In this document: piece after piece, positions 1 to 64,000 of the stretch
Layout: every line of letters starts with the position of its first letter
How positions within the stretch are numbered: position 1 is the first letter of the stretch
NCBI RefSeq assembly: GCF_001905445.1
Contig: NZ_LIVQ01000011.1
Location: 62,001 to 126,000, forward strand
Source of the DNA: Streptomyces sp. CB00455
GTDB lineage: Bacteria > Actinomycetota > Actinomycetes > Streptomycetales > Streptomycetaceae
Reading direction: 5' to 3'
Length of the DNA: 64,000 nucleotides
The notes under the pieces: generated by a model
The model's input: only the letters and a program-made list of their open reading frames with translations
What the model was told of the DNA's origin: nothing
The model's database searches: none
Made by a program: the position numbers and the translations under genes

Positions 1-1
1 G

Positions 2-706
2 GGGATCCCGGCGGCGGACATCGCGGCGGCCATGTACGCCTTCTCGGGGGTCCTCGCGGCCCTGTTGCGCCGCGGGGTCACCGGCCACGGCGGCCGGGTG
101 GAGGTGTCCATGCTGGACGCCCTCGCCGAGTGGATGGGGCACCCGCTGCACCACACCATGCACGGCGGGGAGCAGCCCGTGCGCACGGGCCTGGCGCATG
201 CCGTCATCGCGCCCTACGACGCGTACGCGACGGCCGACGGCGACCGGGTGCTGCTGTCGGTGCAGAACGACCGGGAATGGCGCCGCCTGGCTCGGCACGT
301 ACTGGAACGGCCCGATGTGGCCGAGGATCCGGCGTACGCGACCAATGCGGCACGCACCGCGAACCGGGAGAAGACCGACGCACTGGTGGCGCAGGCGCTG
401 GGCCGGCTGGGCGCGGCCGAGGCGATCGAACGGCTGGAGGCTGCGGGCATCGCCTGCGCGCGGCTGAATTCGGTCGCCCGGCTGGCCGGCCATCCGCAGC
501 TCGCGGCCCGGGACCGCTGGCGGGAAGTGGACTCACCGGCCGGTCCGCTGCGGGCACTGCTGCCGCCGATCGGACTGCCGGGCGGCGCGGCACCGCACAT
601 GGGTGCGGTGCCCGCGCTGGGCGAGCACACCGATTCCCTGCTGCGCGCCCTGGGGATGTCGGGCGCACAGATCTCGGAACTGCGCCGGGACGGCGTGGTC
701 GCTTAG
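2..706 (+). CDS. CaiB/BaiF family CoA transferase, C-terminal part (5' end outside window)
   Basis: C-terminal portion of a class III CoA transferase, the family that moves CoA between carboxylic acids. The frame is open from base 2, so the gene begins upstream; about 234 residues remain, whereas family members usually have around 400. The first visible residues, GIPAADIAAAMYAFSG, match the conserved stretch that follows the active-site region, and VSMLDALAEW is a second family hallmark. The nucleophilic Asp of the family lies N-terminal to this and is not in the window. The substrate cannot be deduced. The gene ends 40 bp before a convergent small gene. Confidence 0.9.
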   Translation, partial: GIPAADIAAAMYAFSGVLAALLRRGVTGHGGRVEVSMLDALAEWMGHPLHHTMHGGEQPVRTGLAHAVIAPYDAYATADGDRVLLSVQNDREWRRLARHVLERPDVAEDPAYATNAARTANREKTDALVAQALGRLGAAEAIERLEAAGIACARLNSVARLAGHPQLAARDRWREVDSPAGPLRALLPPIGLPGGAAPHMGAVPALGEHTDSLLRALGMSGAQISELRRDGVVA

Positions 707-745
707 GGCCGGGAAGACGCAGCCGCGGGGCTGCGGTACGGGTGG

Positions 746-1015
746 TTACGAACGGCGGCTGCCGAAGAGCGTGCGACGCAGACGGCGCAGCGGCGCGAAG
801 AGCGAGACGCGCGCGCTCCGGCTCCGCAGGCGGTGCGTGTGGTCGCGGGAGGTGAGCTCGCGCATCAGCAAGGTCGCCTCGGCGGTCTCGCAGTGCGGGA
901 CGGCGGGACCGCCCAGCACGGCGAGGTGGCGGTCGAGGCGCGAGCTGGACGCGCTGCTGCCGCAGTTGATGGCAGGCACGCGTGGCGGCCTGCTGCGCAT
1001 TGCTATCTGTTCCAT
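746..1015 (-). CDS. small conserved basic protein, unknown function (89 aa)
   Basis: I do not know a function. The start is the ATG at 1015, preceded by GGGGAG at a good distance; an in-frame upstream start lacks such a site. The protein has two Cys, no signal peptide or membrane segment, and a very basic C-terminus rich in Arg (residues about 60-89). The combination of a clear ribosome site and a coherent sequence (the SRLDRHLAVLGGPAVPHC segment looks conserved to me from other Streptomyces) supports a real gene. It is convergent with the CoA transferase. A TAGGGT -10-like box lies at 1060-1065 on the same strand. Confidence 0.65.
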   Translation of the reverse strand: MEQIAMRSRPPRVPAINCGSSASSSRLDRHLAVLGGPAVPHCETAEATLLMRELTSRDHTHRLRSRSARVSLFAPLRRLRRTLFGSRRS

Positions 1016-1317
1016 GTTCTCTCCCCACCCGTACGAGGGCACCCGGCCCGGGCAGGTTAACCCTATCGCCCCCACGTCGCGCTCGGGTATCCCGGTGGTG
1101 TGAATTACCCCTATGCCGAGGGGGAGTTGACGATTACTCAGCGGAGTCGACAGTCACTCTCCGCACAGGCGGGGGCAGGTGCGGGGCTTGGGAGCGGCTC
1201 CCGGCGCGGGAGGGACCGGCCGGCGCCCTTCGCATCGACGCGCAGTGACGGCCGGGTTACGGACGGGTTGGCGGAAAAGAAGGTGGCGCGGTCCGCGGCC
1301 GGCGCGGGGTGACGTGC

Positions 1318-1352
1318 GGGGAGGGGACTCCGGCCAGCGAAGTCCCCTCCTC
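1318..1352 (-). terminator. hairpin downstream of SGNH lipase
   Basis: GAGGGGACT at 1321-1329 pairs perfectly with AGTCCCCTC at 1341-1349 and the stem extends a few bases outward with one G-U pair. It lies about 110 bp after the stop of the minus-strand lipase. No T-run, as is usual in Streptomyces. Confidence 0.5.
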
Positions 1353-1383
1353 TGGCGCGGAGTACGAAGCACGAAGCGTGAGG

Positions 1384-1404
1384 TGCGAAGTGCGAAGTGC
1401 GAAG
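1384..1404. repeat. TGCGAAG tandem repeat, 3 perfect copies
   Basis: Three head-to-tail copies of TGCGAAG, preceded by degenerate copies (ACGAAGC, ACGAAGCG) from about 1364. It is noncoding and lies between the lipase stop and its hairpin. Confidence 0.8.
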
Positions 1405-1460
1405 TGCGGGTGCACCGGACGGACCCGCCGACCGCGGGCCCGTCCGTCAGTCCCTGAGGG

Positions 1461-2273
1461 TCAGGCCGCGTTGGTGAAGACGGGCAGGTAACCGCCGGAG
1501 TGCCCGGCGGCGGTCGGGTGGTACGACTCGCCGATGTTGGTCCAGTTGACGCTGTGCAGCCACGCGCTGCCGGAGCAGATCTCGTGGCCGGTGAAGGCTC
1601 CGGCGACCGAGGCGAAGGTGAAGCCGTGGTCGGCGGCGCGCTTGGCGATGGCGGCGTTGAGGTAGTCGGCGGCGCCGTTGATGGCGGAGCGCTCGCCCTC
1701 GGTCAGTCCGGTGACGCAGGTGCCGTTCAGCTTGTAGAAGCGGGGATAGCCGATGACGACGACGTGGGCGTTCGGGGACCTGCTGTCGATGGCGTTGTAG
1801 ACCTGGTCGAGCTGGCCGGGGAGGGTGGAGTCCACGTACGCCTTGGCCTGGTTGACGCGGTTGACGCAGGTGGACTCGGACTGGAGCACACAGGTCGTCA
1901 TGACGTCGGAGAATCCGGCGTCGTTGCCGCCGATGGTGATGCTGACCAGGTCGGTGCCGGAGTTGAGCGGGCCGAGCTGGTTGGCCAGCACGTCACCCGT
2001 ACGGGCGCCCGAGCAGGCGGCGAAGGAGAAGGTCTGCGGTGAGTGGGCGGCGGCCCACAGGGCCGGGTAGGCGCGGGTGGTGCGCTTGCAGGCGCCGCTC
2101 CCGCTGTCGTAGTTGCCGGCGCCGACGCCGGAGGAGTAGGAGTCGCCGAGGGCGACGTAGCCGAAGTCGGCCTGGGCGGCGGCTGCTGCCTGCCCCGCGC
2201 CGAACAGGGCGGCGCCCGCGGCGAGTAACAGGGAGGAGGCGAGGGCGGCGACGCGCGACAATCTCATGCTCAT
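1461..2273 (-). CDS. secreted SGNH/GDSL-family lipase or esterase (270 aa)
   Basis: Extracellular lipid or ester hydrolase of the SGNH fold. Block I is GDSYSSG with the nucleophile Ser45; the oxyanion Gly/Asn block is GGNDAGF near residue 118; the catalytic Asp/His block is HPTAAGH near residue 252. Residues 1-33 form a Sec signal peptide ending in a poly-Ala segment. Several Cys in the mature part suggest disulfides, as in characterised Streptomyces lipases of this family. The first ATG (2273) is preceded by AAGGAG. It is transcribed alone, divergently from the AAA ATPase gene. Confidence 0.92.
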   Translation of the reverse strand: MSMRLSRVAALASSLLLAAGAALFGAGQAAAAAQADFGYVALGDSYSSGVGAGNYDSGSGACKRTTRAYPALWAAAHSPQTFSFAACSGARTGDVLANQLGPLNSGTDLVSITIGGNDAGFSDVMTTCVLQSESTCVNRVNQAKAYVDSTLPGQLDQVYNAIDSRSPNAHVVVIGYPRFYKLNGTCVTGLTEGERSAINGAADYLNAAIAKRAADHGFTFASVAGAFTGHEICSGSAWLHSVNWTNIGESYHPTAAGHSGGYLPVFTNAA

Positions 2274-2459
2274 GTGTGCGGCTCCTTGTGGGGGTTACTG
2301 CTGAGTCCGTGGTACACGGAGCCGGGGCTGGCTGGAAGTGTCCATGCCAAGGATTTTCGGAAAGGGTTACCGCCGGAATCTTCACCGGCGACGTGTTTGA
2401 AAGGGGAACCGGGCCACTCGATCCGGCGAAACACGGGTGCACGGGCGTACCGCGTGCCG

Positions 2460-2465
2460 GATCAT
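2460..2465 (+). promoter_or_regulatory. possible -10 box (GATCAT) for leaderless DUF5925 mRNA
   Basis: GATCAT lies 7 nt before the ATG at 2473, which has no ribosome site. This matches the spacing seen at several better boxes in the window, but the hexamer is a weak match. Confidence 0.25.
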
Positions 2466-2472
2466 GGGCGCC

Positions 2473-3570
2473 ATGCCAGCCAACCCGCATGACGCGCTGC
2501 CGATCCGGCTCAACGTCGACGACAGCGATTCGCCGTCGGATGTCGTCGACGCGCTGTTCCTCGGCCGGTTCGCGTCCGGCGAGCAGCCGTTCTCGCACAG
2601 CGTGTCGATCGACCGGGTCAAGCCTGGGATGAGCCTGCTGCCGCCCGGAGCCGCCGTGTTGCGCTCTGCGCGCGACAGCGACCGCAGCGCCACCCTCGCC
2701 GAGGGCGAGGGGTGGACGGTGCTGGTCTCCCGCTGGAGCCGGGGCGCGGACGTCACCGTGACGGCGATCAGCGACGAACTCGCCGCCGGGGTGCTGGGCG
2801 AGGCCACGGAGGGCGCGCAGGACGAGCCCGAACCGCAGCCGGAGAACGTCACGATGGGTTTCTGGTACGTCTCGCCGCGCCGCGGGCCGTACCGGACGAC
2901 GCGCCAGATCGCGGCGGGCACCTGGCCCGAGGTGCGGGCCAACTACACCGCGCCGGTGGCCGCGGCGATGGACCGGCTGATGAAGGTGACCCCGGAGGAC
3001 ATCGCGGGGCGGCTGCTCCTGCTGCACGGTCCGCCGGGCACGGGCAAGACCTCCGCCCTGCGCACCCTGGCCCGGTCCTGGCGGGACTGGTGCCAGGTGG
3101 ACTGCGTCCTGGACCCGGAGCGGCTGTTCAACGACGTGGGCTACTTGATGGACATCGCGATCGGTGAGGAGGAGGGCACGGCGAAGGGGCGCTGGCGGCT
3201 GCTGCTGCTGGAGGACTGCGATGAGCTGATCCGCGGCGAGGCGCGTCACACGGCGGGCCAGGCGCTGTCACGGCTCCTCAACCTGACGGACGGGCTGCTG
3301 GGGCAGGGTCGCAACGTGCTGGTGGGGGTCACGACGAACGAGGACCTGGAACGGCTCCACCCGGCGGTGGTCAGGCCGGGGCGCTGCCTGGCCCGCATCG
3401 AGGTCGGGCGGCTGACGCACGGGGAGGCGGTGGACTGGCTGGGCACGGACGAGGGCGTCTCCCGCGAGGGGGCCAGCCTGGCCGAACTCTTCGCCCTGCG
3501 GCGGGGCACGGGGCCGGCGGCGGTCCTGCCGCTGCAGCCGCACTCGGCGGATGCGGGCCTTTACCTCTGA
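2473..3570 (+). CDS. AAA ATPase, DUF5925 family (365 aa)
   Basis: Single-domain AAA ATPase of unknown client. Walker A is GPPGTGKTS at residues 186-194, Walker B LLLLEDCDEL starts near residue 243, and the TTNEDLERL plus VVRPGR segment near residues 290-306 carries sensor-1 and the arginine-finger type RPGR motif of Cdc48/FtsH-like AAA proteins. The N-terminal 170 residues (start PANPHDALPIRLNVDDSDSP) correspond to what I know as the DUF5925 region and have no recognisable fold. I prefer the ATG at 2473 over 2437 and 2464 because related proteins begin at this point. No ribosome site is visible. It stands alone, divergent from the lipase. Confidence 0.8.
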   Translation: MPANPHDALPIRLNVDDSDSPSDVVDALFLGRFASGEQPFSHSVSIDRVKPGMSLLPPGAAVLRSARDSDRSATLAEGEGWTVLVSRWSRGADVTVTAISDELAAGVLGEATEGAQDEPEPQPENVTMGFWYVSPRRGPYRTTRQIAAGTWPEVRANYTAPVAAAMDRLMKVTPEDIAGRLLLLHGPPGTGKTSALRTLARSWRDWCQVDCVLDPERLFNDVGYLMDIAIGEEEGTAKGRWRLLLLEDCDELIRGEARHTAGQALSRLLNLTDGLLGQGRNVLVGVTTNEDLERLHPAVVRPGRCLARIEVGRLTHGEAVDWLGTDEGVSREGASLAELFALRRGTGPAAVLPLQPHSADAGLYL

Positions 3571-4128
3571 CGGGCCGTCTGGTGCCGGGGCGGGCTCGAC
3601 GGCTGCGCCGGGCCTCCCCGGGCGCTGCCCGGACCCGCGCCTCGATCTCCGGCGCCCCCGAGTTCGCCCTCCGGGCGCCCCGGCCCGAGCCGCGCCGACA
3701 CCCGAAGCAGAGCCACCCCGAGCCCCGCGGACGCACCCAGGGCCCGCCCCGCCGCCCCGCCGCTCCGCCACGCAGCAGGCCAAGTCACCCAACCCCCAGC
3801 CCCGCACCCCCAGCCCCGCCGGCGTTTGAGGCGCGGGGTCCGGGGCGGAGCCCCGGCTCTCCAGCCCCGCCGGCGCCTGAGGCGGAACCCGGGCCGAAGC
3901 CGCCGGCCACCCTCACGTGAGACACCAGGACCGGACACGGACCCCGCCGCTCCGCCACGCAGCAGCGAAGACACCCCCAGCCCCGCCGGCGTTTGAGGCG
4001 CGGGGTCCGGGGCGGAGCCCCGGCTCTCCAGCCCCGCCGGCGCCTGAGGCGGAACCCGGGCCGAAGCCGCCGGCCCCGCCGGGGTGCGGGGGGGGTCGGG
4101 GCCGGGTCGCGGCGAGCGGGAGGGCGGG
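3571..4128. repeat. intergenic region with a duplicated REP-like block
   Basis: No gene. Two identical copies of about 104 bp lie at 3805-3908 and 3972-4075. Each contains the core GCGTTTGAGGCGCGGGG followed by a hairpin TCCGGGGCGGAGCCCCGG and then a second half with GCGCCTGAGGCGGAACC. Further shared sequence upstream (3755-3778 and 3942-3965) shows that a larger unit was duplicated with an indel of about 20 bp. The same core recurs at 20802-20946 and 26954-27012. It lies between two convergent genes, so it may also terminate transcription. Confidence 0.85.
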
Positions 4129-4515
4129 TCAGTGCGCGTACCGGGCCCGGAGGGCTTCGGCCGTGGCGGCCAGGGCTTCCGCCTCCGTCAGGCCCAGCCG
4201 GTGGACCCGCTCCGCAAACGCCTGCGCCGCAGCCGCCGCCTCCCGCGACGCGCCCTCCGCCGCCGCCGCGACGAACGTCCCGTTCCGGCCCCGCGTCTCG
4301 ATCACCCCGTCCGCCTCCAGCGCCCGGTACGCCTTCGCCACGGTGTTCGCCGCGAGCCCCAGTTCCTCCGCCAGCCCGCGCACCGTCGGCAGTTTGAAAC
4401 CCGCCGGCAGCCTCCCCGACCGGGCCCGGTCCGCGATCTGCGCGCGCAGTTGCTCGTACGGAGCGGCCGAGCCCGCCGCCGCATTGATGGTGATCTTCAG
4501 GTTCGTCGAGGTCAC
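4129..4515 (-). CDS. GntR-family transcriptional regulator, YtrA-like (128 aa)
   Basis: One-domain repressor of the GntR winged-helix family. Residues about 13-75 contain the wHTH with the family signature LPTVRGLAEELGLAANTVAK, followed by a wing and a short helical C-terminus (about 50 residues) of the YtrA type, which normally controls adjacent transporter genes; none is adjacent here. I place the start at GTG 4515 (VTSTNLKITI) because homology begins there and a GACAAT box lies exactly 7 nt upstream, suggesting a leaderless mRNA. An in-frame ATG at 4560 is possible but would overlap the divergent promoter. It may regulate the GNAT-DUF402 pair. Confidence 0.85.
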   Translation of the reverse strand: MTSTNLKITINAAAGSAAPYEQLRAQIADRARSGRLPAGFKLPTVRGLAEELGLAANTVAKAYRALEADGVIETRGRNGTFVAAAAEGASREAAAAAQAFAERVHRLGLTEAEALAATAEALRARYAH

Positions 4516-4522
4516 GGGGCCG

Positions 4523-4528
4523 ATTGTC
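4523..4528 (-). promoter_or_regulatory. -10 box GACAAT of the gntR gene
   Basis: GACAAT on the minus strand, 7 nt upstream of GTG 4515, no ribosome site between. No clear -35. Confidence 0.4.
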
Positions 4529-4573
4529 CCCCATCCCCCGGTAATTGGGAGGCGCCGCACGTGGGTACGCCCG

Positions 4574-4579
4574 TAGCGT
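4574..4579 (+). promoter_or_regulatory. -10 box TAGCGT of the GNAT gene
   Basis: TAGCGT lies 7 nt before ATG 4587 and no ribosome site is present, so the mRNA probably starts at the start codon. The same hexamer and spacing recur elsewhere in the window. Confidence 0.5.
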
Positions 4580-4586
4580 CGGCCGC

Positions 4587-5528
4587 ATGACCGTATCGAT
4601 CCGCGACCTCCGCCCGGCAGACGCCTCGGACGCGGAGTCCGTCGTACGGGTACGCCGCGCGGCGCTGCCCTTCATGATCACCACCGCCGAGGCGGTCGCC
4701 TTCGAGGTCACCTCGGCCCACCCCGCCGCGCACTACCGCCTCCTCCTCGCCGAGACCCGCGAGGGCCTCGCCATCGGCACGGCCCAGGTCGGCATCGCCC
4801 ACGACAGCCCGGAGCCGGGCGGGTCGTACGTCAACGCCTACGTCGACCCCGCGCACCGCGGCCTCGGCGCCGGCGGCCTGCTGCTGCGCACGGCCGAGCG
4901 GCACCTCGCCGCACGGGGTGCGACGGACGCGTACGCCTGGGTCCTGGACGAGCCCGCCCACCGCGCCTTCGCCGAGCGCCGCGGCTACCGCCCCGGTCGT
5001 TCGGCGCACTTCCTGCGGCTGGACCTGGCCGGGGCGTCGTTGCCCCCGCTCCCGCGGGCCCTCCCGCCCGGGGTCGAGCTGCTCCCGGGCTCCGCGTTCG
5101 CGGCCGATCCGCGTCCGCTGTTCGAGGCCGACGCCGAGACGACCTGCGACGAGCCCGGCGATCTGGCCTCCGCCTTCGACGACTACGGCGACTGGCTCGC
5201 GCGCACCTGGCACGACCCCGCCCTCGACAAGGAGCTGACCGCCGTCGTCCTGGTCGACGGTGCGGTGGCCGTCTTCACGGCCGCCCGTACCGACGGCGCC
5301 ACCCGCTACGCCTCGGCGATGACCGGCACCCGGCGCGCCTTCCGCGGCCGCGGCCTCGCCAAGCTCGCCAAGACGGCCTCCCTGCACCGGGCCCGGGCGG
5401 CCGGATACACGCAGGCGTTCACCGGGAACGACGCCGGGAACGGGCCGATGCTCGCCGTGAACAGATGGTTCGGCTACGAGATCTGCGCGACCGAAGTGCG
5501 CTACACAAAGACCCTGGAGGCAGTGTGA
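4587..5528 (+). CDS. tandem GNAT-fold N-acetyltransferase (313 aa)
   Basis: Two GNAT domains in one chain, the architecture of mycothiol synthase-like acetyltransferases. The N-terminal domain (about 1-155) carries an acetyl-CoA motif A of the form HRGLGAGG near residue 94; the C-terminal domain (about 165-313) has RGRGLAKLAK near residue 255 and the NDAGN...NRWFGYE ending typical of a GNAT motif B. The substrate is unknown. The start ATG 4587 (MTVSIRDLRPADA) is supported by the TAGCGT box just upstream. The stop overlaps the GTG of the DUF402 gene by 4 nt, so the two are translationally coupled. Confidence 0.88.
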   Translation: MTVSIRDLRPADASDAESVVRVRRAALPFMITTAEAVAFEVTSAHPAAHYRLLLAETREGLAIGTAQVGIAHDSPEPGGSYVNAYVDPAHRGLGAGGLLLRTAERHLAARGATDAYAWVLDEPAHRAFAERRGYRPGRSAHFLRLDLAGASLPPLPRALPPGVELLPGSAFAADPRPLFEADAETTCDEPGDLASAFDDYGDWLARTWHDPALDKELTAVVLVDGAVAVFTAARTDGATRYASAMTGTRRAFRGRGLAKLAKTASLHRARAAGYTQAFTGNDAGNGPMLAVNRWFGYEICATEVRYTKTLEAV

Positions 5529-6007
5529 CCCGGCAAGTGACCGTCGTCCTGACCAAGGCCGGCCGCGTGAAGATCCGCTACCCGGCGGTGCAGGTCGCCG
5601 ACGACGGCGACCGCATCTCCGTGCGCGCCCCGTGGGCGGCCGAGGGCGTACGGGACTTCGGCTTCGTGCGCTTCGAGCCGGGAGACGTGTTCACCGAGCA
5701 CTTCTGGCGCACCCGCTGGTACGCCGTCAAGGAGGTCCGGACCGGCAACGGTGTCCTCAAGGGCTGGTACTGCGACGTCACCCGCCCGGCCGTGCTGCGC
5801 GGCGGAGAGATCCTCGTCGAGGACCTGGACCTCGACCTGTGGGTCTCGGCGGACGGGTCGCGCGTACTGCGCCTGGACGAGGACGAGTTCGCGCACAGCG
5901 GCCTCGCCACCAGCGACCCGGAGGCGGCCGGCCAGGCCGTGCGGGCCCTCGACGCCCTGGACGACCAGGCCAGGACCCCGGCGGGCCTCTCCGCCCTCCT
6001 CGCCTGA
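5525..6007 (+). CDS. DUF402 domain protein (160 aa)
   Basis: DUF402 proteins include nucleoside di/triphosphate phosphohydrolases and RNA-binding relatives; the exact reaction here is not known. The core GWYCDVTRPAVLRGGEILVEDLDLDLWV near residues 80-107 (Trp-Tyr then several Asp/Glu likely to bind metal) is the family signature. The start is GTG 5525, overlapping the GNAT stop as GTGA and preceded by GGAGG 4 nt upstream. It is the second gene of a two-gene operon. No signal peptide or membrane segment. Confidence 0.85.
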   Translation: MTRQVTVVLTKAGRVKIRYPAVQVADDGDRISVRAPWAAEGVRDFGFVRFEPGDVFTEHFWRTRWYAVKEVRTGNGVLKGWYCDVTRPAVLRGGEILVEDLDLDLWVSADGSRVLRLDEDEFAHSGLATSDPEAAGQAVRALDALDDQARTPAGLSALLA

Positions 6008-6362
6008 AGACGGCCCGCCGGCCCGGGCTCCCGTCGGGCCGCCCGCCGGGAGACCGTGCAGTCTGCGCACGGTCGGACTGGCTGATCGTCTTGTTCTCTG
6101 TAGCGCCACGAGGGCTCGTCCCCCCGTGATGACGCGGACAGCCCGAAACACGGAGCCGGGGGGCGGTTCCTGAGGTCCTGCTTACCGGCGGCTTAAGCGG
6201 AGCCTAAGGATCCTCTGCGGGGGTCCGAACCCGGGGGAAGCCGGGGTCGCGGCGGATAGCTTGGCCGGGTCGGCGAGGGCCGGGTGTGGCGCCGCCGGGG
6301 GGCGGCGCGGCACGGGACGGTCCGCTGGCGCGCCCCTGTCTTGCGTCCGAAGGAGATCACCC
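6008..6362. other. upstream region of the LPMO gene
   Basis: 355 bp without a gene. It contains a TA-richer patch around 6180-6215 (GGCTTAAGC and GCCTAAGG) that is a plausible promoter position, and no sequence I can match to a DasR site. Confidence 0.3.
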
Positions 6363-7466
6363 ATGCCCGCACGCCGCCGCACCGTCACGCTGACCCGTAT
6401 CGCCTCCGCCGGCCTGGCCCCGGTCGCGGTGGCCGCGTACGCCGCCGCTCCCGCGGTCGCCCACGGCTCGATGACGGACCCGGTCAGCCGGGTGGCGGCG
6501 TGCTACGCGGAAGGGCCGGAGTCCCCGAAGTCCGCCGCGTGCAAGGCGGCGGTCGCGGCGAGCGGGACACAGGCCCTCTACGACTGGAACGCCGTCAACA
6601 TCGCCAACGCGGCCGGCAACCACCGCGCACTCATCCCCAACGGCCGGCTGTGCTCGGCGGGCAACGACAAGTACCGCGGGCTGGACCTGGCACGGGCGGA
6701 CTGGCCGGCGAGCCCGATGACGGCGGGCGCGCACACCTTCCGGTACAAGGGGACCGCTCCCCACAAGGGTTCCTTCGAGCTGTACGTGACGAAGGACGGC
6801 TACGACCCGGCGAAGCCGCTGAGGTGGTCGGACCTCGAGCCCGCGCCGTTCGCGAAGGTCACCGACCCCGGGATGCAGAACGGCGACTACGTCTTCTCCG
6901 GCACCGTGCCGAAGAAGACCGGCCGCCACCTGATCTACAGCATCTGGCAGCGCTCGGACAGCCCGGAGGCCTTCTACACCTGCTCGGACGTGGTCTTCGG
7001 CAAGGACAGCGGCGGCGGGAACACGGGCGGCGCCGGCGGCACCGGTGGCTCCCCCGGCGGTCCGGGCTCCAAGCCGACCACCAGGCCCGGCGCCACCCCG
7101 AGTACCGGCCCGGGCGCGGAGAACGGCACGCAGGGCGCCGGCACGGAAGGCGTCGGCACGGAAGGCTCCGGCGCCAAGCCCTCCGATGCACCCTCGGCCC
7201 CGACGGACCAGCAGATCGCCGCCGGCGCCGACAAGTCCAGCGTGGAGCACGACGGCCACGGCGACAACGATCCGAAGACCAACGGCGAGGCGGCCGGCGC
7301 CCCGCTCCCCTCGCGGTCCGCGCAGAACGGCAACCTCGCCGAGACGGGCGGCAACGGCGCCGCCCCGGCGATCGCGGTCGCCGGGGCGGGCATCCTGGCC
7401 GTGGGCGCGGCCGTGCTGTTCGGGGTGGCCCGCCGCCGTGCGACGGCAGGCCGTCACGGGCGCTAG
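6363..7466 (+). CDS. secreted AA10 lytic polysaccharide monooxygenase with LAETG cell-wall signal (367 aa)
   Basis: Copper enzyme that oxidatively cleaves chitin or cellulose. The signal peptide ends at Ala33, so His34 (HGSMTDPVSR) becomes the N-terminal histidine of the copper brace; the second brace His is in the AHTF segment near residue 124. The AA10 domain covers residues 34 to about 215. A Gly/Pro/Thr-rich linker follows (about 218-320), then LAETG at 325-329, a hydrophobic helix and a basic tail (RRRATAGRHGR): a class E sortase sorting signal. AAGGAG precedes ATG 6363. A substrate-binding module other than the catalytic domain is absent. It is monocistronic with a strong terminator on its stop codon. 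Confidence 0.93.
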   Translation: MPARRRTVTLTRIASAGLAPVAVAAYAAAPAVAHGSMTDPVSRVAACYAEGPESPKSAACKAAVAASGTQALYDWNAVNIANAAGNHRALIPNGRLCSAGNDKYRGLDLARADWPASPMTAGAHTFRYKGTAPHKGSFELYVTKDGYDPAKPLRWSDLEPAPFAKVTDPGMQNGDYVFSGTVPKKTGRHLIYSIWQRSDSPEAFYTCSDVVFGKDSGGGNTGGAGGTGGSPGGPGSKPTTRPGATPSTGPGAENGTQGAGTEGVGTEGSGAKPSDAPSAPTDQQIAAGADKSSVEHDGHGDNDPKTNGEAAGAPLPSRSAQNGNLAETGGNGAAPAIAVAGAGILAVGAAVLFGVARRRATAGRHGR

Positions 7467-7504
7467 TGCTGTGACCCGGTGAACCCTGCCGGTCACAGCA
7501 CTAG
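7463..7504 (+). terminator. 14-bp perfect hairpin overlapping the LPMO stop codon
   Basis: CTAGTGCTGTGACC at 7463-7476 pairs with GGTCACAGCACTAG at 7491-7504 (14 nt loop). The TAG stop codon is inside the left arm. It lies between convergent genes, so it can serve both. Confidence 0.75.
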
Positions 7505-7558
7505 CCGGGCCCCCGGTTCAGCTCCTCATCCGCTCGGGTCCCTCGGACCACGTGCGCG

Positions 7559-8419
7559 TCACTCGAAGACCGAGGCGCACGTGGTCCGTGTGGCGTGCGC
7601 CGGATCGAGGGCGTTCACCGCCTCGTGCCAGGCGATCCGGTCGGTGAGGCCGATGGCGACGTGTTCCGAGAGGTCCAGGCCGCACAGGTCCTGCAGGACG
7701 ACGTTGCGTACGCCCGGCCCGTCCAGGAAGCTGCTCCGGTAGGGCGTGACCACTTCGTCGTACCGGGTCGCGATCACCGTGTACGTGACGCCGGGCACGG
7801 TGTCCCCGCCCTCGTTCAGCTTGTTCTGGAAGGCGGATCCGGCGATCTGGTCGGCGAGGCCCGGGGTCGCGCCGCTGATGAGGTCCTCGGCCCCGGGGAA
7901 GTACGGGAGCAGTTGGGTGAGTCCGAGCAGGGTGGTGCCGTGGTTGTCGGGGGCGAGCCCCACCAGCGCGTTGACCTTGGGGGCGCCGCCGAGGAACTTC
8001 AGGTAGTAGCGCGGCATCATGCCGCCCTGTGAGTGCCCGATGAGGTCGGTCTTGGCGGAGCCGGTGGCGGCGAGGACCCTGTCCACGAAGGCATCGAGCT
8101 GGCCGGCGGACTTGTCGATGGGGCCGAGCCCGTTGAAGAGGGGTACGCCGGGCAGTTGACCGTAGTCGAGCGAGTAGACGCAGTATCCGCGGTGCACGAG
8201 GTACGGCGCGAGGCCGAGCCAGTTGTCGACGGAGTTGCCGAAGGTGCCGTGCACGAGCACGACGGGGCGCGGGTGGGCGGTGGAGGGCTTGCAGGACCAG
8301 TTGTTCCAGCCACTGCTGGGTGCGGCTGCGGCCTGCGCGGCGCCGGTGGGGGCGACGAGTGCGGCGGCGGCGAGGGTGAGGACGGCCAGCGGGCGGAGCA
8401 GGCGTCTCCAGGGCAGCAT
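7559..8419 (-). CDS. secreted class-2 lipase, alpha/beta hydrolase (286 aa)
   Basis: Extracellular triacylglycerol lipase/esterase of the lipase class 2 type. A Sec signal peptide covers residues 1 to about 31. The oxyanion segment is VLVHGTFGNS (54-63), the nucleophile elbow GHSQGG has Ser130, the acid is probably the Asp in ATRYDEVVTP near residue 218, and His is in SEHVAIG near residue 252. Cys43, Cys80, Cys246 and the C-terminal Cys may form two disulfides. AAGGAGATCACACG precedes the ATG at 8419. It is transcribed alone and converges with the LPMO gene. Confidence 0.93.
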   Translation of the reverse strand: MLPWRRLLRPLAVLTLAAAALVAPTGAAQAAAAPSSGWNNWSCKPSTAHPRPVVLVHGTFGNSVDNWLGLAPYLVHRGYCVYSLDYGQLPGVPLFNGLGPIDKSAGQLDAFVDRVLAATGSAKTDLIGHSQGGMMPRYYLKFLGGAPKVNALVGLAPDNHGTTLLGLTQLLPYFPGAEDLISGATPGLADQIAGSAFQNKLNEGGDTVPGVTYTVIATRYDEVVTPYRSSFLDGPGVRNVVLQDLCGLDLSEHVAIGLTDRIAWHEAVNALDPAHATRTTCASVFE

Positions 8420-8576
8420 CGTGTGATCTCCTTGCGGTTCGACTCAAGGGGATGGGGCGTGGGGGTTCATCCCGTGATCCGGATCACAAGGGGGCGCTGC
8501 TGTCGCCAAATTACGGGCGAGTAGCAAGACAGGGAAGTTACGCGTCGGTAAAAACTTGCGTGCCGTACGGGACCCG

Positions 8577-9590
8577 TCAGGCCGCGAGCGTGCCCCGGGC
8601 GATGGCGTGCGGCCCGAAACGGGCGCGGACCCGGTCCGTGACGGCTTCCAGCCGGCGGGCCTTCTCGTCCTGCGGGTCGAAACTGAGCTGCCGCGAGGCC
8701 TGTTCGGCCGGGGTCAGGTCCTCGGCCCGCAGGGACAGTGCGCGCACCCGGGCCCGTTGCAGGCCGAGACCCTCGTAGAGGGCGTAGGCCGTGTCGGTCA
8801 GGGTGACGGAGTGCGCGGTGGGTTCGGCGAGGGTGCGGGTCCGCGTGAGGGTGGTGCGGTCGGCGCAGCGGACGCCGAGCGAGAGGGTGCGGCAGACCTG
8901 CCCCCGGCCCCCTCCTTGTGTACGAAGCTTCGCGCCGAGCTCCTCCGTCAGCGAGAGCAGTGCCCGCCGGTGCCGTACGGGATCCAGCTCGTCCAGATCG
9001 AAGGCCCGCTCGGCGGCGACGGCCCGGGCGGCCGCGCCCGGCCGGACGGGGGTCCGGTCGATCCCCAGGGCGCGCTCCTGCACCTCGCGGCCGAAGCGGG
9101 CGCCGAGGATCCGCCGCAGGGCGGCGGGCGGGGCGGCGGCGACCCGCCCGACGGAGTCGAGGCCGTAGGAGCACAGGGTGCGGGCGGCCTTGGGCCCGAC
9201 CCCGTCGAGGGCGGTGACGGGTTTGCGGGCCAGGAACTCCCGCACGGCGACGGGCTCGTCGGGGACCACCAGGGTCCCCCCGGGACCGGCTTCGCGGGCT
9301 GCCGCCCGGGCCAGCATGGGGTTGCCGGCCACGCCGACGGTGCAGTCCACGCCGTACAGGGCGAGGGCCCGGACCCGGACCAGCGACGCCAGCCGGCCGG
9401 CGTCGCAGCCGAAGTACCGCAGCGCGGCCCGGACATCGGCGAGTGCCGCGTCGGGCGGCAGGGCCTGTACGGCCGGGGTGATCCCGTCGAGCAGCGTGAG
9501 CACCCCGGCGTACTCCGGCGCCCCGAGCGGCCCCCCGTCCGCCGGGTGCATCCGCAGGCAGGCCACGACCGCGCCCTGAGCCCCGCTCAT
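8577..9590 (-). CDS. ImuB-like Y-family polymerase homologue, truncated and probably catalytically dead (337 aa)
   Basis: The protein aligns with DinB/ImuB from the middle of the palm onward: the thumb/HhH region (ALDGVGPKAARTLCSYGLDSVG), little finger, and a C-terminal QLSFDPQDEKARRLEAVTD segment resembling the sliding-clamp motif and the end of ImuB proteins. The first roughly 95 residues, including the first catalytic Asp, are absent, and the segment that should read S-x-D-E reads PPDAALADV, so Glu is lost. The start is ATG 9590, which overlaps the dnaE2 stop as ATGA, so the two are coupled. By analogy with mycobacterial ImuB it may bridge DnaE2 to the clamp. No ImuA-like gene is adjacent. 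Confidence 0.82.
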   Translation of the reverse strand: MSGAQGAVVACLRMHPADGGPLGAPEYAGVLTLLDGITPAVQALPPDAALADVRAALRYFGCDAGRLASLVRVRALALYGVDCTVGVAGNPMLARAAAREAGPGGTLVVPDEPVAVREFLARKPVTALDGVGPKAARTLCSYGLDSVGRVAAAPPAALRRILGARFGREVQERALGIDRTPVRPGAAARAVAAERAFDLDELDPVRHRRALLSLTEELGAKLRTQGGGRGQVCRTLSLGVRCADRTTLTRTRTLAEPTAHSVTLTDTAYALYEGLGLQRARVRALSLRAEDLTPAEQASRQLSFDPQDEKARRLEAVTDRVRARFGPHAIARGTLAA

Positions 9591-12500
9591 CCCGCGCTCC
9601 CCGGGCTGGAGTGCCACAGCTTGCGCCCGGTCGCGGCGCTGGGGCCCGGCGGCTGGAGGTCGGCCCAGGCGTTCATCTCGAATCCCGTGGACAGGCGGAT
9701 CCGGCGGGTGGGTACCGGGCCGCCGCCCCTCCCCGCCCCGCCGTCCGCCCCGCCGTCCGCCTCGCCCTTCGTCTCCCCGTCCGCGGAGGCGCCACCCCCG
9801 GAGGTACCGCCCCCGGAGGTACCGCCCGCGGAAGCGTCGTCCGCCGAGGCGCCGCCGCCGGCGGCGAGCCGGGCCGCGACCGCGTCCAGGCCGCCCGCCG
9901 ACCGCAGTTCCACCAGCTCCGCCAGGTTCCACGCCGCCGCCCCGACCACGCTCATGCTCTGCGGGCCCCGCCGCTGCACGACGCCCCGCACCAGCAGCAG
10001 GAAGGAGTGGAAGACGGTGTGCGCGCAGCGCTCGTGGCTGTCGTCGAAGAAGGCCAGGTCGACCAGGCCCGTCCCGTCGTCCAGCGTCGTGAAGATCACC
10101 CGGCGTCCGGACCGGATGGGCGGGGTCTGAGTGGCCGCCTTGGCCCCCGCGACCAGGACCGTCTGCCCGTGTTCGGCATCGCGCAGCCGCCGCGCCGGGA
10201 TCGCGCCCAGCTCCTCCAGGAAGGCGTGGTGATCGGCCATCAGGTGCCGCGAGGCGTCCATGCCGAGGACGCCCAGCTCGGCGCTGAGCCGTTCCGCGTC
10301 GCTCAGGTCGGGCAGTCCGACGGAGGCCGTCGACCGGCCGCCCTCCAGGGGGAGCTGGGATCCGCGTACGCCCGCCGCCCGCTGGGCGCCGTGCAGTTCG
10401 CTCACATGCAGGAGCAGGTCGCGCCGGTTGGCGCCGAAGGCGTCCAACGCCCCCACCTGGGCCAGCCGTTCGGCGACCGGGCGGCCCGGGCGCGCCCGGT
10501 CCCAGAAGTCACGCAGGGACGCGTAGGGCCGGCCGGCCGCGATCCTGGCCGCCTCGGCCTCGTTGATCCCGTGGACGTCGGACAGCCCGAGGCGCAGTCC
10601 CCACACCCCCTCGTCGGACACCAGTTCGATGCGGTGGGCGACCGCCGACCGGTTCACGTCCAGCGGCAGCACCGGCACGCCCCGCCGCCGTGCGTCCGCC
10701 AGCAGCAGCCGCTTCGGGTACATCCCCGGATCGTGGGTCAGCAGTCCGGCGTAGAAGGCCGCCGGGTGATGGGTCTTGAGCCATGCCGACTGGTAGGTCG
10801 GCACCGCGAAGGCCACGGCGTGCGCCTTGCAGAAACCGTACGAGCCGAAGGCCGCCACGATCTCCCAGGTCCGGCCGATCACCTCCACCGGGTAGCCGCG
10901 CTCGGCCGCCTTCGCCGCGAACCAGGCCTTGATCCGCTCCTGTGACTGCGGGTCGGACAGCCCTCGGCGCACCCGGTCCGCCTCGTCGCGCCCGCAGCCG
11001 GTCATCACGTGCACGATCTCGATGATCTGCTCGTGGAAGACCACCACGCCGTACGTCTCGCGCAGCGCCCCGGCGAGGTCCGGGTGCGGGAAGCGCACCG
11101 GAGCCCGCCCGTGCCGGGCCTCGATGAACGGCCGCACCATGTCGGCGGCCACCGGCCCCGGCCGGAACAGCGAGATGTCCACCACCAGGTCGTCGAAGGT
11201 GGACGGCTGGAGCCGCCCCACCAGGTCCCGCTGGCCCGGCGACTCGATCTGGAAGCAGCCCAGCGTCTGCGCCGAGCGGATCAGCTCGTAGGTGGCCGGG
11301 TCGCCGGGCGGTACGTGCGCCGGGTCGTCCAGGTCGATCTCCCGCCCCGTGCCGCGGCGGATCTCCGCGACCGCGTGCGCCATCGCGGACTGCATCCGCA
11401 CGCCCAGGACGTCGAGCTTGAGCAGCCCGAGCTCCTCCACGTCGTCCTTGTCGAACTGGGACATGGGGAAGCCCTCGCCGCTGGTGGGCACCACCGGTGT
11501 GCGGGCGAGCAGGGAGGCGTCGGAGAGCAGCATCCCGCACGGATGCATGGCGATGCCGCGCGGCAGCGCGTCCAGCGATTCGACGAGCTCCCACAGCCTC
11601 CCGTGCGACTCCCCGCGCACCTCGTCGCGTACGCCGCGCAGTTCGGGCAGTTCCTCCAGCGCGGCGCGGGCGTCACGGGCCCGGATGTGGGGGAAGGACT
11701 TGGCGAGCCGGTCGATGGCGGCCGGGTCCATGGACAGGGCGGCGCCCACGTCGCGTATGGCGTGGCGGACCCGGTAGGTCTCGGGCATGGAGACGGTGGC
11801 GACGCGCTCGGCGCCGAAGCGGTCGAGGATCCGCCGGTAGACCTCCAGCCGGCGGGCGGATTCCACGTCGATGTCGATGTCGGGCAGGACCCGCCGCCGC
11901 TTGGACAGGAAGCGCTCCATCAGCAGGCCGTTCGCGACGGGATCGGCGTGCGCGATGCCGAGCAGGTGGTTGACGAGGGAGCCGGCGCCGGAGCCGCGGG
12001 CCGCCACCCGGATGCCCATCTCCTTGACGTCGTCCACGACTTGGGCGACCGTCAGGAAGTACGAGGCGTAGCCGTGGTAGGCGATGATGTCGAGCTCCTG
12101 GTGCATGCGCTCCCAGTACGCGCGGTCGTCCGCGTAGCCGTGCAGCACCATGCCCGCCGAGGCGCGGGAGGCGAGGACCCGCTGGGCGCTGCGGTGGGCC
12201 GCGCCGACGAGGCGGGCCTCGGGGAAGTGCACGGACCCCATGCCGAGGTCGTCCTCGGGGTCGACGGCGCAGGCTTCGGCGGTGCGCCGGGTCTCGGCGA
12301 GCAGCTGGCGCGCGTCGGCGGGGCGCAGCCCGGCCGCCCGGGCGATCCGGTCGGCGGCCTCGGCCATGGCGCCGGGGTCCTTCAGCCAGCGTTCACCGCT
12401 GTCGAGGGGGGCCCGGGGGTCGATGGGGACCAGCCGGCGGGCCGCGTCGAGGATGTCGGCGACCGGGCCCTGGCCGGGGTCGGCGTAACGGACGGCATTG

Positions 12501-13351
12501 GTCAGGACGGCCCGGACGCCCTGCTCGGCGGCGAAACCGACGGTACGGGCGGCCAGCCGGAGCGAGCCGGGTCCGGTGCCGCCGCGGCCGTGGTGGACGG
12601 CTTCCAGGCGCAGGTGGTCGCCGTAGACCTCCCGCCAGGGCGCGAGGAGGCGGGCGGCCCGGTCGGGGCGGCCCGCGGCCAGCGCCCGCCCCACCTCGGA
12701 GCCGGGCCCGAGCAGGACGAAGACGCCTTCGCCGCGGTGGGCGCTCCAGGGCAGCACGGGCTGCCTGGCTCCGGCGCCGGACGGCGCGGGTACGGCGAAC
12801 CCGCCGGCGGCCGGTCCGGTGGGGCCGCTCAAGTCGCCGGCGGCCTCGGCGGCGCCCGCGTGGGCGGCGGTGACCATGCGGCACAGCTCGGCCCATCCGG
12901 TGGCCCCGTCGCGGGCCAGGAAGACGGCGCGCGGAGCGGACTCGTCCACGAAGGCCCCGCCCTTGACGGGGCTCCGCCGCCGGTACGAGGCCCCGCCCGG
13001 ACCGGAGCCGTGCCGGCCCGCACCGCCCGGGCCCACCCCGCCGGAGCCCGCCCCCGGCGAGCCCGGGCCGGAGGCGGTTCCCGAGCCCGCGCCGGACCGC
13101 CCCGACCCTGCCGGGCCCGCCGCCGGCGAGCCGGCGGGGGACACGGCCAGGTCCACCCCGAACAGCGGCCTGATCCCGGCCTTCGCGCACGCCTTCGCGA
13201 ACCGCACCGAGCCCGCCAGGCCGTCGCGGTCGGTCAGGGCGAGGGCATCCATGCCCCGCTCGGCGGCACGCTGCGCCAGTCGTTCCGGGTGTGAGCCTCC
13301 GTAGCGCATGGAGAACCCCGAAACGGTGTGCAGATGCGTAAAACCAGGCAC
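9587..13351 (-). CDS. dnaE2: error-prone DNA polymerase III alpha subunit DnaE2 (1254 aa)
   Basis: C-family DNA polymerase for damage tolerance. The N-terminal PHP domain starts FTHLHTVSGFSMRYG (His6, His8) and LTDRDGLAG (Asp41); the palm carries PDIDIDV near residues 489-495; a C-terminal OB-fold lies near residues 1080-1180, and the protein ends in an Ala/Gly/Asp-rich tail. A Gly/Ser/Pro-rich insertion interrupts the PHP domain at about residues 72-130. The start is GTG 13351, 6 nt after AGGAGG; the remaining upstream frame has no homology. The gene precedes and overlaps the ImuB-like gene. A LexA-like box overlaps the likely promoter. It is longer than usual DnaE2 proteins because of the insertion and tail. 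Confidence 0.9.
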   Translation of the reverse strand: MPGFTHLHTVSGFSMRYGGSHPERLAQRAAERGMDALALTDRDGLAGSVRFAKACAKAGIRPLFGVDLAVSPAGSPAAGPAGSGRSGAGSGTASGPGSPGAGSGGVGPGGAGRHGSGPGGASYRRRSPVKGGAFVDESAPRAVFLARDGATGWAELCRMVTAAHAGAAEAAGDLSGPTGPAAGGFAVPAPSGAGARQPVLPWSAHRGEGVFVLLGPGSEVGRALAAGRPDRAARLLAPWREVYGDHLRLEAVHHGRGGTGPGSLRLAARTVGFAAEQGVRAVLTNAVRYADPGQGPVADILDAARRLVPIDPRAPLDSGERWLKDPGAMAEAADRIARAAGLRPADARQLLAETRRTAEACAVDPEDDLGMGSVHFPEARLVGAAHRSAQRVLASRASAGMVLHGYADDRAYWERMHQELDIIAYHGYASYFLTVAQVVDDVKEMGIRVAARGSGAGSLVNHLLGIAHADPVANGLLMERFLSKRRRVLPDIDIDVESARRLEVYRRILDRFGAERVATVSMPETYRVRHAIRDVGAALSMDPAAIDRLAKSFPHIRARDARAALEELPELRGVRDEVRGESHGRLWELVESLDALPRGIAMHPCGMLLSDASLLARTPVVPTSGEGFPMSQFDKDDVEELGLLKLDVLGVRMQSAMAHAVAEIRRGTGREIDLDDPAHVPPGDPATYELIRSAQTLGCFQIESPGQRDLVGRLQPSTFDDLVVDISLFRPGPVAADMVRPFIEARHGRAPVRFPHPDLAGALRETYGVVVFHEQIIEIVHVMTGCGRDEADRVRRGLSDPQSQERIKAWFAAKAAERGYPVEVIGRTWEIVAAFGSYGFCKAHAVAFAVPTYQSAWLKTHHPAAFYAGLLTHDPGMYPKRLLLADARRRGVPVLPLDVNRSAVAHRIELVSDEGVWGLRLGLSDVHGINEAEAARIAAGRPYASLRDFWDRARPGRPVAERLAQVGALDAFGANRRDLLLHVSELHGAQRAAGVRGSQLPLEGGRSTASVGLPDLSDAERLSAELGVLGMDASRHLMADHHAFLEELGAIPARRLRDAEHGQTVLVAGAKAATQTPPIRSGRRVIFTTLDDGTGLVDLAFFDDSHERCAHTVFHSFLLLVRGVVQRRGPQSMSVVGAAAWNLAELVELRSAGGLDAVAARLAAGGGASADDASAGGTSGGGTSGGGASADGETKGEADGGADGGAGRGGGPVPTRRIRLSTGFEMNAWADLQPPGPSAATGRKLWHSSPGSAG

Positions 13352-13396
13352 CCGCGGCCTCCTGCTTCGCTCGAATGAACACCTCCCCCGCTCTCC

Positions 13397-13426
13397 ACCA
13401 TAGAGCAATTCGAATACGCGTGCGAA
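13397..13426 (-). promoter_or_regulatory. putative dnaE2 promoter TTCGCA-N18-TATGGT
   Basis: On the minus strand TTCGCA (13421-13426) and TATGGT (13397-13402) are 18 bp apart, giving a start site about 38 nt before the GTG. Confidence 0.4.
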
Positions 13427-13438
13427 ACACGTGTTCGA
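13424..13438 (-). promoter_or_regulatory. LexA-like SOS box upstream of dnaE2
   Basis: Minus strand TCGAACACGTGTTTC. The left half matches the actinobacterial SOS consensus TCGAAC-N4-GTTCGA perfectly, the right half only in GTT. It touches the -35 element of the putative promoter, a good position for repression. Confidence 0.45.
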
Positions 13439-13519
13439 CTCCGGAAGGGCCTCCGCTTCCGTCATCCTTTCGGCCCTCTCCTGCTGCGTCCCGACCCCGG
13501 TACGCCGAGCGTGTGAGAC

Positions 13520-14716
13520 ATGACCCAGCCCACGCAGCGCCCCGACCCAGGTCCCCCCGCCGGCTTCCTCGCCGAGGTCAAAGACGCCGTGACGACCCGG
13601 GCGGCCCTGCTGGTCCTGGGAGTGCTGGCCCTCCAGCTCGCCTTCATCACCTCGTACATCGGCGCCTTCCACCACCCGAAGCCCGATGAGATCCCGATCG
13701 CCGTGGCCGCTCCGCTTGCGCCGGTCGCCGAGCAGTCCGTGAAGCAGCTCACCGCGCTGCCCGGCAAGCCGCTCGATCCCCGTACGGCCAAGGACGAGGC
13801 CGCCGCGACCGGCTTGATCGTGAACCGGGACGTGGACGGCGCGCTGATCATCGACCCGGGCGCCAAGACCGACCGCCTGCTGGTCGCGGGCGGCGCCGGG
13901 GCCTCGCTCGCGCAGGCGCTCGAAGAGGTCGTCGGCCGGGTGGAGGCGAGCCGGGGGCGCACCGTCACGGTCACCGACGTGGCCCCGGCCGCCGCCGGCG
14001 ACGGGCGCGGGCTGAGCTCCTTCTACCTGGTCATCGGCTGGTGCGTGGGCGGGTACCTGTGTGCCGCGATCCTGGCCATCAGCGCCGGCGCCCGGCCCGC
14101 CAACTCCGCCCGCGCCGTCATCCGGCTCGGTGCGCTGCTCGTGTACGCGATCGTGGCCGGACTGCTCGGCACGGTCATCGCCGGCCCCGTCCTGGACGCG
14201 CTGCCCGGCTCCCTCATGGCCCTGTGGGGCCTGGGCACCCTGGTCGTCTTCGCGGTCGGCGCGATCACCCTGGCCCTCCAGGGGCTGGCGGGCGTGGTGG
14301 GCATCGGTCTCGCGATCCTGCTGGTGGTGGTGCTCGGCAATCCGAGCGCGGGCGGCGCCTACCCGTACCCGCTGCTGCCGCCGTTCTGGAAGGCCATCGG
14401 GCCCGCCCTGCCCCCGGGCGCGGGGACGTACGCAGCGCGCTCCATCGCGTACTTCAAGGGCAACGGCGCGGGTGGCCCGATGCTGGTGCTGGCCGCCTGG
14501 GCGGTACTCGGCTCCGCCGTCACCCTGGCCTGTGCGGTCTTCCGCAGGGGCCGGCCGGGGGCCGCGGTGGGCAGCGGGCTCACCGACGACTCGCCTTCCG
14601 TCTCCCGCTTCGCCGCCACCAAGGGGAACACCGGCGGCAGTAGCGATACGGGCGGCGGCGCCGGTGGCACGCGCGGTCCGGGTGTCCCCGGCGATCCCGG
14701 GACCGGCGCCCGGTGA
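13520..14716 (+). CDS. membrane protein, ABC-2/YhgE-Pip-like (398 aa)
   Basis: One N-terminal membrane helix (about 32-52), an extracytoplasmic domain of about 120 residues, then five or six helices between about 170 and 350 and a Gly-rich tail with SSDTGGGAGGTRGPG. This layout resembles the YhgE/Pip and DUF3533 relatives of ABC-2 permeases, but no nucleotide-binding partner is nearby and I cannot assign a substrate. The start ATG 13520 lacks a clear ribosome site. The gene is divergent from dnaE2 and converges with the next gene. Confidence 0.75.
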   Translation: MTQPTQRPDPGPPAGFLAEVKDAVTTRAALLVLGVLALQLAFITSYIGAFHHPKPDEIPIAVAAPLAPVAEQSVKQLTALPGKPLDPRTAKDEAAATGLIVNRDVDGALIIDPGAKTDRLLVAGGAGASLAQALEEVVGRVEASRGRTVTVTDVAPAAAGDGRGLSSFYLVIGWCVGGYLCAAILAISAGARPANSARAVIRLGALLVYAIVAGLLGTVIAGPVLDALPGSLMALWGLGTLVVFAVGAITLALQGLAGVVGIGLAILLVVVLGNPSAGGAYPYPLLPPFWKAIGPALPPGAGTYAARSIAYFKGNGAGGPMLVLAAWAVLGSAVTLACAVFRRGRPGAAVGSGLTDDSPSVSRFAATKGNTGGSSDTGGGAGGTRGPGVPGDPGTGAR

Positions 14717-14729
14717 AGCACGACCGTAC

Positions 14730-15536
14730 TCAGGCCCGGGGCGGGCCGCTCCGCCGCTCCGTACGCGCTGCCGGAAGCCCTGGACCGGCTCCGCCGACGG
14801 GGGCCGTCGGCGCCTCCTCGACGGGCGCCACCACCGCTTCCCGGGCGCCCTTGAGGCACTCGATGACGCGCTCGTGCGTGTCCCCGACGCTGTCCGTGAC
14901 CCGTATGCGCACGTGGAGGGCGCTCACCTCCTCGATGAACCGCTTCGAGAACACCCCGACCATGACCGTCTCGTGCGTCCCTGACGCCACCAGCGGGTAG
15001 CCGGCTCCGAAGTACAGGAGCCTGAAGTCGACGGCGGCCCGCAGCCCGGCGTGCGACAACTGCTCGCCGAGGGCCGTCAGGCCCGTCCACTCCACGTCCG
15101 TTCCCGGGTCGCGGACCGGATCCGCGGCCAGGACCAGGTGGTAGTCCACCTCCTCCAGGACGGCGTTGTGCTGGCCGCCGTTGAGGATGCCCACCCTCCA
15201 CGCCTTCGCGGCGCCCGGGAGCAACCCCGGCTCGTACTCGGAGCGCCACCCGAGCACGGGCCGCACCGCTCGCGCGTACTGCGCCCGCGCCAGGACGGCG
15301 CCGGCCGCGACGGCCAGCAGGCTGGCCAGCGGTTCGGCGCTCATCAGCTGGAGCCGCCAGGGCCAGTCGGCGCGAGCGGTCTCCGAGGTGTTCGCGCGCA
15401 CGGTCTCCCAGACGAGGACGCAGGCCAGTACGCACAGCAGCACCAGGGGCGCCGTGAACAGCCAGCGGTTGCGCCGGATGCGGCGCTGTGCGTCCGAAAA
15501 AGGGGTGCTTCCCCCTCCGGTCGGTGCAGTGCTCAT
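14730..15536 (-). CDS. membrane-anchored protein, unknown function (268 aa)
   Basis: I do not recognise the family. Two predicted membrane helices lie near residues 27-47 and 68-84, followed by a soluble domain of about 180 residues with a YHLVLAAD and a VRIRVTDSVGDTHERV segment suggesting a beta-rich fold. The tail is Ala/Pro/Arg rich. The ATG at 15536 is preceded by GGGGGGAG at a slightly long distance. It converges with the upstream permease-like gene, only 13 bp between stop codons. Confidence 0.75.
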   Translation of the reverse strand: MSTAPTGGGSTPFSDAQRRIRRNRWLFTAPLVLLCVLACVLVWETVRANTSETARADWPWRLQLMSAEPLASLLAVAAGAVLARAQYARAVRPVLGWRSEYEPGLLPGAAKAWRVGILNGGQHNAVLEEVDYHLVLAADPVRDPGTDVEWTGLTALGEQLSHAGLRAAVDFRLLYFGAGYPLVASGTHETVMVGVFSKRFIEEVSALHVRIRVTDSVGDTHERVIECLKGAREAVVAPVEEAPTAPVGGAGPGLPAARTERRSGPPRA

Positions 15537-15560
15537 GCGCGTCCGTCTCCCCCCGAAGAC

Positions 15561-15594
15561 GAGCCCCCGCCCCGGTGGTCCGGGGCGGGGGCTC
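15561..15594 (-). terminator. 14-bp perfect GC hairpin after the protease gene
   Basis: GAGCCCCCGCCCCG (15561-15574), a 6-nt loop and the exact complement (15581-15594). It lies 45 bp after the protease stop and just upstream of the next gene on the same strand. Confidence 0.8.
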
Positions 15595-15639
15595 ACGTTT
15601 GTGCCGCAGGCCGGACGGGACTCCTACCCGTCCGTGGGG

Positions 15640-16524
15640 TCAGTACACGCTGACGCCGTAGGCGTTGAGGGCCTCGACCACGGGCTGGAAGTAGGTGGTG
15701 CCGCCGGAGGAGCAGTTGCCGCTGCCGCCGGAGGTGAGGCCGACCGCGCGGCTGCCGGAGTAGAGCGGACCGCCGCTGTCGCCCGGTTCGGCGCAGACAT
15801 TGGTCTTGATCATGCCGTAGACGACGTCGCCGCCGCCGTAGTTGACGGTGGCGTTGAGGCCGGTCACCGAGCCGCTGTGGATGCCGGTGGTGGAGCCGCG
15901 CCGGGTCACGGACATGCCGGTGGTGGCGTTGACGGCGCTGGTGATGTCCTGGCTGCCGACGGTCCCGGACGGGACCGGCGAGTTGCTGGCGTACTTGATC
16001 AGGCCGTAGTCGTTGGTCGGGAAGCTGGATCCGACGGTGGAACCGATCACGGTGGTGTGCGAGGAGTTGCTCCACCACGTGCCGGCGCCGTCGGTACAGT
16101 GCCCGGCGGTCAGGACGTAATAGGTGCTGCCGCTGCGCACGTTGAAGCCGAGCGAGCAGCGCCAGCTCGATGCGTAGATGGCGTCGCCGCCGGAGAGCAG
16201 TTTGGTCAGCTTGCCCGGGGTGCGCTCGATGCGCAGGGCCCCGGCGTCGGCTCCGGCTTCGCGCTTGATTCTCGCGAGGTCGGCGGCGGTGACGGTGGAG
16301 TCGGCGGTGACCACGAGGGTCCCGGTGGCGGGGTCGGTGTGCCAGGCGGTGCCGGCGACATCGGCGCGCAGGACGGACGCCCCGGCCGAGGCGAGCCGGG
16401 CGGCGCTGAAGCCGCCGTCCTGCGGGTCCGCGTTCGCCACGGTGGGGGCGGCGAGCGCTGCGACGGCGGCCAGGCCGGTGGCCACCGCGAGCAGCCTGGT
16501 ACGGGTGATGCTCTTGATCCTCAC
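15640..16524 (-). CDS. streptogrisin A/B-type secreted serine protease (S1 family, 294 aa)
   Basis: Extracellular chymotrypsin-like protease made as a pre-pro-enzyme. The signal peptide covers about residues 1-32, a prodomain of about 80 residues follows, and the mature enzyme should begin near [11 protein letters not shown] (residue 111), closely like the mature start of streptogrisins A and B. The triad is His142 (LTAGHC), Asp172 (NDYG) and Ser250 (GDSGGP); Cys pairs are present as in SGPA/SGPB. I chose GTG 16524 ([14 protein letters not shown]) because GGAGGACGAGAA precedes it and the signal peptide starts there. It is transcribed alone with a strong terminator downstream. Confidence 0.93.
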
Positions 16525-16656
16525 TTCTCGTCCTCCGAGAGGGTCGGGGGCCCGGCGGTCGTGGGGGTGCCGGAGCCCGTGAGGCGCAGTCGGGAACACG
16601 GTGAGCGCATGCTTTGTGCCGTGTTCCTGACAAGCACTGTCGGGAGTGTGCGGTCG

Positions 16657-17233
16657 TCAGATACCGGTCGCAAGGGCGCCTTTCAGCCGCCGTTCACCCG
16701 CGGCCACGCCGAAGGGCAGCGTGTTCCCGGGCGGCGGGAAAGGACAGATGAAATGGCTCGCGAAGGCGCAGGGCGGCAGCAGGGCCCGGTCGAGGTCCAC
16801 CGTGATCGAGCCGTCCCGCGCCGGGGTGCCGGGCCGCAGGAAACGGAAGCGGTAGCTGGAGCTCCCGCCGGTGGCGTCGCCGAAGACGGCCCAGAGGCTG
16901 CCGTCCGCTTCGCCGACGGCGACCTGGAAGGTGTGCTCCGCGCCGTCGAAGGGGAAGATCAGCTCGCCTCCGAGGCCGAGCCCGCGCGCCTGCGCCGACG
17001 GGGTGGCGCTCACCGCGGCTCCCGAGGACTCGCTGCGGCTCGACGGCGAACCCTTCGCCGCGGGCGGTCGTGCGCCGGCGCCCCGGAACGGCCGGAATTC
17101 GACCTTCCGGGTAGTCGGCGAGCCAGGGGGTGCCCGTCAGTGCGAGCGGGCCGCACGGAGCGGACACCGAGGCCACCCGGCGCTCGTGCCATTCCCGCCA
17201 GTCGGCGTGCGGATCATCCGTGTCATCGCTCAT
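16657..17233 (-). pseudogene. DUF1684 gene broken by deletion plus an inverted internal segment
   Basis: The N-terminal part is clear from ATG 17233 (MSDDTDDPHADWREWHERR to IPAVPGR, ending at about 17082). The C-terminal part is clear in another frame from about 16990 down to the stop at 16657 (ARGLGLGGEL, FGDATGGSSSYRFRF, LPPCAFASHFICPFPPPGN, the DUF1684 signature). Between them, 16986-17082 reads nonsense on the minus strand, but on the plus strand it encodes ADGVALTAAPEDSLRLDGEP, which is the expected next piece of a DUF1684 protein. Short imperfect inverted repeats (16986-16996 and 17071-17082) bound it. About 95 further residues of the usual middle are missing. Confidence 0.75.
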
Positions 17234-17310
17234 GCCGATGAACCCTTCCACACCGGCCCGGACGGGAACCGCGGAGTACCCCGTCCGGACCTGCGGAATC
17301 CGAAAGGGCC

Positions 17311-18627
17311 TCAGCAGCCGTCGCAGGGACAGCAGCAGCACCCTTCACCGCAGCAGTCGCAGCCGTCACAGCCGTCGCAGTTGCAGTTGCCGCATTCGCA
17401 GCTGTCGCACCAGGGCTGCTTCTTCTTCCGCGACCAGGGCCCCTCGTGCTCGGCGCAGCACATCTGGCAGGTGCAGAACAGCCCGAGGGCCACGGCGCAG
17501 CCGGCGAGCAGTCCGCGGCGCGGTTTGTGGGGAGGCCGGCCACCACCGCCGCCCCCGCCGGGTCCCCCGGGCGGGGGCGGCGTGCCCGGCCCGCCGGGGG
17601 CGTGGGGAGCGCCCGGCGCGTACGGGTTCCCGCCACCGTACGGACCGCCGGCCCGGGGGCCCGTACGGGCGGAATCCGGGGGGAGGGCAGGCCCGCCCCG
17701 GCCGTACTGCGGCGGCGGCCCGAAGCTCCCCTGCCCGGCCGGGGCCGTGGCGCCGTGGCCGTGTCCGCAGCTGCCGGTCCCGAAGGCGCGGTCGACCGAG
17801 GTGCGCAGCTCGTGCACCAGCAGCCGGTGGGCGAGTCCCGCGTCCGCGAACTCGACCTCGCGCAGCGCGAGCCTGATGCCCCGCAGCGCGTCGTCGCACA
17901 GCCGCCGGGCCTCGGTCAGCGGGGTCCCGGTGGCGGTGAGCGGGTTCCAGGCACCGGCCGCGGCGTCCGCGCCCTGGTCCTCGACGGCGTCCAGCAGGTG
18001 CGCGAGCCGTCCGAAGTACCGGCCCGCCTCGGCCAGCGCGGCGGCGTTGCCCGGCCGTCCGGCCAGCTGCGCGGTATGGGCGAAGGCGGCGGCGGTCGCG
18101 GTCTCGGTCGGCTCGGTGACCACCAGTACGGACGTGCCCGGTCCGGCCAGGGTCTCGATGCCGGCCTGCCGGTCCACTGCGTCGAGCAGGACCGCCGTGT
18201 CGAAGCCGAGGGAGGCCCCGGTGCGGGCGCCGGCCCGGTCCCAGCCCCGGGCCACCTTGCGGGCGGCGGCGGCGATGGGGGCGCGGGCCAACAGGCCGTC
18301 CCGGTCGGCGACGTGGTCCCGTACCTTCGCGGAGGCCAGGACGAGCGAGACGGCGGCCGCCAGGCGCGCGCCCTCGCCGTTGGCCACCGGGGCCGTGCGC
18401 ATGCCGCGCAGGGGGCAGGGTCCGGCGGTGCGCCGGCTTCCGGACGCGGGGCCGGACTGAGCCTCCGTCAGGACGGAGACGAGCAAACCGTCATAGTTGG
18501 TGACGATCCTGGCGAACTGGCCGTGATCTCCCCGAAGTGCCAGGCACAGTCCGCACAGATGGGCCATCCACTCCGCCTTGAAGCGCTCCCCCAGCCGGTG
18601 CGTGCAAGGTCTGACGATGCCGAACAA
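17311..18627 (-). CDS. DUF5685 family protein with cysteine-rich C-terminal tail (438 aa)
   Basis: Function unknown. The N-terminal domain (about 1-310, mostly helical) begins LFGIVRPCTHRL and has conserved Cys at RPC, HLCGLC and GPCPLRG, a likely metal or Fe-S site. A Gly/Pro-rich linker (about 315-372) leads to a hydrophobic stretch (LLAGCAVALGLFC) and a tail with about 20 Cys in the last 67 residues; 15 of the last 32 residues are Cys. The start is TTG 18627 after GGGGGAAG, which agrees with relatives that begin (M)FGIVRPC; ATG 18666 is an alternative. It is transcribed alone, divergent from sflA. Confidence 0.82.
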   Translation of the reverse strand: MFGIVRPCTHRLGERFKAEWMAHLCGLCLALRGDHGQFARIVTNYDGLLVSVLTEAQSGPASGSRRTAGPCPLRGMRTAPVANGEGARLAAAVSLVLASAKVRDHVADRDGLLARAPIAAAARKVARGWDRAGARTGASLGFDTAVLLDAVDRQAGIETLAGPGTSVLVVTEPTETATAAAFAHTAQLAGRPGNAAALAEAGRYFGRLAHLLDAVEDQGADAAAGAWNPLTATGTPLTEARRLCDDALRGIRLALREVEFADAGLAHRLLVHELRTSVDRAFGTGSCGHGHGATAPAGQGSFGPPPQYGRGGPALPPDSARTGPRAGGPYGGGNPYAPGAPHAPGGPGTPPPPGGPGGGGGGGRPPHKPRRGLLAGCAVALGLFCTCQMCCAEHEGPWSRKKKQPWCDSCECGNCNCDGCDGCDCCGEGCCCCPCDGC

Positions 18628-18909
18628 CTGCTTCCCCCGTGTGTCGTACGCGTGCCTGCCCGGCATGGTATCGACCCGCGTCCTTCACCCGTACGTCCCC
18701 ATCGGTCACCCGTACGGCAGCGCCGGTCGTATTTTCACTCAGTCAGCAGCGGTACCTGTCACGATCCTTGACGGTGCAACGGATGTTCTGCACCAGTACC
18801 GTCACGAAAAGCCTGCGCGGCGACTATCCACTTGGCGCGTTGTCAGCATCATGGACGACCATAGGGGAAGCGGAGACAAGACAACTGACCGCGGTGAAAG
18901 GAGGCGTCC

Positions 18910-19359
18910 ATGGGTTCGGTGCGCAAAGCAAGTGCCTGGCTGGGTCTCGTGGAAGACAGCGACGACGAGCGTTACTACGACGACGACTACGCGGAGGCGG
19001 CCCAGGGCTCGGTGGCCGGCCCCGGGGACCAGTGGGTCACCGACCCGCGCGTGCGGGTGGCCTCCGAGTCCGCCGTCGAGCAGGGGCGCCGCATCGCGAC
19101 GGTCACTCCCGACGGTTTCCGTGACGCGCGGGGCATCGGCGAGCTGTTCCGCGAGGGCGTTCCGGTGATCGTCAACCTGTCGTCGATGGACCCGGGTGAC
19201 GCGAAGCGGGTGGTCGACTTCGCGGCCGGGCTGACCTTCGGCCTGCGCGGTTCCATCGAGCGGGTGGCGACCAGGGTCTTCCTGCTGACCCCGGCCGACA
19301 CCCAGATCGTCAGCGGCGAGCCCGGCGGCCGCTCGCGCGACTTCTTCAACCAGAGCTGA
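18910..19359 (+). CDS. sflA: SepF-like protein SflA (149 aa)
   Basis: SepF paralogue. Streptomyces has SepF plus SflA and SflB, which are reported to affect spore germination and polar growth rather than act as the main FtsZ anchor. The SepF core is at about 50-140: [20 protein letters not shown] and [18 protein letters not shown]. The N-terminal amphipathic helix ([16 protein letters not shown]) could bind membrane, followed by an acidic Asp/Glu/Tyr stretch. GAAAGGAGG precedes ATG 18910. The assignment to SflA rather than SepF rests on position: it is not in the ftsZ cluster and sits next to a DUF5685 gene and an acyl-CoA dehydrogenase, as I recall for SCO1749. Confidence 0.8.
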
Positions 19360-19361
19360 GC

Positions 19362-19378
19362 CTGGGGGCACCTCCCAG
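19362..19378. terminator. CTGGGGGCACCTCCCAG hairpin between convergent genes
   Basis: A 7-bp stem with one G-U pair and loop CAC, 2 bp after the sflA stop and 18 bp before the acyl-CoA dehydrogenase stop. I recall this sequence as a frequent Streptomyces intergenic repeat; that needs a genome search. Confidence 0.6.
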
Positions 19379-19395
19379 CGGTGGCCGGGGGACCC

Positions 19396-20568
19396 TCACC
19401 GGAAGGCGTCGAGCCCGGTGAGTGCCTTGCCCAGCACCAATTGGTGCATCTCGACGGTGCCCTCGTAGGTGAGAACCGATTCGAGGTTGGTGGCGTGCCG
19501 CATGACGGGGTATTCGAGGGAGATCCCGTTGGCACCCAGGATGGTCCGCGCGGTGCGACAGATTTCGATGGCCTCGCGGACGTTGTTGAGCTTGCCGAAG
19601 CTGATCTGCTCCGGCCGCAGGGTGCCCGCATCCATCCGGCGGCCCAGGTGGTGGGCGAGCAGGATGCCCTTGTGGAGTTCGAGGGCCATGTCCGCGAGCT
19701 TGGCCTGGGTGAGCTGGAAGCCGCCGATCGGTTTCCCGAACTGCTCCCGTGTCTTCGCGTAGTCCAGCGCGGACTCGAAGCTGGCGCGCGCCGCGCCCAT
19801 GGACCCCCAGATGATCCCGTACCGCGCGTGGCTGAGGCAGCCCAGCGGCCCCTTCAGCCCGGTGACGCCCGGGAGGACCGCGTCTGCGGGCAGCCGTACG
19901 TCGTCCAGCACCAGCTCGCTCGTGACGGACGCGCGCAGTGACCACTTGTGCTTGATCTCCGGTGCGCTGAAGCCGGCGGTGTCGGTGGGCACCGCGAAGC
20001 CCCGGATCCCCTCTTCGGTCTGCGCCCACACGACGGCGACCGAGGCGACCGATCCGTTGGTGATCCACATCTTGCGGCCGCTGAGCACCCAGTCGGCGCC
20101 GTCGCGCTTCGCGTAGGTGCGCATGGCACCGGGGTCGGAGCCGATGTCGGGCTCGGTCAGCCCGAAACAGCCGATCAGCTCGCCGGCGGCCATGCCGGGC
20201 AGCCAGCGCTGCTTCTGCTCCTCGGAGCCGTACTTCCAGATCGCGTACATGGCGAGCGAGCCCTGGACGGAGACCAGCGAGCGGATCCCGGAGTCGGCGG
20301 CCTCCAGCTCCAGGCAGGCCAGGCCGTACTGCACGGCACTGGCGCCGGCGCAGCCGTAACCCTCCAGCGACATGCCGAGCGCCCCGAGCGCACCGAGCTC
20401 GCGGGCCAGCTCCCGGATGCCGGGGAGCTCCCCGCTCTCGTACCAGCCGGCGATGTGCGGCAGCACCCGGTCGGCGGCCCAGTCGCGCACGGTGTCGCGT
20501 ACGGCGAGGTCCTCGGGGGTGAGCAGTTCGTCGAGCCCGAGCGGATCGAGGGGCAGGAACGGTGACAC
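19396..20568 (-). CDS. acyl-CoA dehydrogenase, glutaryl-CoA dehydrogenase-like (390 aa)
   Basis: FAD enzyme that oxidises acyl-CoA thioesters, probably passing electrons to ETF. It has the full acyl-CoA dehydrogenase fold: helical N-domain, middle beta-domain with CFGLTEPDIGSD and WITNGS FAD-binding segments, and the C-terminal helices with YAKTREQFGKPIGGFQ. The catalytic Glu is in the C-terminal LTYEGTVEMH segment, as in glutaryl-CoA dehydrogenase. The start GTG 20568 follows GGGAGG by 5 nt; the longer in-frame extension is Arg-rich and unlike the family. It converges with sflA. Whether glutaryl-CoA is the substrate is inference from family resemblance. Confidence 0.87.
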   Translation of the reverse strand: MSPFLPLDPLGLDELLTPEDLAVRDTVRDWAADRVLPHIAGWYESGELPGIRELARELGALGALGMSLEGYGCAGASAVQYGLACLELEAADSGIRSLVSVQGSLAMYAIWKYGSEEQKQRWLPGMAAGELIGCFGLTEPDIGSDPGAMRTYAKRDGADWVLSGRKMWITNGSVASVAVVWAQTEEGIRGFAVPTDTAGFSAPEIKHKWSLRASVTSELVLDDVRLPADAVLPGVTGLKGPLGCLSHARYGIIWGSMGAARASFESALDYAKTREQFGKPIGGFQLTQAKLADMALELHKGILLAHHLGRRMDAGTLRPEQISFGKLNNVREAIEICRTARTILGANGISLEYPVMRHATNLESVLTYEGTVEMHQLVLGKALTGLDAFR

Positions 20569-20972
20569 GGGGCCTCCCGGCGGCCTGAGTCGGAACCCGG
20601 AGACGAACTGCGGCCGCCCGCGCCGGCCTCGCATGCCGACCCGGCCCGCCCCGCAGGCCACCTCCTACCAGCGCTAGTTTTACGCTGCGCAGCCGACGCT
20701 AGACGCCCGGCTCCCCCCACGTCCACCCCCACCCTCCGCAGGCCCCAGCCCGCCCCCGCCCCCACCACCGAATCACCGAAACGGCCGCCCAGCCCCGCGA
20801 ACCGCTGCCAGCCCCGCCGGCATTTGAGGCGCGGGGATCCACGAGCCGCCCCCTTCCCCACCCGTCAAAGCACCGGGACCGCTGCCAGCCCCGCCGGCGT
20901 TTGAGGCGCGGGGGTCCGGGGGCGGAGCCCCCGGCAGCGGCGCCGCGCGCGACCCGGACGCGGCCCGGACGG
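20569..20972. repeat. intergenic region with two REP-like copies
   Basis: No gene. One degenerate copy lies at 20802-20836 (core with ATTTGAGGCGCGGGG) and one full copy at 20881-20946 (GCGTTTGAGGCGCGGGG then a hairpin CCGGGGGC-GGA-GCCCCCGG). The second copy lies just after the MFS gene stop on the minus strand. The rest is C-rich with no recognisable feature. Confidence 0.8.
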
Positions 20973-22715
20973 TCAGCGCACGCGCTCCGCAGGAGCCTGG
21001 CACGGCTCACCGGCCCCGACAGCCCGCGCCGGACCCGCGCCCCGCCGCCCACCCTGCCCGGGCACCGGAACCGGCGCCACAGAACCCGCACCCGCACCCG
21101 CACCGGCACCGGCACCGGCACCGGCACCGGCACCGGCACCGGCAGGCTCCCCCTCCGCCCCGCACTCCATCACCCGCGGCAACTTCAGCGCCATCAACGC
21201 CCCCGCCAGGAGCAGTCCCGCGCTCACCACCAGCGTCACGTGCAGCCCGTGCACGAAGGAGTGCCGGGCCGCGGCGTAGAGGGACTGCCCCGCCGGCCCG
21301 CCGAGGTGGGCGGCGATCTGGTAGGCCTCGCCCAGAGAGTTCGCGGCGCCCGCCGAATCCGCCGCCGAAACCCCCGGCACCCCCATGAGCCCCGGCGCGT
21401 ACGCGGCGTTCATCACGCTGCCCAGGAGCGCGATGCCCATGCCCGCGCCCAGCTGGTACGAGGTCTCGCCGATCGAGGCCGCGCCGCCCGCGGTGGCCAC
21501 CGGGGCCTCGCTCAGCATGGACTCGTAGGCGGCGAAGAGCGTGGTCTGGAGCCCGAAGCCGAGCAGGACGAAGCCGACGGTCAGCAGGACGGGCCGGTCG
21601 TGCTGGCCCATGAAGGTCAGCAGGAGCACGGCGAAGGCGGTGAGCAGGAAGCCCAGCGAGACCATCCTGCGGGGGCCGGTCCGGGCCAGGGTGTAGGAGC
21701 CGGTGGCACCGGCGGCCATGGCCGCGAAGGTGAGCGGCAGCAGCCGCAGGCCGGTCTGCAGCGGGCTCAGGTGGAGCACCAGCTGGAGGTACTGGACGGC
21801 GATGAGCTCCAGCCCGACGAGGGCCAGCATGGCCAGCACGATGCAGCCGACGGAAGTGGAGAAGGCGGCCCGGGAGAACATCCTCATGTCGATCAGCGGG
21901 TGGGGGCGCCGCCTCTGCCTGCGCACGAAGAGGACCAGCAGGGCCGCGCCGAGCGCCAGCGGCACCAGGGCCTGCGCGTCGAGCAGCTCCCGCTCCGCGC
22001 CGAACCGCTTGACGCCGAGCACCGACCCCAGCACGCCGGCGGCGGCCAGCAGCGCCCCGAGCACGTCCCACGGCCCGTCGCAGGACCCCTTCGACTCGGG
22101 CAGCAGCCAGCGGCCCAGCGGCAGGATCAGTGCCATCAGCGGGATGTTGATGAGGAAGACGGAGCCCCACCAGAAGTGCTGGACGAGGAAGCCGCCGAGT
22201 ACCGGTCCGCCGGCGGCGCCGATCGCGGCGACGGCCGTCCAGATGCCGATGGCCAGGGCCCGTTCGCGCCGGTCGGGGAAGACCTGGCGCAGCATCGAGA
22301 GCGTGGCCGGCATGATCATCGCGCCGCCGACCCCGAGCAGGGCGCGGGCCGCGATGAGGAGCTGGGCGTTGTCGGCGAGGGCGGCCACGGCGGAAGCCGC
22401 CCCGAAGAGGCCGTAGCCGATGAGGAGGATGCGGCGGCGGCCGACGCGGTCGCCGAGGGTGCCGAAGAGGATCAGCAGCGCGGCGCAGACCAGCGGGTAG
22501 GCGTCGACGATCCACAGGAGCTCGACCGAGCCGGGCCGCAGGTCTTCGGTGACGGAGGGGACGGCGACGTGCAGGATCGTCGCGTCGAGCGCGACGAGGA
22601 CCAGGCTGACGCACAGCACGGCGAGGACGACCCACCGGTTGGCCCCGCCCGAGGCCGCGCGGAGCCGCTGCCAGGGGGAAGGGGTCCTGGCCCCGGCCGC
22701 GTTCGTCCCCGACAT
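20973..22715 (-). CDS. MFS drug-type exporter, DHA2 (14-TM) family (580 aa)
   Basis: Proton-coupled efflux permease. Fourteen hydrophobic segments can be traced between residues about 22 and 515; motif A appears as GTLGDRVGRRR after TM2 and the motif C-like segment GGPVLGGFL in TM5, both typical of DHA2 drug exporters such as QacA-like proteins. The start ATG 22715 follows GGGAGG; an overlapping ATG at 22719 is out of frame. The C-terminal tail contains an (Ala-Gly)n run encoded by a hexanucleotide repeat. It is transcribed alone and divergent from the mannosyltransferase gene; no adjacent regulator is present, so the substrate is unknown. Confidence 0.9.
   Translation of the reverse strand: MSGTNAAGARTPSPWQRLRAASGGANRWVVLAVLCVSLVLVALDATILHVAVPSVTEDLRPGSVELLWIVDAYPLVCAALLILFGTLGDRVGRRRILLIGYGLFGAASAVAALADNAQLLIAARALLGVGGAMIMPATLSMLRQVFPDRRERALAIGIWTAVAAIGAAGGPVLGGFLVQHFWWGSVFLINIPLMALILPLGRWLLPESKGSCDGPWDVLGALLAAAGVLGSVLGVKRFGAERELLDAQALVPLALGAALLVLFVRRQRRRPHPLIDMRMFSRAAFSTSVGCIVLAMLALVGLELIAVQYLQLVLHLSPLQTGLRLLPLTFAAMAAGATGSYTLARTGPRRMVSLGFLLTAFAVLLLTFMGQHDRPVLLTVGFVLLGFGLQTTLFAAYESMLSEAPVATAGGAASIGETSYQLGAGMGIALLGSVMNAAYAPGLMGVPGVSAADSAGAANSLGEAYQIAAHLGGPAGQSLYAAARHSFVHGLHVTLVVSAGLLLAGALMALKLPRVMECGAEGEPAGAGAGAGAGAGAGAGAGAGSVAPVPVPGQGGRRGAGPARAVGAGEPCQAPAERVR
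21087..21140. repeat. hexanucleotide repeat in the MFS gene (9 units)
   Basis: Three CGCACC then six GGCACC units in a row. On the coding strand they give an alternating Gly-Ala tail. The repeat keeps frame whatever the copy number. Confidence 0.85.
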
Positions 22716-22992
22716 GCATGTACCTCCCAGGTGATCCCTCGCGCTCGGCGGACCAGCGTCTTGCGGAGCCACGGGGGGGTGGTGCGCTGTGCGGCGTCCA
22801 ACGGGGTCCGGCATCGACACGCGGGTGGACGGTCAGCGTACGCGAGTTCGCCTGTCCGACACGTGGCCAAGCTCTCATCCCGTCGGCGGCCTCCCTGTGG
22901 TGTGCGCCACTCCCCGCGCCCCCGCCCCTCCCCCGCGTACACACGCGCTCACGTCGCGTGGTTCCGGGCCGCGGCCCGCGGCCGGCGCCACC

Positions 22993-22998
22993 GATAAT
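22993..22998 (+). promoter_or_regulatory. -10 box GATAAT before the mannosyltransferase gene
   Basis: GATAAT lies 7 nt before GTG 23006 and only 1 nt before ATG 23000, so it favours the GTG as a leaderless start. Confidence 0.45.
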
Positions 22999-23005
22999 CA
23001 TGCCC

Positions 23006-24115
23006 GTGAAAGATCTTGGATTCCGCCGGGCCGCGCCCGCTCTCGCCGCCTTCGCGGCGGTCCGCCTGCTCGGGCTGGCCGTGCTCGCGGCGTGGGGCGC
23101 GGCGGCGGGGAGCAGCCCGCACACCTTGCTGTCCGCCCGGTGGGACTCGCTCTGGTACGCCCGCATCGCCGCGGAGGGCTACGGCTACGAGATCGCGCTG
23201 CCGAACGGCGACATCCACTCGAACCTGGCCTTCTTCCCGCTGCTCCCCTGGCTGGAGCGGCTGGTGGCGGCGGCGACCGGGCTCGCGTACGGCTCCGCGG
23301 GCCTGGTGGTCTCGGCGATGGCGGGCCTGGCCGCGGCCTGGGGGATCTTCGCGGTGGCGGATCTGCTCCACGGCCGCCGGGCCGGTGTGCTCGCCGTGGC
23401 CGTCTGGGCGGCGCTGCCCGTCGGGATCGTGCAGTCGATGGCCTACAGCGAGTCGCTGTTCACCGCGTCGGCCGCCTGGGCGCTGTACGGGGCCCTGCGC
23501 GGCCGGTGGCTGACGGCGGGGCTGCTCGCGGCGGCGGCCGGGCTGACCCGCCCGGTCGGCGCGGCGGTGGTGGCGGCGGTCTGGGTGGCGGCGGTGCAGG
23601 CCTGGCGCGGCGGGGAGCGGTCGTGGCGGCCGGTCGTGGGCGCCCTGCTGGCTCCGGTGGGGGCGGGGGCGTACGTGCTGTGGGTCGGGGCGCGCACCGG
23701 GGGCGGGCTGCTGGGATACCTGGACGTACAGGGGGGCTGGGGCAACGGCTTCGACGGCGGCCTGGCCTTCGCCCGGTTCATCGGGGGGAGGCTCGCGTCG
23801 CCGGTCTTCGCGGCCGGACTCGGTCTGATCGCGGGGGTCGCACTGGTCCTGTGGCTGTACGGGCAGTGCGTACGGCAGCGGCAGCCGGCGCCGCTGCTCG
23901 TGTACGGCGGGATCGTCGTGGCACTGGCGCTCTGCGCGTCCGGCTACTTCGGCTCCAAGCCCCGGCTGCTGCTGCCGGCCTTCCCGCTGGTGCTGCCGGT
24001 GGCCGTCGCCCTGGCCCGGTGGCGGTGGCGGCGGGCGGCCCTGGTGCTGGGCGCGGCGGCGCTGGCATCGGCGCTCTACGGGGCGTTGTGGCTGAACGGG
24101 TCGGGGCCCCCGTAG
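23006..24115 (+). CDS. PIG-V-like integral membrane mannosyltransferase (369 aa)
   Basis: Polyprenyl-phosphate-sugar-dependent glycosyltransferase of the GPI mannosyltransferase II/PIG-V type. The first extracytoplasmic loop carries the signature ARWDSLWYARIAAEGYGY (residues about 43-60) with the acidic Asp expected for catalysis, then SNLAFFPLLPWLERL. About nine membrane helices follow, with RPVGAAVVAAVWV and GSKPRLLLPAFPL segments of the family. I chose GTG 23006 because a GATAAT box is 7 nt upstream; ATG 23000 would add two residues. The acceptor (lipid or protein) is unknown. It is alone in its operon. Confidence 0.85.
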   Translation: MKDLGFRRAAPALAAFAAVRLLGLAVLAAWGAAAGSSPHTLLSARWDSLWYARIAAEGYGYEIALPNGDIHSNLAFFPLLPWLERLVAAATGLAYGSAGLVVSAMAGLAAAWGIFAVADLLHGRRAGVLAVAVWAALPVGIVQSMAYSESLFTASAAWALYGALRGRWLTAGLLAAAAGLTRPVGAAVVAAVWVAAVQAWRGGERSWRPVVGALLAPVGAGAYVLWVGARTGGGLLGYLDVQGGWGNGFDGGLAFARFIGGRLASPVFAAGLGLIAGVALVLWLYGQCVRQRQPAPLLVYGGIVVALALCASGYFGSKPRLLLPAFPLVLPVAVALARWRWRRAALVLGAAALASALYGALWLNGSGPP

Positions 24116-24385
24116 ACCGCGGCGGGGCGGCCGCGTGGACTCCCCTCGGACATGCCGCGGGCGGCGCACGCAACGGAACGGATCATTCCGATCCATCATT
24201 CGGCAAAGGGAACGAGCCGCGGCGATAAATCCCCGGTAAGTATGCGAAAGAATTGCCAGGGCACTGGATCAAGCTCTCTCCAACCAATGCCGGAATGCCG
24301 GGAATTCACTGCGCGTGAGACCAACTCCACATCACATGGTCATCACAAAGCCCGCGATTCGACCGGGGCGCCCAGCGGCGCGCGG
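24116..24385. other. AT-richer intergenic region before the PAP2 gene
   Basis: 270 bp with no gene and clearly lower GC than its surroundings (for example around 24180-24260 and 24320-24350). It may hold regulatory sites for the PAP2 gene, but I see no known operator. Confidence 0.35.
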
Positions 24386-24391
24386 TAACGT
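24386..24391 (+). promoter_or_regulatory. -10 box TAACGT of the PAP2 gene
   Basis: TAACGT is 7 nt upstream of GTG 24399; no ribosome site lies between, so the transcript is probably leaderless. Confidence 0.45.
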
Positions 24392-24398
24392 CGATTGA

Positions 24399-25478
24399 GT
24401 GCGTACCGACCAAATCCTGACCCGTCTGGAGCGGGTGTTCGCCCGGCTGGACCGGGAACCAGAGCGACCGGCTCATCTGCAGACCCCGCAGATGAGCCGG
24501 CACCGCGTCGTGCTCCTCGGATCGACCTTCGCCTTCTACCTGGCGATCGTGGTGGCCGTGCTGACCACGTCCTGGCTCGTCCGCCTGGACTGGCAGATCA
24601 TGTTCTTCCGCCCTTACGAGCAGTGGCCGCAGCTGCACGCCTTCCTCGACTACCTCGTCGTCCTGGGCCAGCGCGGACCCACCGCCGTCATGGTCGCCGC
24701 CTGGCTCGGCTGGCGCTCCTGGCGCCAGCACACGCTGCGTCCGCTGATCACGCTGGGCGTGGCGCTGCTCCTGCTGAACGTCACCGTCGGGGCCGTCAAG
24801 CTCGGCCTCGGCAGGCTCGGCCCGCACTACGCGACGGAGATCGGTTCGGCCGAACTCTTCGCGGGCGGCGATATATTCCCTTCCGGCCACACCGCCAACG
24901 CCGTCGTGACCTGGGGGATCCTGGCCTACCTGGCTTCCACCGTGGTCACCCGGCGGGTGCTGTCCGTGGTGTCCGCCGTCGTCTCGCTGAGCGTCGGCGC
25001 CACCACCGTCTACCTCGGCACGCACTGGGTCAGCGACGTACTGCTCGGCTGGTCCGCGGGGCTCCTGATCCTGCTGGCCCTGCCCTGGTTCGAGCCGCTC
25101 ATCGCCCGGGCCGAGGCCTACGTCTTCGAGCTGCGCGAGCTGCTGCGCCGCCGTGCGGAGACCGGCCGGATGCCCGCGCCGGTCGCCTCGGCGCTCACCC
25201 CGCTGCTCTCCGCGGGCGGCAAGTGGCAGCTCCAGCGCGCCGTCCGGGCCGCCGGCGAGCAGGTTGCCGAGCCCGCGCGGGCTCCGGAGCCGGCCCACTC
25301 CGCCGCCTCCCACGCGCACACCCCGGCGCCCCGTCCGGCGGCCCTCGCCCCGGCTCGGCCGCACGTGATCCGCTCCGAGCGGACCCCGGTCACCCCGGCC
25401 GGCAGCCGACGCCCGGCGCACACCGAACGGGCCGCCGCCCGGGGTCCCGCCGCGGCCCGCCCGGCCACCGGCGGCTGA
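24399..25478 (+). CDS. PAP2-family membrane phosphatase (359 aa)
   Basis: Membrane lipid-phosphate phosphatase of the PAP2/acid phosphatase fold. Six membrane segments run from about 38 to 235. The conserved motifs are PSGHTAN (with the catalytic His region, about 165-171) and YLGTHWVSDVLLG (about 206-218); the first motif, usually KxxxxxxRP, is degenerate (KLGLGRLGPHY). The C-terminal 130 residues are Ala/Pro/Arg-rich and look disordered. The GTG at 24399 is supported by the TAACGT box. Substrates such as undecaprenyl pyrophosphate or phosphatidate are possible. It is monocistronic and followed by an exceptionally long hairpin. Confidence 0.87.
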   Translation: MRTDQILTRLERVFARLDREPERPAHLQTPQMSRHRVVLLGSTFAFYLAIVVAVLTTSWLVRLDWQIMFFRPYEQWPQLHAFLDYLVVLGQRGPTAVMVAAWLGWRSWRQHTLRPLITLGVALLLLNVTVGAVKLGLGRLGPHYATEIGSAELFAGGDIFPSGHTANAVVTWGILAYLASTVVTRRVLSVVSAVVSLSVGATTVYLGTHWVSDVLLGWSAGLLILLALPWFEPLIARAEAYVFELRELLRRRAETGRMPAPVASALTPLLSAGGKWQLQRAVRAAGEQVAEPARAPEPAHSAASHAHTPAPRPAALAPARPHVIRSERTPVTPAGSRRPAHTERAAARGPAAARPATGG

Positions 25479-25793
25479 ACCGCCCGACGCGGGACGGTAC
25501 GCACCACCACACCGCGCATGACCGAGGCGGGCCGGGTCAGCGACCCGGCCCGCCTCGGTCATGCGCGGTGTGCGTCAGCGCCACGCCAGGACGTTCGTCC
25601 GTCCCGGGTCACGCTTGTGTCACGGAATATCGACAGCCGGCAATTGTTTTCCCGGCCGCGACACGCCCGCCGGACCAACCGTCTGAAATTTCCCCCGAAA
25701 CCATCCGGAACGCACCGGGAATTCCCGCCGGAGATTGCCGGGGCGCCCCCGCCCGGGGGCGGCTGAATCCCCCTCAGGTTCGCTACATTTCCT
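25479..25793. other. convergent intergenic region
   Basis: Contains the 31-bp stem terminator (25508-25572), a locally AT-richer stretch at about 25600-25720 with no gene, and a second small hairpin (GCCCCCG-CC-CGGGGGC, 25745-25760) near the WYL gene stop. Confidence 0.5.
25508..25572. terminator. 31-bp perfect inverted repeat with 3-nt loop
   Basis: 25508-25538 and 25542-25572 are exact reverse complements separated by AGC. It lies between the convergent PAP2 and WYL genes and can terminate both strands. Confidence 0.85.
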
Positions 25794-26762
25794 TCACGAA
25801 CGGGGCTCCACGGCCCGGGCCAACAGATCCCTCGCGGCCCTGATCCGGTCCGTCAGCTCCGGCGGCTCGACCACCTCGAACTCGCAGCCGAGCAGCATGA
25901 GGTGAATCACCAGGACGTCCAGGCTCACCGCCCCGGTCCGCAGCAGGCAGCTCTGCCCGTCGACCGGTTCCAGGGCTCCGTCGCTGGGCCCGACGGTCTG
26001 CGCGGCCTCCTCGGCGGACACCGCCAGCCGCACCACCGCGCGGGCGGCGTACACGCGCTGCGAGACCCCGTGCGAGACGTAGGCGGCGAGGTCCTCGTCC
26101 GGCGGCGGGCGCGGGGTGAACCGCGGTCCGTGGGGCGGCCGGGGCTCGATCCGGTCGGCCCGGAAGGTGCGCCAGTCCTCCCGGTCCAGGTCCCAGGCGA
26201 CGAGGTACCAGCGGGCTTCCGTGCACACCAGCCGGTGCGGTTCGACGACGCGCCGGGTGACGTTGCCGTCGTGGTCCCGGTAGCCGAAGCGCAGCCGCTC
26301 GCGGTCCCGGCACACGGCGGCGAGTTCGGTCAGCACCGAGGCGTCCACGGTCGAGCGCTGCGGCCCGCGCAGCATCGGCACGGTGAACTCGTTGAGGGCG
26401 GACACCCTGCGCCGCAGCCGCGAGGGCAGCACCTGTTCCAGCTTGGCGAGGGCCCGTACGGAAGCCTCCCCGATCCCCTCGACGCCGTTCCCGGCGGCCG
26501 TCCGCAGTCCCACGGCGACGGCCACGGCCTCGTCGTCGTCGAGCAGCAGCGGCGGCAGCTCGGCGCCCGCCCCCAATTGGTACCCGCCGCCGGTCCCGGG
26601 GCTGGCGTTCACCGGATACCCGAGCACGCGCAACCGGTCCACATCCCGCCGCACGGTCCGCGGCGTCACCCCGAGCCGGCCGGCGAGATCGGCGCCGGTC
26701 CATTCGCGGTGGGCCTGCAACAGCGACAACAGGCGCAGCAACCGTGCGGAAGTCTCAAGCAT
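25794..26762 (-). CDS. WYL-domain transcriptional regulator (322 aa)
   Basis: DeoR-like HTH at residues about 3-57 (RLLRLLSLLQAHREWTGADL, then GVTPRTVRRDVDRLRVLGYP) followed by a WYL domain (about 140-225; here the motif is EARWYLVAWDLDREDWRTFRADRI) and a C-terminal extension with LMLLGCEFEVVEPPEL. WYL regulators sense small nucleic-acid-like ligands and can activate or repress stress genes (PafB/C are relatives). No metabolic partner is adjacent. The start ATG 26762 (MLETSARLLRL) is where homology begins; no clear ribosome site. It is alone on the minus strand. Confidence 0.9.
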   Translation of the reverse strand: MLETSARLLRLLSLLQAHREWTGADLAGRLGVTPRTVRRDVDRLRVLGYPVNASPGTGGGYQLGAGAELPPLLLDDDEAVAVAVGLRTAAGNGVEGIGEASVRALAKLEQVLPSRLRRRVSALNEFTVPMLRGPQRSTVDASVLTELAAVCRDRERLRFGYRDHDGNVTRRVVEPHRLVCTEARWYLVAWDLDREDWRTFRADRIEPRPPHGPRFTPRPPPDEDLAAYVSHGVSQRVYAARAVVRLAVSAEEAAQTVGPSDGALEPVDGQSCLLRTGAVSLDVLVIHLMLLGCEFEVVEPPELTDRIRAARDLLARAVEPRS

Positions 26763-27039
26763 CCCCGAAGTCTGCCCGCCCCACCCCACTCCCGCCCCGC
26801 CACCCCCGACCACCCGGCCCCGCCGACCTCCCGGGCGCGGGGCCGCACCCACCCGGCACCCCCACCCCACCACCCCGACCACCCAGCCCCACCGACCTCC
26901 GAGACGCGGGGCCGCACCCACCCCGGCACCCCCACCCCGCCCTCCAACCACCCAGCCCGCCGGCGTTTGAGGCGCGGGGGTCCGGGGGCGGAGCCCCCGG
27001 CAGCGGCGCCGCAGCCGGACGACGTGCTCCGCCTCCCCC
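26763..27039. repeat. degenerate tandem repeats ending in a full REP-like copy
   Basis: Two copies of about 66 bp lie at 26804-26869 and 26873-26939 and each contains a degenerate version of the REP core (CCGACCTCC-GCGCGGGG). They run into a full copy at 26954-27012 with GCGTTTGAGGCGCGGGG and the hairpin CCGGGGGC-GGA-GCCCCCGG. The array follows the Rpf gene stop on the minus strand. Confidence 0.8.
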
Positions 27040-27808
<769 letters not shown>

Positions 27809-28059
27809 GCGGCGGCCTCCTTCGCCCCACCCGGTCGGCGGTCCCGCCGCCCCACCCAAACGGTCATCTCCGACCACCAACTGCTCGCAATCAGCACACA
27901 GTTGACAGGAAAAGGACGCTCCGGTCGGACCGTTCACTCCTCCGGGGGCCCGGTTCGATTCCGTTCCCTCAAATGGCGTGACTCCGGCCGCCGCTGCCCC
28001 GTTGAGTCCGGCGAGCCGGGAACCGCCCGGCCCCCGCACCTATGCCGAGGAGCCACCCC

Positions 28060-28872
28060 GTGCCGCGCATGCTCGACGTCAGTGATGAGGTACGTGCCGA
28101 GATCGGTGACGAAGAAGCCGACAGGCTGCTCGTCGGCGAGGACGCGCCGCGCAGTTACGACTGCACCTCCTGCCGCACCCCCGGAGACCCCGAGAGCGAC
28201 CGCACCAGCACGGTGCTGTTCGTCGGCGAGGAGACGGCCGTCCTCGCCTTCGCCCACGCCACCTGCATCCCCTCGCAGGTCGTCTCGGTCTCGGAGGAGC
28301 AGCTCCAGGGCGCCGTCGCCAGCATCACCGGCGACAGCCCGGCCCCGGCCGCCCCGGCCGCGGGCGAGGCCCCGCAGAACGTCCCCGGCGGCCAGGCCGT
28401 CCTCGGCATCACCAGCGGCCTGGTCCTGATCGGCGGCGAGCTCCACCCCGCCCTGGTGGTCGAGCCCACCGCGCCGATCGCCCGGCCCGGCAGCGAAGGT
28501 CCCGGCGACGACTTCCTCCCGCTCCTGATCGAGCAGGGCTTCATCCCGGTCATGGACACCGCCCAGCTTCCCTCCGCCCTCAACGGCTGGTCGGTCCTGC
28601 TCGCGGGCGGCCAGCTCCACGCCGTGCTCCAGCCGGGCATCGAGGGCGGCCGCCCCGTCGCCTGGTGGCAGGCGCACCAGGCGCTGTCGGTCACCGACGG
28701 CTGGCGGGCCGCCGTCAACAAGACCCAGCGCGTGCTCATCTACGCCGCTCCGGTCGGGTCCATCGGCCAGCAGCCCCGCGAGGACCTGCTGCGCGACGCC
28801 CTGGACAAGGCCGCCGCCGCGGGCAAGCTCGTGGCCGCCTCGATGCCACTGGCCGGTACGCCGGGCGCCTGA
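28060..28872 (+). CDS. conserved actinobacterial protein, unknown function (270 aa)
   Basis: No family I can name. The N-terminal third has a Cys pair in SYDCTSCRTPGD (about residues 34-45) and a later FAHATCIPSQ, which could bind a metal. The rest is an alpha/beta domain with repeated strand-like segments (VLGITSGLVLIGGELHPALVV, WSVLLAGGQLHAVL). There is no signal peptide or membrane helix. GTG 28060 is preceded by GAGGAG; an upstream ATG at 28042 has no such site. Two tandem hairpins follow the stop. It is divergent from the Rpf gene. Confidence 0.8.
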   Translation: MPRMLDVSDEVRAEIGDEEADRLLVGEDAPRSYDCTSCRTPGDPESDRTSTVLFVGEETAVLAFAHATCIPSQVVSVSEEQLQGAVASITGDSPAPAAPAAGEAPQNVPGGQAVLGITSGLVLIGGELHPALVVEPTAPIARPGSEGPGDDFLPLLIEQGFIPVMDTAQLPSALNGWSVLLAGGQLHAVLQPGIEGGRPVAWWQAHQALSVTDGWRAAVNKTQRVLIYAAPVGSIGQQPREDLLRDALDKAAAAGKLVAASMPLAGTPGA

Positions 28873-28893
28873 TCCACGAAGAGCACCGGAACG

Positions 28894-28966
28894 GCCGCCG
28901 GGCCCCCGCGAAGGGGGCCCGGCGGCATGCGCCGGGGGTGTGCGGTCCGTCCCGCACACCCCCGGC
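28894..28966 (+). terminator. two tandem perfect GC hairpins
   Basis: First: 14-bp stem 28894-28907/28913-28926 with loop GCGAA. Second: 15-bp stem 28931-28945/28952-28966 with loop TCCGTC. They follow the stop at 28872 and precede a gene on the same strand. Confidence 0.85.
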
Positions 28967-29027
28967 GATCTGCGTTTTGCGCCCCCTCACCCCGCATCCG
29001 CAGGGCGCTGGTTTCGTTGGCTGGTAC

Positions 29028-29417
29028 GTGCATTCATACGACTCCTCCCGCGCCCCGTCCCGTGCGAGCACCGTCTCGCACACCCCGATCTACGACGCCC
29101 TGTACTCGGAGTACCTGCGCTCCTTCCGGACGCTGCCGGGCGATCGCTCGGGCGAGGAGGACCTCGGCTTCACGGCCTTCTCGTACGACGGGCACGACGG
29201 GCACGGCGGGCACGGCGGCACGAGCAGCTCGTACGGCAGCGGCTGGGACTCCTGCGCATGGCAGCCGTCCCCGGGCTGGCAGCCCACCTACGTCCCGCAG
29301 CCCCAGCCGGCGTACTCGTACGCCGGCAGCCCCGCGAACGCCGACGGGCGGCAGCGCCAGACCGGGATGACGCACATCCCGGCGGCCCTGCCGCCCGCTC
29401 CGCGCCGGGGTTACTGA
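29028..29417 (+). CDS. small protein of unknown function, Tyr/Gly/His-rich (129 aa)
   Basis: Start taken at GTG 29028 (VHSYDSSRAPSRASTVSHTP), where the sequence becomes protein-like; the earlier frame runs through two terminator hairpins. The middle has a folded-looking segment, PIYDALYSEYLRSFRTLPGD, then an acidic turn. The rest is low complexity: a His/Gly/Asp repeat near residues 60-70 and a Pro/Tyr/Gln-rich end. No ribosome site is obvious. Codon use fits a real gene but function and family are unknown. It converges with der. Confidence 0.6.
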   Translation: MHSYDSSRAPSRASTVSHTPIYDALYSEYLRSFRTLPGDRSGEEDLGFTAFSYDGHDGHGGHGGTSSSYGSGWDSCAWQPSPGWQPTYVPQPQPAYSYAGSPANADGRQRQTGMTHIPAALPPAPRRGY

Positions 29418-29438
29418 CCACCCCGCCGCCGCGTCCCG

Positions 29439-30902
29439 CTACTTCTTCTTCTTGTACTGGGCGCCGCGCTTCTCGCGCACCCGCACCGAGATGTGGATCG
29501 GGGTGCCCTCGAAGCCGAACTCCTCGCGCAGTCGGCGCTCGATGAAGCGCCGGTAGCCGTGCTCCAGGAAGCCCGAGGCGAAGAGGACGAACCGCGGCGG
29601 CTTGCTGCCCGCCTGGGTGCCGAACAGGATGCGGGGCTGCTTTCCGCCGCGGATCGGGTGCGGGTGGGCGGCGACGACCTCGCCGAGGAAGGCGTTCAGC
29701 CGGCCGGTGGGGACACGCGTCTCCCAGCCGGCGAGGGCGGCCTCGATCGCCGGGACCAGCTTCTCCATGTGGCGGCCGGTGAGCGCCGAGACGTTCACCC
29801 GGGGCGCCCAGGCGACCTGCTGCATCTCGGTCTCGATCTCGCGCTCGAGGTAGTAGCGGCGCTCCTCGTCGAGCTCGTCCCACTTGTTGTAGGCGATCAC
29901 GATCGCGCGGCCGGCCTCGACGGCCATGGTGATGATGCGCTGGTCCTGGACGCTGATGTTCTCGGTGGTGTCGATCAGGATGACCGCCACCTCCGCCTTC
30001 TCCACGGCGGCGGCCGTGCGCAAGGAGGCGTAGTAGTCGGCGCCCTGCTGGAGGTGGACCTTCTTGCGGATGCCGGCGGTGTCGATGAACTTCCAGGTGA
30101 TCCCGCCGAGCTGGATCAGCTCGTCGACCGGGTCGCGGGTGGTGCCGGCCAGCTCGTTGACGACGACACGGTCCTCCTTCGCGACCTTGTTGAGCAGCGA
30201 GGACTTGCCGACGTTCGGACGGCCGATCAGCGCGATGCGGCGCGGGCCGCCGGGGGCGGCGGCGCCGAAGGTCTGCTCGGGGGCCTCCGGGAGGGCTTCG
30301 AGGACCGCGTCCAGCATGTCGCCGGTGCCGCGGCCGTGGAGCGAGGAGACGGGGTGCGGCAGGCCGAGGCCGAGCGACCACAGGGAGGCCGCGTCGGACT
30401 CGCCGCTCTGGCCGTCGACCTTGTTGGCGCACAGCACGACGGGCTTGCCGGCCTTGCGCAGCAGCCGGACGACGGCCTCGTCGGTGTCGGTGGCGCCGAC
30501 CTTGGCGTCCACGACGAAGACGACGGCGTCGGCGGCCTCGATGGCGTATTCGGCCTGGGCGGCGACGGAGGCGTCGATGCCGAGGACGTCCTGCTCCCAG
30601 CCGCCGGTGTCGACGACCTTGAAGCGCCGGCCGGCCCATTCGGCCTCGTAGGTGACCCGGTCGCGGGTGACGCCCGGCTTGTCCTCGACGACCGCCTCAC
30701 GGCGGCCGATGATGCGGTTCACCAGGGTCGACTTGCCGACATTGGGCCGGCCGACGACGGCGAGGACGGGGAGGGGGCCGGAGGCGGCCGCCTCGATCGC
30801 GCCTTCGACGTCCTCGATGTCGAAGCCCTCTTCCGCGGCGAGCTCCATGAACTCCGCGTACTCGGCATCGCCAAGTGCTCCGTGGTCGTGCTGGTCGTTC
30901 AT
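29439..30902 (-). CDS. der: ribosome-biogenesis GTPase Der/EngA (487 aa)
   Basis: Essential double GTPase that helps assemble the 50S subunit. G domain 1 starts with [14 protein letters not shown] (residues 51-64) and has DTGGW as its G3 motif; G domain 2 carries [14 protein letters not shown] and DTAGIR; a C-terminal KH-like domain follows, ending in a Lys-rich YKKKK. The first 45 residues are an acidic N-terminal extension. The start ATG 30902 has AGGAA upstream. It is the last gene of a cmk-plsC-der group on the minus strand, 76 bp from plsC. Confidence 0.96.
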
Positions 30903-30978
30903 GAAGTCCGTTCCTCGTCGTCCGTGGTGGTCGGTGGTCCCGCGCGGCGCGCGGTTCCACTACTAGGTCAAGTCTCGC

Positions 30979-31626
30979 TCAGCGCCCGGTGAGGCGCTTG
31001 GCGTCGGCCAGGTGGGCGGTGAGCCGGTCCTGGATGCGTGCGGTGGCCTCGTCCAGGGCGCTGCGGGTACGGCGGCCACTGCCGTCCCCCGCGTCGAACG
31101 CCGACCCGTAGACGACGTCGACCCGGCTCCCGAGGGCCGGCAGGCGCTTGACGAGCCGGCCCGGGGTGTCGCCGCTGCCCAGGACGGCCACCGGCACGAT
31201 GGGTGCGCCGCTGCGGACCGCGAAGTACGCGAGGCCCGCGCGCAGGGAGGCGAAGTCGCCTTCGCCCCTGGTGCCCTCGGGAAAGATGCCGAGGGCACCT
31301 CCATTGTCGAGCACGCCGAGGGCGCGGCCTATCGCGGTCCGGTCGGCGCCGCCGCGGTCGACCTTGACCTGCCCGATCCCTTCGAGGAAGGGGCCGAGCG
31401 GGCCGACATACGCTTCCTTCTTGATCAGGAAGTGCAGGGGGCGGGGCGCGGTGCCCATCACCATGGGGCCGTCTATGTTGTGCGAGTGGTTCACGGCGAG
31501 GATGACGGGGCCGCAGGCCGGCACCTTCCAGGCGCCGAGCACGCGGGGCTTCCATAGCCCGTACATGAGACCGACGCCGATGCGCCTGCCGATCGCCGCA
31601 CCCCGCAGAGAGGGCGCTTGGCTCAC
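30979..31626 (-). CDS. 1-acyl-sn-glycerol-3-phosphate acyltransferase-like (PlsC family, 215 aa)
   Basis: Membrane-associated acyltransferase of phospholipid synthesis. Motif I is NHSHNID (46-52), the acyl-acceptor motif is FPEGTR near residue 118, and PIVPVAVLGSGD is the last conserved block. The protein is short and lacks an obvious long membrane helix apart from residues about 12-35. The GTG start 31626 overlaps the cmk stop as GTGA, so it is coupled to cmk. The acyl acceptor is inferred, not shown. Confidence 0.9.
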   Translation of the reverse strand: MSQAPSLRGAAIGRRIGVGLMYGLWKPRVLGAWKVPACGPVILAVNHSHNIDGPMVMGTAPRPLHFLIKKEAYVGPLGPFLEGIGQVKVDRGGADRTAIGRALGVLDNGGALGIFPEGTRGEGDFASLRAGLAYFAVRSGAPIVPVAVLGSGDTPGRLVKRLPALGSRVDVVYGSAFDAGDGSGRRTRSALDEATARIQDRLTAHLADAKRLTGR

Positions 31627-32339
31627 TTGCGGCCCGCCCGGTCGTCGCGGCGCTCTTCGACCAGCGTGACCACGCATTCGATGACCTGGTCCAGGGTGAG
31701 GTCGGTGGTGTCCACCTCGACCGCGTCGCCGGCCTTGGCCAGCGGGGAGGTCTTGCGGCCGGAGTCGGCGGCGTCGCGCTTGATCAGTGCTTCCTTGGTG
31801 GCCGCGAGGCCCGCGGCCTCCTTGCCGCGGAGCTCGCCGCTGCGCCGGGCGGCGCGCGCCTCGGCGGAGGCGGTCAGGAAGACCTTGAGGTCGGCGCCGG
31901 GCAGGACGGTGGTGCCGATGTCCCGGCCCTCGACGACGATGCCCTCGGCCTCGGCGGCCGCGCGGGCGGCGATGGAGCGCTGGAGCTCGGTGATGAGGGC
32001 GCGCACCTCGGGGACGGCGCTGACGGCGCTGACCTTGGAGGTGACCTCCTGGGTGCGGATGGGGCCGGCGGCGTCCATGCCGTCCACCGTGATGGTGGGG
32101 GCGGCCGGGTCGGTGCCCGAGACGATGGCGGGCTTGCCCGCGGCAACGGCGACGGCCTGCGGGTCGTCCGTGTCGACGCCGTTGGTGATCATCCACCAGG
32201 TGATGGCCCGGTACTGGGCGCCGGTGTCCAGGTAGCGCAGCCCGAGCTTGGCGGCCACCGCCTTGGAGGTGCTGGACTTGCCCGTGCCGGAGGGACCGTC
32301 GATGGCGACGATCACGGCTGCCGGAGCTGCGGTTTCCAC
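31623..32339 (-). CDS. cmk: (d)CMP kinase (238 aa)
   Basis: Phosphorylates CMP and dCMP. P-loop GPSGTGKSSTSK at residues 15-26; the NMP-binding region includes LDTGAQYRAITWW, and EGRDIGTTVLPGADLKVFLTAS is the family signature. Length is normal. The GTG at 32339 follows a GGAAGG-like site. The downstream plsC gene overlaps by 4 nt. The 430 bp upstream holds degenerate repeats rather than a gene. Confidence 0.95.
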   Translation of the reverse strand: METAAPAAVIVAIDGPSGTGKSSTSKAVAAKLGLRYLDTGAQYRAITWWMITNGVDTDDPQAVAVAAGKPAIVSGTDPAAPTITVDGMDAAGPIRTQEVTSKVSAVSAVPEVRALITELQRSIAARAAAEAEGIVVEGRDIGTTVLPGADLKVFLTASAEARAARRSGELRGKEAAGLAATKEALIKRDAADSGRKTSPLAKAGDAVEVDTTDLTLDQVIECVVTLVEERRDDRAGRK

Positions 32340-32770
32340 GGTGCGGGCACCTTCCTGGTTGCGCGTACGTGTCCGGGCGCGCCAAAGCGCCCCTCTCCAA
32401 GGTTACCGGCCCCCGGGGGACTCCGGCCCCGCTCGTCCCGAGGGGGCCGCAGCGGGGGCCCCGGCGGGCGGGCGGGCGGGCGGGGCGCGGGGCCGGGTCC
32501 CGGCGCCAATCGGCGGGACCGGGCCGACCGGCGGAGCCCGGCCATAGGCGGCCCCGGGCCGAAAGGCGGCGCGCGGCCGATAGGCGGACCGAGCCCGGAG
32601 GCGGACCCGGGCCGGGAGGCGGACCCGGGCCGAGGGACGGCCCCAGGCCGAGGGACGGCGCGCGGCCGAAGGGCGGCCCGGGCAGGCCGGCGCGCGGCCG
32701 AGGGGAGCCGACCGGGGCCGAGCGGTGGGACCGGGCCGACCGGCGGCGCGCGGACGGGGGGCGGCGCCGG
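32340..32770. repeat. degenerate GC-rich tandem repeats between tyrA and cmk
   Basis: From about 32490 to 32760 the sequence is a chain of diverged units of roughly 18 bp around GGCGGACCCGGGCCGA. No gene is convincing here. It lies between the tyrA stop and the cmk start on the minus strand, so it is transcribed if the two are cotranscribed. Confidence 0.7.
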
Positions 32771-33859
32771 TTACTGCTGGCGCAGTGCCCAGCCCCGCTC
32801 GCGCAGCTCGGCTGTCAGGCCCGCCACGGCCCTCGGCTCCACCATCAGCTGGACCAGGCCGGCCTGCTGACCCGTCGCGTGTTCGATCCGTACGTCCTCG
32901 ATGTTGACCCCGGCCCGCCCGGCGTCGGCGAAGATCCGGGCCAGCTCGCCCGGCTGGTCGCTGATGAGGACGGCGACCGTCTCGTAGAGCGTGGGCGCCG
33001 CGCCGTGCTTGCCGGGCACGCGGACCCGGCCGGCGTTGCCGCGGCGCAGGACGTCCTCGATGCCCGCCGCTCCCCCGCGCCGCTTCTCGGCGTCGGCGGA
33101 CTGCAGGCCGCGCAGGGCCTCGACGGTTTCCTCCAGGTCGGCGGCGATGCCGGCGAGCACGTCGGCGACCGGGCCGGGATTGGCCGACAGGATCTCCACC
33201 CACATCCCCGGGTCGGAGGCCGCGATGCGGGTGACGTCGCGGATGCCCTGCCCGCACAGCCGGACGGCGGTCTCGTCGGCCTCCTCCAGCCGGGCCGCGA
33301 CCATGCTCGACACCAGCTGGGGGGTGTGGGAGACGAGCGCCACGGCCCGGTCGTGGGCGTCCGCGTCCATGACGACGGGGACGGCGCGGCACAGGGACAC
33401 CAGCTCCAGGGCCAGGTTCAGGACCTCGTGCTCGGTGTCCCGGGTGGGGGTCAGCACCCAGGGGCGGCCCTCGAAGAGGTCCGCGGTGGCCGCCAGGGGG
33501 CCCGACCGTTCCTTGCCCGCCATGGGGTGGGTGCCGATGTACGCCGTGACGTCCACGCCTAGCTCGGCGAGCTCCCGGCGGGGTCCGCCCTTGACGCTGG
33601 CCACGTCGACGTAGGCCCGCGCCAGGCCGCGTCCGATCGCGTCGGCCAGCGAGGCGGCCACGTGGGCCGGCGGTACGGCGACGACCGCGAGGTCGACCTG
33701 GCCGTCGGGGGCGTCGTCCGTGCCGGCGCCGAGGGCGGCGGCCGTGCGGGCCTGGGCCGGGTCGTGGTCGGTGAGGTGGACGGTGATCCCGCGGGCGGTC
33801 AGGGCCAGCGCCGCGGAGGTGCCGATCAGTCCGGTTCCGATGACGACGGCGGTTCTCAC
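32771..33859 (-). CDS. tyrA: prephenate dehydrogenase with ACT domain (362 aa)
   Basis: Oxidative decarboxylation of prephenate in tyrosine synthesis. The NAD-binding GTGLIGTS motif is at about residues 9-16; the catalytic His/substrate block is THPMAGKERSGP near residue 102; a second helical domain and SHTPQLVSSMVA follow. The last 75 residues (ETVAVLISDQPGELARIFAD) form an ACT domain, probably a feedback site for tyrosine. GTG 33859 follows GGAG by 6 nt. A 13-bp direct repeat lies about 215 bp upstream. Confidence 0.93.
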   Translation of the reverse strand: MRTAVVIGTGLIGTSAALALTARGITVHLTDHDPAQARTAAALGAGTDDAPDGQVDLAVVAVPPAHVAASLADAIGRGLARAYVDVASVKGGPRRELAELGVDVTAYIGTHPMAGKERSGPLAATADLFEGRPWVLTPTRDTEHEVLNLALELVSLCRAVPVVMDADAHDRAVALVSHTPQLVSSMVAARLEEADETAVRLCGQGIRDVTRIAASDPGMWVEILSANPGPVADVLAGIAADLEETVEALRGLQSADAEKRRGGAAGIEDVLRRGNAGRVRVPGKHGAAPTLYETVAVLISDQPGELARIFADAGRAGVNIEDVRIEHATGQQAGLVQLMVEPRAVAGLTAELRERGWALRQQ

Positions 33860-34163
33860 GGGCACTCCAGGGGTCTGCGGCGCGGTGACGGCTGTCGGGC
33901 CAGGGTAGCCAGTCCGGGGACCACCGCGGCGCGAGGGCCCGGCGGCCGGCCGCTCCGGATCCGTCCGCCGGGGGTGAGCCCGCCGCCGGCCCGGGGCAGC
34001 ATCTGCCCGCTCCGGTCCGCGCCCCGTGTCGCTCTCGCCCTCCTGCTCGGCGGCCTCCTGCGACGCCCCGGACGATGTCACCCGGAACGGGACGGTGTCA
34101 CCCGGAACAGACAGGGGCGCCACCTGGCGCAGCGCCCCGGCGGGCTGCTGTAGAACGATCGGC
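33860..34163. other. divergent intergenic region of tyrA and DUF952 genes
   Basis: 304 bp without a gene. It carries two copies of TGTCACCCGGAAC in phase (listed separately) and is otherwise GC-rich. Confidence 0.45.
34076..34108. promoter_or_regulatory. phased direct repeat TGTCACCCGGAAC x2 (20-bp period)
   Basis: Exact 13-bp copies at 34076-34088 and 34096-34108. A 20-bp period places them on the same face of the helix. They lie 56-88 bp before the DUF952 start and on the tyrA side about 215 bp upstream. I do not recognise the regulator. Confidence 0.4.
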
Positions 34164-34505
34164 ATGATCTTCCACATCGTCGCGCTCGCCGACTGGACCG
34201 CCGCTCCCGGGCTCCCCTACGCCCCGTCGTCCCTGGAGTCGCAGGGGTTCGTGCACTGTTGCGCGGACGTCCCCACCACGCTCGCGATCGCCGACGCGCA
34301 CTACCGCGGGGTACGGGGGACGCTGCTCGCGGTGGAGCTCGACGAGGGCTCCCTGACCGCCGAGGTCCGCCGCGAGGGCGGGCCCGGCAGCCGCTACCCG
34401 CACGTCCACGGTCCTGTGAACCGGGAGGCCGTGAGCCGCGTGTGGCAGGTGGCACGCACTCCCGGCAGCCCTGCCTCACTGGTCCCATGGGAGCCGGGCC
34501 ACTGA
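34164..34505 (+). CDS. DUF952 family protein (113 aa)
   Basis: Small cytoplasmic protein of the DUF952 family, whose biochemical role is not established; its fold is thought to be related to ADP-ribosyl-binding or glutathione-transferase-like proteins only distantly. The signature is intact: MIFHIVALADW at the start, YAPSSLESQGFVHCC near residue 20 (His and Cys), then LLAVELDEGSLTAEVR and YPHVHGPVN near residue 78. The ATG 34164 gives the typical family N-terminus. No clear ribosome site. It is 82 bp before the Rieske gene on the same strand. Confidence 0.87.
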   Translation: MIFHIVALADWTAAPGLPYAPSSLESQGFVHCCADVPTTLAIADAHYRGVRGTLLAVELDEGSLTAEVRREGGPGSRYPHVHGPVNREAVSRVWQVARTPGSPASLVPWEPGH

Positions 34506-34587
34506 AACGGCGCGGCACGCTTCACCTGAGGCGCGCCGCAGGCCAGGATGCTGCTCGCCCATCCGGCCACAATGCGAGGAGAGACAC

Positions 34588-35082
34588 ATGAGCGACCCCA
34601 CGCGCACCGCCCGGCGCACGGTACTGACGGCCGGCGCCGCCGCCCTGGCAGGCGGCGCCCTCACCGCGTGCGGCGGCGGTGACGGCGAGACGAAACCGAA
34701 GAGCGAGTCGGGCAGCGCGGTCACCCCCTCCGCGGCCACCCCCGCCGCGCCGGCCGCCTCCGCGCCCGCCGCTTCGCAACCCGCCGCGGGCGGCAAGGCC
34801 ATCGCCAAGGCCGCGGACGTGCCGGTCGGCGGCGGCACGGTCCTGAAGGACGAGAAGCTGGTGGTCACCCAGCCCACGGCCGGGTCCTTCCGCTGCTTCT
34901 CGGCGGTCTGCACCCACTCGGGGTGCCTGGTGAACAAGGTGGCGGACGGCAGCATCGACTGCCCCTGCCACGGCAGCAAGTTCAAGGACACGGACGGCGC
35001 GGTCACCAAGGGCCCCGCCACCCGCCCGCTGCCCGAGAAGAAGATCAAGGTGGCGGCGGACGGCAGTATCTCGCTCGCATAG
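34588..35082 (+). CDS. exported Rieske [2Fe-2S] protein, Tat/lipobox signal (164 aa)
   Basis: Small stand-alone Rieske protein. The twin-arginine signal RRTVLTAG (9-16) is followed by a hydrophobic stretch and LTAC with Cys28, consistent with a Tat-exported lipoprotein. A Ser/Ala/Pro linker (about 36-68) leads to the Rieske domain with CTHSGC (108-113) and CPCHGSKF (125-132), so both Cys-His pairs are present. No cytochrome b or oxygenase partner is near. GAGGAGAGACAC precedes ATG 34588. Electron partner unknown. Confidence 0.92.
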   Translation: MSDPTRTARRTVLTAGAAALAGGALTACGGGDGETKPKSESGSAVTPSAATPAAPAASAPAASQPAAGGKAIAKAADVPVGGGTVLKDEKLVVTQPTAGSFRCFSAVCTHSGCLVNKVADGSIDCPCHGSKFKDTDGAVTKGPATRPLPEKKIKVAADGSISLA

Positions 35083-35111
35083 CGGCGGACCAAGCACGAA
35101 CCAAGCACTAC

Positions 35112-35117
35112 TAGAGT
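35112..35117 (+). promoter_or_regulatory. -10 box TAGAGT of the nucleotidyltransferase gene
   Basis: TAGAGT is 6 nt upstream of ATG 35124, with no ribosome site between. Confidence 0.45.
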
Positions 35118-35123
35118 CACCGG

Positions 35124-35801
35124 ATGGACGAACTGACACTGGTGCGCGACCACACGGTCTACCGGTGCGTGATGGGCTCCCGGGCGTTCGGGCTGGCGAC
35201 GGAGGCGAGCGACACCGACCGACGCGGTGTCTACCTCGCCCCGACGCCGCTGTTCTGGCGCTTCGACAAGCCCCCCACGCACGTCGAGGGGCCGCGGGAG
35301 GAGGAGTTCTCCTGGGAGCTGGAGCGCTTCTGCGAGCTGGCTCTGCGCGCCAACCCGAACATCCTGGAGTGCCTGCACTCGCCCCTGGCGGAATACGTGG
35401 ACCCGGTCGGTGAGGAACTGCTCTCGCTGCGCGGGGCGTTCCTCTCCCGCCGGGCCCACACCAGTTTCAGCCGGTATGCGGCATCCCAGCACGGCAAACT
35501 CCTCGCCGACGTCCGCGTCCACGGCGCTCCGCGCTGGAAGCACGCCATGCACCTGCTGCGCCTGCTCCTGTCCTGCCGCGACCTGCTGCGCACGGGCCGC
35601 CTCACCATCGACGCGGGCCCGCACCGCGACCGCCTCCTCGCGGTCCGGCGCGGGGAGCTCACCTGGGACGAGGTGGACGCGTGGATGACCCGCCTGACGC
35701 AGGAGTCCGAGGCCGCGCTGGCCACGACCACCCTTCCCGGAGAACCGGACCGCGCCCGCGTGGAGGACTTCCTCCACCGCGCCCGCCGCGCCTCGGCCTA
35801 G
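35124..35801 (+). CDS. predicted nucleotidyltransferase, COG3541-like (225 aa)
   Basis: Pol-beta-fold nucleotidyltransferase. The motif GSRAFGLATEASDTD (residues 18-32) gives the GS and the first two metal-binding Asp; a third carboxylate lies further on. The remainder is helical (NPNILECLHSPLAEYV, WKHAMHLLRLLLS). Targets of this group are not known to me. The protein is convergent with the NAD salvage operon, 45 bp between stops; whether it shares that biology is unknown. A TAGAGT box 6 nt upstream indicates a leaderless transcript. Confidence 0.85.
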   Translation: MDELTLVRDHTVYRCVMGSRAFGLATEASDTDRRGVYLAPTPLFWRFDKPPTHVEGPREEEFSWELERFCELALRANPNILECLHSPLAEYVDPVGEELLSLRGAFLSRRAHTSFSRYAASQHGKLLADVRVHGAPRWKHAMHLLRLLLSCRDLLRTGRLTIDAGPHRDRLLAVRRGELTWDEVDAWMTRLTQESEAALATTTLPGEPDRARVEDFLHRARRASA

Positions 35802-35846
35802 TCCTGCGGCCGGGCCGGCCGTGCGGGGAGGGGCGTCCCGCACGGG

Positions 35847-36974
35847 TCAGGCGTCCCAGAGGCTTCCGAAGGCCAGGAGTTCGTCGCGGTACTCGATCCG
35901 CTCCGCCCAGTCGCGGGGCCAGGCGTCCGCGCCGAGGTGGGCTCCGGCGAAGGCGCCCGCCAGGCAGGCGAGGGAGTCGGAGTCGCCCGCCGTGCAGGCG
36001 GCGCGGCGCAGCGCCAGGAGGGGTTCCTCCGGGAAGAGCAGGAAGCACTGCAGGGCGGTGGCGAGGGCTTCCTCCGCGATCCAGCCGTCGCCCGTGGTCA
36101 GGCAGGGGTCGGTCTCCGGGGAGGGGTTGCGCAGGGCGGCCGTCAGCCGGTCCAGGGCGTGGAGGCAGTCGTCCCAGCCCCGCGCGATGAACGACTCCGC
36201 GGAGGCGTCGGACGCCGTCCGCGTCCAGAGGTCGCCGAGCCAGCGCTCGTGGTAGCGGGTGCGGTTCTCCAGCGCGTAGGAGCGCAGCCGCCCGACCAGG
36301 CCCGTCACCTCGGTGCCCTGCGCCAGCAGGTGCACCGCCCGCGCGGTGAGGTCGGAGGCGGCCAGTGCCGTGGGGTGGCCGTGGGTGAGGGCCGACTGCA
36401 GCTGCGCGGCGCCGGCCCGCTCCTCCTCGGTCCAGCCGGGGACCAGCCCGACGGGGACCACCCGCATGTTCGCGCCGCAGCCCTTGGAGCCCGTCTGGCT
36501 GGCATCCCGCCAGTCGCGCTCCGGGTGGTCCAGCAGCCCGCAGGCGACCATGCAGGTCCGGCCGGGGGCGCGGTTGTTCTCCGGGGAGTGGTACCAGTCG
36601 ACGTACTCCTCGCGGACCGGGCGGGCCAGGCGCAGCGGGCCGATCCGGCCGCGCTCCAGTGCCGTCCGTATGCCCCGCGCCAGGGCGAGGGTCATCTGGG
36701 TGTCGTCGGTGACGATCGCCGGGCGGGGCAGCCGCATCTCGCGCCACGGGCCGGTCTTGGCCAGGATCGAGGGGACGTCGCTGAACTCCGTGGGGAAGCC
36801 GAGAGCGTCGCCCAGCGCAAGGCCGGTCATGGCACCCGTCGCGGCCCGCTTCGTCCGGGAGGGTGTCGCGGGCGCCGCCGGCGCCGCCGGCCGCGGCAGC
36901 GAACGCGCCACCGGCTGCGTCGGCGTCTGCGTCGGCGTCGGCGTCGGCGTCGGCGGCGTCTGTGGTGTGGTCAT
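35847..36974 (-). CDS. ADP-ribosylglycohydrolase family protein (375 aa)
   Basis: Hydrolyses ADP-ribosyl bonds in relatives such as DraG and ARH3. Binuclear metal ligands are TDDT (89-92) and the C-terminal GDSDSLACLAGAFAG near residue 328. The family core GAMTGLALGDALG (47-59) is intact. The N-terminal 35 residues are a Pro/Thr-rich repeat ((PT)n). ATG 36974 overlaps the stop of nrtR as ATGA, so it is the fourth gene of the pnuC-nadR-nrtR operon. It links NAD salvage with recovery of ADP-ribose; the physiological substrate is not shown. Confidence 0.9.
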   Translation of the reverse strand: MTTPQTPPTPTPTPTQTPTQPVARSLPRPAAPAAPATPSRTKRAATGAMTGLALGDALGFPTEFSDVPSILAKTGPWREMRLPRPAIVTDDTQMTLALARGIRTALERGRIGPLRLARPVREEYVDWYHSPENNRAPGRTCMVACGLLDHPERDWRDASQTGSKGCGANMRVVPVGLVPGWTEEERAGAAQLQSALTHGHPTALAASDLTARAVHLLAQGTEVTGLVGRLRSYALENRTRYHERWLGDLWTRTASDASAESFIARGWDDCLHALDRLTAALRNPSPETDPCLTTGDGWIAEEALATALQCFLLFPEEPLLALRRAACTAGDSDSLACLAGAFAGAHLGADAWPRDWAERIEYRDELLAFGSLWDA

Positions 36975-37714
36975 CGGGCGCGTCCTTCCGAGGGGCGGAG
37001 CAGGGGCGGGTGCAGGGCGGTCGCCGGGCCGGGCCGGTACAGCGCGGCCGGTTTGCCGCGCCCTCCGGTCAGCCGGGCGGCTCCGGGGACGGCCTCGACG
37101 AAGCCGGGCGAAGCCAGGACCTTGCGGCGGAAGTTGGGGCGGTCCAGGCCGGTGTCCCAGACGGTCTCGTACACGGCCTGGAGCTCGCCGAGCGTGAACT
37201 CGGGCGGGCAGAAGGCCGTGGCCAGGCAGGTGTATTCGAGTTTCGAGCCGATCCGCTCCCGTGCGTCCGCCAGGATCGCCGTGTGGTCGAAAGCCAGGTC
37301 CCGGGCCGATCCCACCGGCATCCAGCGGGCGTGGGCCGCGTCGCCGCCGCCGTGTTCGGCCGGCTCCGGCATGTCCGGCACCAGCGCCGTGAAGGCCACC
37401 GACACCACCCGCATCCGCGGATCGCGGCCGGGCTCGCTGTAGGTGCGCAGCTGTTCCAGGTGCAGGGCCGCCACCACGCCCGCCGGCAGGCCCGTCTCTT
37501 CGGCCAGTTCGCGGCGGGCGGCCGCCTCCGCGGACTCCCGGGGCAGGACGAAGCCGCCTGGCAGTGCCCAGGCGCCGGCGAAGGGCTCCTGCCCGCGCCG
37601 GATCAGCAGCACGTGGAGCTGCCCGCCCCGCACGGTGAACACCGCGAGGTCGACGGTCACCGCGAACGGCTCGAAGGCGTACGGGTCGTAGCCCGCGGGG
37701 AGCGCGGCGCTCAT
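36971..37714 (-). CDS. nrtR: NrtR-type Nudix/winged-helix regulator (247 aa)
   Basis: NrtR proteins sense ADP-ribose with a Nudix domain and bind a palindromic operator through a C-terminal wHTH to control NAD genes. The Nudix box fits GX5EX7REUXEEXGU exactly at residues 54-76, so hydrolysis may be retained. The wHTH is at about 165-215 (CPPEFTLGELQAVYETVW, then RPNFRRKVLAS). The operon position and the palindrome ATAGTCACTATGACTAT on the operon promoter support the assignment. ATG 37714 overlaps the nadR stop. The last 25 residues are basic. Confidence 0.85.
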   Translation of the reverse strand: MSAALPAGYDPYAFEPFAVTVDLAVFTVRGGQLHVLLIRRGQEPFAGAWALPGGFVLPRESAEAAARRELAEETGLPAGVVAALHLEQLRTYSEPGRDPRMRVVSVAFTALVPDMPEPAEHGGGDAAHARWMPVGSARDLAFDHTAILADARERIGSKLEYTCLATAFCPPEFTLGELQAVYETVWDTGLDRPNFRRKVLASPGFVEAVPGAARLTGGRGKPAALYRPGPATALHPPLLRPSEGRAR

Positions 37715-38790
37715 CGGGTCTCCGGCAGGGGGTCGGCGAAGTCCCAGCCCTCGGCGAGCAGTGCGTCGACCGCGGCCACGGCTGCCGCGAGCCGTTCCTC
37801 ACGGCTGCCCCGTACGACGAGGAAACGCCGTCCGGTGCGCTCCAGTTCCTCCCGGAACCGCCCGGTCATCCACGGCCGCAGGTGCGGCCCGTCCCGCAGG
37901 CCGTCGTCCTCGAAGGGCACGTCCGCGTCGTCCGTCAGCAGGTACAGGTGGCGGGGCGTGAGTGCGGCGGTCTTCTCGACCTCCTCGCTGCGGCCGCCCG
38001 TGTACCGCTCGTGCCAGATGCCGGTGGCGAAGGAGTCGGTGTCGCAGACGAGCACCGGCGAGCCCCGCCGGGCCGCCCGCTCCTCCTCCGCGTCCTGGCG
38101 CCGTGCGATGACCGGGAACTCGTGGGAGGCGAAGGAGATGTCCGCCCAGGTGGCCGCAGGGTCCGCGGCCCGGGCCGCCGCCAGTTTCTCCTCGCTGTAC
38201 CGGCGCCCGTACTCGGCGACCCATCGCGTCCCCGCCCAGACCCCGCCGCGCTGGCGGTAGTGCGCGGCCAGCGCCCGCGACAGCGTGGTGGTGCCCGTGG
38301 ACTCGGCGCCGAGGACGACGACCCGGCGGGTCAGGGCGGCGCGTACGGCGGGTCCGAGGAAGTCCCAGCAGGCGACGGGATCGGCCCGCACGGCCGTGCC
38401 CGACACCGGGAAGCGGCTCCGGCCGGGGTCCACGCAGACCTCCTCGGCGCCGAACCGCCGGGCGAGTTCGGCTCCGTACGCCTCCGAGGTGAAGACGGCG
38501 TCCACCGGTCCGGCGACCGCCTCCCGGAAGACCGCCATGTGGGCCTCCCAGACCGCCGGGTCGTTCAGGTCGACGGGGATGTCGTCCACGGCGCCGACGA
38601 CCTCGGCGCCCGGGTGGGCCTCCCGCATCCAGGCGACCCGGTCGGCGAGCGGAACGGATTCGACGGAGGCCGCGCAGACCAGCACGGTCAGCCGCTCGCA
38701 CCGCTCCTGGGCGGTGCGCACCAGGTGGTGGTGGCCGGCGTGCGGCGGATAGAACTTGCCGAGCACCAGCCCGTGGCCGAAGCGCCTCAC
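37711..38790 (-). CDS. nadR: NadR-like bifunctional NMN adenylyltransferase / ribosylnicotinamide kinase (359 aa)
   Basis: Converts imported nicotinamide riboside to NMN and NAD. The N-terminal NMNAT domain has GKFYPPHAGH (11-20) and the SGTAVRADP segment near residue 130. The C-terminal kinase domain (from about 156) has the P-loop GAESTGTTTL (161-170), in which the usual Lys is replaced by Thr, then a Walker-B-like VLVCDTD. No DNA-binding N-terminus as in enteric NadR is present, which fits regulation by NrtR instead. GTG 38790 overlaps the pnuC stop, and the stop overlaps nrtR. Confidence 0.88.
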   Translation of the reverse strand: MRRFGHGLVLGKFYPPHAGHHHLVRTAQERCERLTVLVCAASVESVPLADRVAWMREAHPGAEVVGAVDDIPVDLNDPAVWEAHMAVFREAVAGPVDAVFTSEAYGAELARRFGAEEVCVDPGRSRFPVSGTAVRADPVACWDFLGPAVRAALTRRVVVLGAESTGTTTLSRALAAHYRQRGGVWAGTRWVAEYGRRYSEEKLAAARAADPAATWADISFASHEFPVIARRQDAEEERAARRGSPVLVCDTDSFATGIWHERYTGGRSEEVEKTAALTPRHLYLLTDDADVPFEDDGLRDGPHLRPWMTGRFREELERTGRRFLVVRGSREERLAAAVAAVDALLAEGWDFADPLPETR

Positions 38791-39395
38791 GCGGCGGCCC
38801 CCAGGGCCGTACGGGCGCCCCGCGCCGGCAGCGTCCGCCGCCAGCCGACGAGGCCGGCCACGCACAGGGCGAGGAAGCCGAGGTAGAGGAGGGAGGTCAG
38901 GTACAGGCTCTTGTAGGCGTAGAGGGGGATGTAGATCAGGTCGGCGGCGATCCACAGCCACCAGGACTCGACGAGCTTGCGGCACTGGCCGTAGGTGGCC
39001 GCGAGGGAGAGGCAGGTGGTGACCGCGTCCCAGAAGGGGACGGTGGAGTCGGTGGCGCGGTCGAGGAGCAGGGTCAGGGCGGCCACCCCCACCGCCCCCG
39101 CCACGGCCAGCCAGACCCATTCGGCGCGCGTGGTGCGGCGCACCGGCAGGGCCCGGGCGGTTCCTGGTCCACCCCCGTGGGTCCAGGACCACCAGCCGTA
39201 CGCGGCGAGGGCGATGAAGACGATCTGCAGCCCGGCATCGGCGTAAAGGCCGGCCTGGGCGAAGAGCGCGATGAAGAAGACGTTGTTGGCGATCCCGATC
39301 GGCCAGTTGGCGACGTGCTGCCGTGCGACCAGCCAGACGCACACGGCGCCGGTGGCGAACCCGAGCGCTTCGGTCCAGCTCAAGGTCCAGTTCAT
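38787..39395 (-). CDS. pnuC: PnuC nicotinamide riboside transporter (202 aa)
   Basis: Facilitator that takes up nicotinamide riboside, trapped by phosphorylation in the cytoplasm. About seven membrane helices; the conserved segments are NWPIGIANNVFFI near residue 30, LQIVFIALAAYGWW, and ESWWLWIAADLIYIPLYAYK near residue 145. ATG 39395 is 8 nt after GGGAGGGG. It is the first gene of the operon, and the NrtR operator overlaps its -10 box. Confidence 0.92.
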   Translation of the reverse strand: MNWTLSWTEALGFATGAVCVWLVARQHVANWPIGIANNVFFIALFAQAGLYADAGLQIVFIALAAYGWWSWTHGGGPGTARALPVRRTTRAEWVWLAVAGAVGVAALTLLLDRATDSTVPFWDAVTTCLSLAATYGQCRKLVESWWLWIAADLIYIPLYAYKSLYLTSLLYLGFLALCVAGLVGWRRTLPARGARTALGAAA

Positions 39396-39414
39396 GTCCG
39401 AGCCCCTCCCTTTA

Positions 39415-39431
39415 ATAGTCACTATGACTAT
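39415..39431. promoter_or_regulatory. NrtR-type operator ATAGTCACTATGACTAT
   Basis: Perfect 7-bp half-sites ATAGTCA and TGACTAT with centre CTA. It overlaps the -10 box of the pnuC promoter, 20 bp before the pnuC ATG, so binding should block transcription. The sequence fits the NrtR box type I know from other bacteria. Confidence 0.8.
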
Positions 39432-39455
39432 AAACAGCGGAAGGGGTCGAGGCAA
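39427..39455 (-). promoter_or_regulatory. pnuC operon promoter TTGCCT-N17-TATAGT
   Basis: On the minus strand TTGCCT (39450-39455) and TATAGT (39427-39432) are separated by exactly 17 bp. The -10 shares bases with the operator. Confidence 0.7.
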
Positions 39456-39500
39456 GGGAGCCGGGGCAAGGGAGCCGAGGCAAGGGAGCCGGGCAAGGGA
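39453..39500. repeat. CAAGGGAGCCGGGG-like tandem units
   Basis: Four related units of 13-15 bp (CAAGGGAGCCGGGG, CAAGGGAGCCGAGG, CAAGGGAGCCGGG, CAAGGGAGA) between the pnuC promoter and the rluB terminator. Confidence 0.6.
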
Positions 39501-39536
39501 GAAGCCCGCGGCGCCGGTGGGCGCTGCGGGCTTCTC
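39499..39536 (-). terminator. 17-bp hairpin after rluB
   Basis: 39499-39515 pairs with 39520-39536 (one G-U or mismatch; loop GGTG). It lies 27 bp after the rluB stop. Confidence 0.75.
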
Positions 39537-39562
39537 GGGTGAGCCGGTGGGAGCGGGCGGTC

Positions 39563-41119
39563 CTACAGACCGACCTCGCGCATCAGCATGCCGACCTCGG
39601 TGTTGGTCAGACGGCGCAGCCAGCCCGACTTCTGGTCACCGAGCTCGATCGGACCGAAGGAGGTCCGCACCAGCTTCTCGACCGGGAAGCCGGCCTCGGC
39701 CATCATGCGGCGGACGATGTGCTTGCGGCCCTCGTGGAGGGTCACCTCGACCAGGTAGTTCTTGCCGACCTGGTCGACGACGCGGAAGTGGTCGGCGCGG
39801 GCGTAGCCGTCCTCCAGCTCGATGCCGTCCTTGAGGCGCTTGCCGATCTCGCGCGGCAGCGGGCCGGTGATCGCGGCGACGTAGGTCTTCTTCACGCCGT
39901 ACTTGGGGTGCGTGAGGCGGTGGGCCAGCTCACCGTGGTTGGTGAGCAGGATGATGCCCTCGGTCTCGGTGTCGAGCCGGCCGACGTGGAAGAGACGCGT
40001 CTCACGGTTGGTGACGTAGTCGCCGAGGCACTGGCGGCCGTCCGGGTCCTCCATCGTGGAGACGACGCCGGCGGGCTTGTTCAGCGCGAAGAACAAGTAC
40101 GACTGGGTGGCGACGGTCAGGCCGTCCACCTTGATCTCGTCCTTCGGCAGGACGCGCTTGCCCTGCTCCAGCACGATCTCGCCGTTGACCTCGACGCGGG
40201 CCTGCTCGATGAGCTCCTCGCAGGCGCGGCGCGAACCCATGCCCGCACGGGCGAGGACCTTCTGGAGCCGCTCACCCTCCTCCTCGGCACCCGGGAAGGT
40301 CTTCGGGGTCTTGATCACGGGCTTGTCGGCGTACCGGTCGCGCACGCGCTCCTCGATCCGTGCGTCGAGCTCACGCGGGCGGGACTGGCCGCTGCGGCTG
40401 CCCGGGCCGCGGCGCGGGCCGCCGGCCCCGCCGATGCCCGGGGTCCTGGAGGTCTTGGGGCCGCCCTTGGCACCACCGCGCGCATCGGCGCCGCGGGCAC
40501 CGGAGCCGCCGCGGGGGCCGTCGGCCGCGCCGCGGGCACCGCCACCGCCGGCCTTCGCTCCGCCGCGGCCGTTGCGCTCGCCTTCGGGGCCGACGTCGTA
40601 GCGGCGCTCCTCGGGGCGGGGGTTGCGGATACGGGGAGCCGGCTGGTCGCGGTCACGGTCCCGTGCGTCGGAGCCGCCGCCCTGGTAGCCGCCCGAGCTG
40701 CCACCACGCGAGCCGCCACCCTGGTAGCCGCCGGAGCTGCCACTGCGGGAGCCGCCACCCTGGTAACCGCCCGAGCTGCCACCGCGGGAGCCGCCGCCCT
40801 GGTAACCGCCCGAGCTGCCGCCGCGGGAGCCGCCGGAGCCGCCGCCCTGGTAACCGCCCGAGCTGCCGCCGCGGGAGCCGCCGGAGCCGCCGCCCTGGTA
40901 ACCACCGGAGCTGCCGCCGCGGGAGCCGCCGGAGCCGCCACCCTGATAACCACCGGAGCTGCCACCGCGGGAGCCGCCGGAGCCGCTGCCACCGCCGGAG
41001 CCGCCACCGCGGTAGCCACCACCGCCGCTGGAGGAGCCGCCGCGGGGGTTACCGCGCCCGCCGCTGCTGCCTCCGCTGTTCCTGTTGCCGCCACCGTTGC
41101 CGTTGCCGCTGCTTCGCAT
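39563..41119 (-). CDS. RluB/RsuA-family pseudouridine synthase with Gly-Arg-Ser repeat domain (518 aa)
   Basis: Modifies a uridine in ribosomal RNA. The C-terminal 245 residues are the enzyme: an S4 RNA-binding domain (ERLQKVLARAGMGSRR) then the catalytic motif GRLDTETEGIILLTNHG with the active Asp. The first 270 residues are an extremely Gly/Ser/Arg/Tyr-rich, disordered RGG-like region with seven copies of SRGGSSGGYQGGG. ATG 41119 shares a base with the scpB stop (TGATG). It is the last gene of the parA-scpA-scpB-rluB series. The gene series suggests RsuA/RluB type but the exact target U is unknown. Confidence 0.9.
   Translation of the reverse strand: MRSSGNGNGGGNRNSGGSSGGRGNPRGGSSSGGGGYRGGGSGGGSGSGGSRGGSSGGYQGGGSGGSRGGSSGGYQGGGSGGSRGGSSGGYQGGGSGGSRGGSSGGYQGGGSRGGSSGGYQGGGSRSGSSGGYQGGGSRGGSSGGYQGGGSDARDRDRDQPAPRIRNPRPEERRYDVGPEGERNGRGGAKAGGGGARGAADGPRGGSGARGADARGGAKGGPKTSRTPGIGGAGGPRRGPGSRSGQSRPRELDARIEERVRDRYADKPVIKTPKTFPGAEEEGERLQKVLARAGMGSRRACEELIEQARVEVNGEIVLEQGKRVLPKDEIKVDGLTVATQSYLFFALNKPAGVVSTMEDPDGRQCLGDYVTNRETRLFHVGRLDTETEGIILLTNHGELAHRLTHPKYGVKKTYVAAITGPLPREIGKRLKDGIELEDGYARADHFRVVDQVGKNYLVEVTLHEGRKHIVRRMMAEAGFPVEKLVRTSFGPIELGDQKSGWLRRLTNTEVGMLMREVGL
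40673..40981. repeat. in-frame repeats in rluB (7 copies)
   Basis: Seven SRGGSSGGYQGGG units; the first four recur every 48 bp, the last three every 39 bp (Tyr at residues 58, 74, 90, 106, 119, 132 and 145). Confidence 0.9.
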
Positions 41120-41760
41120 CAAAGTTCCGTCGTCTTGTCGTCGTCTGCATCTGTGTCCGGTGCGTCCGGATCGAACGACGGAACACCTTCCTGCGTCTCG
41201 GCTTCGATCGCCTCCGCCTCGGGGAGGAAGGGCGCGAGCTCCGGGAGCTCGTCCAGGCCGCGCAGGCCCATCCGCTCCAAAAAGTGGTTCGTCGTCCTGT
41301 ACAGGATCGCACCTGTTTCGGGTTCCGTCCCCGCCTCCTCCACCAGACCCCTCTGGAGGAGGGTCCGCATGACCCCGTCACAGTTGACTCCGCGGACCGC
41401 CGAAACCCGGGAGCGGCTCACCGGCTGGCGGTACGCCACCACCGCCAGGGTCTCCAGAGCCGCCTGGGTGAGGCGGGCCTGCTGGCCGTCCAGGACGAAG
41501 CCCTCGACGGCCGGGGCGAAGGCCGCCCGCGAATAGAATCGCCACCCGCCGGCCACGGGGCGGAGCTCGAAGCCGCGCCCCTGGAGCCTGTACTCGTCGG
41601 CGAGCTCGCGCAGGGCGTCGGCCACCTCGCGCGGGGTGCGCTCCAGCACCTTGGCGAGGTGCGCCTCGGTCGCGGGTTCGTCCACCACCATGAGGACGGC
41701 CTCCAGGGCCGGCTTCAGCTCCAGCGCGGCCACCGCGCTCTCTTTCGTCTCGCTGCTCAA
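41119..41760 (-). CDS. scpB: chromosome segregation and condensation protein ScpB (213 aa)
   Basis: Winged-helix kleisin partner of the SMC condensin. It has the tandem wHTH core: LEAVLMVVDEPATEAHLAKVL, the TQAALETLAVVAYRQPVSRS block and VMRTLLQRGLVEEAG. The C-terminal 35 residues are acidic. The start is TTG 41760, overlapping the scpA stop as TTGA. It is the central gene of the condensin operon. Confidence 0.93.
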   Translation of the reverse strand: MSSETKESAVAALELKPALEAVLMVVDEPATEAHLAKVLERTPREVADALRELADEYRLQGRGFELRPVAGGWRFYSRAAFAPAVEGFVLDGQQARLTQAALETLAVVAYRQPVSRSRVSAVRGVNCDGVMRTLLQRGLVEEAGTEPETGAILYRTTNHFLERMGLRGLDELPELAPFLPEAEAIEAETQEGVPSFDPDAPDTDADDDKTTEL

Positions 41761-43337
41761 TCCTTCGCCTCCACGATCCGGTCGAACTCGTCGGTCACCG
41801 TCGGCATGCCGTCACCGTCCCCGCCGCTCCAGCGCACGGTCAGGGTGCGCAGGGCCTCCTCCTGGTCCAGGACCACGGCCCTCTCCCGGTAGAGCTCCAG
41901 CAGCGCCAGGAAGCGCGCCACGACGGTGAGGGTGTCCCCGGCGTCCTCGGTGAGCTCCTGGAAGGTGGCCTCTCCGCGGGCCTTCAGCATGCGGACGACC
42001 AGCCCGGCCTGTTCGCGCACGCTGACGAGAGGGGCGTGGATGTGGTCCACGTAGACCTGGGGTCTGGCCCTGGGCTGCATGGCCTTGACGGCGAGGCGCG
42101 CCAGGCCCGCCGCGCCGATGGAGATGACGACCTCGGGCAGCAGGTCGGCGTGGTGCGGCTCCAGGCCGACGGTGCGCGGGTAGCGCCTGGCCTCCGCCTC
42201 GGCGCGGGCCTCGAAGATCTCGGCGATCTGCTTGTACGCCCGGTACTGGAGCAGCCGCGCGAAGAGGAGGTCGCGGGCCTCCAGCAGGGCGAGGTCGGCC
42301 TCGTCCTCCACCTCGGCGGCGGGCAGCAACCGGGCCGCCTTCAGGTCGAGGAGGGTGGCGGCGACGACGAGGAACTCGGTGGTCTGGTCGAGGTCCCAGT
42401 CGGGGCCCATGGCCCGGATGTGGGCCATGAACTCGTCGGTGACCTTGGAGAGGGCGACCTCGGTGACGTCGAGCTTGTGCCGTGAGATCAGCTGGAGCAG
42501 CAGGTCGAAGGGCCCCTCGAAGTTGGCGAGCCGCAACGTGAACCGTCCGTCACCTGCCCCGCCTCCGCCGGTGGCCCCCGCACCACGGGCACCCCCGGAG
42601 CCGCCCCCCACGCTGCCCGCAGGGCGCTCGCCCGGAGCACTGTCCGCGATGTCCGCAACTTCGGAGCCCACCCCGGCGCCACTGGTCACGGCGGCAACCG
42701 GGCCGACGGCGTCCTGGGCCCCGGGCACCCCGGCCCCCGGGGCAACCGGGCCGGCAGCCCCGGCGGGCGCCTTCTCGGCGGTCCCGGCGGCGGCCCGGGC
42801 GGAGACCGCCGGGCCGGATGCGCCGACAACACCATCGGCAGGTACTCCTACGGCGGTCACAGCGGCTTCGGCAGAACTTGCCCGATCGGGGGCGTCGACG
42901 GGCGCTTCCCCGGCGGTCCCGGCGGCGGCCCGGGCGGAGACCGCCGGGCCGGACGGGCCGACAACGCCATCGGCGGGTGCACCCACGACGGTCACAGCGG
43001 CTTCGGCAGAGCTTGCCGGACCCGGGGCGCCGGCGGAGTCCTCGCCCGCGTCGCCCGGAGCCGGGCCGGCGATCTCCGCGGTCCTGACGGCGTCGCCGCC
43101 CCCTCGGGGCGTCGTTGGCGGCGCGTCGGCCGCCTCAGGGGCCCCTGGGGCGGCCTCGCAGGGAGCGCGGGACTCCGATCCGCCTCCCGCCGTCCCGGGC
43201 GGCGCAGAAGGCGCCTCAGGGACTCTGGGGCCGGATACCGGCCCACCGGGACCGCGGCCCAGGAGTCGGCGGGTCGGTCGGCCGGGTTCGGCGGGGAAGG
43301 GCATCGCGGTCCAGGTGCGGAAGGGGCGGAGCGGCAT
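41757..43337 (-). CDS. scpA: segregation and condensation protein ScpA with long N-terminal extension (526 aa)
   Basis: Kleisin of SMC-ScpAB. The real ScpA domain starts at about residue 264 (GRFTLRLANFEGPFDLLLQLI) and continues to the end with the C-terminal winged helix (ATFQELTEDAGDTLTVVARFLALLEL). The first 260 residues are Ala/Pro/Gly/Ser-rich and include a 45-residue duplication (108-146 and 153-191). The ATG at 43337 is the first after an in-frame stop but has no ribosome site, so the true start may be internal. The stop overlaps scpB. Confidence 0.88.
   Translation of the reverse strand: MPLRPFRTWTAMPFPAEPGRPTRRLLGRGPGGPVSGPRVPEAPSAPPGTAGGGSESRAPCEAAPGAPEAADAPPTTPRGGGDAVRTAEIAGPAPGDAGEDSAGAPGPASSAEAAVTVVGAPADGVVGPSGPAVSARAAAGTAGEAPVDAPDRASSAEAAVTAVGVPADGVVGASGPAVSARAAAGTAEKAPAGAAGPVAPGAGVPGAQDAVGPVAAVTSGAGVGSEVADIADSAPGERPAGSVGGGSGGARGAGATGGGGAGDGRFTLRLANFEGPFDLLLQLISRHKLDVTEVALSKVTDEFMAHIRAMGPDWDLDQTTEFLVVAATLLDLKAARLLPAAEVEDEADLALLEARDLLFARLLQYRAYKQIAEIFEARAEAEARRYPRTVGLEPHHADLLPEVVISIGAAGLARLAVKAMQPRARPQVYVDHIHAPLVSVREQAGLVVRMLKARGEATFQELTEDAGDTLTVVARFLALLELYRERAVVLDQEEALRTLTVRWSGGDGDGMPTVTDEFDRIVEAKD
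42765..43016. repeat. 135-bp period direct repeat in scpA
   Basis: 42900-43016 and 42765-42881 encode nearly identical 39-residue blocks (ASSAEAAVTxVGxPADGVVG and so on), giving an in-frame duplication in the disordered extension. Confidence 0.85.
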
Positions 43338-43906
43338 ACGGCGGCGGGGACGACCCCGGCCACGTGCAGCCTAACCACGACCACGCTCCCCGGACAGGAC
43401 CGGCAGCCCCCGCGAGCGAAGGCGCCAGACTCGGTCGGCAGCCGCCCACGGAAGGCCGGACCGCGCCCACCCGCCGGACAGGGGGCTGTCGGGCGGATCC
43501 CACCGGTTCTCCGGTGGGGCCGGGCCGGGCCGGTCAGTCAGTGAGTCAGTGAGTCAGTCAGTCAGTCAGTCAGTCAGCGGAAGTCTCGTGCTGGAACCGC
43601 TCGGCGATCCCCCGGGTCCGGGCCGGGTCGGGTTCCGGCTCCGGTTGCGCGAGTGCCGTGGCCACCGGGGGCGGGATCGGCCCGCCGACCGGAGCCGGGG
43701 CAGAAGGGTGCGCCTCGCGGGATCCGGGACCGGCAACGGCGACGGACCGGCGCGGCCGGGCCGGTCGGTCGGCGCACGTGCTCCGGTGTCGGCGTCGGCG
43801 CCGGTGTCGCGTCGGTGTCCGCTTCGGAAGCGCCGGGCTGCGCACGGCACGCCTCCCGCCACCGCGGGATCGGCCGGGCGACGGCGCAGCCGGTCCGGCC
43901 GGCCGG
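43338..43906. repeat. gap between scpA and the RHH gene, with (GTCA)n tract
   Basis: 569 bp with no convincing gene. At 43533-43576 there are eleven tetranucleotides, nine GTCA and two GTGA. A TAGGCT box about 30 nt before the scpA ATG could be its promoter. The rest is GC-rich with repeated CGGTGTCGGCGTCGG-like words near 43780. Confidence 0.6.
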
Positions 43907-44455
43907 TCAGCGGCCGCGGAGTCTTCGTACGAGGATGCTCGCGTCCCCGCGGGATTCGAGATCGGCGAGGACGACGGCCACCGCCTCACGGACGATGCGG
44001 CCGCGGTCGACCGCCAGGCCGTGCTCCCCGCGCAGCACCAGCCGCGCGTGTTCCAGGTCCATGAGCTCCTCGGCGGAGACGTAGACCGTGATCTTCTCGT
44101 CGTGCCGCTCGCGCCCGCTGGGCCGCCGGTTGGCACCCCGGCCCTGACCCTTGCCGCGCCCGCCGCTCGGACCGCCGGGGCCCACGGGGCCGCCGGGACC
44201 GCCCGCTCCCGCCGCGCCGCCGACGCCCCCGGCGCCGTTGACAGAACCTTCCTGCGGCCGTCGGGGAGCACCCACCACGGGCTCCCCGGCGCCGGGCCCG
44301 GCCTCCCGGCCGCGGCCCTCCCCCGCCACGCCCGCGGCCGGGCCGGCCGCGCGCTCGGGGGCGGGGCCCTCATCGGCGCCGCGCCTCGGCGAGGAGGACT
44401 GCAGGGCCGTCCCGCCGGTCGTACGGAACAGTTCGTCGGCTCCGGGCAGACTCAC
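43907..44455 (-). CDS. RHH-like protein paired with ParA (182 aa)
   Basis: Possible DNA-binding partner of the adjacent ParA. The first 115 residues are Gly/Ala/Arg-rich and disordered. The last 65 contain DEKITVYVSAEELMDLEHARL and VDRGRIVREAVAVVLADL, a strand-helix-helix arrangement like ribbon-helix-helix (CopG/ParG-like) proteins. The start GTG 44455 overlaps the parA stop as GTGA. By analogy with plasmid ParA-ParG systems it could bind centromere-like sites, but I see no such array here. The RHH call is a motif-level judgement. Confidence 0.7.
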   Translation of the reverse strand: MSLPGADELFRTTGGTALQSSSPRRGADEGPAPERAAGPAAGVAGEGRGREAGPGAGEPVVGAPRRPQEGSVNGAGGVGGAAGAGGPGGPVGPGGPSGGRGKGQGRGANRRPSGRERHDEKITVYVSAEELMDLEHARLVLRGEHGLAVDRGRIVREAVAVVLADLESRGDASILVRRLRGR

Positions 44456-45612
44456 TCGGCGGGACACCGGGCGAGCACCTCCCTGGCCAGCTGGCGGTAG
44501 GCGGCGGCGCCGACGGAGTTGGAGGCGTACGTCGTGATCGGCTCACCGGCGACCGTGGTCTCCGGGAAGCGCACCGTGCGGCCGATGACCGTGTGGTAGA
44601 CGTGGTCGTCGAACGCCTCGACGACGCGCGCCAGCACCTCACGGCTGTGCACCGTACGGGAGTCGTACATCGTGGCGAGGATGCCGTCGAGCTCCAGCTC
44701 CGGGTTGAGCCGCTCCTGGACCTTCTCGATGGTCTCGGTCAGCAGCGCGACACCGCGCAGCGCGAAGAACTCGCACTCCAGCGGGACGATGACCTTGTGC
44801 GCCGCCGTCAGGGCGTTCACGGTCAGCAGACCGAGCGAGGGCTGGCAGTCGATCACGATGTAGTCGTAGTCGGCCATCAGGGGCTTGAGGGCCCGCTGGA
44901 GGGTGGACTCGCGCGCGACCTCGCTGACCAGCTGCACCTCGGCGGCGGACAGGTCGATGTTGCTCGGCAGCAGGTCCATGTTGGGGACCGCCGTCTTGAG
45001 CAGCACCTCGTCGGCCGACATGCCCCGCTCCATGAGCAGGTTGTAGACCGTGAGGTCGAGTTCCATCGGGTTCACGCCGAGACCCACGGACAGCGCGCCC
45101 TGCGGGTCGAAGTCGACGAGCAGCACCCGGCGCCCGTACTCGGCGAGCGCGGCACCCAGGTTGATGGTCGACGTGGTCTTGCCGACGCCGCCCTTCTGGT
45201 TGCACATCGCGATGATCTTCGCGGGACCGTGGTCGGTCAGCGGACCCGGGATGGGGAAGTACGGGAGCGGGCGTCCGGTCGGGCCGATCCGCTCACGGCG
45301 CTGGCGGGCAGCGTCGGGGGCGAGGGTGGCCGCGTACTCGGGGTCCGGTTCGTACTCCGCGTCGGGGTCGTAGAAGTGCCCTTCGGGCACGTTGTCGTAG
45401 TCGGCGAAACCAGTGGGCTTTTCGCCGCTCAGGTCGCCGGCCCTGGAGTTCACGTCTAGGCCGTCCATGCTCTTTCGGGGCGTCGTCTGGTGCTGGTGGT
45501 TTGCGAAGGTGCGGACTGCGACGGAGCCGACAGCCTCGAGCCCGGCGGGGTTGTGGCCCCGCTCCGGCGTCCCTGCTCGACCACCCCCAGGAGCAAATGT
45601 CGACTCATTCAC
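44452..45612 (-). CDS. ParA-like chromosome/plasmid partition ATPase (386 aa)
   Basis: Deviant-Walker ATPase. The P-loop is CNQKGGVGKTTSTIN (140-146 for KGGVGKT); switch II is DYDYIVIDCQPSLG. An N-terminal extension of 130 residues is unusual for ParA and lacks recognisable domains. This is not the oriC parAB pair; it is coupled to an RHH-like gene, and scpA/scpB follow in the same direction. GTG 45612 follows GAGGAGG by about 11 nt; ATG 45468 is an alternative giving a shorter protein. Confidence 0.88.
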   Translation of the reverse strand: MNESTFAPGGGRAGTPERGHNPAGLEAVGSVAVRTFANHQHQTTPRKSMDGLDVNSRAGDLSGEKPTGFADYDNVPEGHFYDPDAEYEPDPEYAATLAPDAARQRRERIGPTGRPLPYFPIPGPLTDHGPAKIIAMCNQKGGVGKTTSTINLGAALAEYGRRVLLVDFDPQGALSVGLGVNPMELDLTVYNLLMERGMSADEVLLKTAVPNMDLLPSNIDLSAAEVQLVSEVARESTLQRALKPLMADYDYIVIDCQPSLGLLTVNALTAAHKVIVPLECEFFALRGVALLTETIEKVQERLNPELELDGILATMYDSRTVHSREVLARVVEAFDDHVYHTVIGRTVRFPETTVAGEPITTYASNSVGAAAYRQLAREVLARCPAE

Positions 45613-45874
45613 AAGTCGTCTTACCTCCTCGGATGTGACCAGGACACTTATCGATAGGTCAGCGTGGCACCATGCCGACGGTTGGCGACTCTATGGCGTG
45701 TCACCACTCAGCGGCAACACAATCCGCCGGACCCGGCACGATGTGTCGGCAACCGAACACCACTCTGTCAAGGGCGCACGAGCTGTCGCTGCGAAGTTCC
45801 GCGGGTGTGCGAAAGGGCTAAAGGGTTACGTTCGAGGCGAGTTGAGGCGCTCCGCACGGCACCCCGCAAACACG
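45613..45874. other. parA upstream region
   Basis: 262 bp with no gene. It must contain the parA operon promoter; a TATCGATAAG sequence at about 45648-45657 is the most AT-rich candidate. Confidence 0.35.
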
Positions 45875-45907
45875 TCCGGCCGGACCTCGGGGCAAGGTCC
45901 GGCCGGA
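45875..45907 (-). terminator. 12-bp perfect hairpin after ald
   Basis: TCCGGCCGGACC (45875-45886), 9-nt loop, exact complement 45896-45907. It is 31 bp after the ald stop. Confidence 0.8.
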
Positions 45908-45937
45908 TACGTGAGATTGACGTCAGTCGTTGACGCC

Positions 45938-47053
45938 TCAGCCGAGCAGGGTGCTCAGCTCAAGGGTCTGCAGACCGTGGGCCTCGGCGACCGGACCGTA
46001 AACGACCTGGCCGTCATGGGTGTTGAGGCCCAGCGCGAGCGCGTGGTCGCGGCGCAGCGCCTCGGCCCAGCCGAGGTTCGCGAGCTGCACGATGTAGGGC
46101 AGCGTGGCGTTCGTCAGCGCGTAGGTGGAGGTGTTCGGGACGGCGCCCGGCATGTTGGCGACGCAGTAGAAGACCGAGTCGTGGACCTGGAAGGTCGGCT
46201 CGGCGTGGGTGGTCGGACGGGAGTCCTCGAAGCAGCCGCCCTGGTCGATCGCGATGTCGACAAGGACACTTCCGGGCTTCATCTTGGCGACGAGCTCGTT
46301 GGTGACCAGCTTCGGGGCCTTCGCACCCGGGATCAGCACCGCGCCGATGACGAGGTCGGCCTCGATGACCGCCTTCTCCAGCTCGAAGGCGTTCGAGACG
46401 ATCGTCTTGATCTTCGTACCGAAGACCTTGTCGGCCTCGCGGAGCTTGTTGATGTCCTTGTCGAGCAGAGTCACGTGGAAGCCCATGCCGATGGCGATCT
46501 GCGCGGCGTTCCAGCCGGAGACGCCGCCGCCGATGACCACGCACTCGCCGGCGTGGGTGCCGGGGACGCCGCCCGGGAGCACGCCGCGTCCGCCGGCCGA
46601 GCGCATCAGGTGGTAGGCGCCGACCTGCGGGGCCAGTCGGCCCGCGACCTCGGACATCGGGGCGAGCAGCGGCAGCGCGCGGCCCGCGAGCTCGACCGTC
46701 TCGTAGGCGATGGCGGTGGTGCCGGACTGCAGCAGGGCGTCCGTGCACTCGCGGGAGGCCGCGAGGTGCAGGTACGTGAAGAGGGTCTGGTCCTTGCGCA
46801 GGCGGTGGTACTCCTCCGCGATCGGCTCCTTGACCTTCAGCAGCAGGTCCGCGCTCGCCCAGACCTCGTCGGCGGTGTCGAGGATCTCGGCGCCGGCCGC
46901 GACGTACTCCGCGTCCGTGATCGAGGAGCCGACACCGGCGTTCCGCTCGACGACGACCTGGTGGCCGTTGCGGACCAGCTCATGCACGCCGGCGGGCGTG
47001 ATGGCGACCCGGAACTCGTTGTTCTTGACCTCGCGGGGGATGCCGACCTTCAT
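45938..47053 (-). CDS. ald: alanine dehydrogenase (371 aa)
   Basis: NAD-dependent interconversion of alanine and pyruvate plus ammonia. Full family length with [20 protein letters not shown] at the N-terminus, Lys/His catalytic region TYLHLAAS, and the NAD-binding [15 protein letters not shown] with DIN as acid. AAGGA lies upstream of ATG 47053. It is monocistronic with its own terminator; in many actinobacteria ald is induced by alanine or low oxygen, which I cannot test here. Confidence 0.96.
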
Positions 47054-47204
47054 CGTCGATCACGGTCCTTGGCTCAGGGGATTTTCGGGGCAATGACATA
47101 CATACCCGCCCACAAGAACGCGCAACGGGATGCACCACAGGATGACGTGGTGAAGCCAGTCTAATGAAGGATGAGGTGCTGTCTAGCCTTGCAAACGAAT
47201 AATC

Positions 47205-49178
47205 TCAGTCGGAAGTACTGCGGATTTCGCAGGCTGCGGGGTCGTCTCCCAGCAATCTGTCGGCTGCGGAGCGGTGCAGCCTGGCGGCCGCGGGGTCGCC
47301 CAGCCTGTCCAGCGTGTCGGCCAGCCGCACCTGGAGCGCGGCCTGGAGCCGCTGGTCCCCGGCCCTGCGCGCCAGCTCCACCGCCTCCCGGCAGGTGTGC
47401 AGCGACTCCTCGGGCCGGCCCGCGTATTCCTGGACCCGCGCCATCTCGCTCAACGCCTTTGCGTGGCCCTGGACATCGGCCAGTCGCCGGTAGCCCGCGG
47501 CGGCCGCCCGCCAGCTGCGCAGCGCGTCCCCGTAGCGGCCCGCGTAGGTGTGGACATTGCCGAGCCGCCCGTACAGCCGGGCCTCGTCCGCGCGCTCTCC
47601 CCGCGCCAGGGCCTGGGCCAGGGCCCGGCCGAACCAGTCGGAGGCCCGGTGCCAGTCCGCCAGTTCCTGGTAGGCACCGCCTACGGATTCCATCGCGCGG
47701 CCCGTCGCGTACGGGTCGTTGGCCGCCTTTCCCGCCACCAGCGCGGCCCGGTAGCGCTCCAGGGCCTCGTGGGTGCGGCCCGTCTCGGCGTCCAGGTCGG
47801 CCAGGTTCAGCAGCGCGGCGGCCTGCTCCCGGTGCAGCTCGCGGCGCTCGGCCACGTCGAGGACCAGCCGGTGCAGACCGTAGAGCTCGGGGGCGGCCTC
47901 CGCGGTCCCGCGGTGCTCCGCGAGGGCCCGTACGAGGGCGGAGACCAGCCGGCGGGCCAGGGTGTCCAGCTCGCCGTCGGCCACGGCCAGGGAAGCGGCC
48001 GCGGACAGCGCGGGCAGCCGGGTGTCCAGCCAGGTGGCGGCCGCCCGCCGGTCGGGGAAGCGCAGGGCGCGCGGCAGGCCGTCCAGCTTCTCCGGCCCGC
48101 CGGCGCGAGGGTCCTCCTCCGGCTCGGCCATGGCCCGGCAGGAGTGCAGCAGGCGTACGGTGCGCTCCAGCATGCGGGCCCGGGCCAGCTGGACCTCGGC
48201 GGGACGCTCCTTGGTCTCCAGCAGGGCCTGGAGGAGGGGCGCGAGGCTTCCGGGCAGCAGGAACAGGCCGTTGTGGGCGTGGCGCAGCAGGCCCAGGCCG
48301 GCGAAGTCGTCGAGCGTGGACTGGGCCGCGGCGACCGAGCAGCCGGCGAGGGCGGACGCGGTGTGCGAGTCGACGAAGCCGGCCGGGGCCAGCGGCAGCA
48401 GCCGCAGGGTCCGCTGGGCGGGCTGCGGAAGGGACTCGTAGACGAGGCGGAAGCCGCGGGCCAGGGGGCCGCCGGTGACGGCGGGCATGTCGTGGAGCTG
48501 CTTGGCCACGTCGACGACGGAGGCCTTGGGGTGGGCGGCGAGCCAGCCGCCGATCAGTGCGAGCGCGGCGGGCTGGCCGCCGCACTCCTCGGCGAGGGCT
48601 TCCGCGGCGCGGGGGTCGGTGGTGACGCGGATGTCGCCGATGCGCTGGACGAGCATCTCCACGGCGGAGGGCGTGTCCAGTCCCCCGATGGTGCAGGGCC
48701 GTACGTCGGGGATGCCGGTGAGGGGCCCCTCGGCGGTGACCACGACGAGGCATTCGGGGGTGTCCGGCAGCAGGGCGTCGACCTGGTGCGGATCCACGGC
48801 GTCGTCCACCAGGATGATCATCCGCCGGTCGTGGAGCGCGTCGCGCAGGGCGGAGCTGAGCTCGTCCTCGCCGGCGCCGGGCGGGGTGGTGCGGCCGAGC
48901 CCCTCCAGCAGGCCCCTGACGGCCCGTTCGGTGGCCACGCCCTGCCCGCCGGGGGAGGTGAGCCGGGTGCGGAGCACGCCGTCGGGGTACTGGTCGGCGA
49001 CCTCGCGCACGAGCGCCTCGGCGAGGGCGGTCCGGCCGGAGCCGGGCCGCCCCGCGACCAGCAGGACGCGCGCACGGGGGGCTTTGGCCTTGCGGCCCGA
49101 GAGGGTGTCGAGCCCGGTCCGTGCGATGTCCTCGCGCAGCTCCTTGAGCTCACGCCGCCGCCCGACGAAATCCGTCAC
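47205..49178 (-). CDS. STAND-type NTPase with TPR repeats (657 aa)
   Basis: Signal-transduction ATPase of the AfsR/NB-ARC class without a DNA-binding domain. The P-loop is GRPGSGRTA (43-51), where Lys is replaced by Arg; Walker B is MIILVDDAVD near residue 120; GGLDTPSAVEML and the CGGQPAALALIGGWL block are the winged-helix/NB-ARC elements. TPR-like helical repeats fill about 400-640. GTG 49178 follows AGAGGAG. Function unknown; it is monocistronic. Confidence 0.85.
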   Translation of the reverse strand: MTDFVGRRRELKELREDIARTGLDTLSGRKAKAPRARVLLVAGRPGSGRTALAEALVREVADQYPDGVLRTRLTSPGGQGVATERAVRGLLEGLGRTTPPGAGEDELSSALRDALHDRRMIILVDDAVDPHQVDALLPDTPECLVVVTAEGPLTGIPDVRPCTIGGLDTPSAVEMLVQRIGDIRVTTDPRAAEALAEECGGQPAALALIGGWLAAHPKASVVDVAKQLHDMPAVTGGPLARGFRLVYESLPQPAQRTLRLLPLAPAGFVDSHTASALAGCSVAAAQSTLDDFAGLGLLRHAHNGLFLLPGSLAPLLQALLETKERPAEVQLARARMLERTVRLLHSCRAMAEPEEDPRAGGPEKLDGLPRALRFPDRRAAATWLDTRLPALSAAASLAVADGELDTLARRLVSALVRALAEHRGTAEAAPELYGLHRLVLDVAERRELHREQAAALLNLADLDAETGRTHEALERYRAALVAGKAANDPYATGRAMESVGGAYQELADWHRASDWFGRALAQALARGERADEARLYGRLGNVHTYAGRYGDALRSWRAAAAGYRRLADVQGHAKALSEMARVQEYAGRPEESLHTCREAVELARRAGDQRLQAALQVRLADTLDRLGDPAAARLHRSAADRLLGDDPAACEIRSTSD

Positions 49179-49482
49179 GGATCCGCTCCTCTCGCTGCCT
49201 TCGGATGGCGAGCGTAGTTCACGCAGAGCGACGATCCGGGTGGAGCGCGGCGGACAAATCCCCCAATCGGATCAGCCGACATTCACACGACCCCGCGATC
49301 CGTCCGCCTCCGGCCTCCCGGCCGGCCCCTCCCCGCCGCCCGGCTCGAACCGGGCCCGGCGGCTCCTGCCCGAAGCCGCACCGTCGGCCCTTCCCCGCAG
49401 CTGCCCGGATCGGCGCCCCGGATGCGGGCGGGGCCGCACCTGCCTTCCGGGCGCCACCGGCATCCGAGGCGCGCCCTCCGGC
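49179..49482. other. GC-rich intergenic region before the DUF1772 remnant
   Basis: 304 bp. I see no gene; the sequence is Pro/Arg-coding noise in all frames. It should hold the STAND gene promoter. Confidence 0.3.
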
Positions 49483-49892
49483 GCGAATCTCGTCCCGGCC
49501 TTCAACGCCGTGCCGCTCGACATAAGGCGCGACTTCCATGCGGAGCTGATGAAGATGAACGGGATCACCATGCAGGGAACCATGGCGATCTCAGCCCTCA
49601 GCTCCTCGCCCTGGCCGTCCTCACACGCGGTCGGACCCGAGTCGTCTCCGCCGCGGCGGGGATCCTGACCGCCGCGTCCTTCCTGATCACCCGGTTCGGG
49701 AACGTCCCGATCAACGGCCGCATCAAGCAGTGGGCTGCCACGGCACCGCCGGCCGATCACGCGGGCATCCTGCGCCGCTGGGAACTGTTCAACGACGCCC
49801 GTACCGTCACCGCTGTGGTGGCGTTCGCCCTCCTGGCCTTCCTGGCCCTGCGAGAGACCCCTCCGCGCTCACTGACGGAGAATCCGCTGTAA
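49483..49892 (+). pseudogene. DUF1772-like membrane protein remnant, truncated and frameshifted
   Basis: From 49486 the plus-strand frame reads NLVPAFNAVPLDIRRDFHAE...NGITMQGTMAISALS, then at about 49600 homology continues one base back as LALAVLTRGRTRVVSAA...FGNVPINGRIKQWAATAPP...LFNDARTVTAVVAF, the signature of DUF1772 proteins. One nucleotide seems deleted. The normal first membrane helix and start are also missing. Two frames are needed to read it, so it is probably dead. Confidence 0.75.
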
Positions 49893-49954
49893 GCGACCTG
49901 ATCTCGCGGCCGGCGCTGTGCGTGCGGCGGAGGGGCCTACCCCGTCCGGGCTCC

Positions 49955-50039
49955 GGCCTCGTACGGGATCAGGCCTCGTACGGGATCAGGCCCCAGACGG
50001 GATCAAACCGCGTACGGGATCACGCCTCGTACGGGCGGG
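49955..50039. repeat. 17-bp tandem repeat x5 across the Nudix gene end
   Basis: Five consecutive 17-bp units with a conserved ACGGGATCA part (49955-49971, 49972-49988, 49989-50005, 50006-50022, 50023-50039; the last is altered at its end). The stop codon of the Nudix gene lies in the fourth unit. Confidence 0.85.
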
Positions 50040-50658
50040 CCGGCCAGGGGGACAGGGCCGGGCGGAGGGTTTCGACCCCGCCCGAGGCAAGGGCCGCGGA
50101 CAGGGCCAGGACGCCCGAGACCAGGCCGGGGTTGCCGAGCCGCCCCGCCAGCACCCCCGCCACCAGCTCCGCCAGCGGCACCCTGGCGATCTCCATGTCG
50201 GCCTCCTCCTCGGAGACCTCGTAGCGATCTCCCTCCGCCTCCGCGAGATCCCGCGCCAGGAAGACCCGGACCGCCTCGTCGGAGCCCCCGGGCGACGAGA
50301 AGAAGTCGACGAGGACCCGCCAGTCCTCGGCCTTGACGTGCGCCTCCTCGTACAGCTCGCGCTGGGCCGCGTGCAGCGGGTTCTCCCCCGCCACGTCCAG
50401 CAGCCCCGCAGGCAGCTCCCACAGCCGGTGCCGGACCGGGTGCCGGAACTGCCGCAGCACCAGCACCCGCTGCTCCTCGTCCAGCGCCAGCACGCACACC
50501 GATCCGGGGTGCGCCTGGTAGTCGCGGCGCACCACCGCCCGGTCCGGCATGCGCACCTGATCCGAGCGGACCGCGGTCTTCGCGCCCTGGAACGGGGTCC
50601 GGGAGGCGATGACCTCCCACGACTCCGGTGTGTCGACGATGCCGTTGTCCATGGCCAT
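50020..50658 (-). CDS. ADP-ribose pyrophosphatase-like Nudix hydrolase (212 aa)
   Basis: Splits ADP-ribose or related nucleoside diphosphate sugars. The N-terminal strand domain (WEVIASRTPFQGAKTAVRSDQ) is typical of ADPRases; the Nudix box follows at about 87-110, with ELPAGLLDVAGE and QRELYEEAHV (Gly of the box shifted by one residue and His in place of the last Gly). I chose ATG 50658 after GGGAAGG; ATG 50652 is also possible. It is next to pyrG on the same strand, but a 21-bp hairpin lies between, so the two may not share a transcript. Confidence 0.88.
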   Translation of the reverse strand: MAMDNGIVDTPESWEVIASRTPFQGAKTAVRSDQVRMPDRAVVRRDYQAHPGSVCVLALDEEQRVLVLRQFRHPVRHRLWELPAGLLDVAGENPLHAAQRELYEEAHVKAEDWRVLVDFFSSPGGSDEAVRVFLARDLAEAEGDRYEVSEEEADMEIARVPLAELVAGVLAGRLGNPGLVSGVLALSAALASGGVETLRPALSPWPARPYEA

Positions 50659-50677
50659 GGCCTTGTACCTTCCCGAG

Positions 50678-50722
50678 AACGTAGGCAGCCGGGGCACGAT
50701 CCGTGCCCCGGCTGCCTACGTT
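50678..50722 (-). terminator. 21-bp perfect hairpin between pyrG and the Nudix gene
   Basis: 50678-50698 and 50702-50722 are exact reverse complements with loop ATC. It is 14 bp after the pyrG stop and 20 bp before the Nudix start. Confidence 0.85.
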
Positions 50723-50735
50723 ATGCGTCAGACCC

Positions 50736-52412
<1,677 letters not shown>

Positions 52413-52876
52413 GAGGGGGCTCCCGTGGTCGCGAGGTGAGGTGCGTCCGGCGCCGGCCACCGTCGATCCGGAAGGGTCTCTGGGGGCGCCGAAGCTGCGG
52501 TTTCGGGGCTCCTGATTCGCACAGGCAGACCACCGGTCCACGGGGTACCAGCCTATCAGCGCCCGGGCCGGTCCGCCTCCGGCCACGCGGCGCGCGGAGC
52601 GTCCGCAGGCGTCGCCCACCACCCGGGACGGCGTATACGCTGTTCACTCGTTTGGATCAGCCGCATTCTTCCCCGGCCCGAGGGGATCACTAGGGTGCCG
52701 TCATATCCTGCTCGGATATTGCACACATCCCGCCGAGCAGTCCGTCAGACGGCCTAACCGAGCCGACATACGGAATCATGGGCTCAACGCGGAGATCCCC
52801 CACCACACGGAGACCGCGCAACCGCGCAATGCAAGCGCCCTTCGGGGCGAACGTGGCCGTTCGACTGGAGATGCAC
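52413..52876. other. divergent control region of pyrG and GH15 genes
   Basis: 464 bp without a gene. It contains the inverted repeat CTGCTCGG...CCGAGCAG (52708-52715 and 52733-52740, 17-nt loop) and CCGTC-A-GACGG just after it, both on the GH15 side. The remaining sequence carries no known operator. Confidence 0.5.
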
Positions 52877-54682
52877 GTGTCCGGGCGCATCGAGGATTAC
52901 GCACTCATCGGAGACATGCAGACCGCTGCCCTGGTCTGCCGGGACGGGGCCGTGGACTGGCTGTGCCTGCCCCGCTTCGATTCCCATGCCGTGTTCGCGA
53001 GCATCCTCGGCACCGAGGATCACGGGTTCTGGCGGATCGGCCCGGCGTTCCCGGCCGGCTCCGAGGCCCCGCGCGCCACCCGCCGCCGTTACCGCGGTGA
53101 TTCGCTGGTGCTGGAGTCGGAGTGGGACACCCCGCGCGGGACCGTCCGCGTGATCGACTTCATGCCGCCCCGCGAGGACCACGCACCGCAGCTGATCCGG
53201 GTCGTGGAGGGGGTCAGCGGGCGCGTCCCGATGCGCTCCGCGCTGCGCATGCGTTTCAGCTACGGGCGGGTCGTGCCGTGGGTGCACAAGGTGGACGGGC
53301 GCACCGTCGCCGTCGCCGGACCCGACTCGGTCTGGCTGGACACCGAGGCGCAGACCTACGGCAAGGACCTGACGACGTACTCGGACTTCACCGTGGGCCC
53401 GGGCGACCGGATGAGCTTCAGCATCAGCTGGCAGCCCTCGCACCGGGGCGCGCCCGAGCTGCCGGACGCCGAGGCGGCCCTGGAGTCGACCACCGAGTTC
53501 TGGCGCGAGTGGGTCGAGCAGTGCACCTACCACGGGCCCTACCGGGAGGCCGTGATCCGTTCCCTGATCACCCTCAAGGCCCTGACGTACGGCCCCACGG
53601 GCGGGATCGTGGCCGCGCCGACGACGTCCCTGCCGGAGGAGATCGGCGGGGTCCGGAACTGGGACTACCGCTACACCTGGCTGCGCGACGCCGCCATCAC
53701 GCTGTCCTCGCTGCTGCGCACCGGCTACCGCGAGGAGGCCCGCGCCTGGCGCGAGTGGCTGCTGCGGGCGGTGGCCGGCGACCCGGAGAACCTGCAGATC
53801 ATGTACGGGATCGCGGGCGAGCGGGAGCTCGGCGAGACGGAGCTGGACTGGCTGCCGGGCTACGAGAACTCGCGGCCCGTCCGCGTGGGCAACGGCGCCG
53901 CCGGGCAGCTCCAGCTCGATGTGTACGGCGAGGTCACCGAGGCCCTGCACCTGGGCCACATGACGGGCCTGGCCCGCAGCGACTACGCCTCGCTGCTCCA
54001 GCTCAAGCTGATCCGCTACCTGGAGACCCACTGGGACCAGCCCGACGAGGGCATCTGGGAGGTGCGCGGCCCGCGCCGCCACTTCGTGCACTCGAAGGTG
54101 ATGGCCTGGGTGGCGGTGGACCGCACGATCAAGCTCATCGAGAGCGGGGACGCGGACGGCCCGCTGGAGCGCTGGCGCGAGCTGCGCGACGAGATCCACC
54201 AGGACGTGTGCGAGAAGGGCTACGACAAGGAACGCAACACCTTCACCCAGTCGTACGGGTCGAAGGAGCTGGACGCCTCCCTGCTGCTGATCCCGCAGAT
54301 GGGCTTCCTGCCGCCGGACGACAAGCGCGTCATCGGCACCATCGAGGCGATCCAGCGGGAGCTGTCCACTGCCGACGGTTTCATCCTGCGCTACCCGACG
54401 TCGGGCGAGGAGGCCGGTGTGGACGGCCTGGAGGGCGACGAGGGCGCCTTCCTCGCCTGCTCGTTCTGGATGGCCGACGACCTGGCGATGATCGGCCGGG
54501 TGGACGAGGCGCGGCGGCTCTTCGAGAAGCTGCTGTCGCTGCGCAACGACCTCGGGCTGCTGGCGGAGGAGTGGGACCCGCGGCTCCAGCGCCAGGTCGG
54601 GAACTTCCCGCAGGCCTTCAGCCACGTTCCGCTGATCGACACAGCGCTGCGGCTGACCGCGAGCGGGGCGTACGGGGGCTAA
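52877..54682 (+). CDS. GH15 glycoside hydrolase, trehalase/glucoamylase-like (601 aa)
   Basis: Intracellular inverting alpha-glycosidase of GH15. The N-terminal super-beta-sandwich (about 1-220) is followed by the (alpha/alpha)6 barrel with the signature EEIGGVRNWDYRYTWLRDA near residue 254 and the catalytic Glu regions near EWDPRLQRQVGNFPQAF. Mycobacterial relatives hydrolyse trehalose, which is the most likely substrate, but glucoamylase activity is possible. GTG 52877 follows CTGGAG; ATG 52871 and 52829 are in frame. No signal peptide. Confidence 0.88.
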   Translation: MSGRIEDYALIGDMQTAALVCRDGAVDWLCLPRFDSHAVFASILGTEDHGFWRIGPAFPAGSEAPRATRRRYRGDSLVLESEWDTPRGTVRVIDFMPPREDHAPQLIRVVEGVSGRVPMRSALRMRFSYGRVVPWVHKVDGRTVAVAGPDSVWLDTEAQTYGKDLTTYSDFTVGPGDRMSFSISWQPSHRGAPELPDAEAALESTTEFWREWVEQCTYHGPYREAVIRSLITLKALTYGPTGGIVAAPTTSLPEEIGGVRNWDYRYTWLRDAAITLSSLLRTGYREEARAWREWLLRAVAGDPENLQIMYGIAGERELGETELDWLPGYENSRPVRVGNGAAGQLQLDVYGEVTEALHLGHMTGLARSDYASLLQLKLIRYLETHWDQPDEGIWEVRGPRRHFVHSKVMAWVAVDRTIKLIESGDADGPLERWRELRDEIHQDVCEKGYDKERNTFTQSYGSKELDASLLLIPQMGFLPPDDKRVIGTIEAIQRELSTADGFILRYPTSGEEAGVDGLEGDEGAFLACSFWMADDLAMIGRVDEARRLFEKLLSLRNDLGLLAEEWDPRLQRQVGNFPQAFSHVPLIDTALRLTASGAYGG

Positions 54683-54843
54683 GGGCTGTCCCGGTCCGCG
54701 TCCGCTCGGGCCGCGGGACCGGCCGGCTGCGCCCGTCCCGCGGACGCGGTCCCGCACGGCGCGGGACCGGCCCGCCGCGCCCGTGTGATCCGCCCCGCCT
54801 ACCCTGGAGGGGTCCTGCACCCTTCTCCGGAGGGGGAACAGCC

Positions 54844-56226
54844 ATGGCGCCCTTCACGAAGGCGGGTACGGCCCTTGCCGCGCTCCGCGAGGATCTGTCC
54901 GGCGAGGTCTTCGCCCCCGGTGATGCGGGGTACGACGAGGCGCGCACGGTCTTCAACGCGATGATCGACCGCCGGCCGGCCGTCATCGCCCGGTGCGAGA
55001 GCCCCGCCGACGTGGTGACCGCCGTCCGGTTCGCCAGGGAACTGGACCTGAAGATCGCGGTCCGCGGCGGTGGGCACAGCGTCGCCGGGATGTCCCTCAA
55101 CGACGGCGGGCTCGTCGTGGACCTGCGGCGGATGAACGGGGTGACGGTCCGCCCCGCGGCGAAGGCCGCCCTCGTCGGTGGCGGGGCCACGATGAGCCAC
55201 CTGGACCGGGCGTGCCAGCCGTACGGCCTGGCGACGACCGGCGGGCGGGCCTCCACGACCGGTGTCGGAGGTTTCGTGCTGGGCGGCGGCTCGGGCTGGC
55301 TGGACCGGAAGTTCGGGCTGGCGGTCGACAACCTCCTGGGCGCGGAACTGGTCACCGCGGAGGGCGAGCTGCTCCAGGTGACCGCGCGGGACCACCCGGA
55401 GCTCTTCTGGGGGCTCCACGGCGGCGGCGGCAACTTCGGCATCGCCACCTCGCTCACTCTGCGCCTGCACGAACTGCCCTCCATGGCGATCGCGCTCGTG
55501 CTCTGCCTGCCGGAGCACGGCCCGGAGGTGGTCCGTACGTTCCGCGACGTCATCGAGGCGGGGCCGCGCGAGGCGGGCGGTGCCGCCTTCTACCTGACCG
55601 CCCCGCCCGAGCAGTTCGTGCCGCCGCACCTGGTGGGCCGGATGCTGTCCGGTGCGCTCCTGACCTACGCCGGGCCCGAGGAGGAGATGCGCGCGCTCGC
55701 CGCGCCGCTGCTGGCGGTCCCCCATGTGGCGGAAGTCGTCACGGCCATCCCGTACGCCGACCTCCAGTGCATGACCGACGATCCGCCGGGGATGCGGAAC
55801 CACTGGTCCGCGGAGTACCTCACGCAGGCACCGGACGCGTTCGTGGACGTCTTCTGCGCCCGCGCCGGGTCCATGCCGGTGCCCACCCGAACCCAGCACC
55901 TGTTGTGGCCGCAGGGCGGCGCGATCGCCGAGGGCCCGGACGACTACCCGGTGCCCTACCGCGGCGCCTCCTGGGCCGTGCACCCCTTCGGCGTCTGGGA
56001 GGACCCGGCCGATGACGAGCGGTGCCGGCAGTGGGTCAAGGACGTCCGCGCCGACGCCGCGCCGTGGAGCACCGGCGCCGTCTACCTCAATCTCACCGGG
56101 GACGAGGGCGCGGACCGGGTGGTGGCGGGTCTCGGCGCCGAGAACATGCGGCGGCTGGGCGCGCTGAAACGCCGGTACGACCCGGACAACGTGTTCCGCT
56201 ACAACCACAACATCCGGCCGGCCTGA
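54844..56226 (+). CDS. FAD-binding (berberine-bridge-like) oxidoreductase (460 aa)
   Basis: Flavin enzyme of the BBE-like family. The FAD domain has AVRGGGHSVAGMSLNDGG near residue 74, where His would be the 8-alpha-histidyl link; the second region, TGGRASTTGVGGFVLGGGSG, lacks the Cys that gives a double link, so FAD is probably singly bound. The C-terminal end NVFRYNHNI is the family closing motif. No signal peptide, so it probably acts in the cytoplasm. GGAGGGGGAACAGCC precedes ATG 54844. It is 160 bp after the GH15 gene; the gap holds hairpin-rich sequence. Confidence 0.88.
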   Translation: MAPFTKAGTALAALREDLSGEVFAPGDAGYDEARTVFNAMIDRRPAVIARCESPADVVTAVRFARELDLKIAVRGGGHSVAGMSLNDGGLVVDLRRMNGVTVRPAAKAALVGGGATMSHLDRACQPYGLATTGGRASTTGVGGFVLGGGSGWLDRKFGLAVDNLLGAELVTAEGELLQVTARDHPELFWGLHGGGGNFGIATSLTLRLHELPSMAIALVLCLPEHGPEVVRTFRDVIEAGPREAGGAAFYLTAPPEQFVPPHLVGRMLSGALLTYAGPEEEMRALAAPLLAVPHVAEVVTAIPYADLQCMTDDPPGMRNHWSAEYLTQAPDAFVDVFCARAGSMPVPTRTQHLLWPQGGAIAEGPDDYPVPYRGASWAVHPFGVWEDPADDERCRQWVKDVRADAAPWSTGAVYLNLTGDEGADRVVAGLGAENMRRLGALKRRYDPDNVFRYNHNIRPA

Positions 56227-56431
56227 CGGGCACCGGAGCGGGCAGCGGAGCGGGCGGTGGCCGGGCCGGCGCGGGACGGGGCAAGGCCCGCCGGACCGGT
56301 CCCGCGTGACGCACACCACAGTCGGCCGGTGGTCGGATAATCCCCTTGCGCAGAGGACGAGTTGTCGGGCCGGACGGGGGCACGCGGCCGTCGTCGAGCG
56401 GGTGGTGATGTGCGCGGAACGGGCCTGCCGG

Positions 56432-56437
56432 TAGCGT
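56432..56437 (+). promoter_or_regulatory. -10 box TAGCGT of the pucR gene
   Basis: TAGCGT is 8 nt upstream of ATG 56446 with no ribosome site. Confidence 0.45.
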
Positions 56438-56445
56438 CCCGCGAC

Positions 56446-58065
56446 ATGGACAACCAGGGCGGGATCACGGTTCAGCGGGCACTGGAGCTGCCGGGGCTGC
56501 GCGGCGGACTGCCTGAGGTGGTGGCCTGCGCCGACCGCCTGGGCCGGACCGTCCGCTGGGTGCACGCGGGCGAGGTGCCCAACATCGCCTCGCTGCTCAA
56601 AGGCGGCGAGCTGCTGCTGACCACGGGGCTCGGCCTCGGCACCCGGCCCGCCGAGCAGCGTGCCTTCGTACGCCGCCTCGCCGACCGGGGGATCGCCGCG
56701 CTGGTGGTCGAACTGGGCCCGCGCTTCACCCGGCTGCCGGCGACGATCGTGGAGACGGCGCGCACGGTGGGCCTGCCGCTGGTCCAGCTCCACCGGGAGG
56801 TTGCCTTCGTCGCCGTCACGGAGGAGGTCCACACCGAGATCGTCAACGGCCACTACGCCCTGCTCCAGCGGGCCGAGGAGGTCCACCGGCGGTGTACGCA
56901 GGCCCTGCTGGGCGGCGGCGGCATCCCGCAGGTGCTGCGGATCTTGGCGGACTTCACCGGCAACCCGGTCTTCCTGGAGACCCCCGACGGCCAGCTGCTG
57001 TACGCCGCCGGCAGCGCGGGCGTGGACGCGGGCGCCGACCCGCTCCAGGTGTGGGAGGGCCTGCGGGGCCAGCGGGAGGCGGAGCCGTCGGCGAACACGG
57101 TGGTGGTCGACGTGCCGGGCGGCGGCCACGGCACAGGCTCCGTCCGCGCGCGGGTCGTCCTGACCGGGATCTCGGCCCCGCTGCTGCCGGTCCACCGGAT
57201 GGCGGCGGAACGCACCGCGGGGGTCCTGGCGGTGGTCCTCATGCAGGCCCGCCAGGAGGAGGAGCTGGCGGCGCGCGGGCGCGGCGACTTCCTGACGGAC
57301 CTCGCCGAGGGCCGCATCCCGGCGCAGGACGCCCCGGCGCAGGCCCGCGTCCTCGGCTTCAAGCCGGGCGCGGGACCGCTGCTGCCGATCGTGATGCGGC
57401 TGTCCTCGGGGCTGGGCCCTTCGGGCAACTGGGCCGTCCTGGCCCGGGCGGTCCTGGAGGAGCTCGCGTCGGTCGGGGTCCCGGTCCTGCTGGGTGTACG
57501 CCCGGTGGAGGGCCGGGTCCCGCTGCTGGTCTCGCTGCGTGCGGAGTCGGAGCGGACGGCGGTCGCGGACCGGGTCGCGGCCGCGCTGCGGGCGGGCGTC
57601 GAACGCGCCGGCCTGGACCGGGCGTCCGCCCCGCCGGCCGTGGTCGTGGGGGTCGCGGGCGGGTGGACCGCGGCTTCGGCGGGCCTGCGCCACGCGGCGG
57701 AGACCGCCACCGCCGCCCACGGCCTGCCGGCCCGTCCCTGGTACGACGCCCGGCGGCTGGACATCGACCTGCTGCTGTGGCGGCTGCGCGAGCACCCCGA
57801 CCTGGCGGCTTTCGTGGACCGGGCCATCGGCCCGCTGCGCACCCACGACCTGACCTCGCGCCCGCCGCTGCTGCCCACGCTGGAGACGTACCTGGCGCAC
57901 GCGGGCCGCAAGGCGGAGACGGCCCGCGAGCTCCACCTGAACCGCCAGACCCTCTACAACCGCCTGGCCCGCATCTCGGAACTGCTGGGCACGGACCTGG
58001 ACGACCCGGAAACGGTCCTCGGCCTCAGCCTGGCCCTGCGGGCCCGCCGCCACACCACGACCTGA
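56446..58065 (+). CDS. PucR-family transcriptional regulator (539 aa)
   Basis: Activator with an N-terminal PucR domain (about 10-150: LRGGLPEVVACADRLGRTVRWVH, then LLKGGELLLTTGLGL), a long variable middle with a GGDEF-like core, and a C-terminal helix-turn-helix of the HTH_30 type (TARELHLNRQTLYNRLARIS near residue 495). PucR proteins regulate purine, amine or lipid catabolism; no matching operon is adjacent, although the FAD oxidoreductase just upstream may be a target. ATG 56446 is supported by the TAGCGT box. Confidence 0.88.
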   Translation: MDNQGGITVQRALELPGLRGGLPEVVACADRLGRTVRWVHAGEVPNIASLLKGGELLLTTGLGLGTRPAEQRAFVRRLADRGIAALVVELGPRFTRLPATIVETARTVGLPLVQLHREVAFVAVTEEVHTEIVNGHYALLQRAEEVHRRCTQALLGGGGIPQVLRILADFTGNPVFLETPDGQLLYAAGSAGVDAGADPLQVWEGLRGQREAEPSANTVVVDVPGGGHGTGSVRARVVLTGISAPLLPVHRMAAERTAGVLAVVLMQARQEEELAARGRGDFLTDLAEGRIPAQDAPAQARVLGFKPGAGPLLPIVMRLSSGLGPSGNWAVLARAVLEELASVGVPVLLGVRPVEGRVPLLVSLRAESERTAVADRVAAALRAGVERAGLDRASAPPAVVVGVAGGWTAASAGLRHAAETATAAHGLPARPWYDARRLDIDLLLWRLREHPDLAAFVDRAIGPLRTHDLTSRPPLLPTLETYLAHAGRKAETARELHLNRQTLYNRLARISELLGTDLDDPETVLGLSLALRARRHTTT

Positions 58066-58076
58066 CGGACGGCCCG

Positions 58077-59192
58077 TCAGCGGCGGGTGTGTTCCGTCAA
58101 CTCGTCGTAGACGGACAGGACCTGCGCGACGGTGTCGTCCTCGGACGGCCACGTCCGCGCCTGCGCCAGGCCCGCCGCAGCCAGTGCCGCCCGGCGGTCC
58201 GCGTCCGCCAGGAGGCCGGTCACCGCCGAGGCGAGGGCCTGCGGGTTCCCGGCCGGCACCAGCACCGCGCCCTCGCCCACCAGCTCGGGCACGCCCCCGA
58301 CCGCTGTGGCCACCAGCGGGACCCCGGCGCGCAGGGCCTCCTGCGCCAGCGGGGCCCGCTCCTCCCAGCGGCTCGGCAGCACCGCCACGTCCGCCGACGC
58401 CAGCAGCTGCGCCGCGTCCCGGCGGCGCCCGAGGAGCCGTACCGGAAGCTCCTCCGCCTCGATGCGCCGGGACAGTTCGGCCCGCAGCGGCCCCTCCCCC
58501 GCGATCACCAGCAGCGGCGGGGGGTCCAGCGTCCGCCACTCCCGGGCTGCGTCGAGGAGGACGCAGTACCCGCGGCGGGGCACCAGGCTGCCGACCGCGA
58601 TCACCAACGGGCGCTCCACCGCGCCCAGTTCCGCGCGGGCCTTGCCCGGATCCGGGTCCGTGTCCGCCGTACCGGCCACGACCGTGGCCACCGGCGCCAG
58701 CCGCGCGTCCCGGGCGCCCCGCAGCCGGGCGAGGTCCACCTGGTCCGAGGAGGCTCCGAGCACCACCGCCGCGGCCCGTGCCACGTGCCGTTCCAGGACT
58801 CGGCCCAGCCGGCCGAGCCCCCCGTCGGACCCGGTTCCGCTCCCGTGCCAGCTCACCACCAGCGGGACCCGCCGCCCCCGCAGGGCCAGCGCGGCCCGCA
58901 TCCCGGCGCGCACCCCGTGCGCGTGCACGAGGTCGGCACCGGCGCAGGCGGCCCGGAGCTCGCGCACCGCGTCCGGCGCGAACCGCGCCCCGGCGCCGGT
59001 GAAGTCGTACTCCCCCTCCGCTTCGACGGGCGCGCACACCGTGACCCGTACACCGCGCGCGGCGAGCCCGGTCGCGAGCGACCGCACGTGCGCGCTGCTG
59101 CCCGCGCCGCTGCCGAGCACTTGGACGGTACGCAGCGGCGGCCGCCCGTAGGGCTGTGCGGGGACGGACGCGGAGGCCGGGGAGCTGCTCAC
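58077..59192 (-). CDS. GT4-family glycosyltransferase (371 aa)
   Basis: GT-B fold sugar transferase. The N-terminal half has GLAARGVRVTVCAP and DLVHAHGVRAG; the C-terminal half has VGSLVPRRGYCVLLDA and LPSRWEERAPLAQEALRAGVPLVATAVGG, the EX7E-like region. The N-terminal 20 residues are Ser/Pro-rich. No membrane anchor; acceptor unknown. GTG 59192 follows CTGGAG at a long distance. It converges with pucR (11 bp between stops). Confidence 0.87.
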   Translation of the reverse strand: MSSSPASASVPAQPYGRPPLRTVQVLGSGAGSSAHVRSLATGLAARGVRVTVCAPVEAEGEYDFTGAGARFAPDAVRELRAACAGADLVHAHGVRAGMRAALALRGRRVPLVVSWHGSGTGSDGGLGRLGRVLERHVARAAAVVLGASSDQVDLARLRGARDARLAPVATVVAGTADTDPDPGKARAELGAVERPLVIAVGSLVPRRGYCVLLDAAREWRTLDPPPLLVIAGEGPLRAELSRRIEAEELPVRLLGRRRDAAQLLASADVAVLPSRWEERAPLAQEALRAGVPLVATAVGGVPELVGEGAVLVPAGNPQALASAVTGLLADADRRAALAAAGLAQARTWPSEDDTVAQVLSVYDELTEHTRR

Positions 59193-59666
59193 GTGGCCGA
59201 AGCTCCAGGGTGAGGGGAGTCAGAGACGTCGCCCAGGATGCCAGTCCGCACGCGCGTTCCGGGACCATACGGGTGCGGATCCCGTGAGAGATACGGCAGG
59301 ACACCGTCAAGTCTCACCCACACGGGCTACCCGCCGTCACCGCGGCACCCCTGCCGGCCCTCGCCGGCGGCCCCACCGGACGGCCCCCAAGACGCCCCCG
59401 CCCGTCAGGCGTCCACGCGTCCCACGCGACCCACGCGACGTCAGACACCCGGTCGGCGCCGCACCGGCCAGTGGCAGGCACCGCGTCAGACACCGGCAGG
59501 CACGGGCAGGCACCGCGTCAGACACGGCCCGCGCCCGGCCAGGCGACCGGCGACCGGCGCCCGGCGCCCGGCGCCCGGCGTATCGTCAGGCGCCCGGGGC
59601 GTCCCGGGTCACCTCGGGTACCGGTGCGCCGCCTGTCGCACCAGGCGTTCCGCGCACCGCCCCGCG
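59193..59666. repeat. repeat-rich gap between recN and the GT4 gene
   Basis: 474 bp. An exact 21-bp repeat occurs at 59473-59493 and 59505-59525 (period 32), followed by short GCCCGGC runs (about 59554-59580) and several GTCAGGCG words. The tail of recN lies at one side; no gene is visible. Confidence 0.7.
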
Positions 59667-61403
59667 TCAGGCGTCCGCGCGCGCCGCGGCGAGGAGTTCC
59701 TCCGCGTGCGCCCGCGCCGAGGCCGAGTCCTCGTGGCCGGCCAGCATGCGCGACAGCTCGCGGACGCGGTCCTCGCCCTCCAGCACGGTGACCCCGCTGC
59801 GCGTCACGGAGCCGTCGTTGGTCTTCTCGACGAGCAGCTGCCGGTCCGCGAAGGCCGCCACCTGAGGCAGGTGCGTGACCACGACCACCTGCGCCGACTT
59901 GGCGAGCTTCGCCAGCCGCCGGCCCACCTCGACGGCCGCCTTGCCGCCGACGCCGGCGTCGACCTCGTCGAAGAGGTAGGTGGGCACCGGGTCGGAGCCC
60001 GCGAAGACGACCTCCACGGCCAGCATCACCCGGGACAGCTCACCGCCCGAGGCGCCCTTGGCGATGGGCCGCGGCTGGGCGCCGGGGTGCGGGGCCAGCA
60101 GCAGCTCGACCTCGTCCGTGCCGGAGGGACCGTAGGCGACCGGCCGGCCGTCCACCTCCACCCCGTCGGGGTCCTCGGTCTGCCGGATGTCGATGGTCAC
60201 CCGCGCGTGCGGCATCGCCAGCGAGGCCAGCTCCTCCGTGACGGCGGAGGCGAAGCGGGTCGCGGCCTCCACCCGGGCGTCCGTCAGGGCCTGCGCCAGT
60301 CCGGACAGCTCGGAGCGCAGCCCGTCCCGCTCGGCCGTCAGTTCCGTGATCCGTTCGTCGTCGCCGTCCAGCTCCAGCAGCCGCGCCGAGCCTTGCTCGG
60401 CCCACTCCAGGACGGCGTCCACGGTGCCCTCGGCGCCGTACTTGCGCGTCAGCTGGGTCAGGGCCGCCCGCCGCTCCTCCACCGCGGCCAGCCGCAGCGG
60501 GTCGGCGTCCAGGTCATCGGCGTAGCCCGCCAGCTCCCCCGCCACATCGGCCAGCAGGATGCCCAGCTCACTGATCCGCTCCGCGAGCGCGCCGAGCGCC
60601 GGGTCGTGGGAGCGTACGGACTCCAGGGCCCGGTGGGCGCCCGCGACGAGCGTGTTCGCGTCGAGGACCTCGGGGTCCTCGGGGTTCCCGGCCAGCGCGC
60701 CGTGCGCCAGCTGCGCCGCCGAAGCCAGCGATTCGGCGTGTCCGAGGCGTTCCGCCTCCGCCGCCAGCTCGGTGTCCTCGCCGGCCACCGGCTCCACGGC
60801 CGCGATCTCCTCCAGCCCGAAGCGCAGCAGGTCCGCTTCCTGGGCCCGCTCCCGGGCCCGGGTGGTGAGGGTGTCCAGCTCGGCGGCGACCGCGCGCAGC
60901 CGCCGGTAGGCGGCCGCGTACTTCTCCAGCGGCACGGCGACGGCGTCCCCGGCGTACCGGTCGAGCGCCTGCCGCTGCCGGGCCGGGCGCAGCAGCCCCT
61001 GCTGGTCGGTCTGGCCGTGCACGGCGACCAGGTCGTCCGCGAGCTCGCCGAGCAGGCCGACGGGCACGGAGCGGCCGCCGACGTGGGCGCGCGAGCGGCC
61101 CTCGGCGGAGACGGTCCGGCTGATCAGCAGCACGCCGTCGTCGAGCTCGGCCCCGGCCTCCTCGGCGCGCAGCGCGGCGGGAGCGTCGGCGCGCAGGACG
61201 ATGCGGCCCTCGACGACTGCGGCCTTGGCCCCGATACGCACCAGGGCCGGGTCGGCGCGACCGCCGAGCAGCAGCCCGAGGCTGGTGACGACCATCGTCT
61301 TGCCGGCGCCGGTCTCGCCGGTCACCGCGGTGAAACCGGGCGACAGCTCGACCACCGCGTCGTCGATGACTCCGAGCGACCGTATCCGCATCTCCTCAAG
61401 CAC
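59667..61403 (-). CDS. recN: DNA repair ATPase RecN (578 aa)
   Basis: SMC-like protein for double-strand break repair. The P-loop GETGAGKTM is at 29-37; a long coiled-coil region (about 170-360) separates the two ATPase halves; the signature GASGGELSRVMLA and Walker B YLFDEVDAGVGG complete the ABC site. I chose GTG 61403 because TATCGT lies 6 nt upstream and no ribosome site is visible for ATG 61391. The gene follows nadK and tlyA on the same strand but has its own promoter box. Confidence 0.93.
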   Translation of the reverse strand: MLEEMRIRSLGVIDDAVVELSPGFTAVTGETGAGKTMVVTSLGLLLGGRADPALVRIGAKAAVVEGRIVLRADAPAALRAEEAGAELDDGVLLISRTVSAEGRSRAHVGGRSVPVGLLGELADDLVAVHGQTDQQGLLRPARQRQALDRYAGDAVAVPLEKYAAAYRRLRAVAAELDTLTTRARERAQEADLLRFGLEEIAAVEPVAGEDTELAAEAERLGHAESLASAAQLAHGALAGNPEDPEVLDANTLVAGAHRALESVRSHDPALGALAERISELGILLADVAGELAGYADDLDADPLRLAAVEERRAALTQLTRKYGAEGTVDAVLEWAEQGSARLLELDGDDERITELTAERDGLRSELSGLAQALTDARVEAATRFASAVTEELASLAMPHARVTIDIRQTEDPDGVEVDGRPVAYGPSGTDEVELLLAPHPGAQPRPIAKGASGGELSRVMLAVEVVFAGSDPVPTYLFDEVDAGVGGKAAVEVGRRLAKLAKSAQVVVVTHLPQVAAFADRQLLVEKTNDGSVTRSGVTVLEGEDRVRELSRMLAGHEDSASARAHAEELLAAARADA

Positions 61404-61409
61404 GGGACG

Positions 61410-61415
61410 ACGATA
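61410..61415 (-). promoter_or_regulatory. -10 box TATCGT of recN
   Basis: TATCGT on the minus strand, 6 nt before GTG 61403. Confidence 0.45.
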
Positions 61416-61500
61416 CCGAGGTTTCTGCGGTGCCATGTGACGTCACCCGCCGGGAGTTCTTCGAACGTCCGTGCTATTGGGGCCCGGGGGCCGGGCCGCC

Positions 61501-62538
61501 CTAGTGCGGCGCCCCGCGCCAGCCCGACACCGGCAGCGCGAACTTCGCCACGAGCCGGTCCGTGAAGGACGCGTGGTGCAGGCGGGCCAGGCGCACGGGC
61601 ACCGCACCCCGCCGTACCTCCACCCGGGCTCCGGCCGGCAGCTCCAGCATGCGGCGGCCGTCGCACCACAGCACCCCGTGCGGGGTCCCCGGCTGCACTT
61701 CCACCGCCAGCACCGAATCGGGCGAGGTCACCAGCGGCTTCGCGAAGAGCGCGTGCGCACTGATCGGCACCATCAGCAGCGCCTCGACCTCCGGCCAGAC
61801 CACCGGACCGCCCGCCGAGAAGGCGTACGCCGTGGAGCCCGTCGGAGTCGCGCAGACGATCCCGTCACAGCCGAAGCCGGACACCGGGCGCCCGTCGATC
61901 TCCAGGACCACCTCCAGCATCCGCTCCGGCGACACCTTCTGGACCGCGGCCTCGTTCAGCGCCCAGTCCCGGTGCAGGACGTCGCCGTTCGTGCGCACGA
62001 CCACATCGAGGGTCATCCGCTCCTCGACCTCGTACTCGCGCGTGACCACCCGGTCCACGACCTTGTCCAGATCGTCCCGCTCGGCCTCGGCGAGGAACCC
62101 CACCCGGCCGAGGTTGACCCCGAGCATCGGCACCCCCGAGGCACGCGCGTACTCGGCGCCGCGCAACAGGGTCCCGTCGCCGCCGAGCACGATCAGCAGC
62201 TCGCAGCCGTCGAGCAGCCCGTCGGCCGGCTCCGCCACCAGCTCCACCTCGGGCGGCAGCGGCAGGTCCACCGCCTCCTGCTGCAGGACCCGTACGCCCA
62301 GCCCGCACCGCAGCAGCCCCTGGACGACCAGCTCGGCGCTGCGGATGGCCGCGGGCCGCCCGGTGTGCGCGAGCAGGAAGACGGTCCGCCCCGCGGCGGG
62401 ACCCGGCGCCGTGGCCGCAGGCACAGCCGGACGCGACCCCGCAGCCGTGCCCCCTGAACCTGCCGAACCCGCTGTATCCGTCGTATCCGCCGAACTCGCG
62501 GAACCCGCTGAACCCGCTGAACGCGCTGAACCTGTCAC
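61501..62538 (-). CDS. nadK: NAD kinase (345 aa)
   Basis: Phosphorylates NAD to NADP. Core motifs are GGDGTLLRGAEYAR, the NE..V motif in LNEAAVQKV, and TPTGSTAYAFSAGGP. The N-terminal 55 residues are a Ser/Ala/Gly repeat encoded by a 9-bp tandem repeat (about 62455-62535) and are outside the usual fold. GTG 62538 overlaps the tlyA stop as GTGA. It lies in the small-protein, tlyA, nadK operon. Confidence 0.94.
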   Translation of the reverse strand: MTGSARSAGSAGSASSADTTDTAGSAGSGGTAAGSRPAVPAATAPGPAAGRTVFLLAHTGRPAAIRSAELVVQGLLRCGLGVRVLQQEAVDLPLPPEVELVAEPADGLLDGCELLIVLGGDGTLLRGAEYARASGVPMLGVNLGRVGFLAEAERDDLDKVVDRVVTREYEVEERMTLDVVVRTNGDVLHRDWALNEAAVQKVSPERMLEVVLEIDGRPVSGFGCDGIVCATPTGSTAYAFSAGGPVVWPEVEALLMVPISAHALFAKPLVTSPDSVLAVEVQPGTPHGVLWCDGRRMLELPAGARVEVRRGAVPVRLARLHHASFTDRLVAKFALPVSGWRGAPH

Positions 62539-63350
62539 TGCGGCCCCTCCGCCACTGCACGATCGACATCCGCCGGGTCGAGTGCCGGTGCCCCCGCCCT
62601 CAGCCACAGAAAGTACTCGACGTTCCCCGACGGGCCGGGCAACGGGCTCGCCGTCACCCCGACGACCCCCAGGCCCAGCTTCCCCGCCTGCGCCGCGACC
62701 CCGCGCACGGCCTCCGCCCGCAGCTCCGCGCTGCGCACGACGCCGCCGCTGCCCAGCCGGTCCTTGCCGACCTCGAATTGCGGCTTGACCATCAGCACCA
62801 GGTCCGCGTCCGGCGCCGTGCACCGCACCAGCGCGGGCAGCACCAGACCGATGGAAATGAAGGACAGGTCACCGACGACCAGGTCGGCGGGGATCCCGCC
62901 GATCTGCTCCAGGGTCAGCTCGCGGACGTTCGTACGGTCCTTCACGGTGACCCGGTCGTCGCTCTGCAGCGACCAGGCCAGCTGCCCGTACCCGACGTCG
63001 ACGGCGACCACATGGGCCACCCCCGCCCGCAGCAGCACATCGGTGAACCCGCCGGTGGAGGCGCCGGCGTCCAGCGCCCGCCGCCCTTCCACCCGCAGCC
63101 CCAGCGGCCGGAAGGCGGCCAGTGCGCCCGCGAGCTTGTGGCCGCCGCGCGAGACGTAGTCGGGATCGCTGTCGTCCTTGAGGACCACCAGGGCCGCACT
63201 GGTCTCGACCTGGGTGGCGGCCTTGGTCGCGGTGGTGCCGGCCACGGTCACCCGGCCCGCGGCGATCAGCTGCGCGGCGTGCTCGCGCGAGCGGGCCATG
63301 CTGCGGCGTACCAGTTCGGCGTCCAGGCGGCGGCGTGCCACTCCTGCCAC
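62535..63350 (-). CDS. tlyA: TlyA-family rRNA 2'-O-methyltransferase (271 aa)
   Basis: Methylates 16S and 23S rRNA in mycobacteria. An N-terminal S4 domain (about 3-60: SREHAAQLIAAGRVTVAG) precedes the FtsJ-like domain with DAGASTGGFTDVLLRAG (AdoMet site, about 94-110) and the catalytic Lys/Asp/Lys/Glu set, KPQFEVGKDRLG among them. GTG 63350 follows AGGAG. The stop overlaps nadK. Loss of the orthologue gives capreomycin resistance in mycobacteria; that role here is inferred. Confidence 0.92.
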   Translation of the reverse strand: MAGVARRRLDAELVRRSMARSREHAAQLIAAGRVTVAGTTATKAATQVETSAALVVLKDDSDPDYVSRGGHKLAGALAAFRPLGLRVEGRRALDAGASTGGFTDVLLRAGVAHVVAVDVGYGQLAWSLQSDDRVTVKDRTNVRELTLEQIGGIPADLVVGDLSFISIGLVLPALVRCTAPDADLVLMVKPQFEVGKDRLGSGGVVRSAELRAEAVRGVAAQAGKLGLGVVGVTASPLPGPSGNVEYFLWLRAGAPALDPADVDRAVAEGPQ

Positions 63351-63357
63351 GTTCGGT

Positions 63358-63672
63358 TCAGCTCCTGTTTTCGTACGGACCAGGGACGGGCGGTGCGTCC
63401 AGCGCGGTCAGCGCCTCGCGCAGCCCCCGGTGGACATCCTCGTACACCCCGAGGTGTCCGTCCGCCGTCAGGTGGTCGGCGTCCGCCAGCCGCGCCAGGT
63501 GCGCGTCCACGCCGGCGTGACCGGTGGGCGTGCGTACGACGCCCAGCGGGACGGGCCCCGCGGGCCCGCCGGCGGCTCCGCGGGAGCCCTCGCCCCCGTC
63601 CGGCGCCCCGGCATCGGCATCGGCATCGGCCCGCGCCGCTGCTTCGGTGGCTTCGGCGGCATCGTCGGTCAT
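63358..63672 (-). CDS. small conserved protein upstream of tlyA (104 aa)
   Basis: Unknown function. The N-terminal 40 residues are Ala/Asp/Glu/Gly-rich and disordered; the C-terminal half (PLGVVRTPTGHAGVDAHL, then YEDVHRGLREALTALD) looks like a small helical domain. It starts at ATG 63672 with a TAGCGT box 6 nt upstream and ends 7 bp before the tlyA start, so it heads the tlyA-nadK operon. Confidence 0.72.
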   Translation of the reverse strand: MTDDAAEATEAAARADADADAGAPDGGEGSRGAAGGPAGPVPLGVVRTPTGHAGVDAHLARLADADHLTADGHLGVYEDVHRGLREALTALDAPPVPGPYENRS

Positions 63673-63678
63673 GCCCCG

Positions 63679-63684
63679 ACGCTA
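63679..63684 (-). promoter_or_regulatory. -10 box TAGCGT of the tlyA operon
   Basis: TAGCGT on the minus strand 6 nt before ATG 63672. A second box, TACCGT at 63722-63727 on the plus strand, serves the divergent SCP2 gene. Confidence 0.45.
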
Positions 63685-63737
63685 CCCCGAAGCATCCCGC
63701 GACCAGGCCGCGGCTCTGCGGTACCGTCGTGATCACG

Positions 63738-64000
63738 ATGGCTACGATCGAGGAGTGCCGCGAAGCACTCGACCAACTCTCCGGCAACCTTGCGCGGGCC
63801 GAAGGCGGCGTACGCGGCGCGGCCGCGCTCGACCGCTCCCTGAGCTGCCACGTCACGGACCTGGACCGGACCTTCACGGGCCGCCTCCACGACGGCCGGA
63901 TCCGAGTGGACACGGTGACCCCCGGCCCGCCCGCGGCCAAGGCCGACATCCGGCTCGCGATGACCGGCGACGACCTGGTCGCCCTGGTGGCGGGCGACCT
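63738..64000 (+). CDS. SCP2 sterol-carrier-like domain protein, 5' part (3' end outside window)
   Basis: 87 codons are visible from ATG 63738 (MATIEECREALDQLSGNL) and the frame is open to the end of the window. The sequence fits the SCP2 fold: a first helix, then strand pairs with LSCHVTDLDRTFTGRLHDGR and ADIRLAMTGDDLVALVAGD. Such small proteins bind lipids or act with acyltransferases; nothing more can be said. A TACCGT box 10 nt upstream suggests a very short leader. Divergent from the tlyA operon. Confidence 0.85.
   Translation, partial: MATIEECREALDQLSGNLARAEGGVRGAAALDRSLSCHVTDLDRTFTGRLHDGRIRVDTVTPGPPAAKADIRLAMTGDDLVALVAGD

Follow-up and report, generated by a model that had tools for sequence, protein, structure and literature searches.

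A perfect palindrome, ATAGTCACTATGACTAT, lies upstream of pnuC in the genome of Streptomyces sp. CB00455, and the question raised by this locus is which regulator reads it, and to what effect. Based on the comparison of sequences, the palindrome is very probably the operator of an NrtR protein, NrtR-A, encoded by the third gene of the operon that it precedes, in which case the operon would be an autoregulated one for NAD salvage. The window, i.e. the whole stretch of 64,000 nucleotides that was analysed, contains the following features of relevance to this question:

39415 to 39431, no strand assigned: predicted NrtR operator ATAGTCACTATGACTAT, singled out by its uniqueness in window and genome and by being kept before the operon in relatives.
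39427 to 39455, minus strand: promoter TTGCCT-N17-TATAGT from the promoter scan, its -10 box common to the palindrome.
38787 to 39395, minus strand: pnuC, nicotinamide riboside/NMN transporter family (PF04973, 1.2e-57).
37711 to 38790, minus strand: nadR, NMN adenylyltransferase plus ribosylnicotinamide kinase type (PF13521, 8.9e-30; PF01467, 2.5e-4).
36971 to 37714, minus strand: nrtR (NrtR-A), Nudix and NrtR winged-helix domains (PF00293, 1.5e-23; PF21906, 3.2e-14).
37487 to 37555, minus strand: intact Nudix box of NrtR-A, residues 54-76 (GX5EX7REUXEEXG).
37118 to 37144, minus strand: DRPNFRRKV, predicted DNA-recognition stretch of NrtR-A, residues 191-199, which covaries with the operator and was assigned by spacing to the DNA-binding residues of MsNrtR, the NrtR of Mycobacterium smegmatis.
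35847 to 36974, minus strand: ADP-ribosylglycohydrolase, ARH/DraG family (PF03747, ADP_ribosyl_GH, 1.2e-61, 209.4 bits).

The palindrome was the sole match at up to three mismatches across the 64-kb window, and when the window was shuffled a match appeared in 1 of 100 shuffles (about 0.01 expected). In a scan of the 7.56-Mb genome it was the single exact match and the single place with fewer than three mismatches; the remaining 24 forward places had three mismatches each, and the reversed control pattern gave 10. With respect to a larger regulon, this whole-genome scan gave no second site below three mismatches. A promoter scan of the minus strand found TTGCCT-N17-TATAGT from 39455 to 39427 (one match vs a shuffle mean of 0.0). 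The first five bases of the palindrome on the minus strand are the last five bases of TATAGT, and one arm of the palindrome is therefore part of the -10 box. From the palindrome to the pnuC start codon (ATG at 39395) the gap is 19 bp. Both the palindrome on the pnuC promoter and the promoter overlapping it had been proposed in an earlier, sequence-only reading, and both were recovered exactly. Just upstream of the promoter, at 39450-39502, about four head-to-tail copies of a GGCAAGGGAGCC-like unit can be discerned by eye; each copy contains CTTGCC on the minus strand, and the last one contains the -35 box TTGCCT.

The gene order is pnuC-nadR-nrtR-ADP-ribosylglycohydrolase, with each gene overlapping the next by 4 bp. 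The sequence-only reading had missed the glycohydrolase as well as a paralogue of NrtR that is treated below. The nadR gene begins with GTG, shares 4 bp with the end of pnuC, belongs to the Pfam families AAA_28 and CTP_transf_like, and scored 1.4e-52 against TIGR01526, which is under the cut-off of that model. The third gene had been taken to encode a Nudix/winged-helix protein with an intact Nudix box, and its product indeed scored above the Pfam cut-offs for NUDIX (PF00293, 83.7 bits, cut-off 21.1) and NrtR_WHD (PF21906, 53.3 bits, cut-off 27), with the box at residues 54-76. It has the domain order of the NrtR family, an N-terminal Nudix domain and a C-terminal NrtR winged helix, and resembles the S. 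oneidensis NrtR structures 3gz5 and 3gz6 (2.1e-30). The best NCBIfam model was the equivalog NF050029 (ADPR responsive repressor; E 5.4e-38, 130.8 bits), and since its cut-off of 400 was not reached, identical function is not claimed. The Nudix signature, searched as GX5EX7REUXEEXG with the last hydrophobic position left out of the pattern, was found in 77 of 77 distinct NrtR-A orthologues at ≥66% identity. It is intact also in 16 of the 19 other NrtRs listed, and hence not peculiar to NrtR-A. The glycohydrolase, which shares its 4-bp overlap with nrtR, matched DraG (2woe, 2.1e-15) and scored under the cut-offs of TIGR02662 and NF041672. As to its metal-binding motifs, TDDT is present, and the second reads DSDS where DraG has DADT in the alignment.

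Conservation in Streptomyces relatives had been set as a test of the palindrome, and it was observed. At up to one mismatch the palindrome occurred in 83 of 150 congeneric genomes, and the reversed control in 3. A close orthologue of NrtR-A (E <= 1.2e-88) was found by protein search in 99 of the 150 (this number and the control-genome counts were read off the result tables). Both palindrome and NrtR-A were present in 80 genomes, NrtR-A only in 19, the palindrome only in 3, and neither in 48 (Fisher test, p 5.7e-20, relatedness ignored). Sixteen of the 19 genomes with NrtR-A and no site at up to one mismatch carry a palindrome with two or three mismatches no more than about 210 bp upstream of the operon; in another (L067) the locus is cut by the contig end, and in the last two (L071 and L078) only a degenerate remnant of the palindrome is seen. 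In two of the three genomes with the palindrome only (G046 and G119) the neighbouring nrtR is diverged or has a broken frame, and in the third (G060) the palindrome is present with no such nrtR beside it.

A named collection of loci contributed at least 72 loci among the matches listed, some of them from genomes already in the set of 150, and it is therefore not an independent sample. L246-L249 were dropped (below 65% identity or no match), which left 68 loci among the matches listed; 57 of these have, in the 330 bp upstream of pnuC or nrtR, a site at up to one mismatch, seven have one with two mismatches, one has one with three, and three are without a site in 330 bp, their sites at up to one mismatch being located 841, 1,275 and 1,253 bp before nrtR. 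Among 65 aligned sites of relatives, picked because they match the palindrome, the preceding TTT hardly varies, and a TTG is found 17-18 bp before the -10 box. The operon commonly takes one of two layouts, either pnuC-nadR-nrtR-ARH or nrtR-ARH, and in the second the palindrome immediately precedes nrtR. Among the mapped loci of the latter layout, 7 of 26 carry a second palindrome 15-16 bp on, with one half-site common to both (L070, L072, L077, L082, L083, L102 and L103). In one further locus (L065 of G025, 2859-3066) the operator is followed by a pnuC-like start and nadR begins about 207 bp later; tblastn gave no pnuC match there, and pnuC may be lost.

At class level, a match with at most one mismatch was found in 29 of 296 genomes. 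Within the genus the palindrome was present in 17 of 28 genomes of this set (reversed control 0), and outside the genus in 12 of 268, where the reversed control also gave 12, i.e. a background frequency. Since the raw frequency outside the genus equals that of the control, genomic position was used instead. Seven of the 12 non-genus places were opened, and three of them are on NAD genes with nrtR: in G192 and G287 the palindrome precedes a nicotinate phosphoribosyltransferase gene (pncB) with nrtR about 1.9 kb downstream, and in G151 it heads nrtR-nadA. The other four (G283, G356, G264 and G223) have no nrtR beside the palindrome, and for the remaining five of the 12 no nrtR is listed within their 3-kb loci. 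A further genome, G255, which was found via its nrtR, has GTAGTCACCCTGACTAC before pnuC-nadR-nrtR. As judged from these arrangements (nrtR-ARH, pncB...nrtR and nrtR-nadA), the palindrome stays with nrtR when other operon genes change. A palindromic operator before genes of NAD metabolism, kept together with its regulator, is a hallmark of the NrtR family, and this is what was found.

The reading of the palindrome as a predicted operator is thus strongly supported by its co-occurrence with nrtR, its fixed place in the promoter, the NAD genes that it precedes in other genera, and a covariation of recognition helix and half-site described below. The points against are the remnants in L071 and L078, G060, an exceptional locus (L081) discussed with the helices, the background frequency outside the genus, and the four of seven opened places without nrtR. 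On its own, the single site in the window does not amount to the direct evidence of NrtR control in the genus for which it had been taken.

The best explanation as a whole, in which NrtR-A occupies the operator, represses the operon including nrtR and is relieved by a ligand, we consider likely. The predicted operator, the promoter overlap, the gene order and the link between operator and nrtR stand on comparison; repression, the ligand, the Nudix and glycohydrolase activities and the resetting of the signal we infer. An NrtR dimer would bind the two ATAGTCA half-sites, covering the -10 box and probably the transcription start, and would keep RNA polymerase off pnuC-nadR-nrtR-ARH. As the palindrome extends into the -10 box, a dimer bound to it should block the transcription of every gene of the operon, including that of the repressor. 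Upon consumption of NAD the repressor would be loosened by a ligand that binds the Nudix domain, ADP-ribose being the most likely candidate by analogy with family members, and PnuC and NadR would then take up nicotinamide riboside and lead it to NAD. The glycohydrolase could free ADP-ribose from modified targets and thus feed the signal. Since the Nudix box is intact in all 77 distinct orthologues, NrtR-A may hydrolyse ADP-ribose; such activity, if present, could remove the signal and return the switch to its starting state.

A live, though less likely, alternative is that the operator and repressor are the same and that NAD, or another NAD metabolite, is a co-repressor in place of ADP-ribose as inducer. 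NdnR of Corynebacterium glutamicum, an actinobacterial NrtR, is said to respond to NAD in the available part of the AraR paper (PMC4666351); the same part, however, reports that in S. oneidensis and Synechocystis ADP-ribose causes NrtR to dissociate from DNA, and excerpts of two other papers report such release in M. smegmatis, at 50 mM (PMC6800001), and in S. sobrinus (PMC12735969). The presence of an ADP-ribosylglycohydrolase gene in the same operon likewise argues against a co-repressor. The sequence-only reading had proposed an autoregulated NAD-salvage circuit with relief by ADP-ribose; its operator and operon were upheld by comparison, and in naming ADP-ribose, which is carried over from the family and faces the NAD response of NdnR, it overreached.

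Occupation of the palindrome by NrtR-A, as preferred here, has also to be weighed against its paralogue. NrtR-B is about 62% identical to NrtR-A, its operator differs from that of NrtR-A by one base per half-site (base 3), and in two genomes (G127 and G109) an ATAGTC-type site is found among ATCGTC-type sites, as described below, so NrtR-B, alone or together with NrtR-A, might occupy the palindrome. However, the best match was at the NrtR-B level (2e-69 to 5e-76) in 47 of the 51 genomes without NrtR-A, yet the palindrome is present in only 3 of the 51, twice adjoining a diverged or broken nrtR. Moreover, NrtR-B has an operator of its own, ATCGTC-N5-GACGA, which immediately precedes the NrtR-B gene in 6 of the 7 Streptomyces genomes examined. 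From this co-occurrence and the separate ATCGTC operator we judge it quite improbable that NrtR-B reads the palindrome.

The difference between the two operators goes along with a difference between the proteins. The recognition helix is NFRRKV in NrtR-A and in the proteins of G192, G287 and G255, NFRRQI in the distant protein of G151, and NFHRKV in NrtR-B. Base 3 of the half-site varies with the type of NrtR: ATAGTC in the type of the window, ATCGTC in the paralogue, and TGGTC or TTGTC in others. This was surveyed in 60 additional NrtR loci, almost all of them from other families of actinobacteria, and 14 earlier ones (74 regions), with a strict site defined as TNGTC-N5-GACN'A within 350 bp before nrtR. 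The 74 regions contain 42 strict sites (shuffle mean 0.24, maximum 1 in 50 shuffles). Because the idea of a helix code arose from loci in this count, it was repeated on the 60 new loci alone, which gave 35 strict sites (shuffle mean 0.22, maximum 2 in 100 shuffles). None of the 60 has the helix type of the window, and the ATAGTC leg of the code therefore rests on the earlier loci.

Proteins of the PRNFHR class (n=26) have C at base 3 in 21 strict sites and in one with a mismatch. T is found in the PRNFYR class (4 of 4; one strict, three with a mismatch), in the single PRNFSR locus (with a mismatch) and in the single PGNFQR locus, and G in 8 of 10 loci of the PSNFRR class (one strict, seven with a mismatch). 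The shuffle expectation for sites with at most one mismatch is 0.5 in the 10 PSNFRR, 0.2 in the 4 PRNFYR and 1.7 in the 26 PRNFHR regions. For the PPNFRR type (10 loci) there was no strict TNGTC site either within 350 bp or in the whole fetched stretch, and one mismatched G site; one AANFRR protein has both C and G sites, with a mismatch. The 11 loci of the AANFHR, AGNFHR and APNFHR types have no TNGTC site within 350 bp, and these types therefore need another kind of operator, despite the common H. Stretches like GTTCTCA...TGAGAA, perhaps another operator type, were seen before nrtR in six loci with AxNFHR helices (L149, L168, L170, L171, L337 and L339).

In a tree of 100 NrtR proteins the operator types fall largely into separate clades (19 changes vs 52 for shuffled labels), so that the correlation of helix and operator represents about four clades rather than dozens of events. 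For L158, L159, L036, L037, L046, L048, L059, L063, L065, L099 and L147 the operator labels were assigned manually and not by the scan, on the basis of sites preceding pnuC or pncB; the site of L065 has two mismatches and that of L147 differs in its outer bases. The G151 protein is on a long branch and its placement is unsure. An exception to the correlation is L081, from the fragmented genome of G130, in which an operator with two mismatches accompanies an NrtR-B-type helix. Its NrtR is NrtR-A-like in the first part and NrtR-B-like in the helix region, which would point to a chimeric protein or to an error in the assembly.

In NrtR-A, N194 stands between the two variable positions, residues 193 and 196. 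In an alignment by spacing only, D191, P193, N194 and R197 of NrtR-A correspond to D167, T169, N170 and R173 of MsNrtR, all four of which are individually required for binding to DNA according to an excerpt of PMC6800001, and K179 of MsNrtR would fall on a proline of NrtR-A.

Sites of the ATCGTC type also precede an operon for an SPFH and an NAD-kinase-like protein, which is present in 74 of the 150 Streptomyces genomes and had no match in the genome of the window. The NAD-kinase-like protein has weak similarity to NAD kinase 2 (3.8e-6), and it scored under the cut-offs of the NCBIfam NAD kinase models. From 42 loci (L250-L289, L089 and L090) 29 distinct upstream regions were obtained, all with at least one strict site and 23 with two; in 22 of these 23 the two sites are 33-34 bp apart. 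The regions total 52 strict sites (shuffle mean 0.02), of which 50 are ATCGTC-type (ATCGTC-N5-GACGA) and two, those of G127 and G109, ATAGTC-type. In 20 of 70 loci of a wider set a PRNFHR-type nrtR adjoins the SPFH operon, an arrangement seen in other actinobacterial families, and the operon is probably the target of the NrtR-B group. In L253 (G127), L270 (G109) and L250 (G126) the first of the SPFH operators belongs wholly or half to the ATAGTC type, and the second to the ATCGTC type; a cross-wiring between the two paralogues is possible in these genomes.

The least expected result is this apparent split of paralogous operators by one base, seen across about four clades, which suggests that sister NrtR repressors may avoid cross-talk through a difference of one base per half-site. 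A joint reading of all the results is put forward tentatively. Streptomyces and wider actinobacteria would run parallel NrtR circuits insulated by one base per half-site (TNGTC-N5-GACN'A) and set by residues 193 and 196, with ATAGTC going with NFRR of the clade of the window (NAD salvage), ATCGTC with PRNFHR (SPFH/NAD-kinase-like genes), TGGTC with PSNFRR and TTGTC with PRNFYR. The repressor of the window would moreover hydrolyse ADP-ribose and so remove its own inducer, ARH from the same operon would be a source of that inducer, and G127 and G109 would resemble natural cross-wirings.

In two congeners (L088:3998 and L177:4056), one-mismatch ATAGTC-type palindromes are flanked by a MarR gene on one side and a methyltransferase gene on the other, and are possibly the MarR protein's own site. 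That an unrelated regulator, as these two sites might suggest, reads the palindrome of the window, or that the palindrome arose by chance in an AT-rich promoter, is most improbable, as the palindrome stays with nrtR while other operon genes change, and chance is ruled out by the expectation of about 0.01 in the window, the uniqueness in the genome, the conservation and the fixed promoter position.

An NAD-salvage NrtR regulon is a known kind of regulon. Added here are the four-gene operon with its glycohydrolase, the intact Nudix box and evidence for a difference of one base per half-site between the operators of paralogous NrtRs. No Streptomyces NrtR was described in the titles and abstract openings of the literature searched, and an earlier prediction is possible. 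For Streptomyces, the analysis provides a concrete predicted operator through which NrtR would control NAD salvage, and the operon also carries a gene of a family that reverses ADP-ribosylation; if the Nudix site is active, the repressor would also destroy its own signal.

NrtR regulons consist of a Nudix and winged-helix repressor and a palindromic operator on NAD genes and are often autoregulated, and for those of NAD metabolism ADP-ribose is the reported anti-repressor. Regulons of this kind were reportedly described by Rodionov et al. in 2008 and Huang et al. in 2009. The operon of the window resembles them in its Nudix/winged-helix protein and in the palindrome on NAD genes. According to the available part of PMC4666351, NrtRs of NAD metabolism have an impaired Nudix signature, from which NrtR-A differs, its box being intact in 77 of 77 orthologues; an excerpt of PMC12735969, on the other hand, states that Nudix activity may persist in many members. 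MsNrtR is likewise an actinobacterial NrtR with a palindrome on an NAD-gene promoter, and is described in the excerpt of PMC6800001 as an auto-repressor released from DNA by ADP-ribose. It differs, as reported there, in controlling the de novo genes nadABC, in its operator GTTTTCGA-N7-TCGAAAAC, and in a Nudix motif changed at three residues, for which that excerpt reports no hydrolase activity found. SsNrtR of Streptococcus sobrinus also binds a pnuC promoter, reversed by ADP-ribose, but belongs to a Firmicute, has a reversed domain order and a non-catalytic Nudix domain (as reported in the available part of PMC12735969). NdnR/NrtR of Corynebacterium glutamicum is, like NrtR-A, an actinobacterial NrtR encoded in an operon with NAD genes, whereas its operon is nadA-nadC-sufS and the protein is said to respond to NAD (excerpts of PMC2807442 and PMC4666351).
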